Notes under the pieces: model-generated
Told to the model about the DNA's origin: nothing
Databases searched by the model: none
Seen by the model: only the letters and a program-made list of their open reading frames with translations
Made by a program: the position numbers and the translations under genes
Assembly: GCF_041821065.1 (NCBI RefSeq)
Contig: NZ_JBGUAX010000008.1
Coordinates: 248,001 to 312,000, forward strand
DNA: 64,000 bases
Source of the DNA: Egicoccus sp. AB-alg2
Lineage (GTDB): Bacteria > Actinomycetota > Nitriliruptoria > Nitriliruptorales > Nitriliruptoraceae
Reading direction: 5' to 3'
Shown here: piece by piece, positions 1 through 64,000 of the stretch
How the letters are laid out: every line of letters starts with the position of its first letter
Numbering within the stretch: position 1 is the first letter of the stretch

Positions 1-2776
1 CGACGTGCTTCTCCACCGTCCGGGGGGACAGCACGAGTCGCGCGGCGATCTCCGCGTTGGTGAGTCGCTCGGCGACCAGCCACAGCACGTCCGCCTCCCG
101 GCTGGTCACGCCGTGCGATCGGAGCTGGTCCGGGACCGTCGATTCCCCACGACCCTGGCGGGGGACCGGCGCGTCGGCCTCACGGAGTTGCCGTCGGCAG
201 TCGGCCGCCAGCGGTTCGTGGCCGTGGGCGGCGAACCAGCGGACGGCGGCCTGCAGCCACGGCACGGGACGGCCCCAGCCGTGCGCCAGCGCTTCCGGGG
301 CGATCAGCCAGGCCGTCAGGTGCGTCAGCAGTTCGTTGCCCTCGTAGCCGGCCAGGATCGCCAGGCCCGCGGCCGCGTCGGCGTCGGCCGCCGCGCGGTC
401 ACCTTCGCGTCCGCGGACGACGGCGTCGGCCACGCCGAGCATCGCCCGGTTGTAGCGGGTGTCCGATCCCGCGGCGGCGGCGGCCTCGGCGCGTGCGGCG
501 GCGTCGTCCTCGCCGGCGATCGTGCGGAGCAGCGCCCACAGCCCCCGGTGCGGGTCGTGGTGACCGGGCACCGTACGGAGCAGCTCGGAGGCACGGTCCA
601 GCGCCGCCCGCGCGCCGTCGCGGTCCGCCCGGTGCAGGGCCCCCATGGCGCGGACGTGGCCCCAGGCGGTGGCCGCCAGGGCAGGGTCCTCGCTGCCGGA
701 CAGCGCCCGGCGGATCGCGGCCTCGGCCGCGTCGGTGCGACGGTCCTGGGCGTCGGCACGGGCGATCATCAGCGTCGCCCAGGGGGCGGAGGCATGCCGA
801 AGGCGTCCCGCCTAGGACTCCGCGCGCTCAGCGGCGGCACGTCCGGCGGCGGTGTCGCCGCGGGCGACCAGGGCCGCGGCGAGGTGCAGGTCGGCCACGG
901 CGGCGGTCGCCGGTGCGCCCGCCTCGATGGCGGCACGTCGGGCGGCGACGAGCCGGTCGAGGCGCATGCGGTCGAGCAGGTCGATGGTGCCCAGCTCGTG
1001 CAGCGCACGGGCACGCCAGAGGGCGAGGTCGTGCGCCTCGGCGGTGGTCAGCGCGGTCGCGAACGCAGCTTCGGCGGCGGCGACGTCGTGCGGTCGCCGT
1101 GCCCGGCCCAACAACTCGAGCGCCTCGCACCGCAGGGACGGTGTCAACTCCGGGCGGTCGAGGATCGCTTCGGCCAGCTCGCGGGCCCGGGCCAGCTCAC
1201 CGCTCTCCGCGAGCACCAGCTGGACGCGCAGCAGGTCGGCACGGGCTCGCGCGTGGCGGTCGTCGTCGTCGACGGCGCGTTCGGCGCTCCGTTCGACGTG
1301 TGGCCGGGCGTCGGTCGGACGGCCGGCCTCGAGCAGCGCCTGCGCGAGCGCGAAGTCGAGTTGCGTGGCCCCGTCGCCGGCCTCGGCCGCGTGGGCCAGC
1401 GCCGTGTCGACGTCGCCGGAGCGGGCATGCAGTTCCGCCAGCAGCGCGTGCGCCTCGCCGTCGGCCTCCGCCGGCGCCGCCCCGAGCGCACGGCGGGCCG
1501 TGCTGGCAGCGGTGGCGAGGGCTCCGCGATCACGAGCGTGTCGCGCGGCCGCCAGCAGATATCGGCTCGCGGCCTCGCGGTGTCCCGCGAGCTCGGCCAG
1601 CTCGGCGGCCAGCTCGCTCGTGTCGCCGTCGAGCGCCGCCCGATCGGCTTCGAGGACCGCCAGCGTCCGCCGCGCCAGCGCCGCCCGCTCGGGCGGCAAC
1701 ATCCGGGCGACGACGTGGTCGCGGGTGAGTGCGTGGCGGAAGCGGATGCCGTCGCCCTCACCCTCGAGCAGGTGGGCGTCGGTCGCCTCCCGCAGGCTCG
1801 CCAGCACCGCCGCCTCGTCATGACGCGTGACCTCGGCCACCAGGTGCCAGTCGAACCGTCGCCCCAACAGCGCGGCCGCCGCCACCACGTCGCGACTCTC
1901 GTCGCCCAGGGTCGCCAGCCGCCGCTCGATCGATTCCGCGAGCGTCTGCGGCACCGTGGTCACCGTCCGAGACAGCATCAGGCGGGGCCCGTCGGGGCCC
2001 TGCCGCAGCGCTCCCGCCCCTTCCAGACCCAGGAGCAATTCCTCGGCGAGGAACGGCACCCCGTCGGCGCGGCGCCGGACGAACTCGAGCAGGTCGGCAG
2101 GCACGGCGTCCGCCTCCAGGCTGGCGCGGACGAGGTCGTCCATCGCCGCCGGCGCCAGCGGCCCCAGCTGCAGGATGCTGGCCGCCCGGCGGTCGGCGAG
2201 GCGCCGGACGACGTCGAGCGCCGGCCCGGACGGATCGGGACGGAGCGTCACCAACAGGCCCGCCCCGTGTGCCGCGGCGTTGTCCACGAGGTATTCGACG
2301 ACCGCGACCGTGTCCGTGTCGGCCCAGTGCAGGTCCTCGATGCTCAGCAGCACGCCGCGTCCGCGGCCGGCGACCGCCAGGACGGTCAGAACGGCTTCGG
2401 CGACGGCGAGCACGGGTGCGCCGATCGCCGGCCGGCTCGACCACGACGGCACCAGCAGCGCCAGCGTCGCCAGGTGCGACAGGACCGCCGAGTCCGGTGG
2501 CGGTCCGCTCGCGCGGAACCCGTTGGTCAGCGCTTCGCCGAAGGGACGGAACGGCTGCCCGGCCCCGCCCTCGACGCAACGGCCCGACAGGACGAGGATC
2601 CCGCGGTCGCGGGCCAGCGCCTCCGCCTCGCGGCGCAGACGTGACTTGCCGAGCCCGGCCTCGCCGAGCACGACCCGGGCACCGCCTCGGCCGGCGGCGG
2701 CCTCGTCCAGTGCGGCAGCGAGCCGGTCACGCTCGCGGGCGCGGCCGACCAGCTCCCGGTCGTCCAGGCGGATCAT
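1..2776 (-). pseudogene. LAL-type LuxR-family regulator split by an in-frame TAG; 3' end runs off the window
   Basis: Large ATP-binding LuxR (LAL/MalT-like) regulator. The N-terminal AAA domain has a Walker A motif GEAGLGKS about 40 residues in, an acidic Walker B-like segment (SIEDLHWAD), and then a long TPR-like alanine-rich helical region. The open frame stops at a TAG at 814-812 after ERAES. The same frame then continues for about 270 codons to the window edge without another stop and keeps the helical-repeat character. It ends in a clear LuxR helix-turn-helix (LTNAEIAARLVLSPRTVEKH, about 75-5). The break is therefore a nonsense change, most simply Leu TTG to TAG, or a sequencing error, not a frameshift. 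Start set at the ATG at 2776; an upstream ATG at 2812 is possible. Without readthrough the product lacks its DNA-binding domain. The first base of the window lies inside the gene. Confidence 0.8.
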
Positions 2777-2827
2777 GCGGCCAGTCTCGTCCGCGGGCCC
2801 GCCGACCGGCAACTGCGGCGCTGCAGG

Positions 2828-3310
2828 TCACGCGCGGCCGGACGCGCCCACACCGGCACGGCCGGCCGTTCCTGCCGCCTCGATGGCCTGCCGCCAGCCC
2901 TCGAGGTGGGCCGGATAGTCGGCGGCCAGGTCGGCGACGTCCCGCCGTCCCTCCGGCGAGAGAGCCGTCAGGTCGTAGACGACGCGGACATCGGTCGTCG
3001 TGCGGGTCGCCGGTGCGCAGACCACCGTCACGGTGCCGGCTGTGCGTCCTTCGGCGACGCGGGCGTAGCGCATGCGGTCCGGTTCCCGTTCGACGACGAC
3101 CCACGTCGTCCTCGTGGACGCGCTTCGTGTGACGAAGACCGTCCCGGGCACTGGTTCCTCGGGCCGCCCGCCCGGATACTCGGGGTGCCACCCGGGCACC
3201 CAGTCGCGCTCGCCCTCGGGGGTGAAGCGTTCGAGCGCCACGTCCGGGGGCACGTCGACCACGAAGCCGGCGTCGAGGCGCGTCCGGCCGGAGGGGTGCA
3301 GACCTTCCAC
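2828..3310 (-). CDS. SRPBCC (START-like) family protein
   Basis: 160-aa protein with the look of the SRPBCC/polyketide-cyclase-like fold: an early beta strand (FVVDVPPDVALERF), a central strand pair with Thr/Arg-rich edges (TWVVVEREPDRMRYARV), and a long C-terminal helix (YPAHLEGWRQAIEAA). These proteins bind hydrophobic ligands in a helix-grip cavity; the ligand cannot be told from sequence. GTG start with AAGGA seven bases upstream. The start lies 12 bp after the stop of the LysE gene, so the two are probably co-transcribed. Confidence 0.7.
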   Translation of the reverse strand: MEGLHPSGRTRLDAGFVVDVPPDVALERFTPEGERDWVPGWHPEYPGGRPEEPVPGTVFVTRSASTRTTWVVVEREPDRMRYARVAEGRTAGTVTVVCAPATRTTTDVRVVYDLTALSPEGRRDVADLAADYPAHLEGWRQAIEAAGTAGRAGVGASGRA

Positions 3311-3322
3311 GGTGTGTTCCTT

Positions 3323-3943
3323 TCAGGAGACGAGCGGCCACAGCGCCAGTGCGGCGCCGACGACGATGGTGACGACGGCCGAACCACGCTCGTCCGCCCG
3401 CCGCACCAGGGTCCGGCCGGCGACCGCCAGCAGGACGTGCCAGGCGAGCGAGGCGGTCGCGACCGCCGCGGCGAAGGCGATCACGGCCACGGGGTCCCGG
3501 CGCACGCCGCCCTCGACCGCTGCGGCCACGAACACCGCGACCGTCAGCGGGTTCGGCAGGGTCAGCAGGTAGGTGGTCGCGAACCACCGGGCCGGGCCGC
3601 CGCCAGCGACCGACGCCACGCGCCCCATGGTCGCGCGTCCGGTCAGGACGCGGACCCCGCGGGCGACGAGCACGACGCCGACCACGACGAGCAGACCCCC
3701 GGCTGCGGTCCGGCCGAACCGCAACACGGAATGGCCGGCGACGCGGGCACCCACCGTCGCGGCGACGACCGCCCACGACAGGTCGGCGGCGGCGACCCCG
3801 CCACCGGCGGCGAGTCCGAGCCGGAGGTCGCGACGACCGCGGTCGACCACCAGCAGACCGATCGGGCCCAACGGCACGGCGACGGCGAGGCCGACCAGGG
3901 CCCCCGCCGTCGTCACCGCGAGTACGTCCGTCATGACCGTCAT
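3323..3943 (-). CDS. LysE/RhtB-type amino-acid exporter
   Basis: 206-aa polytopic membrane protein with about six hydrophobic segments. It has the LysE-family opening, an N-terminal helix followed by VPLGPIGLLVVDRG, and a middle segment with the helix-loop FATTYLLTLPNPLTV, where the NP-LT signature is typical of LysE/RhtB permeases. Members export basic or neutral amino acids using the proton gradient. It is transcribed away from an Lrp/AsnC regulator 74 bp upstream, the classic arrangement for an amino-acid-responsive exporter. Two ATGs (3943 and 3934) could start the gene and neither has a strong ribosome site. Confidence 0.8.
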   Translation of the reverse strand: MTVMTDVLAVTTAGALVGLAVAVPLGPIGLLVVDRGRRDLRLGLAAGGGVAAADLSWAVVAATVGARVAGHSVLRFGRTAAGGLLVVVGVVLVARGVRVLTGRATMGRVASVAGGGPARWFATTYLLTLPNPLTVAVFVAAAVEGGVRRDPVAVIAFAAAVATASLAWHVLLAVAGRTLVRRADERGSAVVTIVVGAALALWPLVS

Positions 3944-4017
3944 GATGGCGACGAAAGGGCCGTGGGTGTCACGGTTCTCGGCGCCAGGGCGGCGATGGCG
4001 CCGGATATCCTGCGCCG
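3944..4017. promoter_or_regulatory. Divergent control region between lysE-like exporter and Lrp-type regulator
   Basis: The 74-bp gap must hold the promoters of both divergent genes. By analogy with LysG/LysE and Lrp/exporter pairs it is the likely binding site of the regulator encoded next door. I see no convincing long palindrome, so this assignment rests on gene order alone. Confidence 0.4.
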
Positions 4018-4470
4018 ATGGACACCATCGACCACAGGATCGTCGGCGCGTTGTCCCGCGCGGCTCGCCAGACGCTGCAGGAGCTCGCCCACCACGTCCA
4101 CCTCGGCGCCAGTGCCACGCGCGAACGGCTGCGGCGGCTGGAGGCGGCCGGGATCATCACCGGCTACCGGGCCGTCCTCGATGCCGACCGGCTCGGGTTC
4201 CCGTTCGACGCGCTGGTGGAGGTCGATCTGCCCGCCGGCGCCGACGCCGCCGCGTTCGAGGCCGGGTTACGAGCGACACCGGCCGTCGTGGAGGCGGTGC
4301 ACGCCACCGGCGACCGCGACTACCTGGTGCGCCTGCGGTGTCGGGACAAGTCGGAACTCAACCGCGTCGTGCACGGCCTCAAGAGGGAACTCGGCGCGGC
4401 GCGCACCGAGACCCGGGTCGTCCTCGACCAACCCGTGCCCGCCCGTGACCGGTTGCCCGACGTCAGGTGA
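4018..4470 (+). CDS. Lrp/AsnC-family transcriptional regulator
   Basis: 150-aa regulator of the usual Lrp size. Residues 1-60 form the AsnC-type helix-turn-helix (IDHRIVGALSRAARQTLQEL then ATRERLRRLEAAGIITGYRA). Residues 70-140 form the RAM ligand-binding domain (DALVEVDLPAG, then VVEAVHATGDRDYLVRLRC). It probably senses an amino acid and controls the divergent LysE-type exporter. Its 3' end overlaps the convergent aldolase gene by 8 bp. Confidence 0.88.
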   Translation: MDTIDHRIVGALSRAARQTLQELAHHVHLGASATRERLRRLEAAGIITGYRAVLDADRLGFPFDALVEVDLPAGADAAAFEAGLRATPAVVEAVHATGDRDYLVRLRCRDKSELNRVVHGLKRELGAARTETRVVLDQPVPARDRLPDVR

Positions 4471-5350
4471 TGGAGGCGCGGTGGATGGACTCGATGGCCT
4501 CGTCCAGGGCGGCGTCGAAGGCAGCGTCGTCCTGGTCGGCGGCGAGGTCCTGCACCAGTGCCCGCGAGAAGCTGGCGATGACGCCGGCGTTGCGGGCGAG
4601 GCGCTCGTTGGCCTCGTCCCGGGTGTAGCCACCCGACAGCGCGACCACGCGCAGCACCTTCGGGTGCTCGACGAGCGGTGTGTAGAAGCCGTCCTCGCTG
4701 GGGATCGTCAGCTTCAGCATCACCTGCTGGTCGTCCGCGAGGTCGTCGAGGTGACGCAGGATCCCCTCGCGCAGCCGCTGCTCGGCCGCCAGCTTCTCCG
4801 GGCTGTGGATGTCCACCTCCGGCTCCAGGATCGGCACCAGTCCGGCGGCGAGGATCCGGCGGCCGACCTCGAACTGCTGCGCGACGATGGCGTCGACGCC
4901 GGCCGGGTCGGCGAGCTTGACGACGGAGCGCATCTTCGTCCCGAAGACACCCAGGTCACGGGCCCGGGCGAGCAACGCGTCGAGGTCGGGCATCGGCTTC
5001 ATCAGCTGGACGCCGTCGGCCTCGTCGGCCAGCCCCTTGTCGACCTTGACGAAAGGCACCACCTTCTTGGTGTCCCACAGGTAGCTCGAGGTGGGGACAC
5101 CCTCCACCTCGCGGTCCATGGTCCCCTCGAAGAGGATCGCGCCGAGGACCCGCTCACCGGTGAAGGCCTCGCTGGTCATGATGCGGGTGCGCATGGCGTG
5201 GACGAGGTCGAACATCTCCTCGTCGGTGTCGTAGGCGTCCTGCTGGATGCCGTACTGGGCCAGCGCCTTGGGTGTGGAACCACCCGACTGGTCGAGGGCC
5301 GCGAGGAACCCCTGTCCGGTGGCGATCCGGTCGTGCATCTCCGCGTTCAT
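4463..5350 (-). CDS. Class I fructose-bisphosphate aldolase
   Basis: 295-aa Schiff-base aldolase of the short bacterial class I type. It opens with the conserved FLAALDQSGGSTPKAL, carries PILEPEVDIHSPEK, and has the Schiff-base lysine in VMLKLTIPSEDGFY near residue 213, followed by the phosphate-binding SGGYTRDEAN. It cleaves fructose 1,6-bisphosphate to DHAP and glyceraldehyde 3-phosphate in glycolysis or gluconeogenesis, with no metal needed. The start at 5350 is chosen because GGAGGAGG sits seven bases upstream of this ATG; the in-frame extension further upstream is low-complexity. Confidence 0.9.
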   Translation of the reverse strand: MNAEMHDRIATGQGFLAALDQSGGSTPKALAQYGIQQDAYDTDEEMFDLVHAMRTRIMTSEAFTGERVLGAILFEGTMDREVEGVPTSSYLWDTKKVVPFVKVDKGLADEADGVQLMKPMPDLDALLARARDLGVFGTKMRSVVKLADPAGVDAIVAQQFEVGRRILAAGLVPILEPEVDIHSPEKLAAEQRLREGILRHLDDLADDQQVMLKLTIPSEDGFYTPLVEHPKVLRVVALSGGYTRDEANERLARNAGVIASFSRALVQDLAADQDDAAFDAALDEAIESIHRASIT

Positions 5351-5475
5351 GCTGCAACCTCCTCCGCACGGCATGCCGCCGGTTCGCCCGGCGTCCGCTC
5401 CCACCGCGACGGTAGTCCGGCTGCGCGGTCCGGCTCAACGCCGGGCGGTCAGGCGGCCCGCCCGGAGGAGGCCGG

Positions 5476-6447
5476 TCACCGATGCAGCGTGTGGCTCGGC
5501 GGCTGGCCGTAGGCGTGCAGGTACGCGCCGGCGAAGCGGCCCGGGTTGCTGAAGCCCCAGCGGGCCGCGATGCCGGCGACCGTCGCGCCCGTGCCCGGAT
5601 CCGCGAGCCGCAGGTCCTGGTGCGCCCGGTCGAGCCGGACGCGTCGCAGGTAGCCGGAGGGACTGGTGCCGTGGTGCCGCTGGAACGCACGTTGGAGCGA
5701 GCGGACACCCACACCGGCCGCTCGGGCGATGTCACCGATGGTGAGGTCGCGGTCGGCGTTGACCTCGATGTAGGCGGTCGCCCGACGGACCGCGGCCGTC
5801 GTGGCGAGACCGTCGTCGTCGGCTTCGCGCACCAGGGCCCGGTTCGGGAACGCCTGCAGGATCGCGGTCGCCAGTAACCTCGACGCCTGCGCCGTCACGA
5901 GCGGGCTTCCGAGGAGCTCGGGTTCGCCGGCCAGGTGATGCAGGTAGCGCAGTGCCGCCAGCAGGTGCCGGGCCGCGGACGGGGTGGTCGGGTGCGGTGC
6001 GGTGAAGCGCAGGAGGCCGCGCTCGCTCCCGGGGACGTCCGCCCCGACGTGCTCGAGCAGGCCCAGCGGCACCGTGTAGGCGGTCAGCCGCGGGCCCTGC
6101 CACTGCAGGCGCAACTCGTCCAGCGGGGGCAGCAGGAACGGCAGACCCGGTCGCTGGACGGTGTGCCCGCGACCGAAGTCGATGGCGTGGCCGCCGTCCG
6201 CGAGGACCCCGACCAGCGCGAGGTCCTCGAACGTCCACGCCGAGGTGGCGTCACCGGCGTAGGTCAGCCAGGAGACGCGGGCCGCGCCGACGTCGACGAC
6301 CACGCTGCGGTAGCGGAACGGCTCGTCACGTCGCGGCGGGGCGGCCGTGTGCTCGCCGTAGTGGTCACGGATGAAGCCGTGAGCCACCTCGCGGTCGGCC
6401 GTGTCGATCTCGATCCTACGGATCTCCGGGACTGGTGGACCCGTCAT
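5476..6447 (-). CDS. AraC-family transcriptional regulator
   Basis: 323-aa activator. Residues 1-190 are a variable sensor domain. Residues 215-320 carry the two AraC helix-turn-helices: DLTIGDIARAAGVGVRSLQR with FQRHHGTSPSGYLRRVRLD, then VAGIAARWGFSNPGRFAGAY. The layout matches the AraC_binding_2/HTH_18 regulators that control oxidative or degradative operons. A sequence AAGGCGG lies directly before the ATG. It stands alone, pointing away from the next gene, so the target is not obvious. Confidence 0.87.
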   Translation of the reverse strand: MTGPPVPEIRRIEIDTADREVAHGFIRDHYGEHTAAPPRRDEPFRYRSVVVDVGAARVSWLTYAGDATSAWTFEDLALVGVLADGGHAIDFGRGHTVQRPGLPFLLPPLDELRLQWQGPRLTAYTVPLGLLEHVGADVPGSERGLLRFTAPHPTTPSAARHLLAALRYLHHLAGEPELLGSPLVTAQASRLLATAILQAFPNRALVREADDDGLATTAAVRRATAYIEVNADRDLTIGDIARAAGVGVRSLQRAFQRHHGTSPSGYLRRVRLDRAHQDLRLADPGTGATVAGIAARWGFSNPGRFAGAYLHAYGQPPSHTLHR

Positions 6448-6827
6448 TCCGCCTTCCGTCTCGCCCTGGACCGGTGTGCTCGGGACGCGTCGCGCCCTCG
6501 CCGCGTCGGGAACGTCGAGGTGACGAGGCTACGCCGGCCGCTGCTGCCACGGCTTCCCGTTCGCACGCTGCCCGGCCGAGCGCTCGGCCACGCGGCTGGA
6601 CGTTGCGCGACAGCCCTGTCCCCGACGCGACCGCCGGATCACCGCGGCGCGCCCGGTTGCGTACCGTTCCCGCGGCCTTCCTCGACGGCGACCGCGCGCC
6701 GATGTTCGGCGGGGGATGCGTGGTCGGGTCGGGGTGGCCGCAGCGGGGGCCTGGAGGGCGGCCGGAGACGGCCGCCCTCCAGGGGCCGCCTGCTGGGCGT
6801 ACGCTGGTGCGGTTCAGGAGGTCGGTG
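6448..6827. other. Intergenic region without a supported gene
   Basis: 380 bp between divergent genes. All open frames here are GC-driven and lack a ribosome site or recognisable protein character. The right end carries the ribosome site CAGGAGGT of the YkvA-like gene. Promoters for the AraC regulator and the YkvA-like gene must lie here. Confidence 0.5.
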
Positions 6828-7220
6828 ATGGCCGGACCCTCACGCGCACGCCAGTACCTGTCGGGTCACCGCGACCCGCGTCGTCTTCGCGCGGCGGCGC
6901 GGGCCGGCTCGGGCGCCGGGTCGCCCGGTCTGTGGGCGGACGTCGTCGCCACGTGGCGGCTGCTGCGGGCGTACCTGCGCGGGGACTACCGCGCGGTGCG
7001 CTGGCGCAGCATCCTCGCGGTCGTCACCGGCGTGGTGTACTTCCTGTCACCGGTGGACCTGATCCCGGACGTGTTCGTGCTGCTCGGGCTGACCGACGAC
7101 GCGATCGTGGTGTCCCTGGTCTTCGGCGTGGTGCGGCAGGAACTGACCGGCTTCCGGGCCTGGGAGCAGGCGCAGCAGGGTCTGGACGCCACCGTCCTGC
7201 GCACCGTTCGCAGCGCCTGA
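6828..7220 (+). CDS. YkvA (DUF1232) family membrane-associated protein
   Basis: 130-aa protein with the DUF1232 core at residues 60-95: a hydrophobic helix (ILAVVTGVVYFLSPVDLIPD) followed by LGLTDDAIVVSLV. The SPVDLIPD-x-LGLTDD signature is diagnostic of the YkvA family, whose biochemical role is unknown. A sequence CAGGAGGT upstream fixes the ATG at 6828; the frame is open further upstream but that part looks non-coding. Confidence 0.85.
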   Translation: MAGPSRARQYLSGHRDPRRLRAAARAGSGAGSPGLWADVVATWRLLRAYLRGDYRAVRWRSILAVVTGVVYFLSPVDLIPDVFVLLGLTDDAIVVSLVFGVVRQELTGFRAWEQAQQGLDATVLRTVRSA

Positions 7221-7331
7221 GCCCTCGCGGCCGAACGTCGAGGAAACGAGGCGCCGGGCCGATGGCCGGCGCCCCGTCGGATGCGACACGGGTGCAGGTC
7301 AGGCCACGGGTGAACGTGCTGGCCAGCGCCG

Positions 7332-7850
7332 ATGGTGCGGGGAGGGGAGGTCTGGGCCCTGACCTTCGCCGACCGGACCGTGCACATCACGGACGTGAAA
7401 GGTCTGGAGGACCTGGCCGCGCTGCTCGACACGCCCGGTCATGAGGTCGCCGCGGTGGATCTGATGGGTGCGGCGGCCTCGTCCCCGGACGACGGTGAGG
7501 TGCTCGACGCGGCTGCTCGGCGCCTACGAGCGGCGCATTCTCGAGCTCCAGGGGGACCTGGAGGAGGCGGAGGCGTTCGTCGACCCCGTGCGGGCCAAGC
7601 GTGCCCGGGTCGAGCTCGACCAGCTGGTGGCCGGCCTGAGCGCCGCGACCACACTCGGCGGGAGGGCCGGCGCAGCGGCGGGACGGCCGAGCGTGCCCGC
7701 TCGGCCGTCACCTGGCGGATCCGCGCCGCTATCCGGCGGATCACCGCCGTACACCCGGCCCTCGGCGACCACCTGACGAAGGCGGTGCGCACGGGCCGCT
7801 GGTGCGTCTATGCGCCCGAGACACCGACCACCTGGACCGTCGTGTCATGA
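7332..7850 (+). pseudogene. Frameshifted remnant of an actinobacterial winged-helix/ATPase C-terminal domain
   Basis: Three frames must be spliced to read this protein. Frame 1 gives EVWALTFADRTVHITDVKGL and LAALLDTPGHEVAAVDLMGA up to about 7515. A +1 frame then gives YERRILELQGDLEEAEAFVD through LAGLSAATTLGGRA. Near 7680 the first frame resumes with ERARSAVTWRIRAAIRRITA, then HPALGDHL and the stop at 7850. This domain is often found at the C-terminus of large actinobacterial AAA proteins or as a stand-alone protein. The natural 5' end also seems to be in another frame (from about 7311), so the gene has at least two and perhaps three indels. It is either decayed or badly sequenced. Confidence 0.65.
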
Positions 7851-7877
7851 CGCGTGTCGTGACGCCGGAGGTACGGG

Positions 7878-8621
7878 TCAGTCCGTGCGCTGCAGGAAGC
7901 GGCTGCTCACCCAGCCGGTGCGCCCGCTGAGCCAGATCTGGCGCCACACCACGTCACCGACCCTGGCCCGGTTGCCGGTGCTGCGGATCCCGGTGGCGTC
8001 GCTGGGAAGCCGAGCGACGATGGTGTTGCCCACGCCCGGCTGCGACCGGACGTTGAGCGAACTGCCCGCTCGCACGTTCACGACCCGATAGGTCCGCGGC
8101 GTGACCGGCGAGAGGACGGTCACCCGGCTGGTGGGCCGCGCCGGGTGCGCGACGTCGACCACCACGCGCGAGGGGTTGCTGAGCCGCAGCACCCGGAAGC
8201 CGGCGTTCGCCCGTAGACCGAGGCCCCAGCTCACGACGGCCTCGAAGTCGCCGGCGAACTTGGCCTGCCGCAGGACGGGCAGTTCGGGGGTCAGCGTCCG
8301 GGGGCCGCGGTACGTGGGCCGGCCGTCCTCGTCGTGGGCGTTCGCGGGCTGCATCGTCACCTGGAGGAAGGCGCGTCCACGCAGCCGGATGGGGCGGCCC
8401 GAGCCGTCCTCGACGACCTGGTCGACGCGTTGGACGCGTGCCCTGGGCACGCGTCCGCGATAGTCGAACACGATCCGGTCGAAACCGGGGTGCCCGCCGG
8501 TGCGGACGTTGGTCAGTTCCGCGATGGCCGGTTGCGCCGCGGCCTCGGCCGCGGGCACGAGCACGCCGACGAGCAGCAACAGCGACAACAGCACCCGCCA
8601 TCTGGCGGCGGAGCGGACCAT
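7878..8621 (-). CDS. Secreted AMIN-like and SH3-domain protein
   Basis: 247-aa exported protein. Residues 1-30 are a Sec signal (basic start, LLSLLLLVGVLVPAAEAAAQ). Residues 35-165 form an AMIN-like domain (VRTGGHPGFDRIVFDYRG, closing with NPSRVVVDVAHP). Residues 175-247 form a bacterial SH3 domain (VNVRAGSSLNVRSQPGVG, ending WVSSRFLQ). Both domain types bind cell-wall or surface components, so it probably acts at the envelope. The start at 8621 is chosen over an upstream ATG because AGGAGG lies nine bases before it and the signal peptide follows directly. Confidence 0.82.
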   Translation of the reverse strand: MVRSAARWRVLLSLLLLVGVLVPAAEAAAQPAIAELTNVRTGGHPGFDRIVFDYRGRVPRARVQRVDQVVEDGSGRPIRLRGRAFLQVTMQPANAHDEDGRPTYRGPRTLTPELPVLRQAKFAGDFEAVVSWGLGLRANAGFRVLRLSNPSRVVVDVAHPARPTSRVTVLSPVTPRTYRVVNVRAGSSLNVRSQPGVGNTIVARLPSDATGIRSTGNRARVGDVVWRQIWLSGRTGWVSSRFLQRTD

Positions 8622-9167
8622 GGCCGACCTCCTCGAGTCCTCGGTGGTCCATGCGGCGCAGGGCCTCGCAGCCCCGACCACCCGGTGACGTCGACGCTAC
8701 GCCCGGAAAGGACAAGCACCGGCCACGCGGAGGCCAGTGGATGGCCAAGCGCGGGCCAGCGGTCGGCGTAGTGGGTGCCTCACTCCTTCTGGGCGCGGAT
8801 GAAGTCGCAGCAGGTCGTCGACGTCCCGGGCGCCGCTCCTCCGCGAGGAGAATGATGACCCACTCGAACACTCGTCCCGCGTCAATCCATCGGGTGCGAG
8901 TGCCCGCCATCCGGGCCCGTCGCTTCAGCGTGCGCTCAGCAACGCGGACACCGTCCGACCGGCCGTGATCATTGACCGGTTCGACAGGGCGAAGTAAGCA
9001 CACGCCAGCCGACGACTGGCGTGGACCCGTCACGACTGCGTGACCCGTCAGCAACAGCAGCCGGCGTGCCGGTCCCGCAAACCGTCGGGCCGGTCTGGGA
9101 GGTGTGCGGCGGCTGCGACGCGATCCGTCGGGCTGCCGTGCAAACGGATCCTGGGAGGGATCGTTCC
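8622..9167. other. Intergenic region upstream of the secreted carboxypeptidase
   Basis: About 545 bp between divergent genes. A minus-strand ATG near 8909 begins a short frame (MAGTRTRWIDAGRVFEWVII) that could be a small or broken gene, but it loses protein-like character after about 25 codons. The ribosome site GGGAGGGA of the carboxypeptidase is at its right end. I see no RNA gene. Confidence 0.4.
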
Positions 9168-11600
9168 ATGGCAGGAAGCAGACTGCGCAGGCATGCGCTC
9201 TTCGGGGTGACCTCGGTGATCGTGCTGTCGATGGCGGTACCGGGAATCGCCATCAACCAGCAGTTGCCGCCGCCGCCCGACGACCTCGGGCGCACCGCCG
9301 ACGAGGTGTCCGACGTGGTCGAGGTCCACGTCGCGGACACCGAGGAGCTCGACCGGCTCGTCGCGACCGGCGTCGACCTCGACCACCACGTCCACGTGCA
9401 CGACGACGGAGAGATCGAGGTGCACGCGGTCGTGACGCCCAACGAGCAGGCCTCGCTGAAGGCGAAGGGCTTCGAGCTCGGCCGCCGGGTGCACACCGAG
9501 GCGGACACCGAGGCGGCGCTGGAGGAGCGGGAAGAGACCATCCAGGCCGCGATCGCGGAGAACGAGGAGTTCGCCGCCGCTGCGGAGCTCGCGACCGTCT
9601 CCGACGTCAAGATCATCCGCGCCGACTACTACACCAGCTTTGGCCAGGGCGTTCTGTCGGTCGAGGCGAAGTGGGCCAACGGCCAGACGGCGACCAATGC
9701 ATTGACGGTCCAGCGTGACAGCGGCCCGGGCACGGAGTTCGGCTCCGGTGGCCAGCAGAACATCTCGCGGTTCGTCGACGCCGGCGTCTACCTCTATCAC
9801 CGCGGCGCCGCGTCCGTCGCCACGCGACCCGACCGCGTCCGCATCGTCAGCCCGAGCGGTGACGTCGCCATCGCCGAGGTGACCGACTGGCTGCCGACCG
9901 ACGACGAGGATCCCTTCAAGGGTGACGGTTACGAGGAAGGCTTCATCAACAGCTACCTCACACCCACGGAGCTGTACGAGCGCATCCACGCGCTCGCGGC
10001 GGAGTACCCGGAGCTCTCGGAGATCGTGGAACTGCCCCACAAGACCAACGGCTACCGGCGCCACGCGCAGGCGCTCCTCGGAAGTGCCAACGCCTCGCGC
10101 GTGGGTATCGATTCGGTCGCCTGGGGCCACGAGGGCGGCAACGACCTGCGCATCCGGACCATCAACCCAGGGGCGGCCGACTCACCGCTGAGCGTCTCGG
10201 TCGCGGGTAACGACATCACGGTCGGACTCGCGACGAACGGCGCCGGCGCGCTCTCGAGCACGGCCGCCCAGGTCGTGGCGGCGCTGAACGCCGATCCGGC
10301 CGCCAGCGCCCTGGTCTTCGCCTACACCTACCGCGGCAACGCCGGTGGTGGGGTGGTCGCGGCGCAGGACTTCGTTTCGCTCTCCGACGGACTGGCCGCA
10401 CCGGACAGCGTGTCGAGGGAACCGCACCCGGTCTACGCCATCCGGATCGGCAAGCACCGCGACGGTTCCAAGCCCGGCGTGCTGGCCTACGCGCAGGAGC
10501 ACGCGCGTGAGTGGGTGCCGCCGTTGGTCACCATCGAGACGGCGGAACGGTTGCTGCGCAACTACGCCCACCACGGCCCGACCAAGCAGCTGGTGAACAA
10601 CCTCGACATCTGGATCGCGCCGTCCATCAACCCCGATGGCGGTCACTACTCCTTCTACGACCGGTCGGCGCAGCGCCGAAGCATGACGCGTCACTGCGCG
10701 GTGACCGGCAACTACGACATCCTGGCGCGCGGGAACTGGGGCGTCGACAACAACCGCAATTACACCGAATACAGCCTGTTCGACGGCTTCTCGGGTGCTT
10801 CGACCTCCTGCACCAGCGACACGTTCGCCGGTCCCGCCGAATTGTCGGAGCCGGAGAACAAGAACGTCGACTGGCTGGCGCAGCAGAACATCAAGTTCTC
10901 CATGAACCTGCACTCGTCCGGCAACTACTTCATGTGGTCGCCCGGTTCGTACGCCACGCCGGGACGCATCAGTGCGCCGCGGCCGACGCTGCAGGAGGAG
11001 GGCTACTTCTGGGGCGCCTCGTCGCGCATCCTGACCGCCATCAAGCGCTACCGCGGCCTGTCGGTGACGCCGGCACGCACCGGTCCGATCTCCGACGTGC
11101 TGTACTCGGCGGCCGGTAACTCGGGCGACATGCTCTGGTACAAGTACGGCATCTACGCCTGGAACTTCGAGGTCGGTACCTCGTTCCAGCCGCCGTTCGA
11201 GGGCACGCCGACCGGTGGTTCCGCGCGACGCGAGTCGATGGAGTTCGCCAACGGTCTCGTCGAGATGATGCGGGTCGCGTACGACTTCAGCCGCGACAAG
11301 GTCCGGCCGGAGAGCGTCATGAACGTCACCCACTCGGCCACGCCGGGGATGGTCGACGTCACCTTCACCACGTCGGAGCCGGCGTCCGTGTTCTACACGC
11401 TGGACGGCTCGACTCCGACCTACGAATCCACGCTCTACGCCTCCGCCGGCATCCGTGAGGGCGGCGAAACGCTGACCGTTCCGGCGGGCACGATGGTCCA
11501 CTTCTTCTCCGTGGACGCCGCCGGCAACGTCGAGCGCAACTACCGACCCGACGGCATGGGCAAGAACTTCGGCAAGGCCCGCGCCGTCGTCGGCGGGTAG
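9168..11600 (+). CDS. Secreted M14-family zinc carboxypeptidase with C-terminal CHB/HEX domain
   Basis: 810-aa exported metallopeptidase. After a basic start and a hydrophobic signal (VTSVIVLSMAVPGIA) comes a long N-terminal region. The M14 domain follows at about residues 260-700. The zinc ligands fit M14: His and Glu of EHAREW near 445-448, and His of NLHSSGNYF near 581. The catalytic Glu lies in WNFEVGTSF near 668. Residues 720-780 resemble the chitobiase/hexosaminidase C-terminal domain (VTFTTSEPASVFYTLDGSTP). It should remove C-terminal residues from peptides outside the cell. The start at 9168 is taken from the GGGAGGGA site and the signal peptide directly behind it. A GC-rich hairpin follows the stop. 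Confidence 0.88.
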   Translation: MAGSRLRRHALFGVTSVIVLSMAVPGIAINQQLPPPPDDLGRTADEVSDVVEVHVADTEELDRLVATGVDLDHHVHVHDDGEIEVHAVVTPNEQASLKAKGFELGRRVHTEADTEAALEEREETIQAAIAENEEFAAAAELATVSDVKIIRADYYTSFGQGVLSVEAKWANGQTATNALTVQRDSGPGTEFGSGGQQNISRFVDAGVYLYHRGAASVATRPDRVRIVSPSGDVAIAEVTDWLPTDDEDPFKGDGYEEGFINSYLTPTELYERIHALAAEYPELSEIVELPHKTNGYRRHAQALLGSANASRVGIDSVAWGHEGGNDLRIRTINPGAADSPLSVSVAGNDITVGLATNGAGALSSTAAQVVAALNADPAASALVFAYTYRGNAGGGVVAAQDFVSLSDGLAAPDSVSREPHPVYAIRIGKHRDGSKPGVLAYAQEHAREWVPPLVTIETAERLLRNYAHHGPTKQLVNNLDIWIAPSINPDGGHYSFYDRSAQRRSMTRHCAVTGNYDILARGNWGVDNNRNYTEYSLFDGFSGASTSCTSDTFAGPAELSEPENKNVDWLAQQNIKFSMNLHSSGNYFMWSPGSYATPGRISAPRPTLQEEGYFWGASSRILTAIKRYRGLSVTPARTGPISDVLYSAAGNSGDMLWYKYGIYAWNFEVGTSFQPPFEGTPTGGSARRESMEFANGLVEMMRVAYDFSRDKVRPESVMNVTHSATPGMVDVTFTTSEPASVFYTLDGSTPTYESTLYASAGIREGGETLTVPAGTMVHFFSVDAAGNVERNYRPDGMGKNFGKARAVVGG

Positions 11601-11618
11601 CCCACAACCCCGCACCAA

Positions 11619-11658
11619 CCGCGGCCGCGGTCCTCGAACGGAGGGCCGCGGCCGCGGC
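11619..11658 (+). terminator. GC-rich hairpin after the carboxypeptidase gene
   Basis: Arms CCGCGGCCGCGG and its complement, extended by TCC/GGA, enclose an 8-base loop. There is no T tract, as is common in high-GC actinobacteria. Position between two convergent genes fits a bidirectional terminator. Confidence 0.65.
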
Positions 11659-11676
11659 ACGTCCGGTCTCGAAGCA

Positions 11677-11955
11677 TCACCGAACCTGTGGCTCGGGTCG
11701 GACGCCGGACCCGGCGACGGCGTGCGGGACGCTGCGGGGGAGGGACGACAGCAGCGCCCCCTCGACGGCGCGTTCCCGGCCCCGGATCCAGGCGAAGAAC
11801 CAGGTCAGCAGCAGCGCACCGGCCACCAGCAGCGCCAGCATCAGCCAGCCGCTGTCGTCGGCGGCGAGGATGCCGAGGACCACGAGCACAGCCCGATGGC
11901 GGACAGCGCCGCGCCGCCACGGTGGTGTCGGATCCTGACTGATGTCGTTGATCAT
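11677..11955 (-). CDS. Small membrane protein of unknown function
   Basis: 92-aa protein. A polar N-terminus (MINDISQDPTPPWRRGAV) leads into one or two close hydrophobic helices (VLVVLGILAADDSGWLMLAL and VAGALLLTWFFAWI, about residues 25-62). A short cytoplasmic-looking tail follows. I do not recognise the family. The start at 11955 is the first ATG giving a natural membrane topology; the frame is open further upstream without protein character. Confidence 0.5.
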   Translation of the reverse strand: MINDISQDPTPPWRRGAVRHRAVLVVLGILAADDSGWLMLALLVAGALLLTWFFAWIRGRERAVEGALLSSLPRSVPHAVAGSGVRPEPQVR

Positions 11956-12288
11956 GACGTTCGTGTCCGAGCCCGCGGAGCTGCAGATGAACTGCGCCAG
12001 GGCAGCGGGAGCGGCATGCGACGCAGCGCCGGCGACGGTCGGCCGGTCGCGGTCTCCTGTCCGGACACGGGAGGCCTCCAGGGACGAAAGCTTCAGGGTC
12101 GGCGCGCCGGGCCGCCGCCACCTCACCCGCGGGGTGGGCCCATCGCGCACGGGGTGGCGTGCCTCGCGCGAGCTCGACACCTCGGCCCGAGGCCTTGATG
12201 CCGCCCGGCTGGGCGGCGTATGGTCGATGACGACGGGGGGACGGACGCCCGGGGCTTCGCATCGGCGGAGGAAGGGGGTGGCGGTGTC
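11956..12288. other. Short intergenic region, nothing recognised
   Basis: About 330 bp between divergent genes. It is GC-rich with only shadow frames. It presumably holds promoters of the small membrane protein and the cupin gene. Confidence 0.4.
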
Positions 12289-12792
12289 GTGTCGCTGCCA
12301 GAGACCACCACGTCCGGCTACTGGCTGGGCCCCGACGACGGCGAGGCCCTCTGGTTCAACGGCGGGCTCGGGATCCTGAAGGCGACCGCCGAACAGACCG
12401 CGGGCAGGTTCGCCATGTTCGAGTTGCGGTTGCGCCGGGGGTTCGCCGCGCCGCTGCACGCGCACGCGAACGAGGACGAGTTCTTCCTCGTGTTGTCGGG
12501 GGCCGTCCGCCTCCAGCACGGCGACGAGGTGATCGACGGTGTGGAGGGCACGCTGGCGTACAGCCCGCGTGAGTCACCGCATTCGTTCCACGTCGACTCG
12601 GACGAGGCACGGCTGCTGCTGTTCTTCGGGCCGGCCGGCGTGGAGGGCTTCTTCCGTGACGTGGCGACACCGGCGCGGGCGCTCACGCAGCCACCGGAGG
12701 ACGAGCCGAGGCACGACCGCGAGACGCTGATGGAGATCATGCGCCGCCACGGTCAGACCGTGCTCGGTCCACCGCTGCCGCCGTTGTCCTGA
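12289..12792 (+). CDS. Cupin-domain protein
   Basis: About 167 aa with a single conserved cupin barrel. The first motif is GFAAPLHAHANEDEFFLVLSG, with two His, a Glu and a distal His-like metal-site layout. The second motif is SPRESPHSFHVDSDEARLLL. These quercetinase-like small cupins bind a metal or small ligand; the substrate is unknown. I prefer the GTG at 12289 because of an upstream GGAAGGGGG and because close relatives have short N-termini; an ATG at 12220 gives a 23-residue extension. Confidence 0.75.
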   Translation: MSLPETTTSGYWLGPDDGEALWFNGGLGILKATAEQTAGRFAMFELRLRRGFAAPLHAHANEDEFFLVLSGAVRLQHGDEVIDGVEGTLAYSPRESPHSFHVDSDEARLLLFFGPAGVEGFFRDVATPARALTQPPEDEPRHDRETLMEIMRRHGQTVLGPPLPPLS

Positions 12793-12808
12793 CGCGTCGG
12801 AAGACGCG
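12793..12808. terminator. Short hairpin between convergent genes
   Basis: CGCGTC-GGAA-GACGCG forms a 6-bp stem with a stable GNRA-like tetraloop immediately after the cupin stop. It lies 9 bp before the convergent oxidoreductase stop. Confidence 0.35.
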
Positions 12809-12817
12809 AGGGGCGCC

Positions 12818-13375
12818 TCAGTCCTGACCGGGCGGCGTGTCCCAGTCGTGGACGTCGGTGCCGGCCTCGCGGGACAGGATGTCGAGGGCGGCGACGGCGC
12901 CCGCACCGGCGGAGATGATTGCCTGGCTGCGGTCGGGGCGCACCAGGCGGCCGATGGCGTACACGCGGTCGACCGGCGTCCGGTACTCCGCGTCGACACC
13001 GACACGGCCGTCCGTCACCGACAACCCGAGCCGCCGCGCCAGCGGCTGGGCGGACTTCCCGCCGGCCAGGACCAGGTAGTCGGTCGGCGTCGGCGGCCGG
13101 GTGTTGGTGTGGACGATGAACGTGTCGCCGGCGCCTTCGAGGTCGGTGACCTCGGCCGCGACGACGTCCGCGCCGAGGCCGGCGACCTGTTCACGGGCGG
13201 CGCGCTGGAAGTCGGGTCCGGCCACGTCGGGGACACCGAGGTAGTTGTGCAACTGCGCGTAGTGCATCGGCGTCTGGTCCTGCCCGAACACCGTGACCTC
13301 GTGGCCGGCCTTGGCCAGGAACAGCGCGGCAGACAGGCCACCGGGGCCGTCACCGACCACGACGATGCGTGCCAT
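12818..13375 (-). CDS. Small FAD/NAD(P)-dependent oxidoreductase, thioredoxin-reductase-like
   Basis: 185-aa flavoprotein. It begins with the dinucleotide-binding GDGPGGLSAALFLAKAGHEV at residues 7-26 and ends with the FAD-binding VYAIGRLVRPDRSQAIISAG near 150. The CxxC redox pair and separate NAD domain of true thioredoxin reductases are missing, so this is one of the truncated single-domain relatives of unknown partner. The start at 13375 directly precedes the Rossmann motif and has GGGAGTGGAGAG upstream. It lies 18 bp downstream of the acetyltransferase gene and is likely in one operon with it. Confidence 0.75.
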   Translation of the reverse strand: MARIVVVGDGPGGLSAALFLAKAGHEVTVFGQDQTPMHYAQLHNYLGVPDVAGPDFQRAAREQVAGLGADVVAAEVTDLEGAGDTFIVHTNTRPPTPTDYLVLAGGKSAQPLARRLGLSVTDGRVGVDAEYRTPVDRVYAIGRLVRPDRSQAIISAGAGAVAALDILSREAGTDVHDWDTPPGQD

Positions 13376-13392
13376 GCGTGCTCTCCACTCCC

Positions 13393-14010
13393 TCAGCGAC
13401 GATGGACGACCATCAAGATACTCGCGCCGGATGCGCCGTCGAGGGGGCCCACCTCGGTGAAGCCCGCGCGCCGTAGCGCCCGCAGGGACGAGGCGTTGGC
13501 CGCGTCCGGTGCGGCGCCGACGTGGTGCCAGTCGGGATGCGTGGGGAAGGCGACGTCGCGCACGAAGGCGCGCAGCATGGCGGCCCCGAGGCCCCGGCCC
13601 CGCTCGGTGGGTTCGCCGACGAGGTAGTCGACGCCCCCGGCAGCGGACGTGACTCCCCGGGCTCTCCACGCGCCCGCCTCGTCGGGATCCGAGTCGATCG
13701 CGTAGGCCTGGATCCAGCCGAACGGCCGATCGTCGAGCAGTGCCAGCCAGTGCTCGACGTCGCCGCCGGCGTCCGGGCCGTAGTCGCGGACGACCGCCGG
13801 CCACGACACGTCGTCGCCCTCCCACCAGCGCACCACGCCGGGCTCGTTCAACCACGCGTGCAGCAGCGGCAGGTCGTCGGCCGCCAGTCGACGGAAGCGC
13901 ACGTGCACCGCCGCCGGCGGCGTCCGCGGCGGCGCAGGCGGCGTCCGCGGTGGCTCCGGTGCGTGCACCAGTTCGACGCACGGCGCGATCGCACGGTGAT
14001 GGAGGTACAT
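13393..14010 (-). CDS. GNAT-family N-acetyltransferase, AAC(6')/siderophore-type
   Basis: 205-aa acetyltransferase. The acetyl-CoA motif is LVGEPTERGRGLGAAMLRAF near 135-155, followed by the late GNAT strand (ANASSLRALRRAGFTEVG). The early LLHAWLNEPGVVRWWEGD segment is typical of the AAC(6')-Ib/IucB-like acetyltransferase_8 group, which modifies aminoglycosides or hydroxy-lysine siderophore precursors. Which of these applies cannot be decided here. The start at 14010 has GAGGAG seven bases upstream. Confidence 0.78.
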   Translation of the reverse strand: MYLHHRAIAPCVELVHAPEPPRTPPAPPRTPPAAVHVRFRRLAADDLPLLHAWLNEPGVVRWWEGDDVSWPAVVRDYGPDAGGDVEHWLALLDDRPFGWIQAYAIDSDPDEAGAWRARGVTSAAGGVDYLVGEPTERGRGLGAAMLRAFVRDVAFPTHPDWHHVGAAPDAANASSLRALRRAGFTEVGPLDGASGASILMVVHRR

Positions 14011-14133
14011 GACGGCTCCTCGCCGAGTCGGCCGCCACCGAGCGTGGAGGACACCGCACGCCGGCTGGTGAGGAATCGATGAGGACGCGGTGCTCCTGGC
14101 CGGCGCGCCTCGAGGAGACACGGCGTGCCGTGC

Positions 14134-14667
14134 CTACCAGTCGTCGCCGTCGCGCGCCTCGCAGACCATCGGAGCGTTCAACGGCAGTGCGCGGGTGGCG
14201 CCGAAGCGCAGCACCATGATCCCGTCGTCCTCGTCGGGGGTCCGGGTGAGCGCGGTGCCGTCACGGACGTAGGTCGGGCCCTGCCACCGCTCCCAGCCCA
14301 GGCGCTCGTAGAAGGCGTGTCGCCCTGTGGAGAGCACACCCAGGTCGTGCCGTCGGCGCAACAGCTCGGCCACCTCGGCCATCACCGCCGAGCCGTGACC
14401 ACGGCCCTGGGCGGACGGGGAGGTCGCAACGGCTTCGACGTATTCGCAGTCCACGAGGCGCCCTGCGGCCTCGAGTCCGCGTCGCACGAGGGCGGCGTGT
14501 GCGAGCACCTCGTCGTCCTGCAGCAGCACGACGTGCCAACCCCCGAGCGCGTGTTCCCAGTCCGTCTCGCCGAAGTCGTCACCGAAGGCCGCCGACATCA
14601 GTGCTCGCGCCTTCGCGAGGAGCCCGGCGGGAGCCGCTCCGGTCGCGAAGACCCGGAGCGTGCTCAT
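14134..14667 (-). CDS. aac(2')-I: Aminoglycoside 2'-N-acetyltransferase, AAC(2')-I family
   Basis: 177-aa GNAT enzyme of the length usual for AAC(2')-I. It shares several signature stretches with the mycobacterial enzymes: GDDFGETDWEHALGGWHVVL, CEYVEAVATSPSAQGRGHGS (acetyl-CoA loop Q/R-x-x-G-x-G), and GWERWQGPTYV with TRTPDEDDG near 140-160, ending in a D-W dipeptide. In mycobacteria this family acetylates the 2' amine of gentamicin-type drugs and may have a cell-wall role. Here it is chromosomal and translationally coupled to the upstream membrane gene through an ATGA overlap. Resistance is therefore an inference, not shown. Confidence 0.82.
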   Translation of the reverse strand: MSTLRVFATGAAPAGLLAKARALMSAAFGDDFGETDWEHALGGWHVVLLQDDEVLAHAALVRRGLEAAGRLVDCEYVEAVATSPSAQGRGHGSAVMAEVAELLRRRHDLGVLSTGRHAFYERLGWERWQGPTYVRDGTALTRTPDEDDGIMVLRFGATRALPLNAPMVCEARDGDDW

Positions 14668-15092
14668 GCGGCGTCGGGGACCGATGCCGTCCGGGGTCGG
14701 CGGATGCGCCAGGCCGCGACGCCGAGGGTGCCGACGAGCACCGCCAGGACGCCGAAGCGGGCCAGCGCGTCGGTCGCCACGGCCTGGCCGGGTTCGCGGT
14801 TCGCGAAGGCGTCGCTGACCTGGAAGAGCAGCAGCATGGTGAAGATCGTGAAGGCGGCGATGATCGCCGGGCGGCTGCCACGCCAGACCAGCGTGCCAAG
14901 AGCGACGGTGACGAGCCCCACCGCCACCAGACCGCCCGCGATGCCGGCCGACAGGCGTACCAGCTCGGTGAGGAAGCTGACCAGGCCGAAAGCGACGTTC
15001 AGGGCCCCGACGAGAATCAGGACGGTCCCGGCGAGTCGGGAGCTCCAGTGACCGGCGTCCGCCGCGGCCGGCCGGCCGTGTCCCCTGGCCAT
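14664..15092 (-). CDS. Four-helix membrane protein of unknown function
   Basis: 142 aa with four clear hydrophobic helices (about residues 18-42, 48-68, 74-95 and 110-130) and a basic C-terminal tail. No family recognised beyond general actinobacterial DUF4383-like small membrane proteins. It precedes and overlaps the AAC(2') gene by ATGA, so the two are made together. Confidence 0.68.
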   Translation of the reverse strand: MARGHGRPAAADAGHWSSRLAGTVLILVGALNVAFGLVSFLTELVRLSAGIAGGLVAVGLVTVALGTLVWRGSRPAIIAAFTIFTMLLLFQVSDAFANREPGQAVATDALARFGVLAVLVGTLGVAAWRIRRPRTASVPDAA

Positions 15093-15239
15093 CGCGTCCC
15101 TCCCGCGAGTTCAACAGTTCTTCAGGGAATCTTCCGTTCCCCGCCATCCTAGGCACCTAGGGTCGCCCGTCGGAGTCATTTTGCCGTGGCCCACGCGGGT
15201 CATCTAACGGGACGGCTCCATGCGTCAATGGGAGGATGC

Positions 15240-17174
15240 ATGGCAACCACACTGCGGCGCCCGATCAGTATCGGTCTGGTCCTGGCGCTCGTACTCACGT
15301 TCTCCGCGCTCATGTCGAAGCCGGCGCAGGCTCACGACTCGTGCGCGATCGCTCAACCCGCGGCGAGTGGTCCACTCGGGCTGGTCCTCGCCGCGGTCAA
15401 CGTCTTCTCGGCCTTCCTGCCGACCGAAGCTGCCTGCGAGGACAAGTTCGCCGAGGTCGAGGTGAAGCTCACCCGCGACTGGGGGAGTGACGCCGAGGCG
15501 CAGGCCAGCGCCGCCTCCGAGCCGCGCTACAACGCCTCGCGCGCCAATCCTCGTAGCAGCGCGCCGGACACGTTCGCGCCCTGCAAGGACGGCATGGCCG
15601 CGGACTTCTTCCCCTGTGACGGGGTCGACCTGCTGAGCCACGTCTCGCACGCGGAGCTCGGCACGTCGTTCGTCAACGACATCTGGGGTTGGACGGATCC
15701 GCAGACGCGCAAGGACTACGCGCTGGTCGGTTCGTCCACCGGCACGGTCTTCGTCGACATCAGCGATCCACGCCGACCCGTCGTGCTGGGCAAGCTGCCG
15801 ACCGCGTCGTCGCAGGGCGGCTCGTCCTGGCGCGACATCAAGGTCTACGAGAACCACGCCTACGTCGTCTCCGAGCACACGAACCACGGTGTACAGGTCT
15901 TCGACCTGACGCGGCTCCGTGACTGGAACGGCTCCTACACGACCTACGACGTCGATGCGCACTACACCGGACACGGCTCGGCCCACAACATCGCCATCAA
16001 CGAGGACACGGGATACGCGTACTCGGTCGGTGCGGGGCCCTACACGGTCGCGGGACTGCCCAACGTCGTCGTCGTCAACGAGCCCTCCGCCGCCGCCGGT
16101 CAGTACCAGGCGACCGGTGCGGCCTTCGGACCGGCACCGACGGGCGAGCTGCTGACCGGTGAGTTCGCCGTCGTCGACGACGGCACGGCGCTGCCGAACG
16201 AGGGCTGCCATGCGCTGCAGGACTTCCCTGCGGGCGCGATCGCCATCGCCGACCGCGGCACCTGCCCGTTCACGGACAAGGTGCTAAACGCCCAGGCCGC
16301 CGGTGCGGTCGCGGTCGTCATCGCCAACAACGTGGCCGGGTCACCGATCACGGTCGGCGGTGCGGCCCCGGGCATCGAGATCCCGACGGTCATGGTGAGC
16401 CAGGCCGACGCGAACGCGATCAAGGCGGGTCTGCCGGCCGCCGGGGGTGTGAGTGCCAACCCGGCCGTCATCCAGTGCGGGACCGGCCTGCACATGATCG
16501 ACATCAACGAGCCCAAGAACCCGACGTTCGCGGGCTGCTTCGACGACAACGGCTACGTCCACGACACCCAGTGCGTGCTCTACGACGGCCCGGATGCGGA
16601 CTTCCACGGTCGGGAGATCTGCTTCAACTCCAACGGCCTGTCCTACAGCACCTCGGCGGGGACGAACTTCGTCTCCATCGTCGACGTGACCGACAAGTCG
16701 AACCCGGAGAACCTGGCGGTGCTGGAGTACGAGGGGTCCGGCTACTCCCACCAGGGATGGCTGACGCCCGACTCCGCCTGGTTCCTCCACGGCGACGAAG
16801 GCGACGAGCAGCTGCGCGGCGTCAACACGACGACCCGCGTCTGGGACGTCACCGACCTGCGCAACCCGTTCGTGGACTCGGTCTTCGTCAACGACACGAC
16901 GTCGATCGACCACAACCTCTACACGCAGGGTCGCTACGCGTACGCCTCGAACTACACGACGGGTCTGCGGGTGTACGACACCAGCGACCTCGCCGGTGAA
17001 GGTCTGTCCGAGGTCGCCTACTTCGACGTCTACCCGGAGAACGACAACGCGACGTTCGAGGGCGGGACCTGGAGCAACTACCCGTACTTCCGGCAGAAGG
17101 GTGTCGTCGCGGTGAGCAGCATCGACCGCGGACTGTTCATCCTCCAGCCGCGAGTCGGCCGCGACGGCAACTGA
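15240..17174 (+). CDS. Secreted choice-of-anchor B family protein with LVIVD repeats and a PA insert
   Basis: 644-aa exported protein. Residues 1-35 are a signal peptide ending in KPAQAHD. The core is built of LVIVD-type beta-propeller repeats, seen as GTVFVDISDPRRPVVLGKLP, then GVQVFDLTRLRDW, FVSIVDVTDKSNPENLAVLE and RVWDVTDLRNPFVDSVFVND. A protease-associated (PA) domain is inserted at about residues 300-405 (IAIADRGTCPFTDKVLNAQA). The architecture matches the choice-of-anchor B family: surface or secreted proteins of unknown activity. The ATG at 15240 follows GGGAGG and directly precedes the basic signal-peptide start. Confidence 0.85.
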   Translation: MATTLRRPISIGLVLALVLTFSALMSKPAQAHDSCAIAQPAASGPLGLVLAAVNVFSAFLPTEAACEDKFAEVEVKLTRDWGSDAEAQASAASEPRYNASRANPRSSAPDTFAPCKDGMAADFFPCDGVDLLSHVSHAELGTSFVNDIWGWTDPQTRKDYALVGSSTGTVFVDISDPRRPVVLGKLPTASSQGGSSWRDIKVYENHAYVVSEHTNHGVQVFDLTRLRDWNGSYTTYDVDAHYTGHGSAHNIAINEDTGYAYSVGAGPYTVAGLPNVVVVNEPSAAAGQYQATGAAFGPAPTGELLTGEFAVVDDGTALPNEGCHALQDFPAGAIAIADRGTCPFTDKVLNAQAAGAVAVVIANNVAGSPITVGGAAPGIEIPTVMVSQADANAIKAGLPAAGGVSANPAVIQCGTGLHMIDINEPKNPTFAGCFDDNGYVHDTQCVLYDGPDADFHGREICFNSNGLSYSTSAGTNFVSIVDVTDKSNPENLAVLEYEGSGYSHQGWLTPDSAWFLHGDEGDEQLRGVNTTTRVWDVTDLRNPFVDSVFVNDTTSIDHNLYTQGRYAYASNYTTGLRVYDTSDLAGEGLSEVAYFDVYPENDNATFEGGTWSNYPYFRQKGVVAVSSIDRGLFILQPRVGRDGN

Positions 17175-17188
17175 CCACGACCGGGGAC

Positions 17189-17217
17189 CGGGGGCGCCGC
17201 CAGCTGGTGGCGCCCCC
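17189..17217 (+). terminator. Strong GC hairpin after the choice-of-anchor B gene
   Basis: GGGGCGCC and its complement GGCGCCCC flank a short loop containing CAGCTG, starting 14 bp after the stop codon. No T run. Confidence 0.65.
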
Positions 17218-17438
17218 GTCACGTTCGGCTCCGCTGCGCGTACCCCGGCGTCAGGCGCTCGTGGCGAGTTCGTGACCTGCTGCCGACACGTCGCGGATCC
17301 CCAGCCCGGTGAGGGCGAACCGTAGGCCCACCCCCATCGCCATCGGTGCCCAGCTCACGGCAGGTCGTCCTCGGCGCCGTCCCACGGATGGACGGAAGTA
17401 GCGGGGACGCGTGCACCACGGGTGATTACCGTGAGCCC

Positions 17439-18221
17439 ATGGCGGAGTCCGGCGAACCAGCAGTGCAGGGTCAGCGCCGCGGACTGAGGGATGCGGCCCA
17501 GGCGGCGCATGCGGATCTCGGTCGCATCCGCGGCACGCTGACGGAGGAACAGCGTGCGGCATCGCCATCGCGAGCCCTCGTCACGCTCGTCGCGCACTGG
17601 CGCGACCACCGGCCCGTCTACCAGACCCTGGCGCGGTTGGTCGGCGACGAGGCGCGCGAGGCCATCATCCGCGAGCTGGAGGGCTGGAAGCGCGAGCTCG
17701 ACGAGCAGCTGGGCACCTCCGAGCGGTCGGTCGAGGCCTCGGTGCGGCGATTGGAGTCGCAACTCGCGGCGTCGGAACCGGGCATCGGTCGCGCCGAACT
17801 CCTGATCGAACTCGCCGAACTCCATGCCAGCCGCCAGGACGATCGCGAGGCGCAGCGGCGGTTCCACGCCGCCGAGGAGGAGCTCGCGCCCCACCAGCCG
17901 CGGACGACGGGCGCCGGGATCGCGGATGTCTTGGTCGACGCGCTGCCCGGTGTCCTGCAGGGCGAGGCGCCGCGCCTGCGCGCGGAACTCGAGGCGGTCA
18001 TCCGCACCTCGAAGCTGCTGCAGCGGGTCTACGACGGCCTGGCGCGTGTGGTGCAGGACCCTGCCGAGGCGAAGCGATACCTCGACCGACGACGCGAGCT
18101 GGACATGAACCTGGCACCCGGCACCCAGGAACAGGCCGAGTTCAAGCGCCGACTGCTGGACGGGCTCGCGCAGGCGGGCGAGGCCCCCACGGACGAGGAG
18201 GCCGGACGGCAGGCGCCCTGA
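17439..18221 (+). CDS. Helical/coiled-coil protein of unknown function
   Basis: 260-aa soluble protein, almost entirely predicted alpha helix with heptad-like spacing. Examples are IIRELEGWKRELDEQLGT, ASVRRLESQLAASE and ELIELAELHASRQDDREAQRRF, the last TPR-like. There is no signal peptide or catalytic motif. The central stretch ADVLVDALPGVLQGEAPRLR is mildly hydrophobic. I do not recognise the family. The ATG at 17439 follows TGAGCCC and starts the charged helical region. Confidence 0.6.
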   Translation: MAESGEPAVQGQRRGLRDAAQAAHADLGRIRGTLTEEQRAASPSRALVTLVAHWRDHRPVYQTLARLVGDEAREAIIRELEGWKRELDEQLGTSERSVEASVRRLESQLAASEPGIGRAELLIELAELHASRQDDREAQRRFHAAEEELAPHQPRTTGAGIADVLVDALPGVLQGEAPRLRAELEAVIRTSKLLQRVYDGLARVVQDPAEAKRYLDRRRELDMNLAPGTQEQAEFKRRLLDGLAQAGEAPTDEEAGRQAP

Positions 18222-18238
18222 CCTCCTCGGGCCGTGCG

Positions 18239-18541
18239 TCAGGCCGGAGCGACCTCGGTGTCCTCCTCGCCGCCGTCGCCGATCCCACGGATCAGCCCGA
18301 TCAGCGCATCGATGAGCTGCTGCAGCAGATCGTTCAGGATGCCGGACAGGTCGACGCCGTCCAGCAGCCCGGCGATGGCACACAGGAGGTTGCCGAGAAG
18401 ATTGCCAGGACCGGGCTCGGCGGTGATGTCGAGGTCGATCTGGCTCAGCTGCACCCGCAGACCCAACAGATCGAGATCGAGCGGACCCAGGGTGAGATCA
18501 AGGATGGGACAGACGTCTTGTTCCGGAGGTTCCTCGCTCAT
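18239..18541 (-). CDS. Small acidic Leu/Asp-rich protein of unknown function
   Basis: 100-aa protein with alternating Asp-Leu repeats (LDLTLGPLDLDLLGLRVQLS) followed by an amphipathic, Leu/Ile/Gly-rich segment (GNLLGNLLCAIAGLLDGVDL and ILNDLLQQLIDALIGLIRGI). Similar Leu-Gly-Asn-Leu-Leu-Cys-Ala motifs occur in a widespread actinobacterial family, often secreted; this copy has no signal peptide and starts with an acidic MSEEPPEQD leader. It converges on the helical-protein gene. Confidence 0.6.
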   Translation of the reverse strand: MSEEPPEQDVCPILDLTLGPLDLDLLGLRVQLSQIDLDITAEPGPGNLLGNLLCAIAGLLDGVDLSGILNDLLQQLIDALIGLIRGIGDGGEEDTEVAPA

Positions 18542-18648
18542 GTCGTGCCCTCTCGTGGCGCCACCTGCGTCGGCGGGTGACGCCTGGTCGCCGGGAACGA
18601 GCGGTGCGATCGACGCTAACACGGTGCCTGTGGCGTGAACCCGGACGG

Positions 18649-19200
18649 ATGACCTCAATACGTCTGGTTGCATGGCGAACCGGGTCGACGGAACGAGGGC
18701 GCACGGGGCCTGCACGACACGCCCCGGCCCGACGAGGCGATCGACGTCCTACGTCAAGCTCGCCGGACCCGCTCGAGGCGCTCGGATGGATCCTCGCGCT
18801 GACGCTGGTCGCGACCGTGCTGCACGGCAAGCTGCTGATGCTGCTCGGTTCTACGCCCGTCGTGCTCACGCTCGGTTGGTTCCGTCCGCCGCTGTGGCAC
18901 GCCTTCCTGGACACGCTGCGCGATCCCGAACTGCACCTGCAGTTGCACGCGCTCGCCGGGTGACGCGGTCGCGGGTTCCTCACGGCCCTGCTGACCGGGC
19001 AGCCGTCGTCGTTCACGGCCGAGTGGGTCCACGTGCTCGCCTTCGCTGCCATGCTGCCATGGGGGCTCGCGCTCGGCGTCGCGACCGTCGCCTATGCCCA
19101 GCGGCGGCGTGGCATCTGCGGCGTCTGCACCCGCGGCGTCCCGGAAGTGCTGCCGTCGTCGCTGCCCGCCGCTCGTGCCACCCTCGCGAGCTCGAGCTGA
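18649..19200 (+). pseudogene. Membrane protein interrupted by an in-frame TGA
   Basis: The first part encodes a hydrophobic segment (LGWILALTLVATVLHGKLLM) and ends at a TGA at 18961-18963. The same frame continues past this stop with RGRGFLTALLTGQPSSFTAE and a second membrane helix (WVHVLAFAAMLPWGLALGVA), ending at a TGA at 19198. The continuation has clear protein and membrane character. The gene is best read as a roughly 180-aa membrane protein with a nonsense change. The true start is uncertain. Confidence 0.5.
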
Positions 19201-19300
19201 GGGCGACGTCGGATGCGGCTCGGGGGACGCTGTCGGGCTTCCGCGGGCCCCGCCCTGTGGTTCCGCCTCGGTCAGGGCCTCGAGGGCGAGGGGTGGCGGG

Positions 19301-19437
19301 TCACGAAGCGGACCGTCCACGTCCAACCGCTCCGGGGGTGGTCCCGTCCACCTGTGTGAAGGCGCGGGTGAAGGCAGCCTCGGAGCGGTAGCCGAGCGAG
19401 GCGGCGACCCGGCTGACGGTGAGCACCCCCATCACGG
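19301..19437 (-). pseudogene. C-terminal stub of an AraC-family regulator
   Basis: About 45 codons encode the second AraC helix-turn-helix and tail (LTVSRVAASLGYRSEAAFTR then AFTQVDGTTPGAV). No ligand domain or first helix-turn-helix can be found upstream in any frame, so this is the leftover end of a deleted regulator. Confidence 0.6.
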
Positions 19438-19526
19438 TGACCATCGCTTCGCTGGTGGGCGTCCCGGTCGGGTGAACGACGTGCTGCACGTCACTGGCGC
19501 AGCCTCCTGCCCCGCTGGGATTGCGA

Positions 19527-19820
19527 TCACGGTGTGACGCTGCGGCCGAGCCCGGGTGCGACGTGTGCGACGAACGCGTCGTCGGGGTAGCAGAAGGCCC
19601 AGTCCTCACCCTGCTCGAACGACTGGACGACCGGGTGCTCCGTCGAGCGGGCGTGGGCGGTGGCATGACGTCCCGGCGAAGAGTCGCAGCACCCGACGTG
19701 CCCGCAGTCCATGCACAGCCGTAGGTGCACCCACCGCTGCCCGAGAACCAGGCACTCCTCGCAGCCGCTGGGTGAGGTGGGATCGACGGGAGTCAACTGC
19801 TGGAGGTGCTGGCAGCTCAT
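19527..19820 (-). CDS. UBP-type zinc-finger protein
   Basis: 97-aa single-domain protein. It carries the zf-UBP pattern: C and H of CQHLQQL, CEEC, then CMDCGHVGCCDSS, with the distal His residues in GRHATAHARSTEHPVV, and GEDWAFCYPDDAFVAH. In eukaryotes this fold binds ubiquitin C-termini. Actinobacterial stand-alone copies have no established role. The start at 19820 is preferred over 19832 because GGAG sits nine bases upstream. It lies 40 bp after the DUF5996 gene, in the same direction. Confidence 0.75.
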   Translation of the reverse strand: MSCQHLQQLTPVDPTSPSGCEECLVLGQRWVHLRLCMDCGHVGCCDSSPGRHATAHARSTEHPVVQSFEQGEDWAFCYPDDAFVAHVAPGLGRSVTP

Positions 19821-19860
19821 GGTCGTCTCCATGTCGTCTGTCTCGAAGCAGGCGCGGACG

Positions 19861-20820
19861 TCAGGGTGCGGCCCTCGTGGCCAGGTCGGCGAGATCCCAG
19901 CCAGCCGTGCGGGCTCCGGCTCGGTAGGCGTCCTCGAGGAAGCCCAGCAGCGTGGTCCGGGGGTCGGCCGCGGTCCGCACGGCGTCGTACGGCAGGATCG
20001 CGGTCCCCGACGCCTCGTTCCAGGTCGCCGCGCGAGCGGTCAGCGGCTGGCTGACGAGCCCGTCCGGTGCCGGTGCGGTGTAGGAGTAGTAGGCGGGGTA
20101 GGGGACCTGCTCGTCGCCGGGCCAGAACCCGAAGGCGATCGTCTCGTGCGAGTACGCCTCCGCCTCCACCACCCCGGCGCCCGCCCTCGTCGGGGCCCGT
20201 CGGCCCGAGAAGCGGGCGTGCGCGAGGTCGAAGCTGTGCCAGAACAGGTGCACGGGGCTCTGCTTGCCGTTGAACCGCCCGGCGAACTCCTCGAGGACGG
20301 CGGTGCTCGACCGCAGCACCTGGGCGAAGCGTGCGACCGCGTCGCCGTCGTAGGTGTCGTGCTCGCGGTCTTCGTGGAACGGCGGCCCGTCGAGGTCGTA
20401 GGGGGTCATGTCCGCCTCGACCGTGATGCCCAGCCGTTCGAGGGCGGCCAGCAGTTCGTCGTGGAAGCGTGCGCAGGCAAACCGGGGCAGCAGGGCGAAC
20501 TGTTCGACCGCGCCGCGGCTGTCGACGATCCGCATAGCATGCTCACGCAGGTCGAGGCGCAACTCCACGGCCCGTCCGTCACCGACCGGCAGCATCCCGG
20601 TCGTCAGTCCGTCGACCGTCACGTGCAGTGTGACGTGCCACCAGTGGTTGGCGAACGGCGCGAGCGCGAGCCGGATCTTGCCGATCATCTGGCTGTAGCG
20701 GTGGAGCGTGTCCTTGGTGTCCCGCCAGCCGTCCAGCGGAAGGGCCGGCCAGGGGTCCATTGCCGCGGTCGCCCTCATGTCTGGCCCTTTGGGATGACGG
20801 GCTCGTGGATCCTCGGCCAT
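19861..20820 (-). CDS. DUF5996 family protein
   Basis: 319-aa protein matching the DUF5996 pattern, with WPALPLDGWRDTKDTLHRYS near the start, PFANHWWHVTLHVTVDGLTT, HLFWHSFDLAHARFSGRRAP and YSHETIAFGFWPGDEQVPYP. This family has conserved His/Trp/Asp residues but no known reaction. The start at 20820 follows AGAGAGGAG; a shorter start at the MDPWPALP methionine is possible. Probably co-transcribed with the zinc-finger gene downstream. Confidence 0.78.
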   Translation of the reverse strand: MAEDPRARHPKGPDMRATAAMDPWPALPLDGWRDTKDTLHRYSQMIGKIRLALAPFANHWWHVTLHVTVDGLTTGMLPVGDGRAVELRLDLREHAMRIVDSRGAVEQFALLPRFACARFHDELLAALERLGITVEADMTPYDLDGPPFHEDREHDTYDGDAVARFAQVLRSSTAVLEEFAGRFNGKQSPVHLFWHSFDLAHARFSGRRAPTRAGAGVVEAEAYSHETIAFGFWPGDEQVPYPAYYSYTAPAPDGLVSQPLTARAATWNEASGTAILPYDAVRTAADPRTTLLGFLEDAYRAGARTAGWDLADLATRAAP

Positions 20821-21140
20821 GTCGTCGACTCCTCTCTGCTCGCAGCGTGTCGAGTGTTGCTGGTCAGGGGCCGTCGATGCGCTCGGAGTGGCCGGGTGTT
20901 GCAGCGAGGATGCAGGCCCAGCCGTCCTCGGTGAGTACGGCAAGGGTGGGGCGGGGCGGGCGTCGTCGGGGTGGGGGCGGCGCCACTATCGACGCTTCTC
21001 CAGCCGCGTGACGACGTGCGCAGTCTCGTCCATGCCCCGCGACCGCACCCAGCGAGGCGGTCCGGGCTGCAGCCCTCGGGCTGCTGTGCCAGCATGGGCA
21101 GGCACGCGACTTCCGACGCAGCGAGCGGATAGAGCGCACG

Positions 21141-22106
21141 GTGAAGATCAGCGTCGTGGTGGCGTCCCGTCCCGACGTCGCGCCGAGCGATGACTTGGCC
21201 GTGGCGGCGACCGCCGACCGGCTCGGGTTCGGTGAGTTGTGGATCGGTGAGGGCTGGGTGTGGGACGCCTTCGTCCTCGCGACGGCGATCGCCGCCCGGA
21301 CCGACCGGATCGCGCTGACGGTCGGGCCGATCCCCGTCTCCATCCGTGACCCGCTGATGATCGCGCGGGCCGCCGCCTCGACGGCCGCCGTCGCGGGCCG
21401 GCCGGTCGGCGTCGCGCTCGGCACGTCGAGCGTCCGCTACGTCGAAGGGGCGCATGGCCGCCGACGCCACCGTCCCGCGACGGCGCTCTCGGAGAGCGCT
21501 CAGGCCGTCCGTGCCCTCTTCCGCGGTGGCCCCGTGGCCTTCGAAGGTGAGGTGATCTCCACGAACAGCGGCGGGCTCACCTTGGAGCCGCCGGGCGGCC
21601 CAGTCACCGTCGCAGCGTTCGGCGATCGAGCCATCGAGGTCGCGGCCACCCACGCGGATCGGATGGTGCTCGACCTGGTCTCGCCGGAGATGGCCGCCGA
21701 GTTCCGTGGCCGCCTGGACGCGGCCGCGACTGGAGCTGGACGACCCGCGCCACCGCTCGCGGCGTGGATCCCGGTCGCCATCGACCCCGAGCCGCGAACG
21801 ACCGAGCAGATCACCCGCAGCCTCGTCGGGTACCTCGGCGTCGCCGGGTACGCCGAGATGTTCTGGCGCGCCGGCTTCGGCGCGGCCGTCGACCTCGCGG
21901 CCACGGGTGCTTGCCGCGAGCAACTTCTCGACGCGCTCCCGGAGGACGCGGCGCAGCGGATGGGGATCGTCGGCGACATCGGCACGGTCGAGGCGCGCCT
22001 CGCGACCTACGCCGCGGCTGGTCTGGACGAGCTCGTCGTCGTGCCGGCCACGGCGGGAGACCCTGCCGGTGAACGGACCCTGACGGCGCTGGCCGAGCTG
22101 CGGTGA
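21141..22106 (+). CDS. LLM-class (F420-type) flavin-dependent oxidoreductase
   Basis: 321-aa luciferase-like TIM-barrel enzyme. Features are an early strand (KISVVVASRPDVAPSDD), the barrel segment LGFGELWIGEGWVWDAFVLA, TDRIALTVGPIPVSIRDPLM, and a C-terminal YAAAGLDELVVVPATAG. Relatives use F420 or FMN and reduced deazaflavin to act on diverse substrates; the substrate here is unknown. GTG start. It is the last chromosomal gene before the left repeat of the integrated element. Confidence 0.82.
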   Translation: MKISVVVASRPDVAPSDDLAVAATADRLGFGELWIGEGWVWDAFVLATAIAARTDRIALTVGPIPVSIRDPLMIARAAASTAAVAGRPVGVALGTSSVRYVEGAHGRRRHRPATALSESAQAVRALFRGGPVAFEGEVISTNSGGLTLEPPGGPVTVAAFGDRAIEVAATHADRMVLDLVSPEMAAEFRGRLDAAATGAGRPAPPLAAWIPVAIDPEPRTTEQITRSLVGYLGVAGYAEMFWRAGFGAAVDLAATGACREQLLDALPEDAAQRMGIVGDIGTVEARLATYAAAGLDELVVVPATAGDPAGERTLTALAELR

Positions 22107-22291
22107 CGCCCCCGCCCGCCGGCGCTTCCGGCTCGTTCTTCAAGCAGGTTCGCCGGCACCTCCTGCGCCTATGTGCCCGGTCCGCGTGCCATCGCCAACC
22201 AGTTCGGTCGTTCGTCGTGACGCTGAGCAAGAGCGGGGAGTCAGGGCGCCATTCGTTCCCAGCCGGCGGAACGAGGCCGTTCAACGACTAC

Positions 22292-22508
22292 CCGTGAAAC
22301 GCCGAGAACCGGGCGCGAAGGCCCGGTTCTCGTGTGTGCGCCGCCAGGGACTCGAACCCCGAACCTGCCGGTTAAGAGCGGGATCGAAGGCGTCCACCGC
22401 ACACCACGTTCGTCCAGGAAAGCCGCTCTGACCAGTGCAAACGCTCGGTTGGGGTCCACTGACGTCCACCGCAACCCACCGTGCGCGCTGGAGTTAGGGC
22501 GCAGATAG
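22292..22508 (-). repeat. Left direct repeat with tRNA-Lys(CUU) 3' half
   Basis: On the minus strand the core 22378-22337 reads as a tRNA from the anticodon loop (CTCTTAA, anticodon CUU) through the variable loop, T arm (GGTTCGAGTCC) and acceptor strand, without an encoded CCA. The 5' half is absent; instead, element sequence containing GCGGTGGACGCCTTCGAT precedes it. A terminator hairpin follows. The repeat continues to about 22508 (GGAGTTAGGGCGCAG). The same arrangement recurs at 35754-35969. Confidence 0.82.
22304..22331 (-). terminator. tRNA-type terminator hairpin, left copy
   Basis: GAGAACCGGGC pairs perfectly with GCCCGGTTCTC around a 6-base loop, directly after the tRNA 3' end. The right copy has a compensated stem change (GGGC/GCCC versus GGCC/GGCC), supporting a functional hairpin. 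Confidence 0.75.
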
Positions 22509-22719
22509 TCCTCACTTGTAGGACTGGTAAGCGGGAGACCACTGCGGGCCGCGACCGCCTGGGCCAGGCTGCTGGCCGCGCATAGCCGTGGACGAGGTTT
22601 CGGTGCATGAGAGGCGCGCAGCCTTCTCGTACCAGGAATTCGCCATGACGCTCCCCGTCTCAGCTGGAGAAACTTGGTTGGCCTGCTCCACGACGAGGCG
22701 ATTCTTGAGTGCCTGCAGG

Positions 22720-23697
22720 CTACTGTGCTGGTAATAGCGAAGCAGCTAGCGACCCCGAGATGGGAAGGCCCAGAAGCTCCTCGAGCCACGAGTACTGACC
22801 GCTCGGATTGCACTCCAGAAAGAAGAACTGGCCATCCTCGTCCTCGACGAGATCGAAGGCACCGTATCCCAGTTCACTGCGCCTCAGATACTCCACGCAG
22901 TACTCCAGGACAAGACTGGGGGGATCTTCCTTGGCAAATGTCACGTCATTACTTGTCTGCGATTGGCGCCAATCGACGCGCGACTTGCCGTTGGTATAGA
23001 TAGCCGCGGGGAAGGCCTCTTCCTTCACGGTGGTGATTCGCCACTCGCGCCTCTTCTCCAGATAGGGTTGATAGATGCCAGGGAACGGAGAGACTACTCC
23101 CTGCAGTGCGTTCCGCTGAGGGAGGGCAAGCAGAGTGGTCGGCATCGCCATGACGTGGTTCTGGTCGGCGAGCACCCCTCGCGCCATCTTGACGACCAGA
23201 TTCTGGGTCTCGGCTCCCATGAACTTCTCGATCATGGACCAGTCCGAGGAAACCATAGTTCTAGGGATTTCAAAGCCGACCTCACGCGCCAGCAGAAGTT
23301 GCTGGAACTTGCGCTCGGCTCTCCAGAGCTGCAGCGGCGAACTCAACCATATGGACTCTGGCAAGACCGACCACAGGGCACGATTTAGAGATGTCACCTC
23401 GTTGACATAGGTCATCTGTCGGGAAACATTTTCTTCAGCGCCTGGAACGCGGAAGCTATTCGGTTTCCAGTACCAGGCTGCGTCAATATCTCTCACGTCT
23501 ACAAGGACGCTGCCGGCCTGAATCGAAACAGTGCCCTGTTCCGTGATGAGTATGGAGAAACTGCGTGACGAACCGATGGCTATGTCGGTTAACCAGAGAA
23601 GGACGCGAGCGCCATGCTTTTCTAAGTGTGATACCACCCTGCCGTAAGAGTGCTCCTCGGCACTCGAACTGACAATCAATATCAACGGCTTCTTCAC
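22720..23697 (-). CDS. MvdC/MvdD/TgmB-like ATP-grasp peptide ligase (graspetide synthetase)
   Basis: About 325 aa. The N-terminus (KPLILIVSSSAEEHSYGRVV) and DIDAAWYWKPNSFRVP match the pre-ATP-grasp domain of graspetide ligases. The middle has AERKFQQLLLAREVGFEIPR and the nucleotide-site LVVKMARGVL. The C-terminus AFDLVEDEDGQFFFLECNPS then GQYSWLEELLGLPI carries the N-P-x-G-Q-[WY]-x-W-[IL]-E hallmark of this enzyme group, including the metal-binding Glu and Asn. Such enzymes use ATP to join Thr/Ser/Lys side chains to Asp/Glu in a ribosomal precursor. The GTG at 23697 is favoured; an ATG at 23754 adds 19 unlikely residues. A precursor candidate lies 134 bp upstream on the same strand. More AT-rich than the chromosome. 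Confidence 0.85.
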   Translation of the reverse strand: MKKPLILIVSSSAEEHSYGRVVSHLEKHGARVLLWLTDIAIGSSRSFSILITEQGTVSIQAGSVLVDVRDIDAAWYWKPNSFRVPGAEENVSRQMTYVNEVTSLNRALWSVLPESIWLSSPLQLWRAERKFQQLLLAREVGFEIPRTMVSSDWSMIEKFMGAETQNLVVKMARGVLADQNHVMAMPTTLLALPQRNALQGVVSPFPGIYQPYLEKRREWRITTVKEEAFPAAIYTNGKSRVDWRQSQTSNDVTFAKEDPPSLVLEYCVEYLRRSELGYGAFDLVEDEDGQFFFLECNPSGQYSWLEELLGLPISGSLAASLLPAQ

Positions 23698-23830
23698 ATG
23701 GCACCTAGGATGTGGATACCACCAATGACTATGGAACGAACGCAGCCATGCCAAGCGACCTGTGACTCAGGACAAAGTCCTCAGAGGGCTTGCGGGGCTA
23801 TTGGTCGGTCCCGGGGAGTTGGCATGCGGC

Positions 23831-24007
23831 TCACTGGTCATCGAAGTCAGTATTCTGAGGTGGTGTCGACGCGTTAGACATGTTGGGACCGACTGGTGCC
23901 AAGGAACTCGCGAAAACATCAAGCACCGTGAGCGTCCTGTCCGGCTTCAGGCTGCTTGCCGCGCTCTGGTTGGTCGATACCGGGTCAGGTGCGACGGTGT
24001 CGCTCAT
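23831..24007 (-). CDS. Candidate graspetide precursor peptide
   Basis: 58-aa peptide too short for routine calling. GGAGG lies seven bases before the ATG, a strong ribosome site in an otherwise poor region. The N-terminal half is leader-like (MSDTVAPDPVSTNQ), with a central hydrophobic stretch (RTLTVLDVFASSLAPVG). The C-terminal tail is rich in residues that graspetide ligases use: Ser/Thr donors in NASTPPQNT and Asp acceptors in DFDD. It lies just upstream of the ATP-grasp ligase on the same strand. I cannot match it to a named precursor family, so the assignment rests on position, ribosome site and composition. Confidence 0.6.
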   Translation of the reverse strand: MSDTVAPDPVSTNQSAASSLKPDRTLTVLDVFASSLAPVGPNMSNASTPPQNTDFDDQ

Positions 24008-24380
24008 GGATCGCCTCCGAGGCTGTCGTTGTTCGCAGTTTCAGAACCCATTCGGGCTTGATCCGCAAGCCAGCAGCACCACTCTACAGATAGGGCTAAT
24101 CGGCGACACAGGGATGGGCAGATCCCTGGGCTCCGCGGCATTCGATGTGCGTGAAGCGCGCGAGCATGTGCGGGTTCCTCTGCCCATCAGGCTGTCGCAC
24201 GGACGGAGCGAGCTTTACCGGCGCTTCGGAAGTTGAGGGGCGCGGTAGCCGGATGAGCTGCTGCTGAGGATGCTCAGAGAAGCACACGGACCCCGCGAGA
24301 GTGGAGGTGCTGAAGCCACCCACCCTGGGGATCCCTGTGCTCGTCGAGCCTACGTTGCTGTGCTACTAGTGTGTCTTGCT

Positions 24381-24767
24381 CTAACGCTCGATACGGGACC
24401 TCACAGCCTCCATGAGTTTTGTCGCGTGGGATGCGCCTGTGAGCGAGTGGTGGGCCCAGAGCGTGACCTCGCGGTGGCCCCCTCTTTCCCACACGTACAT
24501 ATGAACGGTGGATCCGTTTATGTGGGCGCCTTGTGCCTTCGGGACGGCGCAGCCGACGGCGAAGGTCGGCGGGTCGTCGTCCAGTGCGGCGAACACGGAG
24601 TCGTCCTGGGGTGTGTACCAGGTTAGCGTCTCGCCGCCCATGAGCTTTGCGGTGATTCCACCGATTATGGCGCTCGCGCCGCGGCCCTCCTTGATGCCGG
24701 TCTGGAAGCCGGCGCCGCATTCTTTCACGCTCAAGGACGTCCTGAACTCAATCTGCTTCTCGCCCAT
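24381..24767 (-). CDS. Conserved-looking soluble protein of unknown function
   Basis: 128 aa, with a balanced composition and good coding character: EFRTSLSVKECGAGFQTGIK, ASAIIGGITAKLMGG, then ALDDDPPTFAVGCAVPK and VHMYVWERGGHREVTLWAHH. The alternating hydrophobic pattern suggests a small beta-rich domain. There is no signal peptide. GAGGAG lies upstream of the ATG. It is upstream of, and co-directional with, the graspetide precursor candidate, but the 370-bp gap leaves their relation open. Confidence 0.6.
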   Translation of the reverse strand: MGEKQIEFRTSLSVKECGAGFQTGIKEGRGASAIIGGITAKLMGGETLTWYTPQDDSVFAALDDDPPTFAVGCAVPKAQGAHINGSTVHMYVWERGGHREVTLWAHHSLTGASHATKLMEAVRSRIER

Positions 24768-25529
24768 GCACCTTGCTCCTCACCTGCGGCCCCTTGGCGA
24801 GTTATCGCCCCACACAAGCGAGGCAGACGTTAGGCCGCCAGTGAGAGTCCGTCAACATCTTGATGCGTAAGCCGCGCTGGTCGCCAAGCGTCTGGTTCCA
24901 TGCAAGCGGTGTTGGTGATGGCGATGTGCGTTATTGGCGTCGTTGGGAAGGTGCGGCTTAGAGTTCGGATGCCACCAACCCCGCTAGCATGATCGCGTCC
25001 CGGGGGCTTCGGGTTTGGTATCCCTGTCCTAACTGGCGTATCCGTTTCGCCTTCCGGTGGTGGTCCAAGGCTGGTGACAGACATCCAGGCCCGGTTCGGG
25101 CAATAGCCGCGTGCTCGGTGGGCCGCCCCCCCGATCCCGCAGCAGAGGTAGGGACTTAGTGCGACCGAGGTTGCGCACTGATACAGCCGCAAGATGGCCC
25201 CCACGTCCAATGCGATATCGGATCTTGTGAGGATCCTTGATCCTCTTCGTCAGGTGTGAGTTCGTCAAAGGATGAGCGACCACGCAATCGTGTTAATCTT
25301 GTCGATAGCCCCTTCGTACGTCTCCGGTGCCGATATGAAACTGCCGCGCCGTATTGCAAGGCCTGCCTCTGCTGCAAACTGGTCCGGCACCCTACGGTCT
25401 GGTGGGGCTGTCTTGCGCGAGAGTGCGGGCTAAGCTCTCCTCTTCCCAGGCCTGGCCTTGCTCTGACGTAGAGTTGAAGTGAAGCCCTCACGCTTGTCCG
25501 CAGTCCCTCGCGCACTTGCTAGTTGGCGC
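24768..25529. other. Gene-poor stretch of the element
   Basis: About 760 bp with lower GC. The open frames here are short, unusual in composition and without ribosome sites. A small inverted repeat (GGATC-TTGTGA-GGATCC area near 25213) and an AT-rich promoter-like patch near 25290-25310 are visible. It looks like decayed or regulatory DNA. Confidence 0.45.
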
Positions 25530-26393
25530 TCACCGAACCATGACCATGCCAGCGAACCTGCCGCCGGTCTGTCCAGTCGCTGCCATAGATGCACGGTGCG
25601 AGAAGAACGTTGGGCTCGTCATTGTGTCGTCGGACAGCAGCTCTATCTGCTCTGGCGGCACGCCGACTTCCAGCAGTTGCGCGGTAACCATGGCCCGCAG
25701 GTCCACGTGCGGTTTCGGCCCGTACGCCCATGACACGACGTTGTCGCCGAACTCAGCTGCGCACTCGGCCGCTTCCTTCGTACCCATCTCGAATGACGGC
25801 AACGAAATGCACGGGCCTACGGCAACCTGCAACTCGGTCGGGTCCGTGCCGTACTTCTCCACCATGGCTTGTACCGTGGCCGCCGCGACCCGGTCTCGGG
25901 CGCCCCGCCAGCCGGCGTGGCTTACACCAACCGCCTGACGGGCGCGGTCGTACAGCAGCACCGGTGCGCAGTCGGCCACGAGGACCGACAGGGGGACACC
26001 GCGCAGGTTGGTGACAAGCGCGTCGGTCGTTGCGATACCCGACTCGTAGTCGTGCGCACCGGCGCCGATCCGGTCCTCGCCGATCACTTCCACGTTCGGG
26101 CCGTGTGCGAGCTGGGCGACTACGAGGCGGGAGGGGTCGTACCCGAGCGACTCCGCGGCACGTCGACGGTTGTCCGCCACCCGGTCCGGGTCATCACCTG
26201 TCTGGAACGACAGATTCAGCGTCGCATACGGACCGTCCGATACTCCGCCGGCGCTGCTGGTGAACGCTGCCATCACCCGCTCGTCGGCAAACCGGGCATC
26301 GAACGCGACGGTCTGCCCGTCCGAGCGGGACCGTCCGCGTAGCTCGGCTGCAGCCAGTACGTTCACGTCGCGGGTATGCGTCAGTTCGATCAC
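25530..26393 (-). CDS. pgeF: PgeF/YfiH-family multicopper-fold purine nucleoside phosphorylase-like protein
   Basis: 287-aa member of the YfiH/laccase-domain family. Signatures are ASSAGGVSDGPYATLNLSFQ-like opening, VVAQLAHGPNVEVIGEDRIG, TDALVTNLRGVPLSVLVADC, AVGVSHAGWRGARDRVAAAT and VAVGPCISLPSFEMG. The Cys of VADCAP and the His residues of QLAHG and SHAGW are the expected zinc ligands. Family members clear wrong L-Ser from peptidoglycan precursors (PgeF) or act on adenosine (LACC1). A copy usually sits beside ftsZ; this one is in a mobile element. GTG at 26393 follows AAGGAG; GTG at 26414 is an alternative. Confidence 0.85.
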   Translation of the reverse strand: MIELTHTRDVNVLAAAELRGRSRSDGQTVAFDARFADERVMAAFTSSAGGVSDGPYATLNLSFQTGDDPDRVADNRRRAAESLGYDPSRLVVAQLAHGPNVEVIGEDRIGAGAHDYESGIATTDALVTNLRGVPLSVLVADCAPVLLYDRARQAVGVSHAGWRGARDRVAAATVQAMVEKYGTDPTELQVAVGPCISLPSFEMGTKEAAECAAEFGDNVVSWAYGPKPHVDLRAMVTAQLLEVGVPPEQIELLSDDTMTSPTFFSHRASMAATGQTGGRFAGMVMVR

Positions 26394-26499
26394 GTTCACT
26401 CCTTGTTCGGTCACTCGGGCTGCGGCCTGGTGTCACGGCCTATGTCCACACTGCCCGGAAGCTCAGGCATCGCAACCTGCATGCGCGCGAACACAACGG

Positions 26500-26739
26500 T
26501 CACGATCCGGCAAGGGGTTCAACTCGGCGACGTCGGTCACCAGTCCGTTCGATCGCCTCTATCCCGTTTTTTCGGTGGTCGTGGGCACCCCGTCCCGCCG
26601 CGTCGGCAGTGATGATCTCGGCGTCGTTGCAATGGGTCGTGGTGAACAGGGCCAGAACCTCGTCGCCGTCGATACAGGCACGCACTGCGGCTCGGCCGCT
26701 CTCACCGGCGCGGGTGGTCGGCAGGAAGAACTGTGACAT
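26500..26739 (-). CDS. Small hypothetical protein
   Basis: 79-aa frame starting MSQFFLPTTRAGESG and continuing VRACIDGDEVLALFTTTHCN and DAEIITADAAGRGA. The first 50 residues look like a real folded domain; the tail is Arg/Glu-rich and may be out of frame. No ribosome site is visible. It lies 22 bp after the gene at 26762 and could be in the same operon. Confidence 0.35.
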   Translation of the reverse strand: MSQFFLPTTRAGESGRAAVRACIDGDEVLALFTTTHCNDAEIITADAAGRGAHDHRKNGIEAIERTGDRRRRVEPLAGS

Positions 26740-26761
26740 CGGTGTGAAGCGCGGTGCGTGG

Positions 26762-27838
26762 TCATCGTGGCTTCCGTCGTGGGGGTACGAGCGCCTGGGC
26801 CGGGTCACGTCGCCAGATCGCGTCCGCATCGGTCAACTGCTCGAACCCGAACCGAGGATTCGTCACCGCACGGTGGCCGTGGACCGTCGTGGGCTTGGTG
26901 AACACCTCGATGCTGCCGGGTCGGCTGACGACCTCCACGGCGTGTTCCATCACTGCCCGGCGTGCACGGCCGGTCTCGCCCACGATCATCGACAGATACA
27001 GCGCCGAGCCGGGCGTGCTCTCGGGTCGGTACAGCGGCCCGTGGTCACCATCTCCGATCTGCATGAGCCGGCACAGGTCAGTGCTGTGGTCCAGCTGCCC
27101 CCCGGTGCGAACTTCGCCCGAGCGAATCCTGGCAGCGCCTTTCGGGGTCAGGCCCCACCAGCGCACGTACCCGGTGATGATGCCGGTGAGCGGGTCACAG
27201 GCGATCGTGGCCGCCTCGGTGCCGGTACGGATTCGCTCGGCCATCGCGGCCACTGAACTCTGCAACGAGCCGAGATGCCGCACGCCGAGCCGGTAGATGG
27301 AGCGCAGTTGCTCGTCGGTTCCGGCGACTCGTTCGACTCGGACCTTGCGCCGCTGGCTAGGCACCTGAAGCGACATGCCGAGTACGTACTCCCGTTCGTC
27401 GTGGTGCAGCGGCAACGCATCGAGCAGCGCCATCGTGACCGCCCATTGCCCGTCCCCCTCCGGGGGACGTTCGCCTGACTCTGGGCGGTGGATCTCGAGT
27501 TCCGCACGCTTTAGGAACGATGTCGCCTTGCCCGCGTTGACCTTGAACGTGCGTCCTTCCTCAGCACGACGCTGCTGGTAGATGGCCTGGTCGGTGTGGA
27601 ACATCACAAACCGGGTCAGTCCTTGACGGTCAATCAGCTTGCCGTGGCCGTCCGCCAGGCGTTCTTCGACCTTGACGAGCAGGTTGTCGAGCTTGTGACG
27701 GTCCTCGGCGGTGCCCACCGGCATGCGTACCTGCCCGTTGGTGCCAAGTTGCCGCTGGGGGCAGGGTTCCGCGGGGTCGATTGCGACCTGCCACAGCAGG
27801 CGTTCGTTGCGGAGGATCACATGCAGCAACCGTCCCAT
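26762..27838 (-). CDS. Hypothetical protein with possible RNA/ribonuclease-like or DUF content, unassigned
   Basis: About 358 aa, soluble, rich in charged residues. Segments with good protein character include LVKVEERLADGHGKLIDRQG, FVMFHTDQAIYQQRRAEEGR, MALLDALPLHHDEREYVLGM and ALYLSMIVGETGRARRAVME. There is no signal peptide, membrane helix or motif I can name. The ATG at 27838 (MGRLLHVILRNERLLWQVAI) gives the most natural N-terminus. It is divergent from the OmpA-like operon. Confidence 0.55.
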   Translation of the reverse strand: MGRLLHVILRNERLLWQVAIDPAEPCPQRQLGTNGQVRMPVGTAEDRHKLDNLLVKVEERLADGHGKLIDRQGLTRFVMFHTDQAIYQQRRAEEGRTFKVNAGKATSFLKRAELEIHRPESGERPPEGDGQWAVTMALLDALPLHHDEREYVLGMSLQVPSQRRKVRVERVAGTDEQLRSIYRLGVRHLGSLQSSVAAMAERIRTGTEAATIACDPLTGIITGYVRWWGLTPKGAARIRSGEVRTGGQLDHSTDLCRLMQIGDGDHGPLYRPESTPGSALYLSMIVGETGRARRAVMEHAVEVVSRPGSIEVFTKPTTVHGHRAVTNPRFGFEQLTDADAIWRRDPAQALVPPRRKPR

Positions 27839-28044
27839 GAACGGACCTGGACGTGCCTGCACTCCCGCCTCCGCCAACTCGACCCCAGATGCCGCGAAGT
27901 CTTACAGGTCCGGTCGCCGAGGAAGGCGGTTTCCTCTCCGACGTAAGAAATCAGCCGTCCATGTCGAGATCGGCCGAGCGCGTAGAGAGCGACTGGTCCT
28001 GCCGAATTCGGCTGGCTGGCAGGAGCGGCGACGCGCACCCTTCG

Positions 28045-28665
28045 ATGCTCCGGCATCGTGCCGCCTCCCCGAACGGCAGGCGGGCCGTGTCAATCAGAAC
28101 GTCTGGATCCCGTGTCGGGCTGGCGATGCTGCTAACGACGATTGCGGCGGGTTGCACAGCGTCGCATGAGCGTAGCGCGCCTCTGTCGATGCCCGCGCAG
28201 GGCACCGAAGTGGCCTGGTGGGAGCGTCCGGGGTGGCCGGTGCCCGTGCCGGTTGACGACACGGGCACCGCCGAGGATGCACCGGCCGGAGTCGAGCCCT
28301 GCCAGTTCAGCGTTCCCGACGACGTGCTGTTCGAGGTCGGTAGCGCGGAGCTGAGCGTCGCCGCTGTCGACCTTCTCGCGCCGACAGCCGTCGAGATCGC
28401 CGCGACCAGTGGCCCAGTCGTGGTACGCGGCAACACCGACAGTACAGGCCCGGAAGAACTGCACGTGCCGCTCAGCAGTGGGCGCGCCCGCGGGGTCGCT
28501 CAAGTGCTGGTCGGTCATGGGGTCGATGAGAGCCGCATCGTCATCGAAGCAGCCGGGGCCTCCCGCCCCCGTGCCGACGAGTCGGGACCTGACCCTGATC
28601 AGGCGCGAGCGCTCAACCGCCGCACCGAGATCGAGCTGTTCTGCACCCAGCTAGCCACCCCGTGA
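28045..28665 (+). CDS. OmpA-domain lipoprotein
   Basis: 206 aa. A lipoprotein signal (VGLAMLLTTIAAGC, lipobox Cys near residue 38) is followed by a Pro-rich linker. An OmpA C-terminal peptidoglycan-binding domain spans residues 90-205: DDVLFEVGSAELSVAAVDLL, then VVRGNTDSTGPEELHVPLSS and VLVGHGVDESRIVIEAAGAS, closing with ALNRRTEIEL. The Asp and Arg that hold diaminopimelate are present (NTDSTG, NRRTEI). It should tether to the wall from the outer face of the membrane. GTG at 28087 is an alternative start. First gene of a co-directional block ending at 34470. Confidence 0.82.
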   Translation: MLRHRAASPNGRRAVSIRTSGSRVGLAMLLTTIAAGCTASHERSAPLSMPAQGTEVAWWERPGWPVPVPVDDTGTAEDAPAGVEPCQFSVPDDVLFEVGSAELSVAAVDLLAPTAVEIAATSGPVVVRGNTDSTGPEELHVPLSSGRARGVAQVLVGHGVDESRIVIEAAGASRPRADESGPDPDQARALNRRTEIELFCTQLATP

Positions 28666-28678
28666 TGAGGAGCCTGCC

Positions 28679-29467
28679 ATGGACCGTCACAGCGCCCTGT
28701 CGGGCCCTTCCCTGCTGCTGTTGGTTGCGGTGACCGCGGCCGCGTGCAGCGGGGCGACGGCCGCCGACCGCTCTCCGGCACCAGCCGCCACCAGCTTCGA
28801 CTGTGACGTCAAGCAGCGCACCCTTGTGGTGGGGGCCAGTGGCTCCGAACAATCCGAATCGTTCACCCAGTTCGTGCACCACGTCACCGCCGAGTTCGCC
28901 GCATCCTCGCTGGCCTGCGGCACCGAGTTCGTGGTCGCCATGGCCTCCGGAAGCGATAGCGCCATCGTGCTCGCCGAGGAGACCTTCGCGAGTCTGAGTC
29001 TGGACCGGCTACCCAATGAGCGGGCCCGACAGCACCGGATCCAAAACCGGGCCGACGAGTTGCGCACCATCGTCGACACACGACTCAACGACGCCCGCCA
29101 GGCGTTGGTCGGTACCGACACCTCCTCCGTCGTCCGTCTCTACGACGTCGCGGCCGAACGAACACGTCCTGGCAGCCGCGTCGTCCTCATCACCGACGGC
29201 GTGCACACGGCCGACGAGGTCGACCTCAACCGGGTCCTCGAACCCGACGAGGGTCCCCAACTGGCCGGCCAACTCCCAGCACCGTCGTTGCCCGTCGACG
29301 TTGAGGTGACCATCTCCGGCCTCACCCAAGTCGACGCGACCACCGACGTCCCCGGCGACACCTGGACCAGAGAGGTCGTCGCGTTCAACGACACCTTCTG
29401 CCGGCGTGTCGCGACCACCTGCACCACCTACACCGCCGCAACTGTCCAGGAGGCGCTCGGTCGCTGA
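28679..29467 (+). CDS. Secreted lipoprotein, vWA-like surface protein
   Basis: 262 aa. A signal peptide with lipobox TAAACS (Cys 23) precedes a Rossmann-like domain. The pattern RTLVVGASGSEQSESFTQFV, then GSRVVLITDGVHTADEVDLN recalls a von Willebrand A fold; the first motif is DxSGS-like but degenerate (GASGSEQ), while the later LITDG is a canonical strand-4 motif. Function unknown. GAGGAG lies six bases before the ATG, 13 bp after the OmpA-like gene, so they form an operon. Confidence 0.65.
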   Translation: MDRHSALSGPSLLLLVAVTAAACSGATAADRSPAPAATSFDCDVKQRTLVVGASGSEQSESFTQFVHHVTAEFAASSLACGTEFVVAMASGSDSAIVLAEETFASLSLDRLPNERARQHRIQNRADELRTIVDTRLNDARQALVGTDTSSVVRLYDVAAERTRPGSRVVLITDGVHTADEVDLNRVLEPDEGPQLAGQLPAPSLPVDVEVTISGLTQVDATTDVPGDTWTREVVAFNDTFCRRVATTCTTYTAATVQEALGR

Positions 29468-29642
29468 ATCAACCCCGCAGCAGATTCCCGGCCGCCCTGT
29501 CGAGTCCGCTCGCAAGTGCCCCGACTGACTCCTGCGACTACGAGCCACTTCCGCCCCCGGACCGTCTCGAGCCTGCTCTCAACCCAGGCTGGCTGACCTT
29601 TCGCTTGCGACCAGCAACGATCTTCATGAGAAGGAGCGCCCC

Positions 29643-30890
29643 ATGTTGTTCCGAAGGCACGACACCCACCGCGCTGAGGACGACCAGCCCGCCCCGGACC
29701 AGTCCGAATTTACGGTCGGTCACCTCACCACCCACCTCCGCAGCCGCGGGATCCCCTTCGAGGACGAGCGGGTCTACGACGCCGAAGGCACGCTGCTGCC
29801 CCCGGCGGCCGGGACCTGGATCGAGCACACGGCTGGGCTTCTGCGTGGAGCGGCCGAAGCCGCCGTCGCGGCGCTTGCTGGCCCGAGGATCGAGGACATC
29901 GATCTGGTGGAGGCCGCTGGCCAGCAGGCGAGCTCGGATGCGCTCGTTCGCGACGTGCCCGAGCGGCGGGCCACGCTCAGCAAGGACATCAGCCAGGCCA
30001 AGAATGAGCTCGCCGAGATCGAGGCCGTCGCCGACCGGGCCCTCCCTGAGAAGCGGGCAAACTGGAACACCCCTGGGAAGCTCGTGATGATCGCCGCTGA
30101 TACCGCCGTGTTGGCGACGCCGCTGTACCTCACCGGCAGCCCCCTGGTCCTCGCGATGATCTACAGCGTCGGGATCGCGGTCGCCTCCGTGGTCGCCGGC
30201 GCCTACGTCGGCGGACAGGTCGGCCTGACCCTCGATCGGCACCGACGCGGCCCGCTCCCGGACGACGCGCCACTGTCCGTCGCTCACCTCTACGCCCCCC
30301 ACGGCGCGCGCTTCGATGCGAGTCTCGTAGGCCTGCTGGTCTTCGCGGGCGTGATCAGCCTCGCCCTGGCCGGTGCCGTCACGTTGAAGCTCGCTGGTGG
30401 CGGCGATCCCCTGCTCTACGCCCTGGGGGCTGCGATTCCCGCGGCCGTCACGCCTTGGGGGTCGGCTGCGCTGCAGGCGTGGAGCTCGAACGCCGCCCAC
30501 GAGACCTACCTCGACGTCAGCCAGAAGCTCGCCGAGCTCGAAGCCCGCGACGACGAGCTCTGCCAGCTCCAGGCCGCGGCCGCCAGTCACGCCGCCCGCT
30601 TGGCGGAGTTGCGCAGCATCGTCGGGCACAACGTTGCCGCCTCGGGCAGGTTCACCGAGGCGGAGGCGGACATCCGGCCGACGCAGCCGCGCATCTTCGG
30701 CTACGACCGGCTGCCGGACACTGCTGGGTCTACCGCGTCGCTGCCCAGGTGGCCGCAACGTGGGGGCGGTCTCCGACGGTGGGTCGACCTCCTCGACTTC
30801 GTGGACCAGACCCGCCGTCAGCCCTCGACACCTGCAGCCGCGACGACGGCGGCCCGCAACGGCCACGCGTCTGAGCCGCCCACTCCCTGA
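29643..30890 (+). CDS. Multi-pass membrane protein with flanking coiled coils
   Basis: 415 aa. A polar N-terminal domain is followed by a coiled coil at 95-135 (ATLSKDISQAKNELAEIEAV). Two hydrophobic hairpins come next: LVMIAADTAVLATPLYLTGS through VASVVAGAYVGG at 145-190, and LVGLLVFAGVISLALAGAVT through PAAVTPWGSAAL at 223-275. A second coiled coil follows at 285-340 (VSQKLAELEARDDELCQLQA), then a low-complexity tail. Cytoplasmic coiled coils on both sides suggest a scaffold. No family recognised. AAGGAG lies upstream of the ATG. Confidence 0.65.
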   Translation: MLFRRHDTHRAEDDQPAPDQSEFTVGHLTTHLRSRGIPFEDERVYDAEGTLLPPAAGTWIEHTAGLLRGAAEAAVAALAGPRIEDIDLVEAAGQQASSDALVRDVPERRATLSKDISQAKNELAEIEAVADRALPEKRANWNTPGKLVMIAADTAVLATPLYLTGSPLVLAMIYSVGIAVASVVAGAYVGGQVGLTLDRHRRGPLPDDAPLSVAHLYAPHGARFDASLVGLLVFAGVISLALAGAVTLKLAGGGDPLLYALGAAIPAAVTPWGSAALQAWSSNAAHETYLDVSQKLAELEARDDELCQLQAAAASHAARLAELRSIVGHNVAASGRFTEAEADIRPTQPRIFGYDRLPDTAGSTASLPRWPQRGGGLRRWVDLLDFVDQTRRQPSTPAAATTAARNGHASEPPTP

Positions 30891-30975
30891 ACCCTCGGTC
30901 CGGCGGGCTTAACGCCACCCTGGACGCCGCCGTCCGTGTCAAGAAATCCTGCCGGACACGACCTGGAGCCCTCTG

Positions 30976-31713
30976 ATGCGGATCGTCGATCCCCCCGTCA
31001 CCTTCGGCCGTGCCCTAGTCGTCGACCCCATGCCGTACTACCGGCTGGGCCAGGCGACCGCCCGGCAGCGGCAACGCGTCCTCGACCCGCGGGCGGTGCG
31101 GGGCACCCTGCCGTCCGTGGGCGCCCCTCCAGTCGATGTGCTGCTGCAGGTGCTGTTCGATCTCAGCGGCTCGATGTCGAGCGGCAACGACGCCGCCGGC
31201 CTGCGCTTCGAAGCCACTTTGATAGCACTGGAACACCTCACCGCAGCAGCGCCACGCCGCAGCCCTCGCTGGTCCGTCCAACTGGCCTCCTTCGACCTCG
31301 ATTCCGCGGTCGAGCTATCCCCTACCCCTCTTACCCGCCGGTTGCTGCTCCGCGAGCTCTGCCCCAGGCTGCTGACCCGCCCTGACGGTGGGACGAGCAC
31401 CCTGGGTCCATCCCTGCGCGCCGCCGAGACCACCGCCAACCCAGGCATGCGCGTCCTGCTCGTACTGAGCGACTTCGAACTGTTCGACCCCGTGAGCATC
31501 TTCGACGAGCTCGAGGCGAGCACCGCGGACCTGGTCGTCGCGCTGGTGTTCAACTCACGCGGTGTCCCACCTCAGCTGGAGAGTCGCGACCTCACGTTCC
31601 ACCACATCGCCCCCGCCGACGAACCGGCCATCGTGGCGCACTACCTAATCGCAACCGCGCAGACGGTCACCCATCGGACCACCCGGGCGCCGCAGCGTGC
31701 CTTTCGTGGGTGA
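30976..31713 (+). CDS. von Willebrand factor A domain protein
   Basis: 245-aa cytoplasmic vWA protein. The MIDAS metal site is intact: DLSGSMS at residues 61-67, the distal Thr in GGTSTLGPSL near 140, and Asp in LVLSDFELFD near 165. Residues 1-50 form an extension seen before bacterial vWA domains that pair with AAA ATPases or zinc proteins. The partner here is not obvious; the next genes encode a mini zinc ribbon and a PcfJ-like protein. GGAG precedes the ATG. Confidence 0.8.
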   Translation: MRIVDPPVTFGRALVVDPMPYYRLGQATARQRQRVLDPRAVRGTLPSVGAPPVDVLLQVLFDLSGSMSSGNDAAGLRFEATLIALEHLTAAAPRRSPRWSVQLASFDLDSAVELSPTPLTRRLLLRELCPRLLTRPDGGTSTLGPSLRAAETTANPGMRVLLVLSDFELFDPVSIFDELEASTADLVVALVFNSRGVPPQLESRDLTFHHIAPADEPAIVAHYLIATAQTVTHRTTRAPQRAFRG

Positions 31714-31798
31714 GAACGGACATCGTCTCGCGCCTCGCGCCAAACCCGCCCAACCCCTTCTAGACACCGGCCGCAAACCGAAACGAACGGAGGAGATC

Positions 31799-31930
31799 AT
31801 GGCAAGGATCGGGAACTTCACCATCGTCTGCCCCGCCTGCAAGGGCACAGGAAGGTCGCCCCAGAAGGGCACCGGGTTCAAGCCGCCGTGCCACCGGTGC
31901 GGCGGCAAGGGCAAGATCGTCAAGGGATGA
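31799..31930 (+). CDS. Mini zinc-ribbon protein (DnaJ-type CxxCxGxG)
   Basis: 43-aa protein consisting almost wholly of two CxxCxGxG knuckles (CPACKGTGRSPQ and CHRCGGKGKIVKG), the zinc-binding pattern of DnaJ and related adaptor ribbons. AGGAG lies six bases before the ATG. The stop overlaps the next start as ATGA, so translation is coupled. A longer frame from 31697 adds Arg-rich residues with no ribosome site. Confidence 0.7.
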   Translation: MARIGNFTIVCPACKGTGRSPQKGTGFKPPCHRCGGKGKIVKG

Positions 31931-33462
31931 CCATCACCGACCCGACCGTGCACCGCCGAGAGACGGGTGGAGAAGGCGGTTCTGCGGCCCCCGCTGGGTT
32001 GCAGAGCCGCCCCTCAACGGTGTTCGACGATCCCCGGTGCGTGGCGTTGCTAGGGCGTCGGTGTGGTGATCCCGTGATCGACGCCGCTCTCGAGGTGTGT
32101 CACGAGAACCCGGCTCGTGCCGCTTGTGAAGCGCTGTTCGGCGAGAACCGGGTCACACGCCCGGTGGTCAGGAGCTTCGCGCGGTCCATCCTCGGCGCTC
32201 CTGGTCAGCCTCCCGGACGCAACGCCGCCCTAGGTGGGCTGTCCCTGCTGCTCGCGATCGACAACACCGCAGCCCACGGGGATCTCCTCACCCCGTCGGA
32301 CCTGGCCGAGGTCCTAACCGCTGCAGCGGCCCCCACGGGCGAGCTGCTGCGTGAGCCGCTTCGAGCCATGGCCCGTGAACGGCTGGCAGCCCTGCTCGCA
32401 GACACCCCGCGGCGCCGGCGGGTCGAGCTCGCCGTCGAGCTCCTACACGATGGCTCTGGGCGCACCGGACGGAGCTTCTGGCGCCTGCGACGCATGCAGA
32501 TCGACGTCGGGCAGATCTACCCCCTCTCAGAGCCCACCCTCGACCGGCTGCACTTCGCCGTCCACCTCCTGTCAGCCGAGACTGCCTGTCCGGCCGTGAC
32601 TCCTAACAGGATTATCGGCACGACGCCGGACCGGGTGGTGTTGTCCGACGGTCACGACGTGCGACCCCTCAACACGCTGGCGCAGGCGTTGTTCGAGAGC
32701 TGGCAGTTCGATAACTGCCTCGATTCGCGCTGGCAGCAGATCGCGAACCGTGGACACCTCTTGGTGACCGTGCACCGCCACGGCCACCCCCAAGCTGCTG
32801 TCCAACTGGACCCCGCAGGAGACATTCGCGAGATACTTGGGCCCGCCAACCGGCCCCTCGAACTGCGAACGCGACGACGCCTCGAGCATGTCCTCATCGC
32901 TACCGGCCTCCTGCCTCCAAGGCCCACACCAAACTCCGGCGGTCCGCCTGCCGAGGTAGCTGCCCGCATCAGCTGCCTGGCCGTGTCGCTGTTAGCCCAC
33001 GAACTGGATCCAGGCACCGATCCCCGGAGCCACCCCTTCGAGGGGCTCGGCGACCGGATGCTCCGTTTGCTGCACACCCGCCGGTCCCGGCTCCGTCACG
33101 AGGAGTTCGCCCGGCTGCACACCTCGGACCAGCAGCAGATTCAGCCCTGCCGCCAGCAACCCACCGGCCTGGACGCCAACCTCGGGTTGACGCTCCACCC
33201 CTGGCTCACGATCGCGGCCATGCTGGTCGCGTCCCACATCAGCGACCCCGACTTGGACCGCCTCGACACCAGCGAGGCCTGCCGTCGCGCGACGATCGCG
33301 CACGCACGCCAGGTGCTCAACCGTGAGCTGACCATCCCCGACCGCCCACCCCACCCCGACATCATCGTGATCGCCAACGCCCCCGACATCCCTGCACCCA
33401 TCACCGGAGGGCTTCGCGAGATCCTTGACATCTGGGCAGACATCTACCGTGACTCCCGCTGA
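31927..33462 (+). CDS. PcfJ-like hypothetical protein
   Basis: 511 aa. Mostly helical and unassigned. Residues 255-320 resemble the PcfJ core: FESWQFDNCLDSRWQQIANR (compare hCV-x-Y), GHLLVTVHRHGHPQAAVQLD, and DIREILGPANRPL (compare QxxGxxN). PcfJ homologues occur in conjugative elements and defence islands without a known activity. The segment LLLAIDNTAAHGDLLTPSDL is also well conserved in character. The start overlaps the zinc ribbon by ATGA. Confidence 0.55.
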   Translation: MTITDPTVHRRETGGEGGSAAPAGLQSRPSTVFDDPRCVALLGRRCGDPVIDAALEVCHENPARAACEALFGENRVTRPVVRSFARSILGAPGQPPGRNAALGGLSLLLAIDNTAAHGDLLTPSDLAEVLTAAAAPTGELLREPLRAMARERLAALLADTPRRRRVELAVELLHDGSGRTGRSFWRLRRMQIDVGQIYPLSEPTLDRLHFAVHLLSAETACPAVTPNRIIGTTPDRVVLSDGHDVRPLNTLAQALFESWQFDNCLDSRWQQIANRGHLLVTVHRHGHPQAAVQLDPAGDIREILGPANRPLELRTRRRLEHVLIATGLLPPRPTPNSGGPPAEVAARISCLAVSLLAHELDPGTDPRSHPFEGLGDRMLRLLHTRRSRLRHEEFARLHTSDQQQIQPCRQQPTGLDANLGLTLHPWLTIAAMLVASHISDPDLDRLDTSEACRRATIAHARQVLNRELTIPDRPPHPDIIVIANAPDIPAPITGGLREILDIWADIYRDSR

Positions 33463-33921
33463 AAGTTGTCTCGCTGAACCGGGGAACACCATTCAGTGAG
33501 CAGCTTGATCATCGTGCCGGTTGCATGACGCGTCCCTCCTCGTCTGCTCAACACCACGGCTTGTGGTGCCGTCCGTTGGACGTCGTGCAGCGTCCGGATG
33601 CAACTCACGAACGGCTCACGCCAGCGTGCGTCTCTGGGAGGCCCAGTCCGATCGACCACCACACCCTGTTCGGCCGCCTAGCATCTCGCCGACGATCGCT
33701 GTCGGTTCTGTCGAGCGCGACTCGTGTCCCGTCAAGCAGGTGGCTATGCAAGGCTGGCTGGGCCCTAGGACGACCGGGGACCGGCGTCCAGAGGAGCCCG
33801 AACGGGTCTACCGAGCTGCATATGCCGTGGCCGTCCGGAGCCGGATCCTGGACGAGTAGCGTGCCTGCAGTCATGAGCCGCGAGGGCGACCCGCGACGTC
33901 ACGTAGTGGAGGAGAGCGGCG
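33463..33921. other. Intergenic region, nothing recognised
   Basis: About 460 bp between two co-directional genes. Only shadow or Arg-rich frames are present. The right end has the ribosome site GGAGGAGAG of the membrane protein gene. Confidence 0.45.
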
Positions 33922-34470
33922 ATGAGGAAGCGTTGGAGGGCGATGTCGGGAGGGAGCAAGGGCGCGTTCTCAGGCCTGCTACTCGGTATTGCCTCCTTCA
34001 TCTTGCTGCTGGCAACAGGAGGGATTCAGGCGGATGCCGCGTCTGCGATCGCCGCTGTGTTGGCCCTTCTCCTATACACGGTTGTGGGCGGCTTCATTGG
34101 GCACTGGGCTTCGAAGGCCAATCGCTGGATAGAGGAGCGTTTTCCCGACCGGGGTTTTCCTGCTCGGGTCAAGGCGGAGAGGCTTGAGATTGGTGCCCGC
34201 TTCTTGGCCCAGGGAGGTGCGTCGTTCGTCCTGCTCGTTTTCAGCATCTGGGCACTGGCCTCCATCGATGATCTCGACGGAGCGCTTCGCGCCGGGGAGG
34301 GGGCGGCGGGAGGGGACCTCCTGTTGGCAGCTCTCGGGATACCAGCTGGTGTAAAGGCTTTGTTCGGTGCCGCGCAGCTCGCGGCCGACATCGGGGCAGA
34401 GCAGTGGCGCAACGAGGCAGCACGCTATCGACGACAGGCCGAGATCCAGGAGGCCAAGGAGCAGCCATAG
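33922..34470 (+). CDS. Four-helix membrane protein of unknown function
   Basis: 182 aa. Paired hydrophobic segments at 14-35 and 42-62 (AFSGLLLGIASFILLLATGG, AIAAVLALLLYTVVGGFIGH), a basic loop, a third at 100-118 and a fourth at 135-150, followed by a charged helix. GGAGGAGAGCGGCG precedes the ATG. It is the last gene before the integrase and could close the OmpA/vWA operon, though 460 bp separate them. Confidence 0.6.
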   Translation: MRKRWRAMSGGSKGAFSGLLLGIASFILLLATGGIQADAASAIAAVLALLLYTVVGGFIGHWASKANRWIEERFPDRGFPARVKAERLEIGARFLAQGGASFVLLVFSIWALASIDDLDGALRAGEGAAGGDLLLAALGIPAGVKALFGAAQLAADIGAEQWRNEAARYRRQAEIQEAKEQP

Positions 34471-34506
34471 GACGACGGACGGCCGCTCAGCCAGCATGGT
34501 CGGGAC

Positions 34507-35645
34507 TCATTCAAGCTTAGGTAGCAGCTCTGCTGCGTCGTCGACGTCGCTGACGGCGCTGTAGTAGGTCAGCGTGGTGGTCACGTCGGCGTGGCCGAGG
34601 AAGGCCTGGGTCTTACTCGGGTGCAGGCCGGCATCAGCGAGCTGGCTCGCGACCGTGGAACGGAAGGTCTTGAGGCTGCCGTGATCCACCCCGGCCGCGG
34701 TGCGCGCCCGATGGAAGGTGCGACCGACGTTCCGCTGGTCGATCGGGTGCCCGTTGCGGGTGGTGAAGACCAGCCCGTGAAGGTTCTCGGAGCCATCGGC
34801 CATCCGATGCTGTTGTCGGTGGCGCCATGCCTCGAGTTCGGCGGCGGCCTCGGCCCGCAGCGGGATCGTGCGGCGGGAAGTGGCGGTCTTGGGATGGACC
34901 AGCTCGCCCCACCGGTCGAGCTGCCACACCACGGTCAGTCGCGGTGGCATCGAGGTGAGGTCGAGGTCGCGCCAGCGCAGGCCGCAGGCCTCCCCGATAC
35001 GCAAGCCGGTGCGGGCGAGAGAAGGAGGATCGGGAAGAAGTGCTCGTTCCGGGCGGCCTTGAGCAGGAGCGTGAGCTCGTGGTCGGTGAACCGGTCGACG
35101 GGCGGCCGGGGGGCGGCGACCCCGCCGCCGTAGCGGGCGACGTTGCGGATCAGCCGGTCCTGACGGACGGCGGTCGACAGTGCGGAGCGCAGGGTCTCGC
35201 GCATCCGGTTGACGGGGGCGGGGGCGTAGCCGGCGGTGAGCTTGCGGTTCGCGAACGCGTCGAGCTCGCGGACGGTGAGCTGGCCGACCTTGCGGTTTCC
35301 GAGTTCGGGGTTGGGGTGGTGCTCGACGACTATCCGGTAGTGAGCCAGCGTGGTCCGGGCGAGCGGCCGGCGGCCGGGCTTGCCCTTCGGCGCTTCGACG
35401 GTGCGCCACCAGCGCAGGTAATCAGCGAGCCGCTCGTCAGTGACCGGGTTTGTGAGCTGGCCGTGCTCGAGTTGCTGCGTGGCGATCCAGGCCTCGGCCT
35501 GCGCCCGGCTGTCGAAGGTTCTGCTGCGGCGGATGCGTCGGCCGCTGAGGTCGGTGCCGAGGCTCACTTGCGCTTGGAGCCGCCCGCCGCGAGCCGTGAT
35601 GGTGCCCGTGCCGCGTCGAGCCCGTACCCGTCGTGCAGCTGCCAC
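34507..35645 (-). pseudogene. int: Tyrosine integrase with a -1 frameshift
   Basis: N-terminal frame (from a GTG at 35645) gives an AP2-like arm-binding start (GTGTITARGGRLQAQVSLGT), the SAM-like core-binding domain (LADYLRWWRTVEAPKGKPGR), and ends FFPILLL. A second frame resumes with LARTGLRIGEACGLRWRDLD, then HPKTATSRRTIPLRAEAAAE, LKTFRSTVASQLADAGL, FLGHADVTTTLTYYSAV. All catalytic residues are present: Arg of ARTGLRIGE, Lys of HPKT, K-x-x-R, LGH and the Tyr. The length is one base short of a multiple of three; a single C is missing near 35025 (observed CTCTCGCCC, expected CTCCTCGCCC). Joined, it would be a normal 379-aa integrase. It abuts the right tRNA repeat, as expected for the element's integrase. 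Confidence 0.82.
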
Positions 35646-35753
35646 CTGCCTTCTACCGCTCGCTCGCCTTGACGGTAGGCAGCGGGCCGCAGCGGTAGCC
35701 AACCGATAGGCAGCGCGATGCTCCGGCAGCGTCCTCGACGGAACTCCTCGACA

Positions 35754-35969
35754 CCGTGATACGCCGAGAACCGGCCACGATGGGCCGGTTCTCGTGTGTG
35801 CGCCGCCAGGGACTCGAACCCCGAACCTGCCGGTTAAGAGGGGGTCGAAGGCGTCCACCGCACACCACGTTCGTCCAGAAAGCCACTCTGACCAGTGCAA
35901 GCGCTCGGTCGGGGGTCCACTGATGTCCGCCGTCGTTCATCGAGTTCGCTGGAGTTAGGGCGCAGTTAG
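35754..35969 (-). repeat. Right direct repeat with tRNA-Lys(CUU) 3' half
   Basis: Same arrangement as the repeat at 22292-22508: tRNA core at 35840-35799 on the minus strand, terminator hairpin behind it, and the same element-type flank (GAAGGCGTCCACCGCACACC, GTTCGTCCAG, GACCAGTGCAA, GGAGTTAGGGCGCAG). The two copies differ at scattered positions and by small indels, so they are related but not recently duplicated. Confidence 0.82.
35766..35793 (-). terminator. tRNA-type terminator hairpin, right copy
   Basis: GAGAACCGGCC pairs with GGCCGGTTCTC around a 6-base loop. Stem bases covary with the left copy. Confidence 0.75.
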
Positions 35970-36019
35970 GGCACACCCTCCCTCGTTCATCGATCGGCGT
36001 CCGCACGCGGTGGTTTCGT

Positions 36020-36320
36020 CAGCAGAACGTCGAGCAGCGACGGGCGGTCCTCAGTGATGGTCCCCACAGCACGTCGGGGTCGAAGTCGAAGTAGTGGTGT
36101 GTGAGCCGGTCTCGCATCCGCGCCGCGCCCGACCACGGCACGGGTGCGCGTTGCGGTCGGTTCGCTGACCCGCTTGGCGGCCTCACCGACGATCTCGACC
36201 AGCTTGGTGACGGCCAGCCGCAGGATCTCGTCGCCCTCGAGGCCCTGACGAGAGCTGCCCTGCGAGTAGCGCAGCGCCTTCTCGACGGCGTCGCGCGCGT
36301 GACGGATGCGGATCCGGGGA
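36020..36320 (-). pseudogene. Degraded HepT-like toxin
   Basis: Joined frames resemble HepT (DUF86) toxins: RIRHARDAVEKALRYSQG, then LRLAVTKLVEIVGEAAKRVS, and in another frame PWSGAARMRDRLTHHYFDFD then DVLW. The R-x(4-6)-H active-site segment is present (RDRLTHHYF), but frameshifts separate it from the N-terminal part. No MntA antitoxin frame is intact next to it. It is therefore a remnant of a HepT/MntA toxin-antitoxin module. A second remnant lies at 54826-54897. Confidence 0.65.
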
Positions 36321-36487
36321 TCTGGAGTTCGGCCCGGGCGACGAGGACCGGCGCTTTGTCGCCCGTGATGAGCTGCGGCATCGGCTCGAGCGGTGTCTGG
36401 ACGCGCGAGGGCGAGTTGCGGGCGGATGCGCAGCTCATGCTGGGCTTTAAGTGGGGATACCTCGCGGACATATCGGAGGTTGGAGCA

Positions 36488-38473
36488 CTACCAGTCGGCA
36501 GGGAGGGTTGTATCCTTGCCTTCACAGCATGGACAGTTCACCCAATATGCTGAACTAGAGTTCGCGTCCGGAACGTGGAAGCCCCGCCATCCAAGCTTAA
36601 TGAGTTCGTGCTTTGTCCCCGCACCGTTGCAGTGGCTGACGACCCAGAACTGACCGCACGGTATGCACTCGTATGGCCGTCCTTTCCCGTGCTGCTTGGG
36701 CGTGATCTCGCGACCGGTTACGCGCGAGAACGGGATCACTTCGGCGCCCGGTTGCCCACACGACCAGCATCGGCTGCGCAATCCGGCCTTGTACCCGAAG
36801 AGTATCCAGAAAAGTCGTGTTAGTTCTCGCCGTTCCTTATCGTCCGGATGTAAGCGAAGAGCACCGAAGTCGTGTTTCGGCCAGGCGTCGTGTACTTCTC
36901 TCGACGTTCGAACTTCGGGGTGGTCTCGGAGCTTCCGTCCTCCTGTTACGGTATACCGGCGGCCCGGCGTGGGGTGGACTATGAAGGATGCCTGAGCGAT
37001 GATGGCTTTCGACGATTCTGTGAGGTGAGACCGCCGGTACTTCGTGGCGGCGGTTCCTTCTAGAACAAGAAGGAACCACGAATCATCGCAGGCCCCGGCA
37101 TCTTCGGCGTACTTGCCGGGTGGGGGAAGCTGGTAAGCGTGGTATTTCGCGTCGATAATGCACCGTATCATGCCCTCGTCGGTGGTGATGTCGAGGACTA
37201 TGTCCGGACGCATGCGCCGCTCGTCCGCAGTCGGGTAGGTGAGCTCGAGCCAAGGTTCATACCAAAGAGATACGCGCACCCCATAGGTATCTTGGAGCTG
37301 AATGGGGGGGGCAGACCGCATGCGTTCCGGTTCGAAAAGGTCAGCGTGGTCCATCCCGCGACTCACGACTGCGAATCCACGTTTCAACAGTCCGACGTAG
37401 ACGGACCAGAGCACCCACCACTCGTACATCTCGCTCGTATGGCGAAGCGAAGCACCTTCTGGCAGAGACCTCTCCCACCCGGGTTTGATGTAAGGGACAA
37501 CCGCGCGATACTCCCGCAGCGCCTTTCTAAGTAGTGCGCCTCTCGGATTGAAGATCCAATCGTTGGTCTCGCGCGGTGGCCGGACGGTCTCCTTGTAGGG
37601 GCCGAGCTTCGTAAGCACAGACTTGATGTCGCCTAGGTCTCCTCGCGCCGTGGATGTGTCGCGCGGTTCCTCGGACCCCCGTATCGCGTTTTTGAAGACG
37701 CGAGCTTCAGCGGCGAACTCCTGGAAGGCACTCTCCCGTTGTTCAGCGGCTCGCTGTTGGCGGTTCACCAGTTCCGTAAGGGCGCGCTCCAGTCGGTGGT
37801 GCTCACGAGCGACGATGGTGCAGATGTGGTCGATCCACTCCGTGACGGGCGAACTAGGCATCTCGGCCAGACGCGTGACCCGTACGTGGCGATGGCCAGG
37901 ACGGCGCGCGATGGCGCGTGCCATCCGAGCGTCAGTGGCTCCCCTGTCAGTGGGCACAACGGCGGTCTGTCGCCCGAAACGTCTCGCCGCCGACCGGCGG
38001 ACTTCACCAGCATGCTGGCCTAGCGCAGTGGCCAGCTTCGCCAGCGCTGCCACCTGCAGCGAGACCGCGTCGCCACGTGTACGAGGCCGCTGCAGGTCTC
38101 GCGCCCCTACGCGGTAGACCGATGCGTCGAGTGCCAGCCGACCGAGATCTTCGATCATCGCGTGATAGTCGTCGAGGGGCAGTTGCGAGGCCGCGACGAG
38201 AACCGCCGGAGCTAACGGCGGTCCCTCACGAGAGGCGTGCAGGGAGACCCAGCCAGCAGCTGGAGGACCGCCGCGTGGAAGCTGCCACCAACGGCGCTCC
38301 GGGTTGTATTCGAGTTCCCGCCAGACATCGCCGTCGCGCACCCAGGGGGGTGACCTATCAAGCTCGTCTTCTCGACGTACGCCCCACTGTCGGTACTGGG
38401 ACGGGATCTCAACGAAACCCTCAGGACTGAGCTCCAGCGGCCGATCGCTCAAGCAGACCTGAACTTCTTCCAC
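36488..38473 (-). CDS. McrC-like DUF2357 nuclease with C-terminal zinc ribbon
   Basis: 661 aa. A DUF2357-type N-terminal region is followed near residues 415-445 by a PD-(D/E)xK nuclease: RPDIVLDITTDEGMIRCIID then AKYHAYQLPPPGKYAEDAGA, with Asp of the IVLD strand and D-A-K of the catalytic core. Residues 565-625 carry several CxxC pairs (CWSCGQPG, CIPCGQFW, CPCCEG), a zinc-binding tail not present in McrC itself. With the AAA gene immediately upstream it forms a McrBC-like two-gene system cutting modified or foreign DNA. The GTG start lies one base after the AAA gene's stop. More AT-rich than the backbone. Confidence 0.78.
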   Translation of the reverse strand: MEEVQVCLSDRPLELSPEGFVEIPSQYRQWGVRREDELDRSPPWVRDGDVWRELEYNPERRWWQLPRGGPPAAGWVSLHASREGPPLAPAVLVAASQLPLDDYHAMIEDLGRLALDASVYRVGARDLQRPRTRGDAVSLQVAALAKLATALGQHAGEVRRSAARRFGRQTAVVPTDRGATDARMARAIARRPGHRHVRVTRLAEMPSSPVTEWIDHICTIVAREHHRLERALTELVNRQQRAAEQRESAFQEFAAEARVFKNAIRGSEEPRDTSTARGDLGDIKSVLTKLGPYKETVRPPRETNDWIFNPRGALLRKALREYRAVVPYIKPGWERSLPEGASLRHTSEMYEWWVLWSVYVGLLKRGFAVVSRGMDHADLFEPERMRSAPPIQLQDTYGVRVSLWYEPWLELTYPTADERRMRPDIVLDITTDEGMIRCIIDAKYHAYQLPPPGKYAEDAGACDDSWFLLVLEGTAATKYRRSHLTESSKAIIAQASFIVHPTPGRRYTVTGGRKLRDHPEVRTSREVHDAWPKHDFGALRLHPDDKERRELTRLFWILFGYKAGLRSRCWSCGQPGAEVIPFSRVTGREITPKQHGKGRPYECIPCGQFWVVSHCNGAGTKHELIKLGWRGFHVPDANSSSAYWVNCPCCEGKDTTLPADW

Positions 38474-38474
38474 G

Positions 38475-40160
38475 TCAGTTCAGCCAAGACACTGGTCGCA
38501 TGCGCCTCTCTGCTCGGCTCTCAAGCGCTTCGAGTTCCTTACCAAGGCTTGTTAGCTTCCAATCGTTCTTGGCCTTCTTCGCAACGTCGCCTACGGCGCT
38601 GCTGCCAGGTTCGGCTCTGACAGCGGGTAGAAGCCTCATTATGAGGACGTCTTCGACCGTCACTGCTGCCGGAGCCGGGATGTTCGGAAGCACATGGACC
38701 GCTGCGCGCAGAGCGTTATAGAGCCTACGGCTCGGATAGACGTCCACCTGCTCAAGAAGTGAGCTCCCCTCCTTACCGGTGATTATCCTCCAAACCCGTT
38801 CAACCTCTTCGACGACCGCTGCCTCGGAGGGTCGAACGGCGTCTCCCCAAGGCGGCTCTTGAGCGCTCGGTTGCTGGACGTCACCGGCGACCGGCGGGAA
38901 AACAGCTGCTGGCGGGAGGTGCTCGACGCGGAGGCCCAGGGATCGGTCGAGTACCTTCGGTGAGAGTTCCTTCGTGGTGGCGTCGTCGTTCAAGGTTCCC
39001 ATCAAGCACAAAGACTTCGGGAGTAGAACGGTCTCGCGAACACGCTCCCGCAGAACCCGCAGCGCCGTCGATTCGGCGCTTCCCGCTCCAGCTGCGAGGG
39101 CCCTATCTTCCAGGTGTCGTAGCTGCTCCGGGCTATAGAGACGTATCCTGCCATCTTCCCGGGATTGCTTTGAGCGTTCGAACTCGCCTAAGACGTCCGC
39201 CGCGTAGTTCTCTATCCGAGCGATGTTGAGTTCATCAAGCACCACAATCTGCGTAGGGACGCCTTTTCTATCCCCTCTTAAGAGTATGTCGAGAAAATCA
39301 GTCGTGCTGTAGATCGCTTGACCTGGCATGAGGAAACCGAGCAGGTCTGCCGTGTCGAGCCACTCCGGACGAACAGCGATCATCTCCGCTGAGCGCCCCG
39401 TCAGTCCGTTCGAGAGCGCATTCGCGAGAGTGGACTTCCCCGACCCTGGCGGACCTCCGAACAGTAGAAGCTGGCCAGTCAATCGTGCAATGAGAGTGCC
39501 GATTGTTGCACGACGTAGCAGGGCCGGATCGAAGTCCGACTTGAGAGTTGCTGACGAGGAAAACACCTTCTCCAGCGGGGAGTCGGACACGACCTCATGC
39601 GATGAGAACGTGATGACGTTTTGTTCCTGGTTTCGTAGACCGAGGAGTTCTACGACTCGCTTCGCTTCAGGGGACTCCACGGCTTCGATCAACTCGTTGA
39701 GGCGCGCCTCATGGGCCCGCTGCTCGGAGATGAGGTCACGCAGTTCCGACCGGTCCTCCGCAATCTTCTTCGACTGTGCGGCGAGTTCTTCCTGCTGACC
39801 GTGGTACGTCGCCTCGAGCAAGGCCTTGCTGTCCTTGAGTGCAGATCGCACTTCCTCGAGGGCCTCCTTGACCGCTGTGTCAACGACCCCAAAGGACGCC
39901 TCGAGGTTGACCCGAGCGAGAAGGAAGTCTTCCCAGCTAGACCCGGGAACCCACTGGCCCTGACCCCGTGAATAGCCCTTGGCTGGCGGAACCAACCCTC
40001 TAGCGAGTCCGTACTGGCCCTTTTCCAGCGACTCGACCCTGCCGACGATGAACTCGTCGTACTCAGCGCCGTCCGCTAAGCGGATAGTGACCGGCGACCT
40101 CACGATGCAACTGTCCTTGAGGACCTGCTCCACCCAGACGGGCGCCTCAATATCGGACAT
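38475..40160 (-). CDS. McrB-like AAA+ ATPase with N-terminal coiled coil
   Basis: 561 aa. Residues 90-190 form a coiled coil (KEALEEVRSALKDSKALLEA, then AQSKKIAEDRSELRDLISEQ). The AAA+ domain starts near residue 230: Walker A GGPPGSGKSTLANALSNGLT, Walker B IVVLDELNIARIENYAADVL, and sensor-like LMGTLNDDATTKELSPKVLD followed by an Arg finger RS-LGLRVE. This matches the McrB/MoxR-type ATPases that translocate DNA or remodel a partner nuclease. Its partner is the DUF2357 nuclease immediately downstream. The N-terminus may sense the target but carries no recognised EVE/YTH domain. Confidence 0.8.
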   Translation of the reverse strand: MSDIEAPVWVEQVLKDSCIVRSPVTIRLADGAEYDEFIVGRVESLEKGQYGLARGLVPPAKGYSRGQGQWVPGSSWEDFLLARVNLEASFGVVDTAVKEALEEVRSALKDSKALLEATYHGQQEELAAQSKKIAEDRSELRDLISEQRAHEARLNELIEAVESPEAKRVVELLGLRNQEQNVITFSSHEVVSDSPLEKVFSSSATLKSDFDPALLRRATIGTLIARLTGQLLLFGGPPGSGKSTLANALSNGLTGRSAEMIAVRPEWLDTADLLGFLMPGQAIYSTTDFLDILLRGDRKGVPTQIVVLDELNIARIENYAADVLGEFERSKQSREDGRIRLYSPEQLRHLEDRALAAGAGSAESTALRVLRERVRETVLLPKSLCLMGTLNDDATTKELSPKVLDRSLGLRVEHLPPAAVFPPVAGDVQQPSAQEPPWGDAVRPSEAAVVEEVERVWRIITGKEGSSLLEQVDVYPSRRLYNALRAAVHVLPNIPAPAAVTVEDVLIMRLLPAVRAEPGSSAVGDVAKKAKNDWKLTSLGKELEALESRAERRMRPVSWLN

Positions 40161-40436
40161 GAATTTCCCCGTACTTCTGTCGACCCTTCCGCACGTTCAT
40201 CCTCCCCGCCGGGATACAGCCAACCCCGGAGATGCGCCAACGCCTGCTCAGACCGAGACCGTAGTCGGGCGTCACTTCCGGTGGTGCACCGTCTGGGTTG
40301 GTAATGAGCCTGTCGCCCGCAGGGAGGCAACCCTCAGCACCACCTGCCGGTGAAAGCCGCCCCCGTGAGGGATGAGGACAGCGTGCCGCGGCGCCGCCAA
40401 CCACAAGATGTTGTGGTCAGAACGGCCATTCTCCGG

Positions 40437-40643
40437 TCACTTGATCCTCCGTGCTCGCAGGCGGGTTATGACCAGCACCGTCAGGACCGTCAGCTTCACG
40501 AGGAGAGCGAAGGGTCCGGAGAAGAGGATCAGTAGCAGCACCCACCAGGCCGCGAGGAGCAGGACGATCGCGCCGAGAGCCCAGCCCGCCCATCTGATGG
40601 GCTGGGCCCCGCTCCGGCGGTCGTCGCGTGTCGGCTCCGTCAT
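40437..40643 (-). CDS. Small two-helix membrane protein
   Basis: 68 aa: a polar start (MTEPTRDDRRSGAQPIR) and two hydrophobic segments (WALGAIVLLLAAWWVLLLIL, FALLVKLTVLTVLVI) with a basic end. ATGA overlap with the upstream gene. Unknown function. Confidence 0.6.
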   Translation of the reverse strand: MTEPTRDDRRSGAQPIRWAGWALGAIVLLLAAWWVLLLILFSGPFALLVKLTVLTVLVITRLRARRIK

Positions 40644-41674
40644 CTGGTCGCCGGCAGGTCGAGGAGCCGTGCCCGGAGCACCCGTTCGCGCTGCGCGGCC
40701 TGACGCCAACTGCGCCGGGTGGCCACCGCTGCCTGTGCGGTCCATGCTCCCACGAGGGCGAACGGGATGGCGGAGAGGGTGGACCCGGTTGCCAACGCGG
40801 CCAGCTTGCCGCTGGTGGACGCGGCTCCGGCCACGGCCGCGTCACCGGCTCCTAGCGTCCGGACCGTCGCCCGGTCGGCGCCCGCAGCGAGGCGCCGTAC
40901 GGCCCGGATCCCGACCCCGGTGAACCCGAACCACGGGACGAGCTGCCACAGCGGCGTGGACGCGTCCACCACCGTCCCGGCCAGGGCCCCACGGACCTGC
41001 TCGTCGAAGCTGGCAGTCGGTGACCCGAGATCGACGATGACGGGGCCTTCGGCGGGGATGACACCGGAGGGACCGACCACCTCGAAGCCCATCCGAGCGA
41101 GCCTCTCGGCAGTGTCCGTGGGCGCATAGACCAGCCGTACGTCCGGGTGGCGTCCGAAGTGGCGGAGGGCCACGTCCGGATCTGCCGCGATCTTGACGTT
41201 GGCGGTATCTACGATGGCGCCACCGGCATCGTGGAACGCGAGGTCCACGCCGGGATGGTGGTGCGCGATCAGTTCCGCGTGGACTGCCCTGCCCGGCGCC
41301 GGGAGCCTGCCATCGTTGAGCGCTTCGAGGGTGAGGAGCTCCCCGGCGGTGCCGCGCAAGGCGGAGACGAACCCCTGGAGGGCGGGCTCGTCCGCTTCGG
41401 TCGCTGCAGCGAGGTCGATATGCGCGCGTGCGGCCGCGGCGGCGAGCTCGTCGGTAGTCAAGACGTCGATGCGCGGCTGACCGCCCAGGACGACCGCGTC
41501 GAGGCTGCCGGCGGCCGTCACCGTCAGGGGTGGACGGGCTGCCCACATCGCCCGCCCTGCCGCCGCGCTGATGAGGAGCTTCGCACCCTCGTCACGCAGC
41601 GCCCGGCCCCGCTCGCGCGGATCCTTCCCCATCCGACGCACGGGGCGCGGTGCCCGTCGGCTCCGCTCACCCAC
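40640..41674 (-). CDS. Hypothetical protein with C-terminal membrane segment
   Basis: 344 aa. Residues 40-240 look like a Rossmann-type domain (AELIAHHHPGVDLAFHDAGG, then TANVKIAADPDVALRHFGRH and VRLVYAPTDTAERLARMGFE). Residues 260-310 contain Gly/Ala-rich helices (GAGDAAVAGAASTSGKLAAL, LSAIPFALVGAWTAQAAVAT), probably membrane-inserted. No family recognised. GTG start overlaps the preceding gene's stop by 8 bp, and its stop overlaps the next gene's start by ATGA. These three genes are one tightly coupled unit. Confidence 0.55.
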   Translation of the reverse strand: MGERSRRAPRPVRRMGKDPRERGRALRDEGAKLLISAAAGRAMWAARPPLTVTAAGSLDAVVLGGQPRIDVLTTDELAAAAARAHIDLAAATEADEPALQGFVSALRGTAGELLTLEALNDGRLPAPGRAVHAELIAHHHPGVDLAFHDAGGAIVDTANVKIAADPDVALRHFGRHPDVRLVYAPTDTAERLARMGFEVVGPSGVIPAEGPVIVDLGSPTASFDEQVRGALAGTVVDASTPLWQLVPWFGFTGVGIRAVRRLAAGADRATVRTLGAGDAAVAGAASTSGKLAALATGSTLSAIPFALVGAWTAQAAVATRRSWRQAAQRERVLRARLLDLPATR

Positions 41675-42041
41675 GGTCGCTCTCCGATCCACCGAGGTCG
41701 CCGCGGGTGCCCCCACGCTGGAGCTCGGCGAGCCGCCGGTCCCGCAGCTCGATCTCGCGGGTCGCCCAGGCGAGCTGTTCCTGCAGGACCGTCTGGGTGG
41801 CATCGACCTCGTCGAGGTAGCGAACCACCGGACGGCTCCGCCAGCGCTCGATGCTCCGGCCGGCCCACGCCGAAACGCTGGCGACCAGCATCAGCACCGT
41901 CAGCGCGACCCAGAAGAGGCCACCGGCCAGGACGACGAGCACGAGCACCACCACAGCGACGGCTCGGAAGCCGCCCGAGGGCCGGCGCCACACGCTCGCG
42001 AGGCGCGTCGAGCCCCACCTCACCATCCCCGACCGCTGCAT
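41667..42041 (-). CDS. Small membrane protein with C-terminal coiled coil
   Basis: 124 aa. Basic N-terminus, a double hydrophobic segment (FRAVAVVVLVLVVLAGGLFW, ALTVLMLVASVSAWAG), then a coiled coil (VLQEQLAWATREIELRDRRL). First gene of the three-gene coupled unit. GAGGCGGGG lies ahead of the ATG at 42041. Confidence 0.58.
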   Translation of the reverse strand: MQRSGMVRWGSTRLASVWRRPSGGFRAVAVVVLVLVVLAGGLFWVALTVLMLVASVSAWAGRSIERWRSRPVVRYLDEVDATQTVLQEQLAWATREIELRDRRLAELQRGGTRGDLGGSESDRG

Positions 42042-42248
42042 CCGACCCCGCCTCTGACCTCGAACTGCCGGTACCTCTGAACTGCCACCCAGTTTGTCGT
42101 TCGGGTGTGACAGCCGTGCTGACACGAAGGGGATGCATCGCTGGTTGGCACACAGGGTCGACGCGTCCCTGATTCGCTGGCCGCCCGCCGCCGTCGTTGG
42201 TATCGCTAGCATCCCACGGCGGCGGCTGACCGCGAGCTGAGGAAGAGG

Positions 42249-43925
42249 GTGGGCACCTCGGTACCGCAGGACCCGCGGTGGGCTCCGGAGTCCTCACCGG
42301 CCGAGCAGACGCTGTGGCGCTGGTGCGTGGAGCAACTGCCCGACCGGGTGCTTGTGCTGCCGCAAGTGGTCATGACGGTCGGAGCGAGCGGGCGGCTTGA
42401 GGAGGCGGAGGCGGACCTGGTCCTCATCGATCCCGATCATGGTGTCACCGTGGTGGAAGTGAAGGGTGGGACGCTGTCCTACGACGCGACGCGGGCGGTC
42501 TGGCGTCGTTTCGAAGGCGGGTCCCGCGAGGTGCGCGATCCGGTTAACCAAGCCAAACGCTCGCGATCGGTTCTGCGGGCGGCTCTGGGTGCGTGCGGGG
42601 TCGACACCGCACGCCTGGCGATGCGGTGGCTCGTCGCGATGCCGGAGTGTCGGCTCGCGGCCCCGGGTGAGCCCGTCCTGCGTGAGGGGCAGCTGTGGGA
42701 TGCCTTGGTCGAGGACCAGCTTGCGGTCCGGTACGCCAGGAGCTGCGGGCCGCTCAGCCAGGGGGAGCAGCCGCTCGGGGAGGCTGGCGCGGCGCGCGTT
42801 GCGTCGATCCTGCGCGGGCGGAGCCAGCAGGGTCGGCCGGTCGCTGCGGCGGCGGTCGATGCTCACGAGGCTCAGGTCCGTATCCACACCGAGTCGCACC
42901 GCAATATCCTGCGGCGGTTCGTCACTCACCCCCACGTCCTGGTTCGGGGAGCGGCCGGTACTGGCAAGACCATCCTCGCGCTCGAGGCAGCCCTGCAGTT
43001 CTCCTCACTCGGCGACCGCGTGCTGCTGACCTGCTGGAACGTGATGCTCGGGCGGTGGCTGCGGGAGTCACTCCGTCAGGAGCTGCACCGGATCGGGAGC
43101 CCGGTGGCCGACCAGGTCACCGACGATCCGCGCGGGCAGGTCGTGGTGACCGACATCGCCGACGTCGCACGCCACGGGACTACGGGCGAGGCGGGAGACG
43201 ATCTCGGCGAGTGGTACTACGAGCGACTCCCGGAGGTGCTGACGCCCGAGATCACCGGCGGCGAGTTCGACGTGGTCGTGCTCAATGAGGCCCAGGACCT
43301 CTCCGAGCTGTGGGCCATCGCCATTTCGAGCCTGGTGGCGAGAGACGGCCGTTGGTACGCGTTCGCGGACAGCCAGCAGGACCTGTTCGACGCGTCGGCC
43401 GCCTTACCCGACTTTCTCGACGTCCAGCACGAGCTTCGCGAGAACTTCCGCAACTCGCGGTACGTCGCGACCTTCGCGGCCCGGTTCGGCGACCTCGAGC
43501 TCGACTGCGTCACTGGCGACGGACCACCGGTGCGGTTCGTCGCCGTACCGGGTGAGCACGTCATCGCCCGGACCGCCGAAGTCGCGAGGAAGCTTCAACG
43601 CGACGAACGCATCACCGACGACGAGATCGCGGTGCTGTGGCTGTTCCACAACCCCGCCAAAGGCGCCACCGCTGAGCTCGCGACGGCCGCACTGGCAGGC
43701 GAACGGGTGGAAACCAACAGCGCATCGTTCAAAGGGATGGAGCGACCGGTCGTCGTGCTCGGTCTCGACATGGACCCGCAGAAGCCGAAACGGCTCGAAG
43801 AGGTGAAGCGGTCCATCTACGTGGCAGCGACCCGCGCACGCTCGCTCCTCGTGGTGGTCGGCGACCCCGACGTCGCCGAGCGGCTTGGGCTCCGCAAGCT
43901 TGCCGACGATCTGCGGGGCCGGTAG
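42249..43925 (+). CDS. NERD-domain UvrD-like helicase with altered Walker B
   Basis: 558 aa. Residues 20-130 are a NERD nuclease-related domain (EADLVLIDPDHGVTVVEVKG). The superfamily I helicase part has Walker A GAAGTGKT near 237, NEAQD near 345 in place of the usual DEAQD, QQDLFD (motif III), LRENFRNS (motif IV), SFKGMERPVVVL (motif V) and VAATRARSLLVV (motif VI). Asn replacing the Walker B Asp would be expected to weaken Mg-ATP hydrolysis. Such proteins occur in defence islands and as stand-alone DNA-repair factors. GTG start. No partner gene is adjacent. Confidence 0.8.
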   Translation: MGTSVPQDPRWAPESSPAEQTLWRWCVEQLPDRVLVLPQVVMTVGASGRLEEAEADLVLIDPDHGVTVVEVKGGTLSYDATRAVWRRFEGGSREVRDPVNQAKRSRSVLRAALGACGVDTARLAMRWLVAMPECRLAAPGEPVLREGQLWDALVEDQLAVRYARSCGPLSQGEQPLGEAGAARVASILRGRSQQGRPVAAAAVDAHEAQVRIHTESHRNILRRFVTHPHVLVRGAAGTGKTILALEAALQFSSLGDRVLLTCWNVMLGRWLRESLRQELHRIGSPVADQVTDDPRGQVVVTDIADVARHGTTGEAGDDLGEWYYERLPEVLTPEITGGEFDVVVLNEAQDLSELWAIAISSLVARDGRWYAFADSQQDLFDASAALPDFLDVQHELRENFRNSRYVATFAARFGDLELDCVTGDGPPVRFVAVPGEHVIARTAEVARKLQRDERITDDEIAVLWLFHNPAKGATAELATAALAGERVETNSASFKGMERPVVVLGLDMDPQKPKRLEEVKRSIYVAATRARSLLVVVGDPDVAERLGLRKLADDLRGR

Positions 43926-44236
43926 CCCCCGTCCTAGATTCATCGCACGCGGCGGATGCTCTCAACTCACCACGATCGCGGAGGGCCGACCACCAGCCCG
44001 TCCTGATGAACGCATTTACGATCTCAGCCGTGACGTGCCCTATGGATGGCCGCTAGGTCAGCTTCGCGTCGCTCAACTTCATCGCTGAGCCCTGGACACC
44101 TAGGGCGCCCGCTTGGGTCGAGCCTTCGGGCGATGGGGCTGTCGTGACGCTTGTCCCCCCGGCTTCCGATGGGGCCGTGGCCGAACGGGAGCGGCTCTCA
44201 CGCCGCGAGGGCAGATTCCGTCGACGAAGCGAGAGC
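43926..44236. other. Short intergenic region, nothing recognised
   Basis: About 310 bp between convergent helicase and recD genes. Shadow frames only. Confidence 0.4.
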
Positions 44237-46231
44237 TCAGGCAGTTGGCCAAAGCGTGGAGCGAAGTCCCGAGGCTCGCGAGACCCGACGTGCGACCGCG
44301 CACCGCACCGCCGCCTCGGTCCCCACAAGCGTCACGCCGTCCTCCGCGCGGGTGACAGCCGTGTAGAGCAACTCCCGGGTCAGGACTTGCGAGGTTTTGT
44401 CGGGGAGGACTATGACCACGTGCTCGAACTGCGAACCCTGGCTCTTGTGGATGGTCATGGCGTGGACGCTCTCGATGTCCTCGAGCCGGCCCGGGGCGAA
44501 GGTCCGCAGGCCATCAACGCCGTGGAAGGCGACGGCCACGCCGTCGCCCGCCCGGACGACCACGCCGACGTCGCCGTTGAACAGGTGCAGGCGCGGCTCG
44601 TTACGGGTGACGAGCACCGGACGGCCGACGTAGAACCGTCCCGTGGGGTCGAAGCCGTCGACCGCTCCGGTCAGCCACCGCTCGACGAGCCGCACCCAGC
44701 CGGTCACACCCACCAGCCCACGCCGGTGTGCACACAGGACCCGCAGCGTGTCCATTGCCGCCAGCGCCGCGCCCGCGTCCCCATCTCGCGCCGCCCCGAC
44801 CACGGCCCGCCCCGCTGCGACGACACGATTTCGCACGACTGCGAGCTCGGCAACGTCGCGGGCATCACCCGGCGCTTCGACCCATTCGAGGTCGGCAGGC
44901 CCGGACCGCAACACCGTCACCACCGCGTCGGCGTCACCGGCGTGGATCGCGGTCGCCAACCGGGCGATGCCCGAGTTCGCCCCGAACCGCCGCCCGGTTC
45001 CGAGCACCAACACCGCATCGTCGATTCCGCCGTCGTCGGCACGTGTGACCACCTCGGCCCCGAGCGGTTCACCAGTGGTCGCCTCCAGCGCCGCACGGTT
45101 GTCCTCGCTCATGCATAGCGCCGTCCCTGATGGCCCGACGATGTCGCCAAGGACCGCCCCCGCTTCCACCGACGCCAACTGGTTAGGGTCACCCACCAGC
45201 ACCAGCCTCGCATCCGGGCGCATCGCCTCCAGCAGCTTGGCCATCAGCGGCAGGTCGACCATCGAGGTCTCGTCGACCACCACGACCTCGTGCGGCAGCT
45301 TGTGATGGCGGTCATGCCGGAACCGCGTCGCGCTGCGGGGCGTCCACCCAAGCAGCCGGTGCAGCGTCGAGCCCTGCAGCTCCCCCAGGCGCACCCGTAC
45401 CTCGTCCGAGACCTGCAGCCCCGGATCCGCCACCGCCTGCCGCAGCGAGGCGGTGAGCCGGTCCGCGGCCTTGCCCGTTGGTGCAGCCACCGCGACCTGC
45501 GGCCAGCCATCGCCGGGCGCAAACGCGCCGCCAATACCCGCGAGCTCGTGCAGCAGCGCCAGCAGTCGCGCAACCGTGTGAGTCTTGCCCGTGCCAGGTC
45601 CACCGGCGATCACCGTCAATGCCCGGCGGGCGGCAGTGGCCACGGCCAACCGCTGCCGGTCGGGGCGCTCCTCGTCGGGAAGCAGCAGCCGGTCGAGGAC
45701 CTCGCGGACCCGGGCGAGGTCGACGCCCTCGTCCACCCGCCCCGCCCGTGCGCGCAGGATCGCGGCCACCCGCCGCTCATAGCGCCAGTACCGGTCGAGG
45801 TAGAGCCGATCGTCCACCAGCACCAGCGGCCGGTCGAGCTCGGGTTGCAACTGGTCACGTGACGGGGTGCCCTCGGGGCGCACGCGCACCAGGGGGCTGT
45901 CCTCGAGCACCGCCCGCCACGCCGCCGGGTCAGGCCACGGCAGCGCGGCGACGTCCCAGTCGGTCTCCTCGCCGGCGGCGATCGTGCCGACCACGTCGTC
46001 CAGCTCGACGCACACGTGCCCGTGCTGCGGCGCCCTCACAGCCAGCGCAGCCGCCAACAGCACCTCGGGGCGCCCGTCCCCGCAGACACGGGCCAGCGTC
46101 ACCGCCCCGTGCACGTCGGCCGGGCTCAGAACTCCGCATCGGTTGAACGCCACCAGCGCGTCCGGGGCACCTGTGGCCAGCCGCACATCGTGCGGATCTC
46201 TGTCCAAGCTGGTGGCCTCGGACGCACTCAT
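44237..46231 (-). CDS. recD: RecD, 5'-3' helicase subunit of RecBCD
   Basis: 664 aa, SF1B helicase. Walker A AGGPGTGKTHTVARLLALL near residue 212, Walker B VVVVDETSMVDLPLMAKLLE, motif III LVLVGDPNQLASVEAGAVLG, and C-terminal UvrD-like motifs (TIHKSQGSQFEHVVIVLPDK, LLYTAVTRAEDGV). The spacing with a short N-terminal domain before Walker A matches RecD rather than RecD2. It moves along the 5'-ended strand of a double-strand break within RecBCD. The ATG overlaps the recB stop by ATGA. Last gene of recC-recB-recD. Confidence 0.92.
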   Translation of the reverse strand: MSASEATSLDRDPHDVRLATGAPDALVAFNRCGVLSPADVHGAVTLARVCGDGRPEVLLAAALAVRAPQHGHVCVELDDVVGTIAAGEETDWDVAALPWPDPAAWRAVLEDSPLVRVRPEGTPSRDQLQPELDRPLVLVDDRLYLDRYWRYERRVAAILRARAGRVDEGVDLARVREVLDRLLLPDEERPDRQRLAVATAARRALTVIAGGPGTGKTHTVARLLALLHELAGIGGAFAPGDGWPQVAVAAPTGKAADRLTASLRQAVADPGLQVSDEVRVRLGELQGSTLHRLLGWTPRSATRFRHDRHHKLPHEVVVVDETSMVDLPLMAKLLEAMRPDARLVLVGDPNQLASVEAGAVLGDIVGPSGTALCMSEDNRAALEATTGEPLGAEVVTRADDGGIDDAVLVLGTGRRFGANSGIARLATAIHAGDADAVVTVLRSGPADLEWVEAPGDARDVAELAVVRNRVVAAGRAVVGAARDGDAGAALAAMDTLRVLCAHRRGLVGVTGWVRLVERWLTGAVDGFDPTGRFYVGRPVLVTRNEPRLHLFNGDVGVVVRAGDGVAVAFHGVDGLRTFAPGRLEDIESVHAMTIHKSQGSQFEHVVIVLPDKTSQVLTRELLYTAVTRAEDGVTLVGTEAAVRCAVARRVSRASGLRSTLWPTA

Positions 46232-49200
46232 ACCGGCACGCCGTGGAGCAGGTCGCTGGTCGTGGTGATCAGCGAGGTGGGCGGCGACCACGCGAACACC
46301 CCGCACGGCCGGCCGTCAGGCGCCGGTGTTTCTGGCCCGGCCATGCCGCGCAGGAACAGATACAGGACGCTTCCGAGGTTGGTTGCCGGGTCGTAGTCCT
46401 CGCCCAGCCGCCACCGCAACATCCGGTGCGCCGCCACCGCGTACAGCAGCGCCTGAACCGGGTAGTGGGTGCGGGTCATCGCATCGGCCAGTGCCTCCTG
46501 GCGGTAGTCGAAGGCGGTCAGCGGCTCGCCCCACACGCCGAGCCGGTTGGTCTTGTAGTCGATCACGTGGAACACGTCACCGGCGGCGCCCCGGCGGCGC
46601 ACCACGAGGTCGATGAAACCGCCGAGGAAGCCACGCAGCGGTCGGTCCAGCAGTGAGGTCGGCACCGCGTCCGGGTAGCCGGCCAGCGGGTCGTCGGCGG
46701 GTAGGTGCTCGCGCAGCAGCCCCACCAAGTCGCCGACCGTCGCCGGGTCGCCACCCGCGCGGTCCAGCGGCAGCTCGAACGCCATCTCGTCCTGGCGATC
46801 CCGCAGCCCCACGTCCCGAAGCGCCAGACCGCCGGCGGAGTCCCCTAGCGGGGTCTCGAGCACCGCCCGCAGTCCTGCGACGAGCAGGCCGGTGTCGAGG
46901 TCGAGTCGGCGCCGCCGCAACTGACCCGCGACCGCCTCGCTGAGGGCCGCGTCGAGATCGGCTGCGGCGAAGTCAGTGTGCTCGAGCACCCCGTGCACGA
47001 AGGTGCCAACGTGCCGGCCGCCGGGCAGCTCGGCTAGAGGCAGTGTCACCTCGCGTAGGCCGTGTGCGTCGGCCCAGACCGGCTCGCCCGTCGGCACGTG
47101 ATCCTCCTCGCCCTCGAGGTCCGGGGCGGGTTCGTCGTCCTTGACCCGTTCGTCCGGCTCGGACCCCACGCGCGGGTCGTCAACGTCCAGCGCAGTCAGG
47201 GCGCTGTAGGAGGTGCGCCGCCACGTCTGGTCGAGGGTGCGGGTGAAGCGTGCGCGGTCGAGCGCCACCTCGGCGACTGGCTCTTGCTCCCACCGGTCAC
47301 TCGCCGGTGCCGGCGGCACGGTCTCGACCGCGATCGTCCCGTCGCTGCCGGCGGCCACCGCGTCAAGCGCAGCAAGGATCTCGGCATCGCCCGGCAGGGG
47401 GGCGGGCTGATCGCAGTCGGGCACGCCGTCCCCGTCCCGGCAAAGGAGCACCCGCCCCAGCCCCGACCACTCCGGCACACCGGCCGGCGCGTACCACGCC
47501 ACCACCTGGTGCTTGGCCCGGGTCATCGCCACGTACAGCAGGCGAAGCTCCTCGCCCCGAGCCTCCTCCTCGGCGGTGGCGACGTGGGCGCCGAACGTGT
47601 CGTCACCGGAGCCGCCGACATCCAGAAGGCGCGTCCCGTCGGCGTCGTGGAAAACCGGCGTGGCGGAAGCCGACGCACTCGAGGACCACAGGAACGGGCA
47701 GAACACGACGGGGAACTCGAGGCCCTTGGAGCCGTGGATCGTCATGATCTGCACGGCGTCGCGGTCGGTCTCGAGCCGTCGGAGCCGGTCGTCGTCGCCC
47801 TCGCGCCCCGCCTCGGCGCACCGGTCGCGGAACCACGTGACCAGGCCCGCGGTGCCGAGGTGTTCGCCGGTAGCGGCGGCGTGGGCGAGCTCGGCGATGT
47901 GTTCGAGGTCGGCCAGCAGCCGCTCGCCGCCCTCGACGGCCAGCAGCCGTCGGCGCACGTCACGCTGCAGCAGGATCGACCGGAAGGTTGTCGCCACGCC
48001 GTAGACGCTCAGTGTGTGTGCCCACCGGTTGACCTCGTCGTGGAGGCGGTCCCAGTCGTTTCCGGATGCCCCCGCGAGCCCGTCGGCGGTCCATCCGACC
48101 CACAAGGTCAGCGCAAGCGCGCGCACCCGCGACGCCGCGGCGGGGCGTTCCAGCGCGTCCAGCAGTCGGCGCCAGGCGGTGGCGGCCGGGGTCGCGAACA
48201 CGCTGCCCGCCCCGCCTACCACGGCGGGGACGCCAATCGTCTGCAGTGTGTCCTGCACCAGGCTGGCCTGCACGTGCGAGCGCACCAGCACCGCGACGTC
48301 GCCGGGTACCACCGCCCGCCGGCCGACTTCGCGACCGTCCCGGTCGCGGTCGACCAGCTCGGTGCCGGTCGAGAGCAGCCGCACGACGTCGGCGGCCAGG
48401 TCCCGGGCGATGAGGTCGCGCACCTGGTCAGCGTTGGGCTTGTTCTCCCATATGCGGAAGGCGTCATACCGCGGCACCACCCGCAGCCGCAGCGGCTCTG
48501 GGTGGTCGGCGACCCGGAAGCGAGGCGCGTCGTGACCCGGGGCGGCGTCGACGGGGCGGTGGGCGATCTCGGGGTGCCCGAACGCGACCCCGTCGAACAG
48601 CGCCCTGAACGCCTTCAGCAGCCCCGCGTCGGCGCGCCAGCTCGTGCCCAGCGTGCGGCGCCGCTCGGCGATTCGGACGGCCTGCAGGTAGGCGTGGACG
48701 TCGGCGCCCCGGAAGGCGTAGATCGCCCTGCTTTGGGTCACCGATCAGCACCAGTGCCCGGCCAGCGGTGTCGGCGTCGTCCGGGGTGTCGGTGAACGCG
48801 CGGGACACGATGCGCCACTGGACCGGGTCGGTGTCCTGAAACTCGTCGATGAGGGCCACCCGGTAGCGCTGGCGCAGCGACGCCCGGGCGGGCTCGCCCT
48901 GGTCGGAGTCGTGCAGGGTGGCGTCCAGCCGGGTGAGCAGGTCGTCGTAGGAAAGCAGCCGTCGCTGCCGTGCGCGGCGGGAAACCTCGGCACGGATACG
49001 GTGGGCGAGCTCGAGTTGCAGTTTGGCGACCGGGTCGCTCGGGGCGTCGGGCACGAGCGGTGTCGCGGGGCTGGCGACCACGGCACGGCCAAGCCCCAGC
49101 AGGGTGTCGCGGTCGATCCGTGGCCGGTCGGATGGGACGACGTACGTGGTGACGAGCAGGTCGTCTACGACCTCCTCAACGAGCTCGGCGACGTCGTCGA

Positions 49201-49681
49201 CCAGCTCGGCATCGCGGTCGAGGTCGCTGGCGATCCCGAGCCCATCGAGCACGTGCTGGCAGAACCCGTGGATGGTGGAGATCGTCGCCATGTCAATATC
49301 GGCCAGGGCGCGGATCAGCCGGGCTTGCCGGTGCAGCAGCTCATTGTCGTCGGCGACATCGGCGACTGAGGCAAGCACGGGGTCGTCGCGGTCGGGCTCA
49401 ATGTCGCGCCGCAGCACCGCCTCGACGTGGTCGGCGGTCTCGACCAGCCGGGAGCGGACCCGGTTGCGCAGCTCGGCGGTGGCTGCCCGGGTGAAGGTCA
49501 CGACCAGCAGCTGGGAAAGACGCAGGTCGGTCTCGGCGACCCATCGCGTCGCCAGCCCGGCGATGGTGAAGGTCTTACCAGTGCCGGCCGAGGCCTCTAG
49601 CACGACCGTGCCCGCCGGCAGGTCACCACGCAGGTCGAACGGCGTCGAGCCGTCGAGCGGGGTGCCTATCGTTACGGTCAT
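46228..49681 (-). pseudogene. recB: RecB, helicase-nuclease subunit of RecBCD, with a +1 frameshift
   Basis: N-terminal frame from 49681: Walker A LEASAGTGKTFTIAGLATRW, LLVVTFTRAATAEL, ISTIHGFCQ, Walker B VALIDEFQDTDPVQW, then LIGDPKQ and a break. The second frame resumes at AIYAFRGADVHAYLQAV and continues through TIHGSKGLEFPVVF, LLYVAMTRAKHQVV, and the nuclease GFIDLVVRR and HVIDYKTNR near the end. The total length is one base over a multiple of three. The extra base is in CCC at 48726-48728, in the middle of the invariant GDPKQAIYAFRGAD motif, where two C would restore the frame. The complete protein would be 1,150 aa. All other motifs are intact, so a sequencing error or very recent mutation is likely. 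Confidence 0.88.
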
Positions 49682-52600
49682 GACTGCTGCCGTCGCTGCT
49701 CGGCAGCCAAGACCGGTTCCCACAGCCGCCACGCGTACGCGACGAACCGGCGGTGGTCGTCGGCCCAGGATTCCTCTTCGGCGTCGCGGCAGACCTCGGC
49801 GAGAAGATCGTCGGTGGCCATCTGCCGGCCGAGCACCAGCAGGTGGTAGGGGTCGAGGTCCTCGCGGGCCAAAGGCGCAAAGGCGTCGGTCTCCCACACC
49901 TTGGCCACATACTGCTCGGCGGCCTGCACCCTGTGGAGGTTGTCGGCGACCTTGGCAGACGCCTCGCAGAACAACGGCAGCGGCGACCGCATGCCGCGGT
50001 CGTACAGGTCAACCAGGCGACGCAACTGAGTGGTCGCGTAGGCGGCGACGTCCTGGGCATCGTCGGCGGGACGGCGCAACAGCACGGCCTGGGCGGTGTT
50101 GCGCTGCCACGGGTGCCGTCCGATCGTGACCGCTCCAACCTCGGCGGTCGGGTCGTGGGCCGACAGCGCCAGCCACCGCGTCCACGCAGCCAGCCGCTGC
50201 TTGGGCTTGACCTTCGAGTAGCCGACAGCGGTCAGCATCCGGCTGGCTCCCGTCGCCAATACATCGGGGACGCTGCCCACCAGCAGCCGCCCATCGGGCA
50301 GGGTGACCCGGACATCGACGGTGTCCCGGTTGCCGCGCTGCACGCCGATCCTTCCGCACAGGGCGATGATGCGGTCGACGTGCCCACGGATGCGGTCGAT
50401 GTCGACATCGGCCAGCGCCCCGGGCGGAACCAACCCGCGGGCGCGCACGACCGCGAGGGTCCGCTCGGGGTCGTCGCCGTCGCGCCATCCCTGCACGATC
50501 GAGTCGCCGACCTTCCACTCGTCCAAGCCCTCCAACGACGCAACGATCTGGTCCACGGTCGCGTCCTCGCCGGTGGGCAGGGTCACCTCCAGGCGTTGCC
50601 GCACGAACGCTTCCGCGGGGTGTTCGAGGAAGGCGACGAGGTCGCCGAGCTCGATCACGTCGATGTCCAGCGGAGGCAGTGGCGTGGCGAGAAACGGTGC
50701 GGGGGGAGCAGGTGAGGAGCGGGCGGCCTCGGCGGCGGCGAGTGTGGCGGGGTCGAAGCCCCACGGCCCCGCCTGTTGCAGCAGCGCCCCGGGGGTGAAG
50801 TTGCGCTGGTCGTGCTCGGCCAGGGGGTGGCGCACGACCAAGTGGTGGCGCGGCCGGCGGTCGTCGAGCCTGGCGACGGTGCGGTCGATCACGTCAAGCA
50901 GCTCGTCGACGGGTACGGCCGGGGAGCGATCAGCGTTGGTGCGCACGTCGCGGCCGGACCAGGTGACCACGAGCGTCTCGGTAGCGGCCAGCAGGGCGTC
51001 GAGCAGTAGCTGGCGGTCCTCGGAGTGAGCGTCGTGGTCGCCGACTCGGGGTGCGGCCGCCAGCAGATCATCGCTGTCGGCGACGGTCCTGCGCGGGAAC
51101 GCCCCGTCGTCGAGCCCGAGCAAGCACACCGCCCGGTGCGGGACCGATCGCATCGGCACGAGCGTGGAGAAAGTGAGATCGCCGGTCCGATGGCTGGAGG
51201 TGGTGGGCCGGCCGGTGAGCCGTGCGGCAAGCACGGTGCGAACCTCGGGCAGGGTAAGCGCGACTGGGTTGGGTCGGCCTTCGGTGGAGGCCTCGTCGAC
51301 AAACTCGTCGAGAATCCGATGTAGCTGCAGCCGCTGCCAGGTCGTGTCGCCGTCGGTGGCAGTGAGTCGGTCCGAGGCTGTCCCCACCGCCTCGCGCCAG
51401 CCGTCGACGGGGCGCGGGTCGGCGAGGTCGGCGAGGACGTCCGCGAGCCGGGTGAGCAGTTCGACGAACCGGCCGGCGAGCTCGGTGGCCTGGCCTTCGA
51501 GGCCGTCGTAGGGGGCGACGCCGTCAACCAGCCGGAGGTCCTCGTCGGCCATGGCGGCGCCGAGCAGCAGCCGCTCGACCCCGGCCCGCCAAGTGTGGGC
51601 GTCCAACGCCGGTAGGCCGTGGCGTTCGCGATGGGCGGCGTCGAAGCCCCAGCGGATTCGCAGGTCGCCGACCCAGGCTTCAAGAGTGCCGAGGTCGTCC
51701 TCGGCGAACCCGAACCGGCGACGCACCGGCTCGCTGGCCAGGAGGTCGAGCACGTCCGAAGCGGTCACACGCCCGTCGGCGAGTTCCAGCACCTGCGAGA
51801 CCACCTCGAGCACAGGGTTGGTGCCGCGCAGGGACCGGTCGGCCAACCGAACCCGCAAGCTTGGCGGGGCGTCGGGCGGGGACGCGTTAGGTGCGGTGCG
51901 GTCGTCGACGATCGCGTCGGCGCCGAACACGGCGGTGATCAGCGGCGCGAACGTCTCGATGTCGGGGCACATGACGATCACGTCGCGCAGCTCAGGGCCG
52001 TCGTCGTCATCGAGCAGGTGCAGGATCACGTCGCGTAGCACCTCGACCTGCCGCAGGCGACCATGGCAGTCATGCAACTGCACCGACCGGTCCTGCGGGT
52101 CCAGCAGCGGCTTGTCGCCGCCGGTCGGGGCGCCGGGGTGAATGTCGTCGCGGACGGCGGCCTGCAGCCTTTCGAGCAGCGTCGGACCGCGGCCGCCCGG
52201 CGGGGCGTCCGGGTCGTCCTGGGTAAGGTCGTGGTGCGTGACGGTGGCGTCGGCCGGCAGCGGGGACGTGAGCTGCAGTTCGCGGACATCGCGGCCCCAG
52301 GACCGCAGCAGCGGGTTGCGTGGTAGGTCGGCAGTCGCGTCGGCGTCGCGGAGTGGGAGGATCTGGCCGCTGCCGCGGTCGGAGGCGGTGAGGTCGTGGA
52401 TGCGGTCCCAGAGGTTGCGGGAGGGGTGCAGGACCAGTAGGTGCAGGTCGCGATGAACGCCGAGCGCGGCGACGACCTCGAGGAAGGTGGCGGGGAGAGC
52501 GGTCAGTCCGAACATCGCGAGCCGCGGCGGCAAGTCGAGCAGGCTCGGATCGTCGCGGAGGGCGGCCAGCGCGGCGGCGTGCCGTTCGGCGAAGCTCGGC

Positions 52601-53178
52601 AGGTCGAGTCGGTACCTGACGGCCCGCCACAGCTGCGGTTGCCAGTGATGCCGGGAGGCTAATGGGGTGCCGTCGGGTCCTACGTCGTCGCCGTCGCGCC
52701 AGCGGCAGATCATGGCGGGGCGGTGCACGCCGTAGTGGTCGAACAGGTCGGCCAGGCGCCGAACCGCGCTGAGCCGCCGGGCCAATCCAGTGCCGTCGTC
52801 GTCCTGCCCTCCAACATGAGCGCGCAGAGGCCCAAGCATGGGGGCGGTTCGGTCACCGTCAACGATGGCGAGCAGCGGCCAGGTGAGCCGCTCGGGCAGC
52901 CAGGGGTCTCGGTCAGGGTTGATGCCGGAGCCGACGGCGACCGCCTCACGGATCAGCCGTCCCGGGAACGGAAACTCAACGTTGGCGCACACCCCGTCCG
53001 AGCCGAGGTTGCCGGTGCCGAGCCTGGCGGACAACTCCTGCGAGATCCACCGCTCGATGCCGCGCGACGGGACCGCGACGACCTCGGGCACGAGCGGTTC
53101 GGCCATGGGTACCGCGATCGCCTCCGCGAGCGCCCCCACGAGCCGATCCGCGCGTGGGGCGCGATGCACGTGCAGCAA
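49678..53178 (-). CDS. recC: RecC, Chi-recognition subunit of RecBCD
   Basis: 1,166 aa, the usual RecC length. The N-terminus has VPSRGIERWISQELSARLG and inactivated helicase motifs. The middle has LLVLHPSRNLWDRI and VIVMCPDIETFAPLI (matching RecC inactive SF1 motifs). The C-terminus resembles the RecB nuclease fold without catalytic residues. It recognises Chi-like sites and holds the complex together. TTG start with GGGGACGG upstream; GTG at 53169 is an alternative. Overlaps recB by ATGA. Confidence 0.9.
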   Translation of the reverse strand: MLHVHRAPRADRLVGALAEAIAVPMAEPLVPEVVAVPSRGIERWISQELSARLGTGNLGSDGVCANVEFPFPGRLIREAVAVGSGINPDRDPWLPERLTWPLLAIVDGDRTAPMLGPLRAHVGGQDDDGTGLARRLSAVRRLADLFDHYGVHRPAMICRWRDGDDVGPDGTPLASRHHWQPQLWRAVRYRLDLPSFAERHAAALAALRDDPSLLDLPPRLAMFGLTALPATFLEVVAALGVHRDLHLLVLHPSRNLWDRIHDLTASDRGSGQILPLRDADATADLPRNPLLRSWGRDVRELQLTSPLPADATVTHHDLTQDDPDAPPGGRGPTLLERLQAAVRDDIHPGAPTGGDKPLLDPQDRSVQLHDCHGRLRQVEVLRDVILHLLDDDDGPELRDVIVMCPDIETFAPLITAVFGADAIVDDRTAPNASPPDAPPSLRVRLADRSLRGTNPVLEVVSQVLELADGRVTASDVLDLLASEPVRRRFGFAEDDLGTLEAWVGDLRIRWGFDAAHRERHGLPALDAHTWRAGVERLLLGAAMADEDLRLVDGVAPYDGLEGQATELAGRFVELLTRLADVLADLADPRPVDGWREAVGTASDRLTATDGDTTWQRLQLHRILDEFVDEASTEGRPNPVALTLPEVRTVLAARLTGRPTTSSHRTGDLTFSTLVPMRSVPHRAVCLLGLDDGAFPRRTVADSDDLLAAAPRVGDHDAHSEDRQLLLDALLAATETLVVTWSGRDVRTNADRSPAVPVDELLDVIDRTVARLDDRRPRHHLVVRHPLAEHDQRNFTPGALLQQAGPWGFDPATLAAAEAARSSPAPPAPFLATPLPPLDIDVIELGDLVAFLEHPAEAFVRQRLEVTLPTGEDATVDQIVASLEGLDEWKVGDSIVQGWRDGDDPERTLAVVRARGLVPPGALADVDIDRIRGHVDRIIALCGRIGVQRGNRDTVDVRVTLPDGRLLVGSVPDVLATGASRMLTAVGYSKVKPKQRLAAWTRWLALSAHDPTAEVGAVTIGRHPWQRNTAQAVLLRRPADDAQDVAAYATTQLRRLVDLYDRGMRSPLPLFCEASAKVADNLHRVQAAEQYVAKVWETDAFAPLAREDLDPYHLLVLGRQMATDDLLAEVCRDAEEESWADDHRRFVAYAWRLWEPVLAAEQRRQQS

Positions 53179-53313
53179 GTCCGAACCGTCCCCGACGATG
53201 TGGGCAGCTGGGTTCCCAGGCCCTCACAAATGAGGCTAGCCATACGGTGCGATAGGAGACAGGAATCGTGCGGGGTAGGGAACCGCCGGGCGTGGTGACG
53301 CCGCGTCGACAGC

Positions 53314-53568
53314 TTGCCTGAGAGCGACTCTGGTCGCCGAGCTTCCTATGCCGACAAGCTCGCGAAGAAGGTGCACAGTCTCGGGAACGTGCGTCGGGGC
53401 GTCTTGCAGCACTTCGGGCTGGAGGTGGATGAGCGGGATGCCGAGGGGTGGACCACCGCCGGGCTCTTCGTTACGCGTTACCCAGCAGTGAGCGCCTACT
53501 ATCGCGCCGCCGCCTTCCCGGTCGTCAGAATCGATGAACTACGATCCTGGCTGAGTCGTTCGGTCTAG
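53314..53568 (+). CDS. Small hypothetical protein or C-terminal remnant
   Basis: 84 aa. Good coding character in the second half (GVLQHFGLEVDERDAEGWTT, VSAYYRAAAFPVVRIDELRS). This pattern recalls the C-terminal domain of larger nuclease-related proteins that end in a membrane-proximal helix, so it may be a fragment. No ribosome site is visible. Confidence 0.4.
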   Translation: MPESDSGRRASYADKLAKKVHSLGNVRRGVLQHFGLEVDERDAEGWTTAGLFVTRYPAVSAYYRAAAFPVVRIDELRSWLSRSV

Positions 53569-55162
53569 TGTCCCAATCCTCCTCTGCGATCTCGGTCGTC
53601 GTTCAGTCATGCCGACGGCGTCGGGGTCCGCCGGCTGGATGGTCAGGGCCGGAGCGCGTTGGTGAGTCGCAGTGCCGTGCGGCGATTCGACTAGTGCGCT
53701 CCCGGAGAAACGCCCGCGTATTTCAGAACGCACTCGCCCTAGGCTCAGTAGCACTGGCCCGAGCGCATACCGACACGCGAGATTGATGGTGGTGCGTTCG
53801 TTATAGTGCCGCCTCTCGCTAGTCGCGTGGCCATGTGGACTCTCGAGCGGCCAACCGAGCCCGAGCGCTAACGCCCTCATGGTTGTGTGGGGGTCGGGAC
53901 GCAGGCCCGCGACCTAGCGTCTCGAGGCTCCCGGTGGGATGACTCGATAACGCCCTGTCGCCTTTCTCGGCTGACTTGATCCCGAGCCGTCGTCCGCCGA
54001 TTGCTGGACCATCCCGGAACAGGGCAAAGGAAGCCCCTTTTTTTTAAGCTGCGAGCGGCTCTCCCACCGGTGCAGCAATTGCGCTGAACCTGCTCATCAA
54101 GAGCATCAGGACGGTTCGTTCGGACTCCGCAACCTCGCCAACTACCGCAGCCGCTGCACTGCTGGCTAGGATGCAACGAACCCGCCACCGTCCGAGTCCG
54201 AGGCTGCGCTCCCTCGGTCGCTGCGTAGGGCCAGTTTTTCGGAGGGAGTTTAGGGGTGTCCCGAGGCACCGGACACTAGGCCCTGACTCGATCATCAATC
54301 CGCGGGGTGCGTACGATGTTCATCGGTATGGCCGCCCTCTTCACCCTCTACCTGTTCCTTTTTTGCACATCATTAAAACGGGCGCGGGGAGGCATGACGC
54401 CGGGGGGCGGTCGACCGGGAGACTACGAGACACCTCCGCCGTACTAACGGTGTAGGTCGGCGCTGTCTGGCTTTCGTGACCAACGGCAACCAGTGCGCTC
54501 GTTGGCTGGGTTCGTCCTCGTCCGAGCGTATGGGCCGCTCCGGGTTGTCGATCATGTTGCCAATTAATGAATCGCATGGCGGCGCCTACGTCCCGCATGC
54601 GGGTGCTCCCACGTCTTTGCGCATTCTGCCTAGTGCGAATCGTCGGCTTAGCCGTCGCACCGGTAGGCGCAGATCATTGAGTGGCACCAGCGTTGGCCTG
54701 GATTCCGTGGCTTGGTGATTGTCGGCACTCAAATACGGCACATCGCAAGAAAAGGATTCTATGGCCATGAGAGTCCCCGCTGTGGCGGGTCAGCCGGCCT
54801 CGCATTCGAGCCACGGCCGACTACACACCTCCGGGTGGAAGATGCGCGTCGGTTCGCTGACTTGCCTGGCGGCCTCCCCGACGATCTCGACCGGCTCTAG
54901 CGTGGAATAGGCCGATGGTTTGGGCAAACGGTCGTCGCGGCTCCCGCGCCGTACCGTCCTCTTTCCGACCTTTCCCAAGTCTGATGTCCGCTCCCCGTCC
55001 CCCCAGCGCCGGAAGCGGGGCTCCGTCGGTCCGTGCATCAGCTTGCTGACTGTCGCCCCCGTGGCCATGCGGGCGCGCCCATCAGGGCGAGTGGTCCTCC
55101 GAGGTGCCCGCAGGAGTTGCACGGCTCCGAAAGACCTCCTATGTTCCGGTCAAAGGGAATGG
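53569..55162. other. Gene-poor, decayed accessory region
   Basis: About 1.6 kb with lower GC, an unusual T8 run (54036-54043), a second homopolymer near 54355-54365, and no intact gene. It contains the HepT remnant near 54.85 kb. Frames are short and lack ribosome sites. I interpret it as a graveyard of inserted DNA between recBCD and the catabolic cluster. Confidence 0.5.
54826..54897 (-). pseudogene. Second HepT fragment
   Basis: Minus-strand VEIVGEAARQVSEPTRIFHP matches the core helix of HepT and is nearly identical at DNA level to the HepT remnant near 36.18 kb (shared TCGAGATCGTCGG and GTCAGCGAACCGAC). Only this stretch remains. Confidence 0.6.
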
Positions 55163-55179
55163 GTTCCGGTGGATGGAAC
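55163..55179. promoter_or_regulatory. Candidate IclR operator 1
   Basis: GTTCC-N7-GGAAC palindrome with spacer GGTGGAT, at the head of the isochorismatase-SBP-ThDP unit. It matches the two other sites in this cluster in length, spacing and arms. It overlaps the first candidate ATG of the hydrolase. Confidence 0.55.
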
Positions 55180-55829
55180 AAGATGTGGGTGGGCTTGGGA
55201 GCGACGTCCCGCCGACGTTGTCGGCTGACCGCGTTGTGTTGCTACTAGTTGATCTGCAGAACGACTTTCTGCACCCCGACGGTGCTTCGGGTCGCTTGGG
55301 CCGCTTGGCGCCAGACATCCGTGACGTCCTCGCACCGCTTAAGGACTTCGTCGGCGTACGTCGCGATCAGGGGATCCCGGTCGTCTACACCCGACGCTTC
55401 ATGCGCCCCGGCGAAGCCACGACCTCGACCGCGGCCCTCGCAGAACAGCGCCACACCTACTGCTTGCCGGGGAGTTGGGGCGCCGACATCGTCGACGACC
55501 TGCCGCCCGAACCCGGTGATCTCGTCGTGGACAAGCCCGGCGCTAGTGCCTTCCTGCGGACTTCGCTGACCAAGCACCTTCGAAACCTCGGTCGATCTCA
55601 CGTGCTCGTCGCCGGAGTGACCCTCGAGGTGTGCGTCGAGTCGACGGTCCGCGACGCGCAGGACCTCGGCTTCTCGCCCGTGCTGCTGCGTGACCTGACC
55701 TGGCCGAACAGGGGCGCCCAGGCCGAAGCGACCCACGCGCGTCTGGAGCGCCACTTCTGCGCCGTCGTCGAGGCCGTCGACGTCGACCGGCAACTCGCCG
55801 GTCAGGCTACGCCAGCGACGTCTCAGTGA
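55173..55829 (+). CDS. Isochorismatase/cysteine-hydrolase family enzyme
   Basis: About 218 aa. The catalytic triad of the family is visible: Asp of LLLVDLQNDFL near 26, Lys of VVDKPGASAF near 120, and Cys of AGVTLEVCVESTVRDA near 153, with the preceding cis-peptide AGV. Family members hydrolyse amides such as nicotinamide, N-carbamoyl sarcosine or biuret, or isochorismate. The specific substrate is not evident. The ATG at 55173 lies inside a candidate operator, so the true start may be the GTG at 55185 or a downstream TTG. First gene of a cluster with SBP and ThDP enzyme. Confidence 0.8.
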   Translation: MEQDVGGLGSDVPPTLSADRVVLLLVDLQNDFLHPDGASGRLGRLAPDIRDVLAPLKDFVGVRRDQGIPVVYTRRFMRPGEATTSTAALAEQRHTYCLPGSWGADIVDDLPPEPGDLVVDKPGASAFLRTSLTKHLRNLGRSHVLVAGVTLEVCVESTVRDAQDLGFSPVLLRDLTWPNRGAQAEATHARLERHFCAVVEAVDVDRQLAGQATPATSQ

Positions 55830-55843
55830 AGAGGGAGCTTTCC

Positions 55844-56908
55844 ATGAACGAGCCGAGCACCATCAGCCGCCGCACGTTCCTGCGACGTGCGGGCGGAACC
55901 GCCCTGTTGCTGCCGATGTCCTCGGGCGCGCTCGGCACGGTCCTGTCGGCGTGCAGCGGGGGAGCGCCACAGGAGACGGCCGAGCTGTCGACGGCCTACA
56001 TGACCGCCCTCGGGCTGGGCACCAACTTCCTCGAGGTGATGGTCGCCGCCGAACGCGGCTTCTTCGCCGACGAAGGGCTCGAGGTCGACATCATGGGCGG
56101 CCAGGGCAGCGGCCCAGCCATCCAGTCCGTGCTCGCCCGGTCGGCCGAGCTCGCACGCACCGACCCGATCAACTCGATCCCGGCGGTGATCAACGAAGGT
56201 GCCGAGCTCACCAACATCGCCACCGTGCAACAGGTGTCACCCTTCGAGATCGCCTCGCTGCCCGAGGCGCCCATCACCGACCCGGCCGACCTCGACGGCA
56301 AGACGATCGGCATCGTGTCGGCGGGCGGCGGGACCGACACGCTGCTCGACCTGCTGCTCATCTCGGCCGGCCTTACACCGGACACCGTCAGCCGCCCGGT
56401 CGTCGGCGTCGGATTCGCGCCGTACGAGCTCGCCCGCAACGGCGAGATCGACGGCTGGGTGGCGCAGTCGACGGCCCGTGCCCTCATCGAACGCGAAGAG
56501 AGCGTGCAACTCCCGGTGATCCTGCCCAACGACCACGTCTCGTTGCCGTCGAGCTCCTACATCCTCTCGCGCCAGCAGACCGACGTCGACAGCGAGGTGC
56601 CGGTCCGCTTCCTTGCCGGTGTGCTGCGCGCGATGGAGTGGATGCTCGACGAGAGCAACCACGAACAGGCTGTGGCCGACCTGCGCGTCTACAACCCCGA
56701 CATCGACCCGGAGCAGGCCGCATTCGAGCTTCCACTGCTGGTCGAGTCGTGGACGGCTGGGCGCGGCGCCGACGCGCTGCTCGAACTCGACACCGACGAG
56801 TGGGACCAGGCCCAGGCGGGGCTGCAGGGGGCCGGCCTGGTCGAGACCACCGTCGACCTCGACCAGCTGCTCGACACGCGCTACCTCGACCAGGTGAAGG
56901 GTCGCTGA
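55844..56908 (+). CDS. Tat-exported ABC substrate-binding lipoprotein, NMT1/THI5-like
   Basis: 354 aa. The N-terminus has a twin-arginine motif (ISRRTFLRRAGG), a hydrophobic segment and a lipobox (TVLSACSGG). The mature part matches NMT1/ssuA-type binding proteins: AYMTALGLGTNFLEVMVAAE then RGFFADEGLEVDIMG, and DLDGKTIGIVSAGGGTDTLL. These bind pyrimidine, sulfonate or aromatic ligands for ABC import. No permease or ATPase gene adjoins it here, so its partners are encoded elsewhere. AGGGAG lies eight bases before the ATG. Confidence 0.83.
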   Translation: MNEPSTISRRTFLRRAGGTALLLPMSSGALGTVLSACSGGAPQETAELSTAYMTALGLGTNFLEVMVAAERGFFADEGLEVDIMGGQGSGPAIQSVLARSAELARTDPINSIPAVINEGAELTNIATVQQVSPFEIASLPEAPITDPADLDGKTIGIVSAGGGTDTLLDLLLISAGLTPDTVSRPVVGVGFAPYELARNGEIDGWVAQSTARALIEREESVQLPVILPNDHVSLPSSSYILSRQQTDVDSEVPVRFLAGVLRAMEWMLDESNHEQAVADLRVYNPDIDPEQAAFELPLLVESWTAGRGADALLELDTDEWDQAQAGLQGAGLVETTVDLDQLLDTRYLDQVKGR

Positions 56909-56936
56909 GCAGACCGCGTCGCCAATCGGAGCCACG

Positions 56937-58631
56937 ATGACCTCGTCCGGCCAGCCCGGCACGATCGCCGCCGACCTGCTCGCCGCCGCCGCACAGGGCG
57001 GCGTCCGCAACCTCTGGATGACCACGGGTTCCGACCTGACGTCGTTCCAGGAAGCGGTCGCGGCGTTGCGTGCGGCCGGCGTGCCGACCCCGGGCATCCT
57101 CACCGCCCCCCACGAGCACGTCGGCCTCTCTGCCGCGATCGGCGAGACGATGGTCACCGGCGGGCCGAGCATGACGGCCGTCCACGCCGACCTCGGCCTG
57201 CTGCATCACGGTGGCGCGATCCACAACGCGCTCATGGGCCAGGCGCCGGTGCTGATGATGAGCGGCTATCCGCCCGTGACCGACGCGCGCCGCACGGCGC
57301 CGGTCTACTGGTACCAGCAGCGCTTCGACCAAGGCGAGATCGTCCGCCAGTACGTCCGCTGGGACTACAAGCTCTCGACCCTCGACGATGCGGGCCGCGT
57401 GGCCGCCCGGGCGCTGCAGGTCGCCCGCTCGGCACCGACCGGCCCGGTCTACCTCGCCGTGCCGGACGAGGTCGGACGTGCCCCCCTGCCCGCCGGGCGC
57501 TGCCCGGGTGGCCCGGCCGAGGCGTTGCCGCCGGCCCGGCTGGGCGCCGGGCCCGAGGATCTCGTCTCCGAGGTCGCCCGTCGCCTGCTGGCTGCGGAGC
57601 GGCCGCTGTTCGTCACCGAGCGTTCCGGCCGCGATCCCGCGACCGTGGCCGTGCTCTCGCGCCTGCTCGACCGGTTCGCCATCGGGGTCGTCAACGGCCG
57701 CTTCCGCGTCAACGTCGAGGACGGTCACGGCAGCCTGCTCGCGGCCGACGCACTCGGGACCGCCGACGTGGTCGTCGCGCTCGAGAGTCCCGTGCCCTGG
57801 ATCCCCGCGGCGGGCTCGCCCGACCCGCAGGCCTGGGTGGCGCTGGTCGGCAGCGACCCGCTCAACCGCGACATCCCGCTCGGCGACTTCCCGGCAGCCG
57901 CTCTCGCGCAGGCCGACCCTCACGCCTTCCTGCTCGCACTCGAGGAGGCGCTGGCGCAGGCATGCGACGGGAACGACCGCGAACGCATCGACCGCCGACG
58001 GCGCGGCTGGCTCGCACCGCCCGCCGAGGCCGCCGCCACCCCGTCATCCGGTGCGCTCAGCCCGGCGCTTGTGGCCGCCACGCTCGACGAGGTGATGGAC
58101 GAGACCGACTTGCTCGTGTCCGAGGTCTTCGACACCAGCCCGATCCGACGCACCCGGCCCGGCACGATGTTCGAGAAGGGCGCGTCCAGCCTCGGCTGGG
58201 CCCAGGCCGCCGCGGTCGGCGCCCGCTACGCCTCGGGTGACACCCCGACCGTCGCCGTGACCGGCGACGGCTCGTATCTGTTCGGCGCGCCGACCTCGGC
58301 GTTGTGGCTGCAGGAGGCCATCGACACGCCGGTGCTCACGGTCGTGCTCAACAACGGCGGCTACCGGACCGGCACGACCACGCTGCGTGCCCACTATCCG
58401 GACGGTCACGCGATGCGCGCCCGTGACCTCAGCGGCGGCACGCTCGACGCCCCCCGGTTCGACTTCGCCTCGCAGGCCGCCGGATCCGGTGCGCACGGCG
58501 TCGTCGTCGAGTCCCCGGCCGACCTCGTCGACGCGCTGCGCAGGGCTCGCAAGGTCGTCGAGGACGCACGGGTGCCGGCCGTCGTCGACGTCCACCTGCC
58601 CACCCACCGCGACCAGCTCGGCCTGACCTGA
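56937..58631 (+). CDS. ThDP-dependent enzyme, acetolactate-synthase-like
   Basis: 564 aa with the three-domain ThDP layout. The catalytic Glu lies in TAPHEHVGLSAAIGE near residue 60 (PYR domain). The ThDP-binding motif is VTGDGSYLFGAPTSALWLQE with NNGG near 442-470. The central domain carries LSTLDDAGRVAARALQVARS. Relatives decarboxylate or ligate 2-oxo acids (acetolactate synthase, sulfopyruvate or benzoylformate decarboxylase); the substrate is unassigned. Middle of the cluster, 28 bp after the binding protein. Confidence 0.82.
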   Translation: MTSSGQPGTIAADLLAAAAQGGVRNLWMTTGSDLTSFQEAVAALRAAGVPTPGILTAPHEHVGLSAAIGETMVTGGPSMTAVHADLGLLHHGGAIHNALMGQAPVLMMSGYPPVTDARRTAPVYWYQQRFDQGEIVRQYVRWDYKLSTLDDAGRVAARALQVARSAPTGPVYLAVPDEVGRAPLPAGRCPGGPAEALPPARLGAGPEDLVSEVARRLLAAERPLFVTERSGRDPATVAVLSRLLDRFAIGVVNGRFRVNVEDGHGSLLAADALGTADVVVALESPVPWIPAAGSPDPQAWVALVGSDPLNRDIPLGDFPAAALAQADPHAFLLALEEALAQACDGNDRERIDRRRRGWLAPPAEAAATPSSGALSPALVAATLDEVMDETDLLVSEVFDTSPIRRTRPGTMFEKGASSLGWAQAAAVGARYASGDTPTVAVTGDGSYLFGAPTSALWLQEAIDTPVLTVVLNNGGYRTGTTTLRAHYPDGHAMRARDLSGGTLDAPRFDFASQAAGSGAHGVVVESPADLVDALRRARKVVEDARVPAVVDVHLPTHRDQLGLT

Positions 58632-58670
58632 CCACGCGCGGCGTCAGCCGTGCCCGATACCGGAGTCCAC

Positions 58671-58856
58671 ATGCCCACGCTTCCCGGCGGGTTCGAACTC
58701 GTCGTCATCCTCTTCGTCGTGCTGCTGCTCTTCGGCGCTCGGAAGCTGCCGGCCTTGGCCGGATCGATCGGCACCAGCATGCGCGAGTTCCGTCGCGCCG
58801 CGCAGGAAGAGGCCGCAAACGGCAAGGCCGGCGAGTCCGCGAAGGACGCCGACTAG
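58671..58856 (+). CDS. tatA: TatA/TatE-type translocase component
   Basis: 61 aa. One short hydrophobic helix (GFELVVILFVVLLLFGARKL) with the conserved Phe-Gly hinge, then an amphipathic helix (PALAGSIGTSMREFRRAAQE) and an acidic tail, the exact TatA pattern. GGAG sits six bases before the ATG. Its 3' end overlaps iclR by 4 bp convergently. A stand-alone tatA inside a metabolic cluster with a Tat-exported lipoprotein is unusual. Confidence 0.88.
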   Translation: MPTLPGGFELVVILFVVLLLFGARKLPALAGSIGTSMREFRRAAQEEAANGKAGESAKDAD

Positions 58857-59659
58857 ACCGACGCGACCTCTGGTTCGGCGGGCGACGAGGTGTGACCGAG
58901 TCGGTGCGAGAGGTCGGCCGTCGTCGACAGCAGCACGGCGACGACGTCATCGACCTCGTCGCGGAGCCGCTCAAGCGGGCCGCAGACGGAGATGACCGCG
59001 ACCGGCCGGCCGCGGTGGTCGATAACCGGGCTCGCGATGCTCCCGGCGCCAGCCTGACGCTCCCCGAACGACAGCGCGTACCCCCGTGCCCGCACCTCGC
59101 GGAGTTCGCGGCGCAGCGCATCGGGGTCCACGATCGTGCGGTCGGTCAGCGCCGACAACTTGCGGCCGGCGATGTACTCCTCCTGCTCAACCTCGGGCAG
59201 AAAGGCCAGGAATGCCTTCGACGAGCCGCCGGCGTGGAGGGGGAAGGGTCGTCCGAGCGCCACGGTCATCTTGACCTCGCGGTCGGGCGTCACCTGGTCG
59301 ACGTACATCCGCTCCCAGCCGTAGCGCAGCGACAGCGTGGCGGTCTCGTTGGTGGCCTCGGACAAGCGGTGCAGGGCGGGCGCCGCGAGTGCGCGCACGT
59401 CGATGCGGTCGAGGTAGGCGACGCCCAAACTCAGGACCGCCGGCCCGAGCCGGTAGCGACGTGAGTCCTCCACCACCTCGACGAACCCCTTGGCGGTCAG
59501 GGTGGTCAGTACGCGGTGCACAACCGCCTTCGACAACCCCAGCTCGCGTGAGATCTCGGTGACCCCGAGGTCGGCCTGGTCGGCCGTAGCGAACAGCATG
59601 AGCACGTCGGCGGCCCGCTCGATTGTCGTGATGAGGCGACGTGGCTCGGCCTCGCTCAT
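58853..59659 (-). CDS. IclR-family transcriptional regulator
   Basis: 268 aa. The N-terminal winged helix is IERAADVLMLFATADQADLG then VTEISRELGLSKAVVHRVLT. The C-terminal effector domain has the family pattern LGRPFPLHAGGSSKAFLAFL, ALSFGERQAGAGSIASPVID and GRPVAVISVCGPLER. It binds a small organic ligand and controls adjoining catabolic genes. GGGGAG precedes the ATG. Divergent from the cyclase gene, with a matching palindrome in the gap. Likely regulator of the whole 55-64 kb cluster. Confidence 0.88.
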   Translation of the reverse strand: MSEAEPRRLITTIERAADVLMLFATADQADLGVTEISRELGLSKAVVHRVLTTLTAKGFVEVVEDSRRYRLGPAVLSLGVAYLDRIDVRALAAPALHRLSEATNETATLSLRYGWERMYVDQVTPDREVKMTVALGRPFPLHAGGSSKAFLAFLPEVEQEEYIAGRKLSALTDRTIVDPDALRRELREVRARGYALSFGERQAGAGSIASPVIDHRGRPVAVISVCGPLERLRDEVDDVVAVLLSTTADLSHRLGHTSSPAEPEVASV

Positions 59660-59755
59660 GGTTGCTCCCCAGCGTTTCTCTTGCGACCGGCGCCACGCTA
59701 CTACAGGCCAACGGGAGCGCCGCGGATCGGTCGTGTATGCTTCTCGTGGAATATC

Positions 59756-59772
59756 GTTCCTGCTAGCGGAAC
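59756..59772. promoter_or_regulatory. Candidate IclR operator 2
   Basis: GTTCC-N7-GGAAC palindrome (spacer TGCTAGC) between iclR and the cyclase gene. A further GGAAT half-site eight bases upstream makes a second inverted arm (GGAA-N5-TTCC). Position and arm type fit autoregulation by the IclR protein. Confidence 0.65.
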
Positions 59773-59792
59773 ACTTTACCGGGAGATGGCAA

Positions 59793-60605
59793 TTGGCTGA
59801 TGCACTTCTGGACGCCGTGCGCACGGGCGTGCGGGTCTATGATCTTTCGCGCCCGTACGCCATCGGGATGCCGCAGTCACCCAATCATCCGGTCTACTGG
59901 CACTCGCTGCCGCGCCGGCACGGCGACAAGGTCCGCGAAGACGGCGGGTCCGCGGCCAACGACATCATCGTGCTCGGCACCCACGTCGGCACTCACATCG
60001 ACGCGCTCGCCCACGTATCCCACGAAGGCCAACTCCACGGCGGTGTCGACGCTGGCGACGCGCAGGTCGGCGGGCGTTTCCCCGTCCACGGGATCGACCA
60101 GGTGGCGCCGGGTGTGTTCGGCGGCATCCTCCTCGACGTCCCGGTCGCGCTCGGCCTCGATACGTGCGATCCCGGCTACGAGATCACGCCCGCCGACCTC
60201 GATGCCGCGCTCGAGCGCAGCGGCGCGATCCCGCAGCCCGGCGACATCCTCCTTGTCCGCTCCGGGTGGGGCGCCCGGTGGGATGAAGGTGCCGCCTACA
60301 TCGGGACCGACTCCGGTGTCCCCGGTGTCGGTGAGGCCGGCGCGCGCTGGCTGGCGGCGCACCGCCCCCGCGCCGTCGGCGCCGACACCATCGCCTTCGA
60401 GCACCTCGCACCGGGCAAGGGGCACGCGGTCCTGCCGGCGCACCGCGTCCTGCTCGTCGAGGAGGGCATCAACATCATCGAGACTATGAACCTCGAGGAA
60501 ATAGCCGCCGCCTCGCTCACCGAGTTCACACTGGCGCTCGCCCCGCTGCCGCTGGTTGGCGCCACCGGTTCGCCGTTGCGGCCTCTCGCGCTCACGTCTG
60601 CCTGA
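59793..60605 (+). CDS. Cyclase-family (kynurenine-formamidase-like) metal hydrolase
   Basis: 270 aa. The family metal motif HxGTHxDxxxH is present as HVGTHIDALAHV near residue 65, followed by GDILLVRSGWGARWDEGAAY and RPRAVGADTIAFEHLAPGKG. Members hydrolyse N-formylkynurenine or act on cyclic amides. TTG start at 59793 after GGGAGA; there is no suitable ATG in frame nearby. First gene downstream of operator 2. Confidence 0.82.
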   Translation: MADALLDAVRTGVRVYDLSRPYAIGMPQSPNHPVYWHSLPRRHGDKVREDGGSAANDIIVLGTHVGTHIDALAHVSHEGQLHGGVDAGDAQVGGRFPVHGIDQVAPGVFGGILLDVPVALGLDTCDPGYEITPADLDAALERSGAIPQPGDILLVRSGWGARWDEGAAYIGTDSGVPGVGEAGARWLAAHRPRAVGADTIAFEHLAPGKGHAVLPAHRVLLVEEGINIIETMNLEEIAAASLTEFTLALAPLPLVGATGSPLRPLALTSA

Positions 60606-60621
60606 CCGCGGGCGCGACGAG

Positions 60622-61815
60622 GTGCCCGGCGAGGCACGCAGCTACCGCCGACTCCTGCTCGACCGACAGTTCGGCCCCTTCGTCGGGGCGGCGCTGCTGT
60701 CCAACATCGGCAACTGGTTCCACGTCGTCACGTCGGTGATCGTGGTGCACGAGCTGACCGGGTCGGCCTTCATGGTCGGGCTGATCAGCTTCGCCAACTT
60801 CGCGGCCTTCCTCGTGCTGACGCCCCTGGCAGGCGTCGTCACCGACCGCACGTCGCGGCGACGTGTCTTGGTGCTCGCCCAGAGCGGCTCGGCACTCGCC
60901 GCCGCCGGTCTGGCCATCACCTTCCTCATCGGACATGGCAGCGCAGTCGGCGTCTTGGTCGCCAGTCTGCTGCTGGGCGTCGGCTCGGTCTTCAGCATCC
61001 CGGCCACGCTCTCGGTCGTGCCCGAACTCGTCCCACCAGCGGACCACGGCGCCGGTCTTGCACTCAACACGATCTCCATCAACGTCGCCCGCATGGTCGG
61101 CCCCGTCTTGGGCGCGTTCGTCCTCACCCAGGCGGGCGCCGGTCCGGCCTTCGCGGTCAACGCGGCCTCATTCGCGGTCTACGCGCTGGTGTGCCGCCGG
61201 TTACCCATCCCGGCGGCGGTCGCGACGACGACCCGCGTCGACGGGCGGTACCGGGTCGCCCTGCGTGCCGTCCGCTGCAACCGCGAACTGCGCGCCGCAT
61301 TCGGCTGCGTGGTCGTCGTGGGCGTGCTGCTCGAACCCAACACGACCCTCGCCCCCGCCCTGGCAGAGGCGGTCGGGTCGAGCGAGTCGCTCGTCGGCTT
61401 CGTCGTCGGCGCTTTCGGTGCCGGGGCTCTACTCGGCGCCCCGATGGCGAAGCGGCCGCGGATCCTGTGCATGCCCACCGCGCGGGCCGGGTTCGCATTC
61501 GCGGCGGGCGGCACGGCCGCGATCATGCTCGCGCCCCACCCGGCGGCCCTGCTGGCCGGTTTCGGATTGCTCGGCGCCGGCTACCTGGCGGCAGTGACGG
61601 CCCTGACCACGCAGATCCAAGTCGCGGTGCCCATCGTGCTCCGTGGACGCGTCATGGCACTGTGGTCTCAGTTGCTCCTCGGCGTGCGCCCGATCTCGTC
61701 CGTCGTGCTCGGCGGCCTGACCGACCTCGCCTCGGTGCGCGTCGCCTCCGCGGCATTACTGGTGCTCGCTGTGGTGGGCTGGTCCCTGGCGGGGCGGCCC
61801 CCGCGCGCTCTCTGA
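60622..61815 (+). CDS. MFS transporter, MFS_3/enterobactin-exporter-like
   Basis: 397 aa with 12 predicted helices in two six-helix halves. The N-terminal RRLLLDRQFGPFVGAALLSN and the A-type loop PLAGVVTDRTSRRRVLVLAQ match the MFS_3/TetV-EntS group. Substrate unknown; uptake or export of the cluster's metabolite is plausible. GTG start 16 bp after the cyclase stop, so the two form an operon. Confidence 0.82.
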   Translation: MPGEARSYRRLLLDRQFGPFVGAALLSNIGNWFHVVTSVIVVHELTGSAFMVGLISFANFAAFLVLTPLAGVVTDRTSRRRVLVLAQSGSALAAAGLAITFLIGHGSAVGVLVASLLLGVGSVFSIPATLSVVPELVPPADHGAGLALNTISINVARMVGPVLGAFVLTQAGAGPAFAVNAASFAVYALVCRRLPIPAAVATTTRVDGRYRVALRAVRCNRELRAAFGCVVVVGVLLEPNTTLAPALAEAVGSSESLVGFVVGAFGAGALLGAPMAKRPRILCMPTARAGFAFAAGGTAAIMLAPHPAALLAGFGLLGAGYLAAVTALTTQIQVAVPIVLRGRVMALWSQLLLGVRPISSVVLGGLTDLASVRVASAALLVLAVVGWSLAGRPPRAL

Positions 61816-61881
61816 GCGCCCCGCACTGGGGGTTGCCCATCCTCCTACCCGTTCCTAAGCTGTACCGGCATGCGGTATTGT

Positions 61882-61898
61882 GTTCCATTCAGGGAAAC
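61882..61898. promoter_or_regulatory. Candidate IclR operator 3
   Basis: GTTCC-N7-GAAAC (spacer ATTCAGG), one base from the other two palindromes, 60 bp ahead of the peptide-binding protein gene. Outer arms GCGGT/ACCGC extend the dyad. Confidence 0.5.
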
Positions 61899-61957
61899 CG
61901 CAAGCCGGGCCGCACGGGGGAGGGCCGGCGCATGGGACATCAGGAGAGGGAACTGCC

Positions 61958-63583
61958 ATGAGGATCCACCGTGGCAAGCGTCGACCGCTGATCGTGGTCC
62001 TGGCACTTGCGATGATGCTTGCCGCGTGTGGCGGCGGGCAGAGCGACGAACTCGGCACCGGTGAGGAGGCCGGCACCACCGAAGATCCCCAAGAGGAGGC
62101 CGACGCGGAGGCAGAGGCCGACGCGGGCGAGACGGCCGGTGGCGAGGTGGCCGAGCAGGTCAGCGTCGCCGTCGCCAACTTCCCGCCGTCCGCCGAGCCG
62201 TGGACGGGTGTCGGCTCGCCGGGCCAGTTCATGTGGAGCGCCGTTTTCGACGCGCTCACCGTGATCGACGACTCCGGTACGCCCCAGCCCGCACTGGCCG
62301 AGTCATGGGAGGCCGTGGACGACACCACGTGGCACTTCGTGCTGCGTGATGGCGTCGAGTTTCACAACGGCGACCCGTTGACCGTCGAGGACGTGGTCGG
62401 CACCTTCGAACTGCTGCTCTCCGAGGAGGGTGCGGCGTCTTACGGCTCGCACGTGGGCAACTACTCGTTCATCGAGTCCGTGAGCGCGGTCGACGACACG
62501 ACCGTCGAGATCACCACCAGCCGTCCTGCTGTACTCCTGCCTGCCTCCATCTCCATCGTCTACGTCGTCCCAATCGCCCACTTCGAAGAGGTCGGCGCCG
62601 GCTCGTTCGCGACGGAACCGGTCGGCACCGGTCCCTACCAGTCGGTGACGTGGTCGAGCGATCGCATTGAGCTCGAACGCTACGAGGACAGCTGGCGCGA
62701 CGCGCAGGTGGCCAACCTCGAGTTCGTCAACCTCAACGATCCGGCTGCCCGCAACCAGGCGCTGCAATCCGGGCAGGTCGACGTGATCCTCGCGAGTGGC
62801 GCGGACGCGGTGATCGAGCTCGAGTCCGCCGGCTTCGAGTCCTATGTCGCCCGCAGTGGCCGTGTCATGAGCGTGGCCTTCATCACCAACGACGGCGGAC
62901 CGCTTGCCGACCAGACGGTCCGGCAGGCGCTCAACTACGCCGTCGACAGCGACGCGATCGCGGAAGCGCTCGTCGGTGGCCTCACCGAGGCCAGCGCGTG
63001 GCCACCCGAAGGCGTCAACGGCTACGACCCGGCCCGTGACCCCTACCCCTACGACCCCGAACTCGCGCGGCAGATGCTCGAGGAAGCCGGCTATGGCGAC
63101 GGCTTCGACATCTCGGCCGAGGTCACACTCGGCGCCTTCCCGGCCGACCGCGAGATCTACGAGTCCGTCGCCTCCTACCTCGGTGAGGTGGGCGTGAACC
63201 TCGAGCTCATCCAAGTCGACTTCGCGCAGGAATGGCTGCCGAAGTACACCGGTGCCGGTGGCGCTGACTGGTCGGGCGAGGCGTTCGGCAGCACCTGGGT
63301 GTCGCCGCCGGTCCTCGACGCGGTCCGGCCGCTGACCCAGTACCGCTGTGACTGGTCGAACCCTTGGTTCTGCGACGCCGACCTCGATGCGATGCTCGAC
63401 GACGTCGATGGCGAGTTCGACGCCGATGCGCGCAACGACAAGCTCGGTGAGCTGCTCGACTACGTCCGCGAGCACGCCCCCGTACTGTGGCTGATCGAGA
63501 CGGTCGACCTGTGGGTCACCGCCCCAGACGTCGACGGTTGGGAAGTCCATTCCTTCAACCCCACGTATGAGCAGCTGAGCTGA
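61958..63583 (+). CDS. Peptide/nickel-type ABC substrate-binding lipoprotein (SBP_bac_5)
   Basis: 541 aa. Lipoprotein signal (VVLALAMMLAACGG), an acidic low-complexity linker (residues 30-60), and the family-5 core: FDALTVIDDSGTPQPALAES, TWHFVLRDGVEFHNGDPLTV, VGTGPYQSVTWSSDRIELER, DQTVRQALNYAVDSDAIAEA. Family members bind peptides or larger organics for DppBCDF/OppBCDF-type import. The downstream permease runs off the window. ATG at 61958 after a GAGAGGGA site. Confidence 0.9.
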   Translation: MRIHRGKRRPLIVVLALAMMLAACGGGQSDELGTGEEAGTTEDPQEEADAEAEADAGETAGGEVAEQVSVAVANFPPSAEPWTGVGSPGQFMWSAVFDALTVIDDSGTPQPALAESWEAVDDTTWHFVLRDGVEFHNGDPLTVEDVVGTFELLLSEEGAASYGSHVGNYSFIESVSAVDDTTVEITTSRPAVLLPASISIVYVVPIAHFEEVGAGSFATEPVGTGPYQSVTWSSDRIELERYEDSWRDAQVANLEFVNLNDPAARNQALQSGQVDVILASGADAVIELESAGFESYVARSGRVMSVAFITNDGGPLADQTVRQALNYAVDSDAIAEALVGGLTEASAWPPEGVNGYDPARDPYPYDPELARQMLEEAGYGDGFDISAEVTLGAFPADREIYESVASYLGEVGVNLELIQVDFAQEWLPKYTGAGGADWSGEAFGSTWVSPPVLDAVRPLTQYRCDWSNPWFCDADLDAMLDDVDGEFDADARNDKLGELLDYVREHAPVLWLIETVDLWVTAPDVDGWEVHSFNPTYEQLS

Positions 63584-63600
63584 CCGACGACGGAGCCTTC

Positions 63601-64000
63601 GTGTCCGACGCACCTACCGACGTGGCCTCTCCCGAACAGGGAGGGGCCACGCCCCCACCGGCAACCACGTCCTCCCACGGATTCGGTTGGTACGTCCTGC
63701 GCCAACTCGGGGTACGGCTGCGGCAACTGATCGTGTTGCTGCTGGTCGTCTCCACGGTCCTGTTCATGCTCCTGCGCTCGACTGGGAACCCGGCCCTGGT
63801 CATGGCGGGGGAGAACGCCACCCCGCAACAGATCGCGGAGATCGAAGCGTTCTACGGCTTGGATCGGCCGCTCCCCGTCCAGTACGTGACGTTCTTGTCC
63901 CAACTCGCCCGCGCGGACTTCGGCACGTCGTTCAGCTCGAACCGGGTCGCGCTCGAACTCGTGCTCGAGCGGATACCGGCCACCATCCAGCTCGCCGTCG
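63601..64000 (+). CDS. ABC transporter permease, DppB/OppB family (partial)
   Basis: First 133 codons of a DppB-type permease. After a polar start (SDAPTDVASPEQGGATPPPA) come the first helix (RQLIVLLLVVSTVLFMLLR), the conserved STGNPALVMAGENATPQQIA, and IEAFYGLDRPLPVQYVTFLS, which is the standard family signature. GTG start 17 bp after the binding-protein stop. The rest lies beyond the window. Confidence 0.88.
   Translation, partial: MSDAPTDVASPEQGGATPPPATTSSHGFGWYVLRQLGVRLRQLIVLLLVVSTVLFMLLRSTGNPALVMAGENATPQQIAEIEAFYGLDRPLPVQYVTFLSQLARADFGTSFSSNRVALELVLERIPATIQLAV

Follow-up and report, generated by a model that had tools for sequence, protein, structure and literature searches.

The window, a 64,000-nucleotide stretch of an actinobacterial genome, carries on its reverse strand a predicted ATP-grasp ligase gene and, a short distance upstream, an uncalled frame of 58 codons, which raises the question of whether the two form a graspetide cassette and, if so, where that cassette came from. 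The best explanation, to which we assign a probability of roughly 85%, is a minimal two-gene graspetide cassette of a Saccharibacteria-type family that was probably gained horizontally. Loci outside the window are cited below by L numbers.

The ligase and its upstream frame

The ligase gene (22720–23697, reverse strand) encodes 325 aa from a GTG start at 23697 that yields MKKPLILI, where the closest homologue has MKKPILI (N-termini MKKPLILIVSSSAEEHSYG and MKKPILIASASFDEHAYG, respectively); the open reading frame and its ECNPSGQYSWLEELLGLPI motif were both found again when the sequence was re-read. The best NCBIfam matches were all graspetide maturases (TIGR04187, E 5.3e-48; TIGR04185, 3.9e-39; TIGR04184, 2.7e-36), with bit scores that fall below the curated cut-offs of the MvdC, MvdD, and GRASP_SAV_5884 equivalogs (134.6/425, 125.3/475, and 163.8/350), as do those of a Saccharibacterial relative's ligase. 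Sequence matches in the PDB (9bou, 5ig8, 5ig9, 7mgv, and 7m4s; E 2e-22 to 3e-19) comprise PruB, MdnB, MdnC, CdnC, and AMdnB. An AlphaFold model built from 22 aligned homologues (pLDDT 91.5, pTM 0.90) was placed by Foldseek nearest to MdnC, AMdnB, CdnC, MdnB, PruB, and PsnB, all of which outranked RimK and the D-Ala ligases, and residues K130, K170, R220, D242, R244, D282, E295, and N297, among which are the ATP-grasp lysine and acidic residues, are invariant across the 22 homologues. Profiles, PDB sequence matches, and the predicted fold all identify the ligase as a graspetide synthetase (ATP-grasp macrocyclase) of the MvdC/MvdD/TgmB type. The initial annotation had named it as such, and this stands, with the qualification that its closest kin are Saccharibacterial enzymes and not TgmB.

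The 58-aa frame (MSDTVAPDPVSTNQSAASSLKPDRTLTVLDVFASSLAPVGPNMSNASTPPQNTDFDDQ; 23831–24007, reverse strand) is present as first claimed, 133 bases upstream of the ligase and on the same strand, and the GGAGG ribosome-binding site ahead of its ATG (24014–24018, reverse strand) is also there, at a spacing of six bases and not the seven originally given. Similar peptides lie directly upstream of the closest ligases: MEELLSSERPSTSAQSIEGLGKITVLEALAEATEMVDISRSNASTVPAGDADDQ at L032, MATETLILGDREKVELITEEAAFLGKKTVLEALATDMPFIDETMSNMSTNWNNTDASDQ at L133, ...LGRITILEALA...RCTPDGTGVDFDD at L139, ...TVFEKLAQD... at L150, L134, and L135, ...LGRTVLQSLAEA... at L033, and ...VGKTALELLAQ... at L034, the stretch of the window peptide compared with them being ...RTLTVLDVFASSLAPVGPNMSNASTPPQNTDFDDQ. 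The alignment of the window and L032 peptides scored 59 against a maximum of 44 over 3000 shuffles. A Saccharibacterial-only precursor profile, made from the peptides of L132 (identical to that of L032), L133, and L139 with the window left out, placed the 58-aa frame at the head of all 1157 frames in the window, with an E of 1.8e-5 against 5.3 for the runner-up, and in the whole genome the same frame was again the top match, yet with an E of only 0.004. None of the known precursor models matches the window peptide, including TIGR04186 (TgmA/GRASP_targ), for which a Streptomyces control peptide gave E 4.7e-12, and a tblastn-style search with the peptide in 396 genomes of the phylum returned noise only (best E 0.012). 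The short frames upstream of the ligase homologues were examined for a different precursor, and this attempt at refutation failed, as L032 and L133 carry the same leader and core. Its conservation ahead of the closest ligases marks the 58-aa frame, on this comparative evidence, as a real precursor gene.

These data bear on whether the ligase instead acts on another substrate, by RimK-like addition of amino acids or on a protein encoded elsewhere, with the 58-aa frame a chance ORF. A RimK-family model does match the ligase weakly (TIGR00768, E 4.7e-5) and RimK structures do occur in the Foldseek list, but they stand behind all graspetide synthetases there and are outranked by them in sequence too, and the frame is kept upstream of the closest homologues with leader and core in common; we consider this reading very improbable.

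Leader, core, and proposed rings

The leader of the window peptide contains the motif TVLDVFA (residues 27–33; 23909–23929, reverse strand), a proposed synthetase-binding helix that is shared in the clade of related ligases. Its general form, T-[VITA]-[LF]-x-x-[LF]-[AGT], was present in an upstream ORF at 10 of the 11 clade loci and at 2 of 125 other graspetide-ligase loci, and a narrower form at 8/11 and 0/125, respectively; the within-clade counts are partly circular since the clade itself supplied the motif, and the tests are the 125 other loci and the window. The motif is rare in shuffled sequences. The Phhx(1,2)h type of leader, which PMC8939145 reports for many graspetides, occurred at 46 of the 125 other loci and at none of the 11 clade loci, and the window peptide lacks it as well; we infer that a Thr opens the leader helix where Pro otherwise stands.

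The predicted core, SNASTPPQNTDFDDQ, occupies residues 44–58 (23834–23878, reverse strand), with S44, S47, and T48 (and T53) as candidate donors and D54 and D57 (and D56) as candidate acceptors; the assignment of rings to these residues is conjectural. The two closest relatives end in SNASTVPAG-DADDQ (L032) and SNMSTNWNNTDASDQ (L133), so that S-x-x-S-T-x(4,5)-D-x-x-D is common to all three: the donors S44, S47, and T48 and the acceptors D54 and D57 are kept in both, as expected of a graspetide core. L139 retains T48, D54, and D57 but carries M and C at the positions of S44 and S47, and D56 and T53 are absent from some relatives' peptides.

According to PMC13097080, graspetide synthetases phosphorylate an Asp or Glu carboxylate, which the side chain of a Ser, Thr, or Lys then attacks. 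This chemistry, together with the nested Thr-Asp esters of fuscimiditide (PMC12291112), leads us to propose for the window peptide a two-ring ester hairpin with T48 and either S44 or S47 as donors and D54 and D57 as acceptors. The TVLDVFA helix would provide the precursor's contact with the ATP-grasp synthetase, which would phosphorylate D54 and D57 at their side-chain carboxylates; the hydroxyl of T48 or S47 would then attack D54 to close an inner ring and that of S44 or S47 would attack D57 to close an outer one. The predicted product is a bicyclic hairpin of nested omega-ester rings formed with the loss of about two waters.

Among characterized systems, fuscimiditide/graspimiditide (ThfA-ThfB), a nested stem-loop with two Thr-Asp esters, is the model for this proposal (PMC12291112); it differs in that the loop is shorter in the window peptide and that no isoaspartyl methyltransferase was recognized beside the window cassette. 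The microviridin enzymes MdnC and MdnB (5ig9 and 5ig8; TIGR04184/04185) share their fold and catalytic core with the window ligase, whereas the leader of MdnA is of the PFFARFL type, an instance of Phhx(1,2)h (PMC8939145), and the window peptide has Thr at the place of the Pro and no such motif. The prunipeptin-type TgmA/TgmB pairs of Streptomyces (PruB, 9bou; TIGR04186/TIGR04187) come from the same phylum as the window and likewise have a precursor directly upstream whose C-terminus is rich in Ser/Thr and Asp and finishes in TxFDD, although their leader is unrelated, a match to TIGR04186 is found in theirs only, and their ligases are about 25–33% identical to the window's. The resemblance of their tail (TTTSTAGSKTHFDD) to the window core was considered as the main kinship and rejected on the leader mismatch and the ligase identities. 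The uncharacterized Saccharibacterial loci (L032/L132, L133, L139, L150/L134/L135, L033, and L034) resemble the window cassette more closely: a small ORF whose leader follows the pattern T-h-[LF]-x-x-[LF]-A lies upstream of the ligase, the ligases of the main loci are 34–45% identical to the window's, and the core SNxST...DxxDQ is common to L032 and L133; they differ in host phylum, in GC, and, for the distant members, in core sequence.

The window peptide is placed in a new precursor family within a known natural-product class and is not a new kind of system. No paper combining Saccharibacteria and graspetide was found among the open-access papers searched, and PMC8939145 and PMC13097080 mention candidate phyla in their main texts and not the window family. 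A precursor can now be assigned to a synthetase clade for which no described one was found, a simple leader motif could locate more such peptides where short genes may go uncalled, and the function of Saccharibacterial graspetides is opened to direct experiment in a common expression host.

Saccharibacterial relatives and probable transfer between phyla

The closest ligases are all from Saccharibacteria. The best 80 loci of an alignment-based scan of genome contigs included L032 (45% identity), L033 (36%), L045 (35%), and L034 (34%), of which L033 and L045 bear Saccharibacterial names; FolD assigns the genomes of L032 and L034 to Saccharibacteria as well, the protein of L032 being 66% identical to that of the L034 genome, 64% to that of a named complete Saccharibacterial genome, and 36% to that of an actinobacterium. 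Among 393 genomes of the Saccharibacterial class, further ligases were found at L133 (41%), L150 and L135 (40%), L134 (39%), L138 (37%), L139 (35%), and others. Single-sequence scans of the genome-contig and viral-contig collections gave no relatives. Within the window's own class, 2 of 66 genomes held any ligase homologue, one of them the window genome and the other with a ligase 27% identical; in 396 genomes of the phylum the homologues were 25–35% identical, and none above 35% was among the matches listed for either set. The ligase of L009, from the same phylum, appeared by eye near-identical to PruB of Streptomyces coelicolor (9bou), which marks the window's host as an actinobacterium.

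In an earlier quick tree the window ligase joined a Saccharibacterial clade with an SH-aLRT of 100, and in a more careful one it fell in a 12-row clade, otherwise wholly Saccharibacterial, with support of 100/100, its position inside that clade being unsettled. The position of the ligase in this fully supported clade suggests that the cassette crossed between Saccharibacteria and actinobacteria. The cassette has a GC of 56.5%, against 69.4% for the window, as the claim of an AT-richer region had anticipated, and 37–46% for the Saccharibacterial loci; this intermediate GC and the tree together favour this actinobacterium as the recipient.

The same GC would also suit a ligase family that was ancestral in both phyla or that reached both from a third, unsampled source, as would its patchiness in Saccharibacteria (18 of the 393 genomes) and the presence of only one actinobacterial member in the clade. 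Against this history, which we hold to be possible though unlikely, nothing comparable was seen in the 396 actinobacterial genomes or the best 80 genome-contig loci, the remainder of the clade is Saccharibacterial throughout, and vertical descent from a shared ancestor would call for a very large number of losses.

Saccharibacteria are tiny bacteria, some of which live as epibionts on actinobacteria. For a transfer into this actinobacterium, contact between the phyla is plausible given that Saccharibacteria are known to use actinobacteria as hosts (PMC10031880), and a natural-product cassette here links two phyla that include known epibiont–host pairs. It is a distinctly speculative idea, and one we rate as improbable, that Thr-leader graspetides are a tool of this relationship, which the epibiont would produce, perhaps to counter competitors or host proteases, and that the cassette was captured here.

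Several other loci came to light in these searches. The ligase of Labedaea rhizosphaerae (L036:4001–4933), with a small ORF upstream (MQQIVPFMAALA...; L036:3846–3992), groups with Saccharibacterial ligases in a five-row group (100/95) that lies in a Saccharibacteria-rich clade separate from the window's and is possibly a second cross-phylum exchange. An unverified and unannotated 16-kb faecal record, 'Bacteriophage sp.' (MT835913.1; L186), encodes a 35% identical ligase of graspetide type and, upstream of it, an ORF with two core-like LETRS/LQTRS...DD repeats. In another actinobacterium, L023, two overlapping tandem small ORFs (L023:866–1048 and L023:1026–1208) with related ET[NS]LT..xETVD cores precede a highly divergent ATP-grasp ligase gene, the first of them having no NCBIfam match; they were rejected as kin of the window peptide, with a leader score of 39 that was reached in 90 of 3000 shuffles and a ligase that is very distant. 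At L005 (reverse strand), a 193-aa ORF upstream of the ligase with repeated T-rich and E/D-rich stretches is likely a multi-core graspetide precursor.

Genomic setting

The cassette adjoins the first of two direct repeats (22292–22515 and 35754–35976) of about 220 bp each and 13.46 kb apart, both of which hold a 3' part of tRNA-Lys(CTT) (22337–22365 and 35799–35827, reverse strand), a hairpin, and related flanks. The two tRNA fragments are co-oriented and neither adjoins an intact tRNA-Lys, the intact tRNA-Lys(CTT) being on another contig (L160:911–985). The region had been described as an integrated element; the tRNA-Lys-fragment direct repeats fit that description, and no integrase was found among ten Pfam-scanned proteins across the repeat-bounded stretch, for which reason we call the stretch only a probable island. 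No synteny with relatives that would show an empty site was found. Upstream of the precursor, a 128-aa ORF (24381–24767, reverse strand) has a GC3 of 0.81 against 0.68 for the cassette, and no significant NCBIfam, Pfam, or PADLOC family, plasmid match, or relative was found for it in the sets searched; its membership of the cassette is uncertain. An Rfam search returned nothing.

The neighbourhood also bears on whether the peptide, though a true precursor, belongs to a decaying remnant that lacks protease, transporter, and immunity and whose product is lost. No protease, transporter, or other export or maturation gene was recognized beside the cassette, and its flanking repeats are tRNA fragments with no recognized integrase, as such decay might leave; yet both ORFs are intact, the ribosome-binding site is good, the catalytic residues are conserved, and minimal graspetide clusters of two genes have precedents (groups 27, 28, and 35 in PMC13097080), all of which make decay an unlikely account and agree with a minimal two-gene cassette.

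Two further features of the window were noted. ARAGORN calls a 96-base tRNA-His (29872–29967, forward strand) within a 415-aa ORF, a call that is probably spurious given the normal tRNA-His beside tRNA-Lys in L160. Past the second repeat (36488–40160, reverse strand), a PD-(D/E)XK nuclease-like gene and an AAA ATPase gene match the PADLOC candidate PDC-M26B/M26A (E 4e-6 and 3.7e-29) and form a probable defence module.
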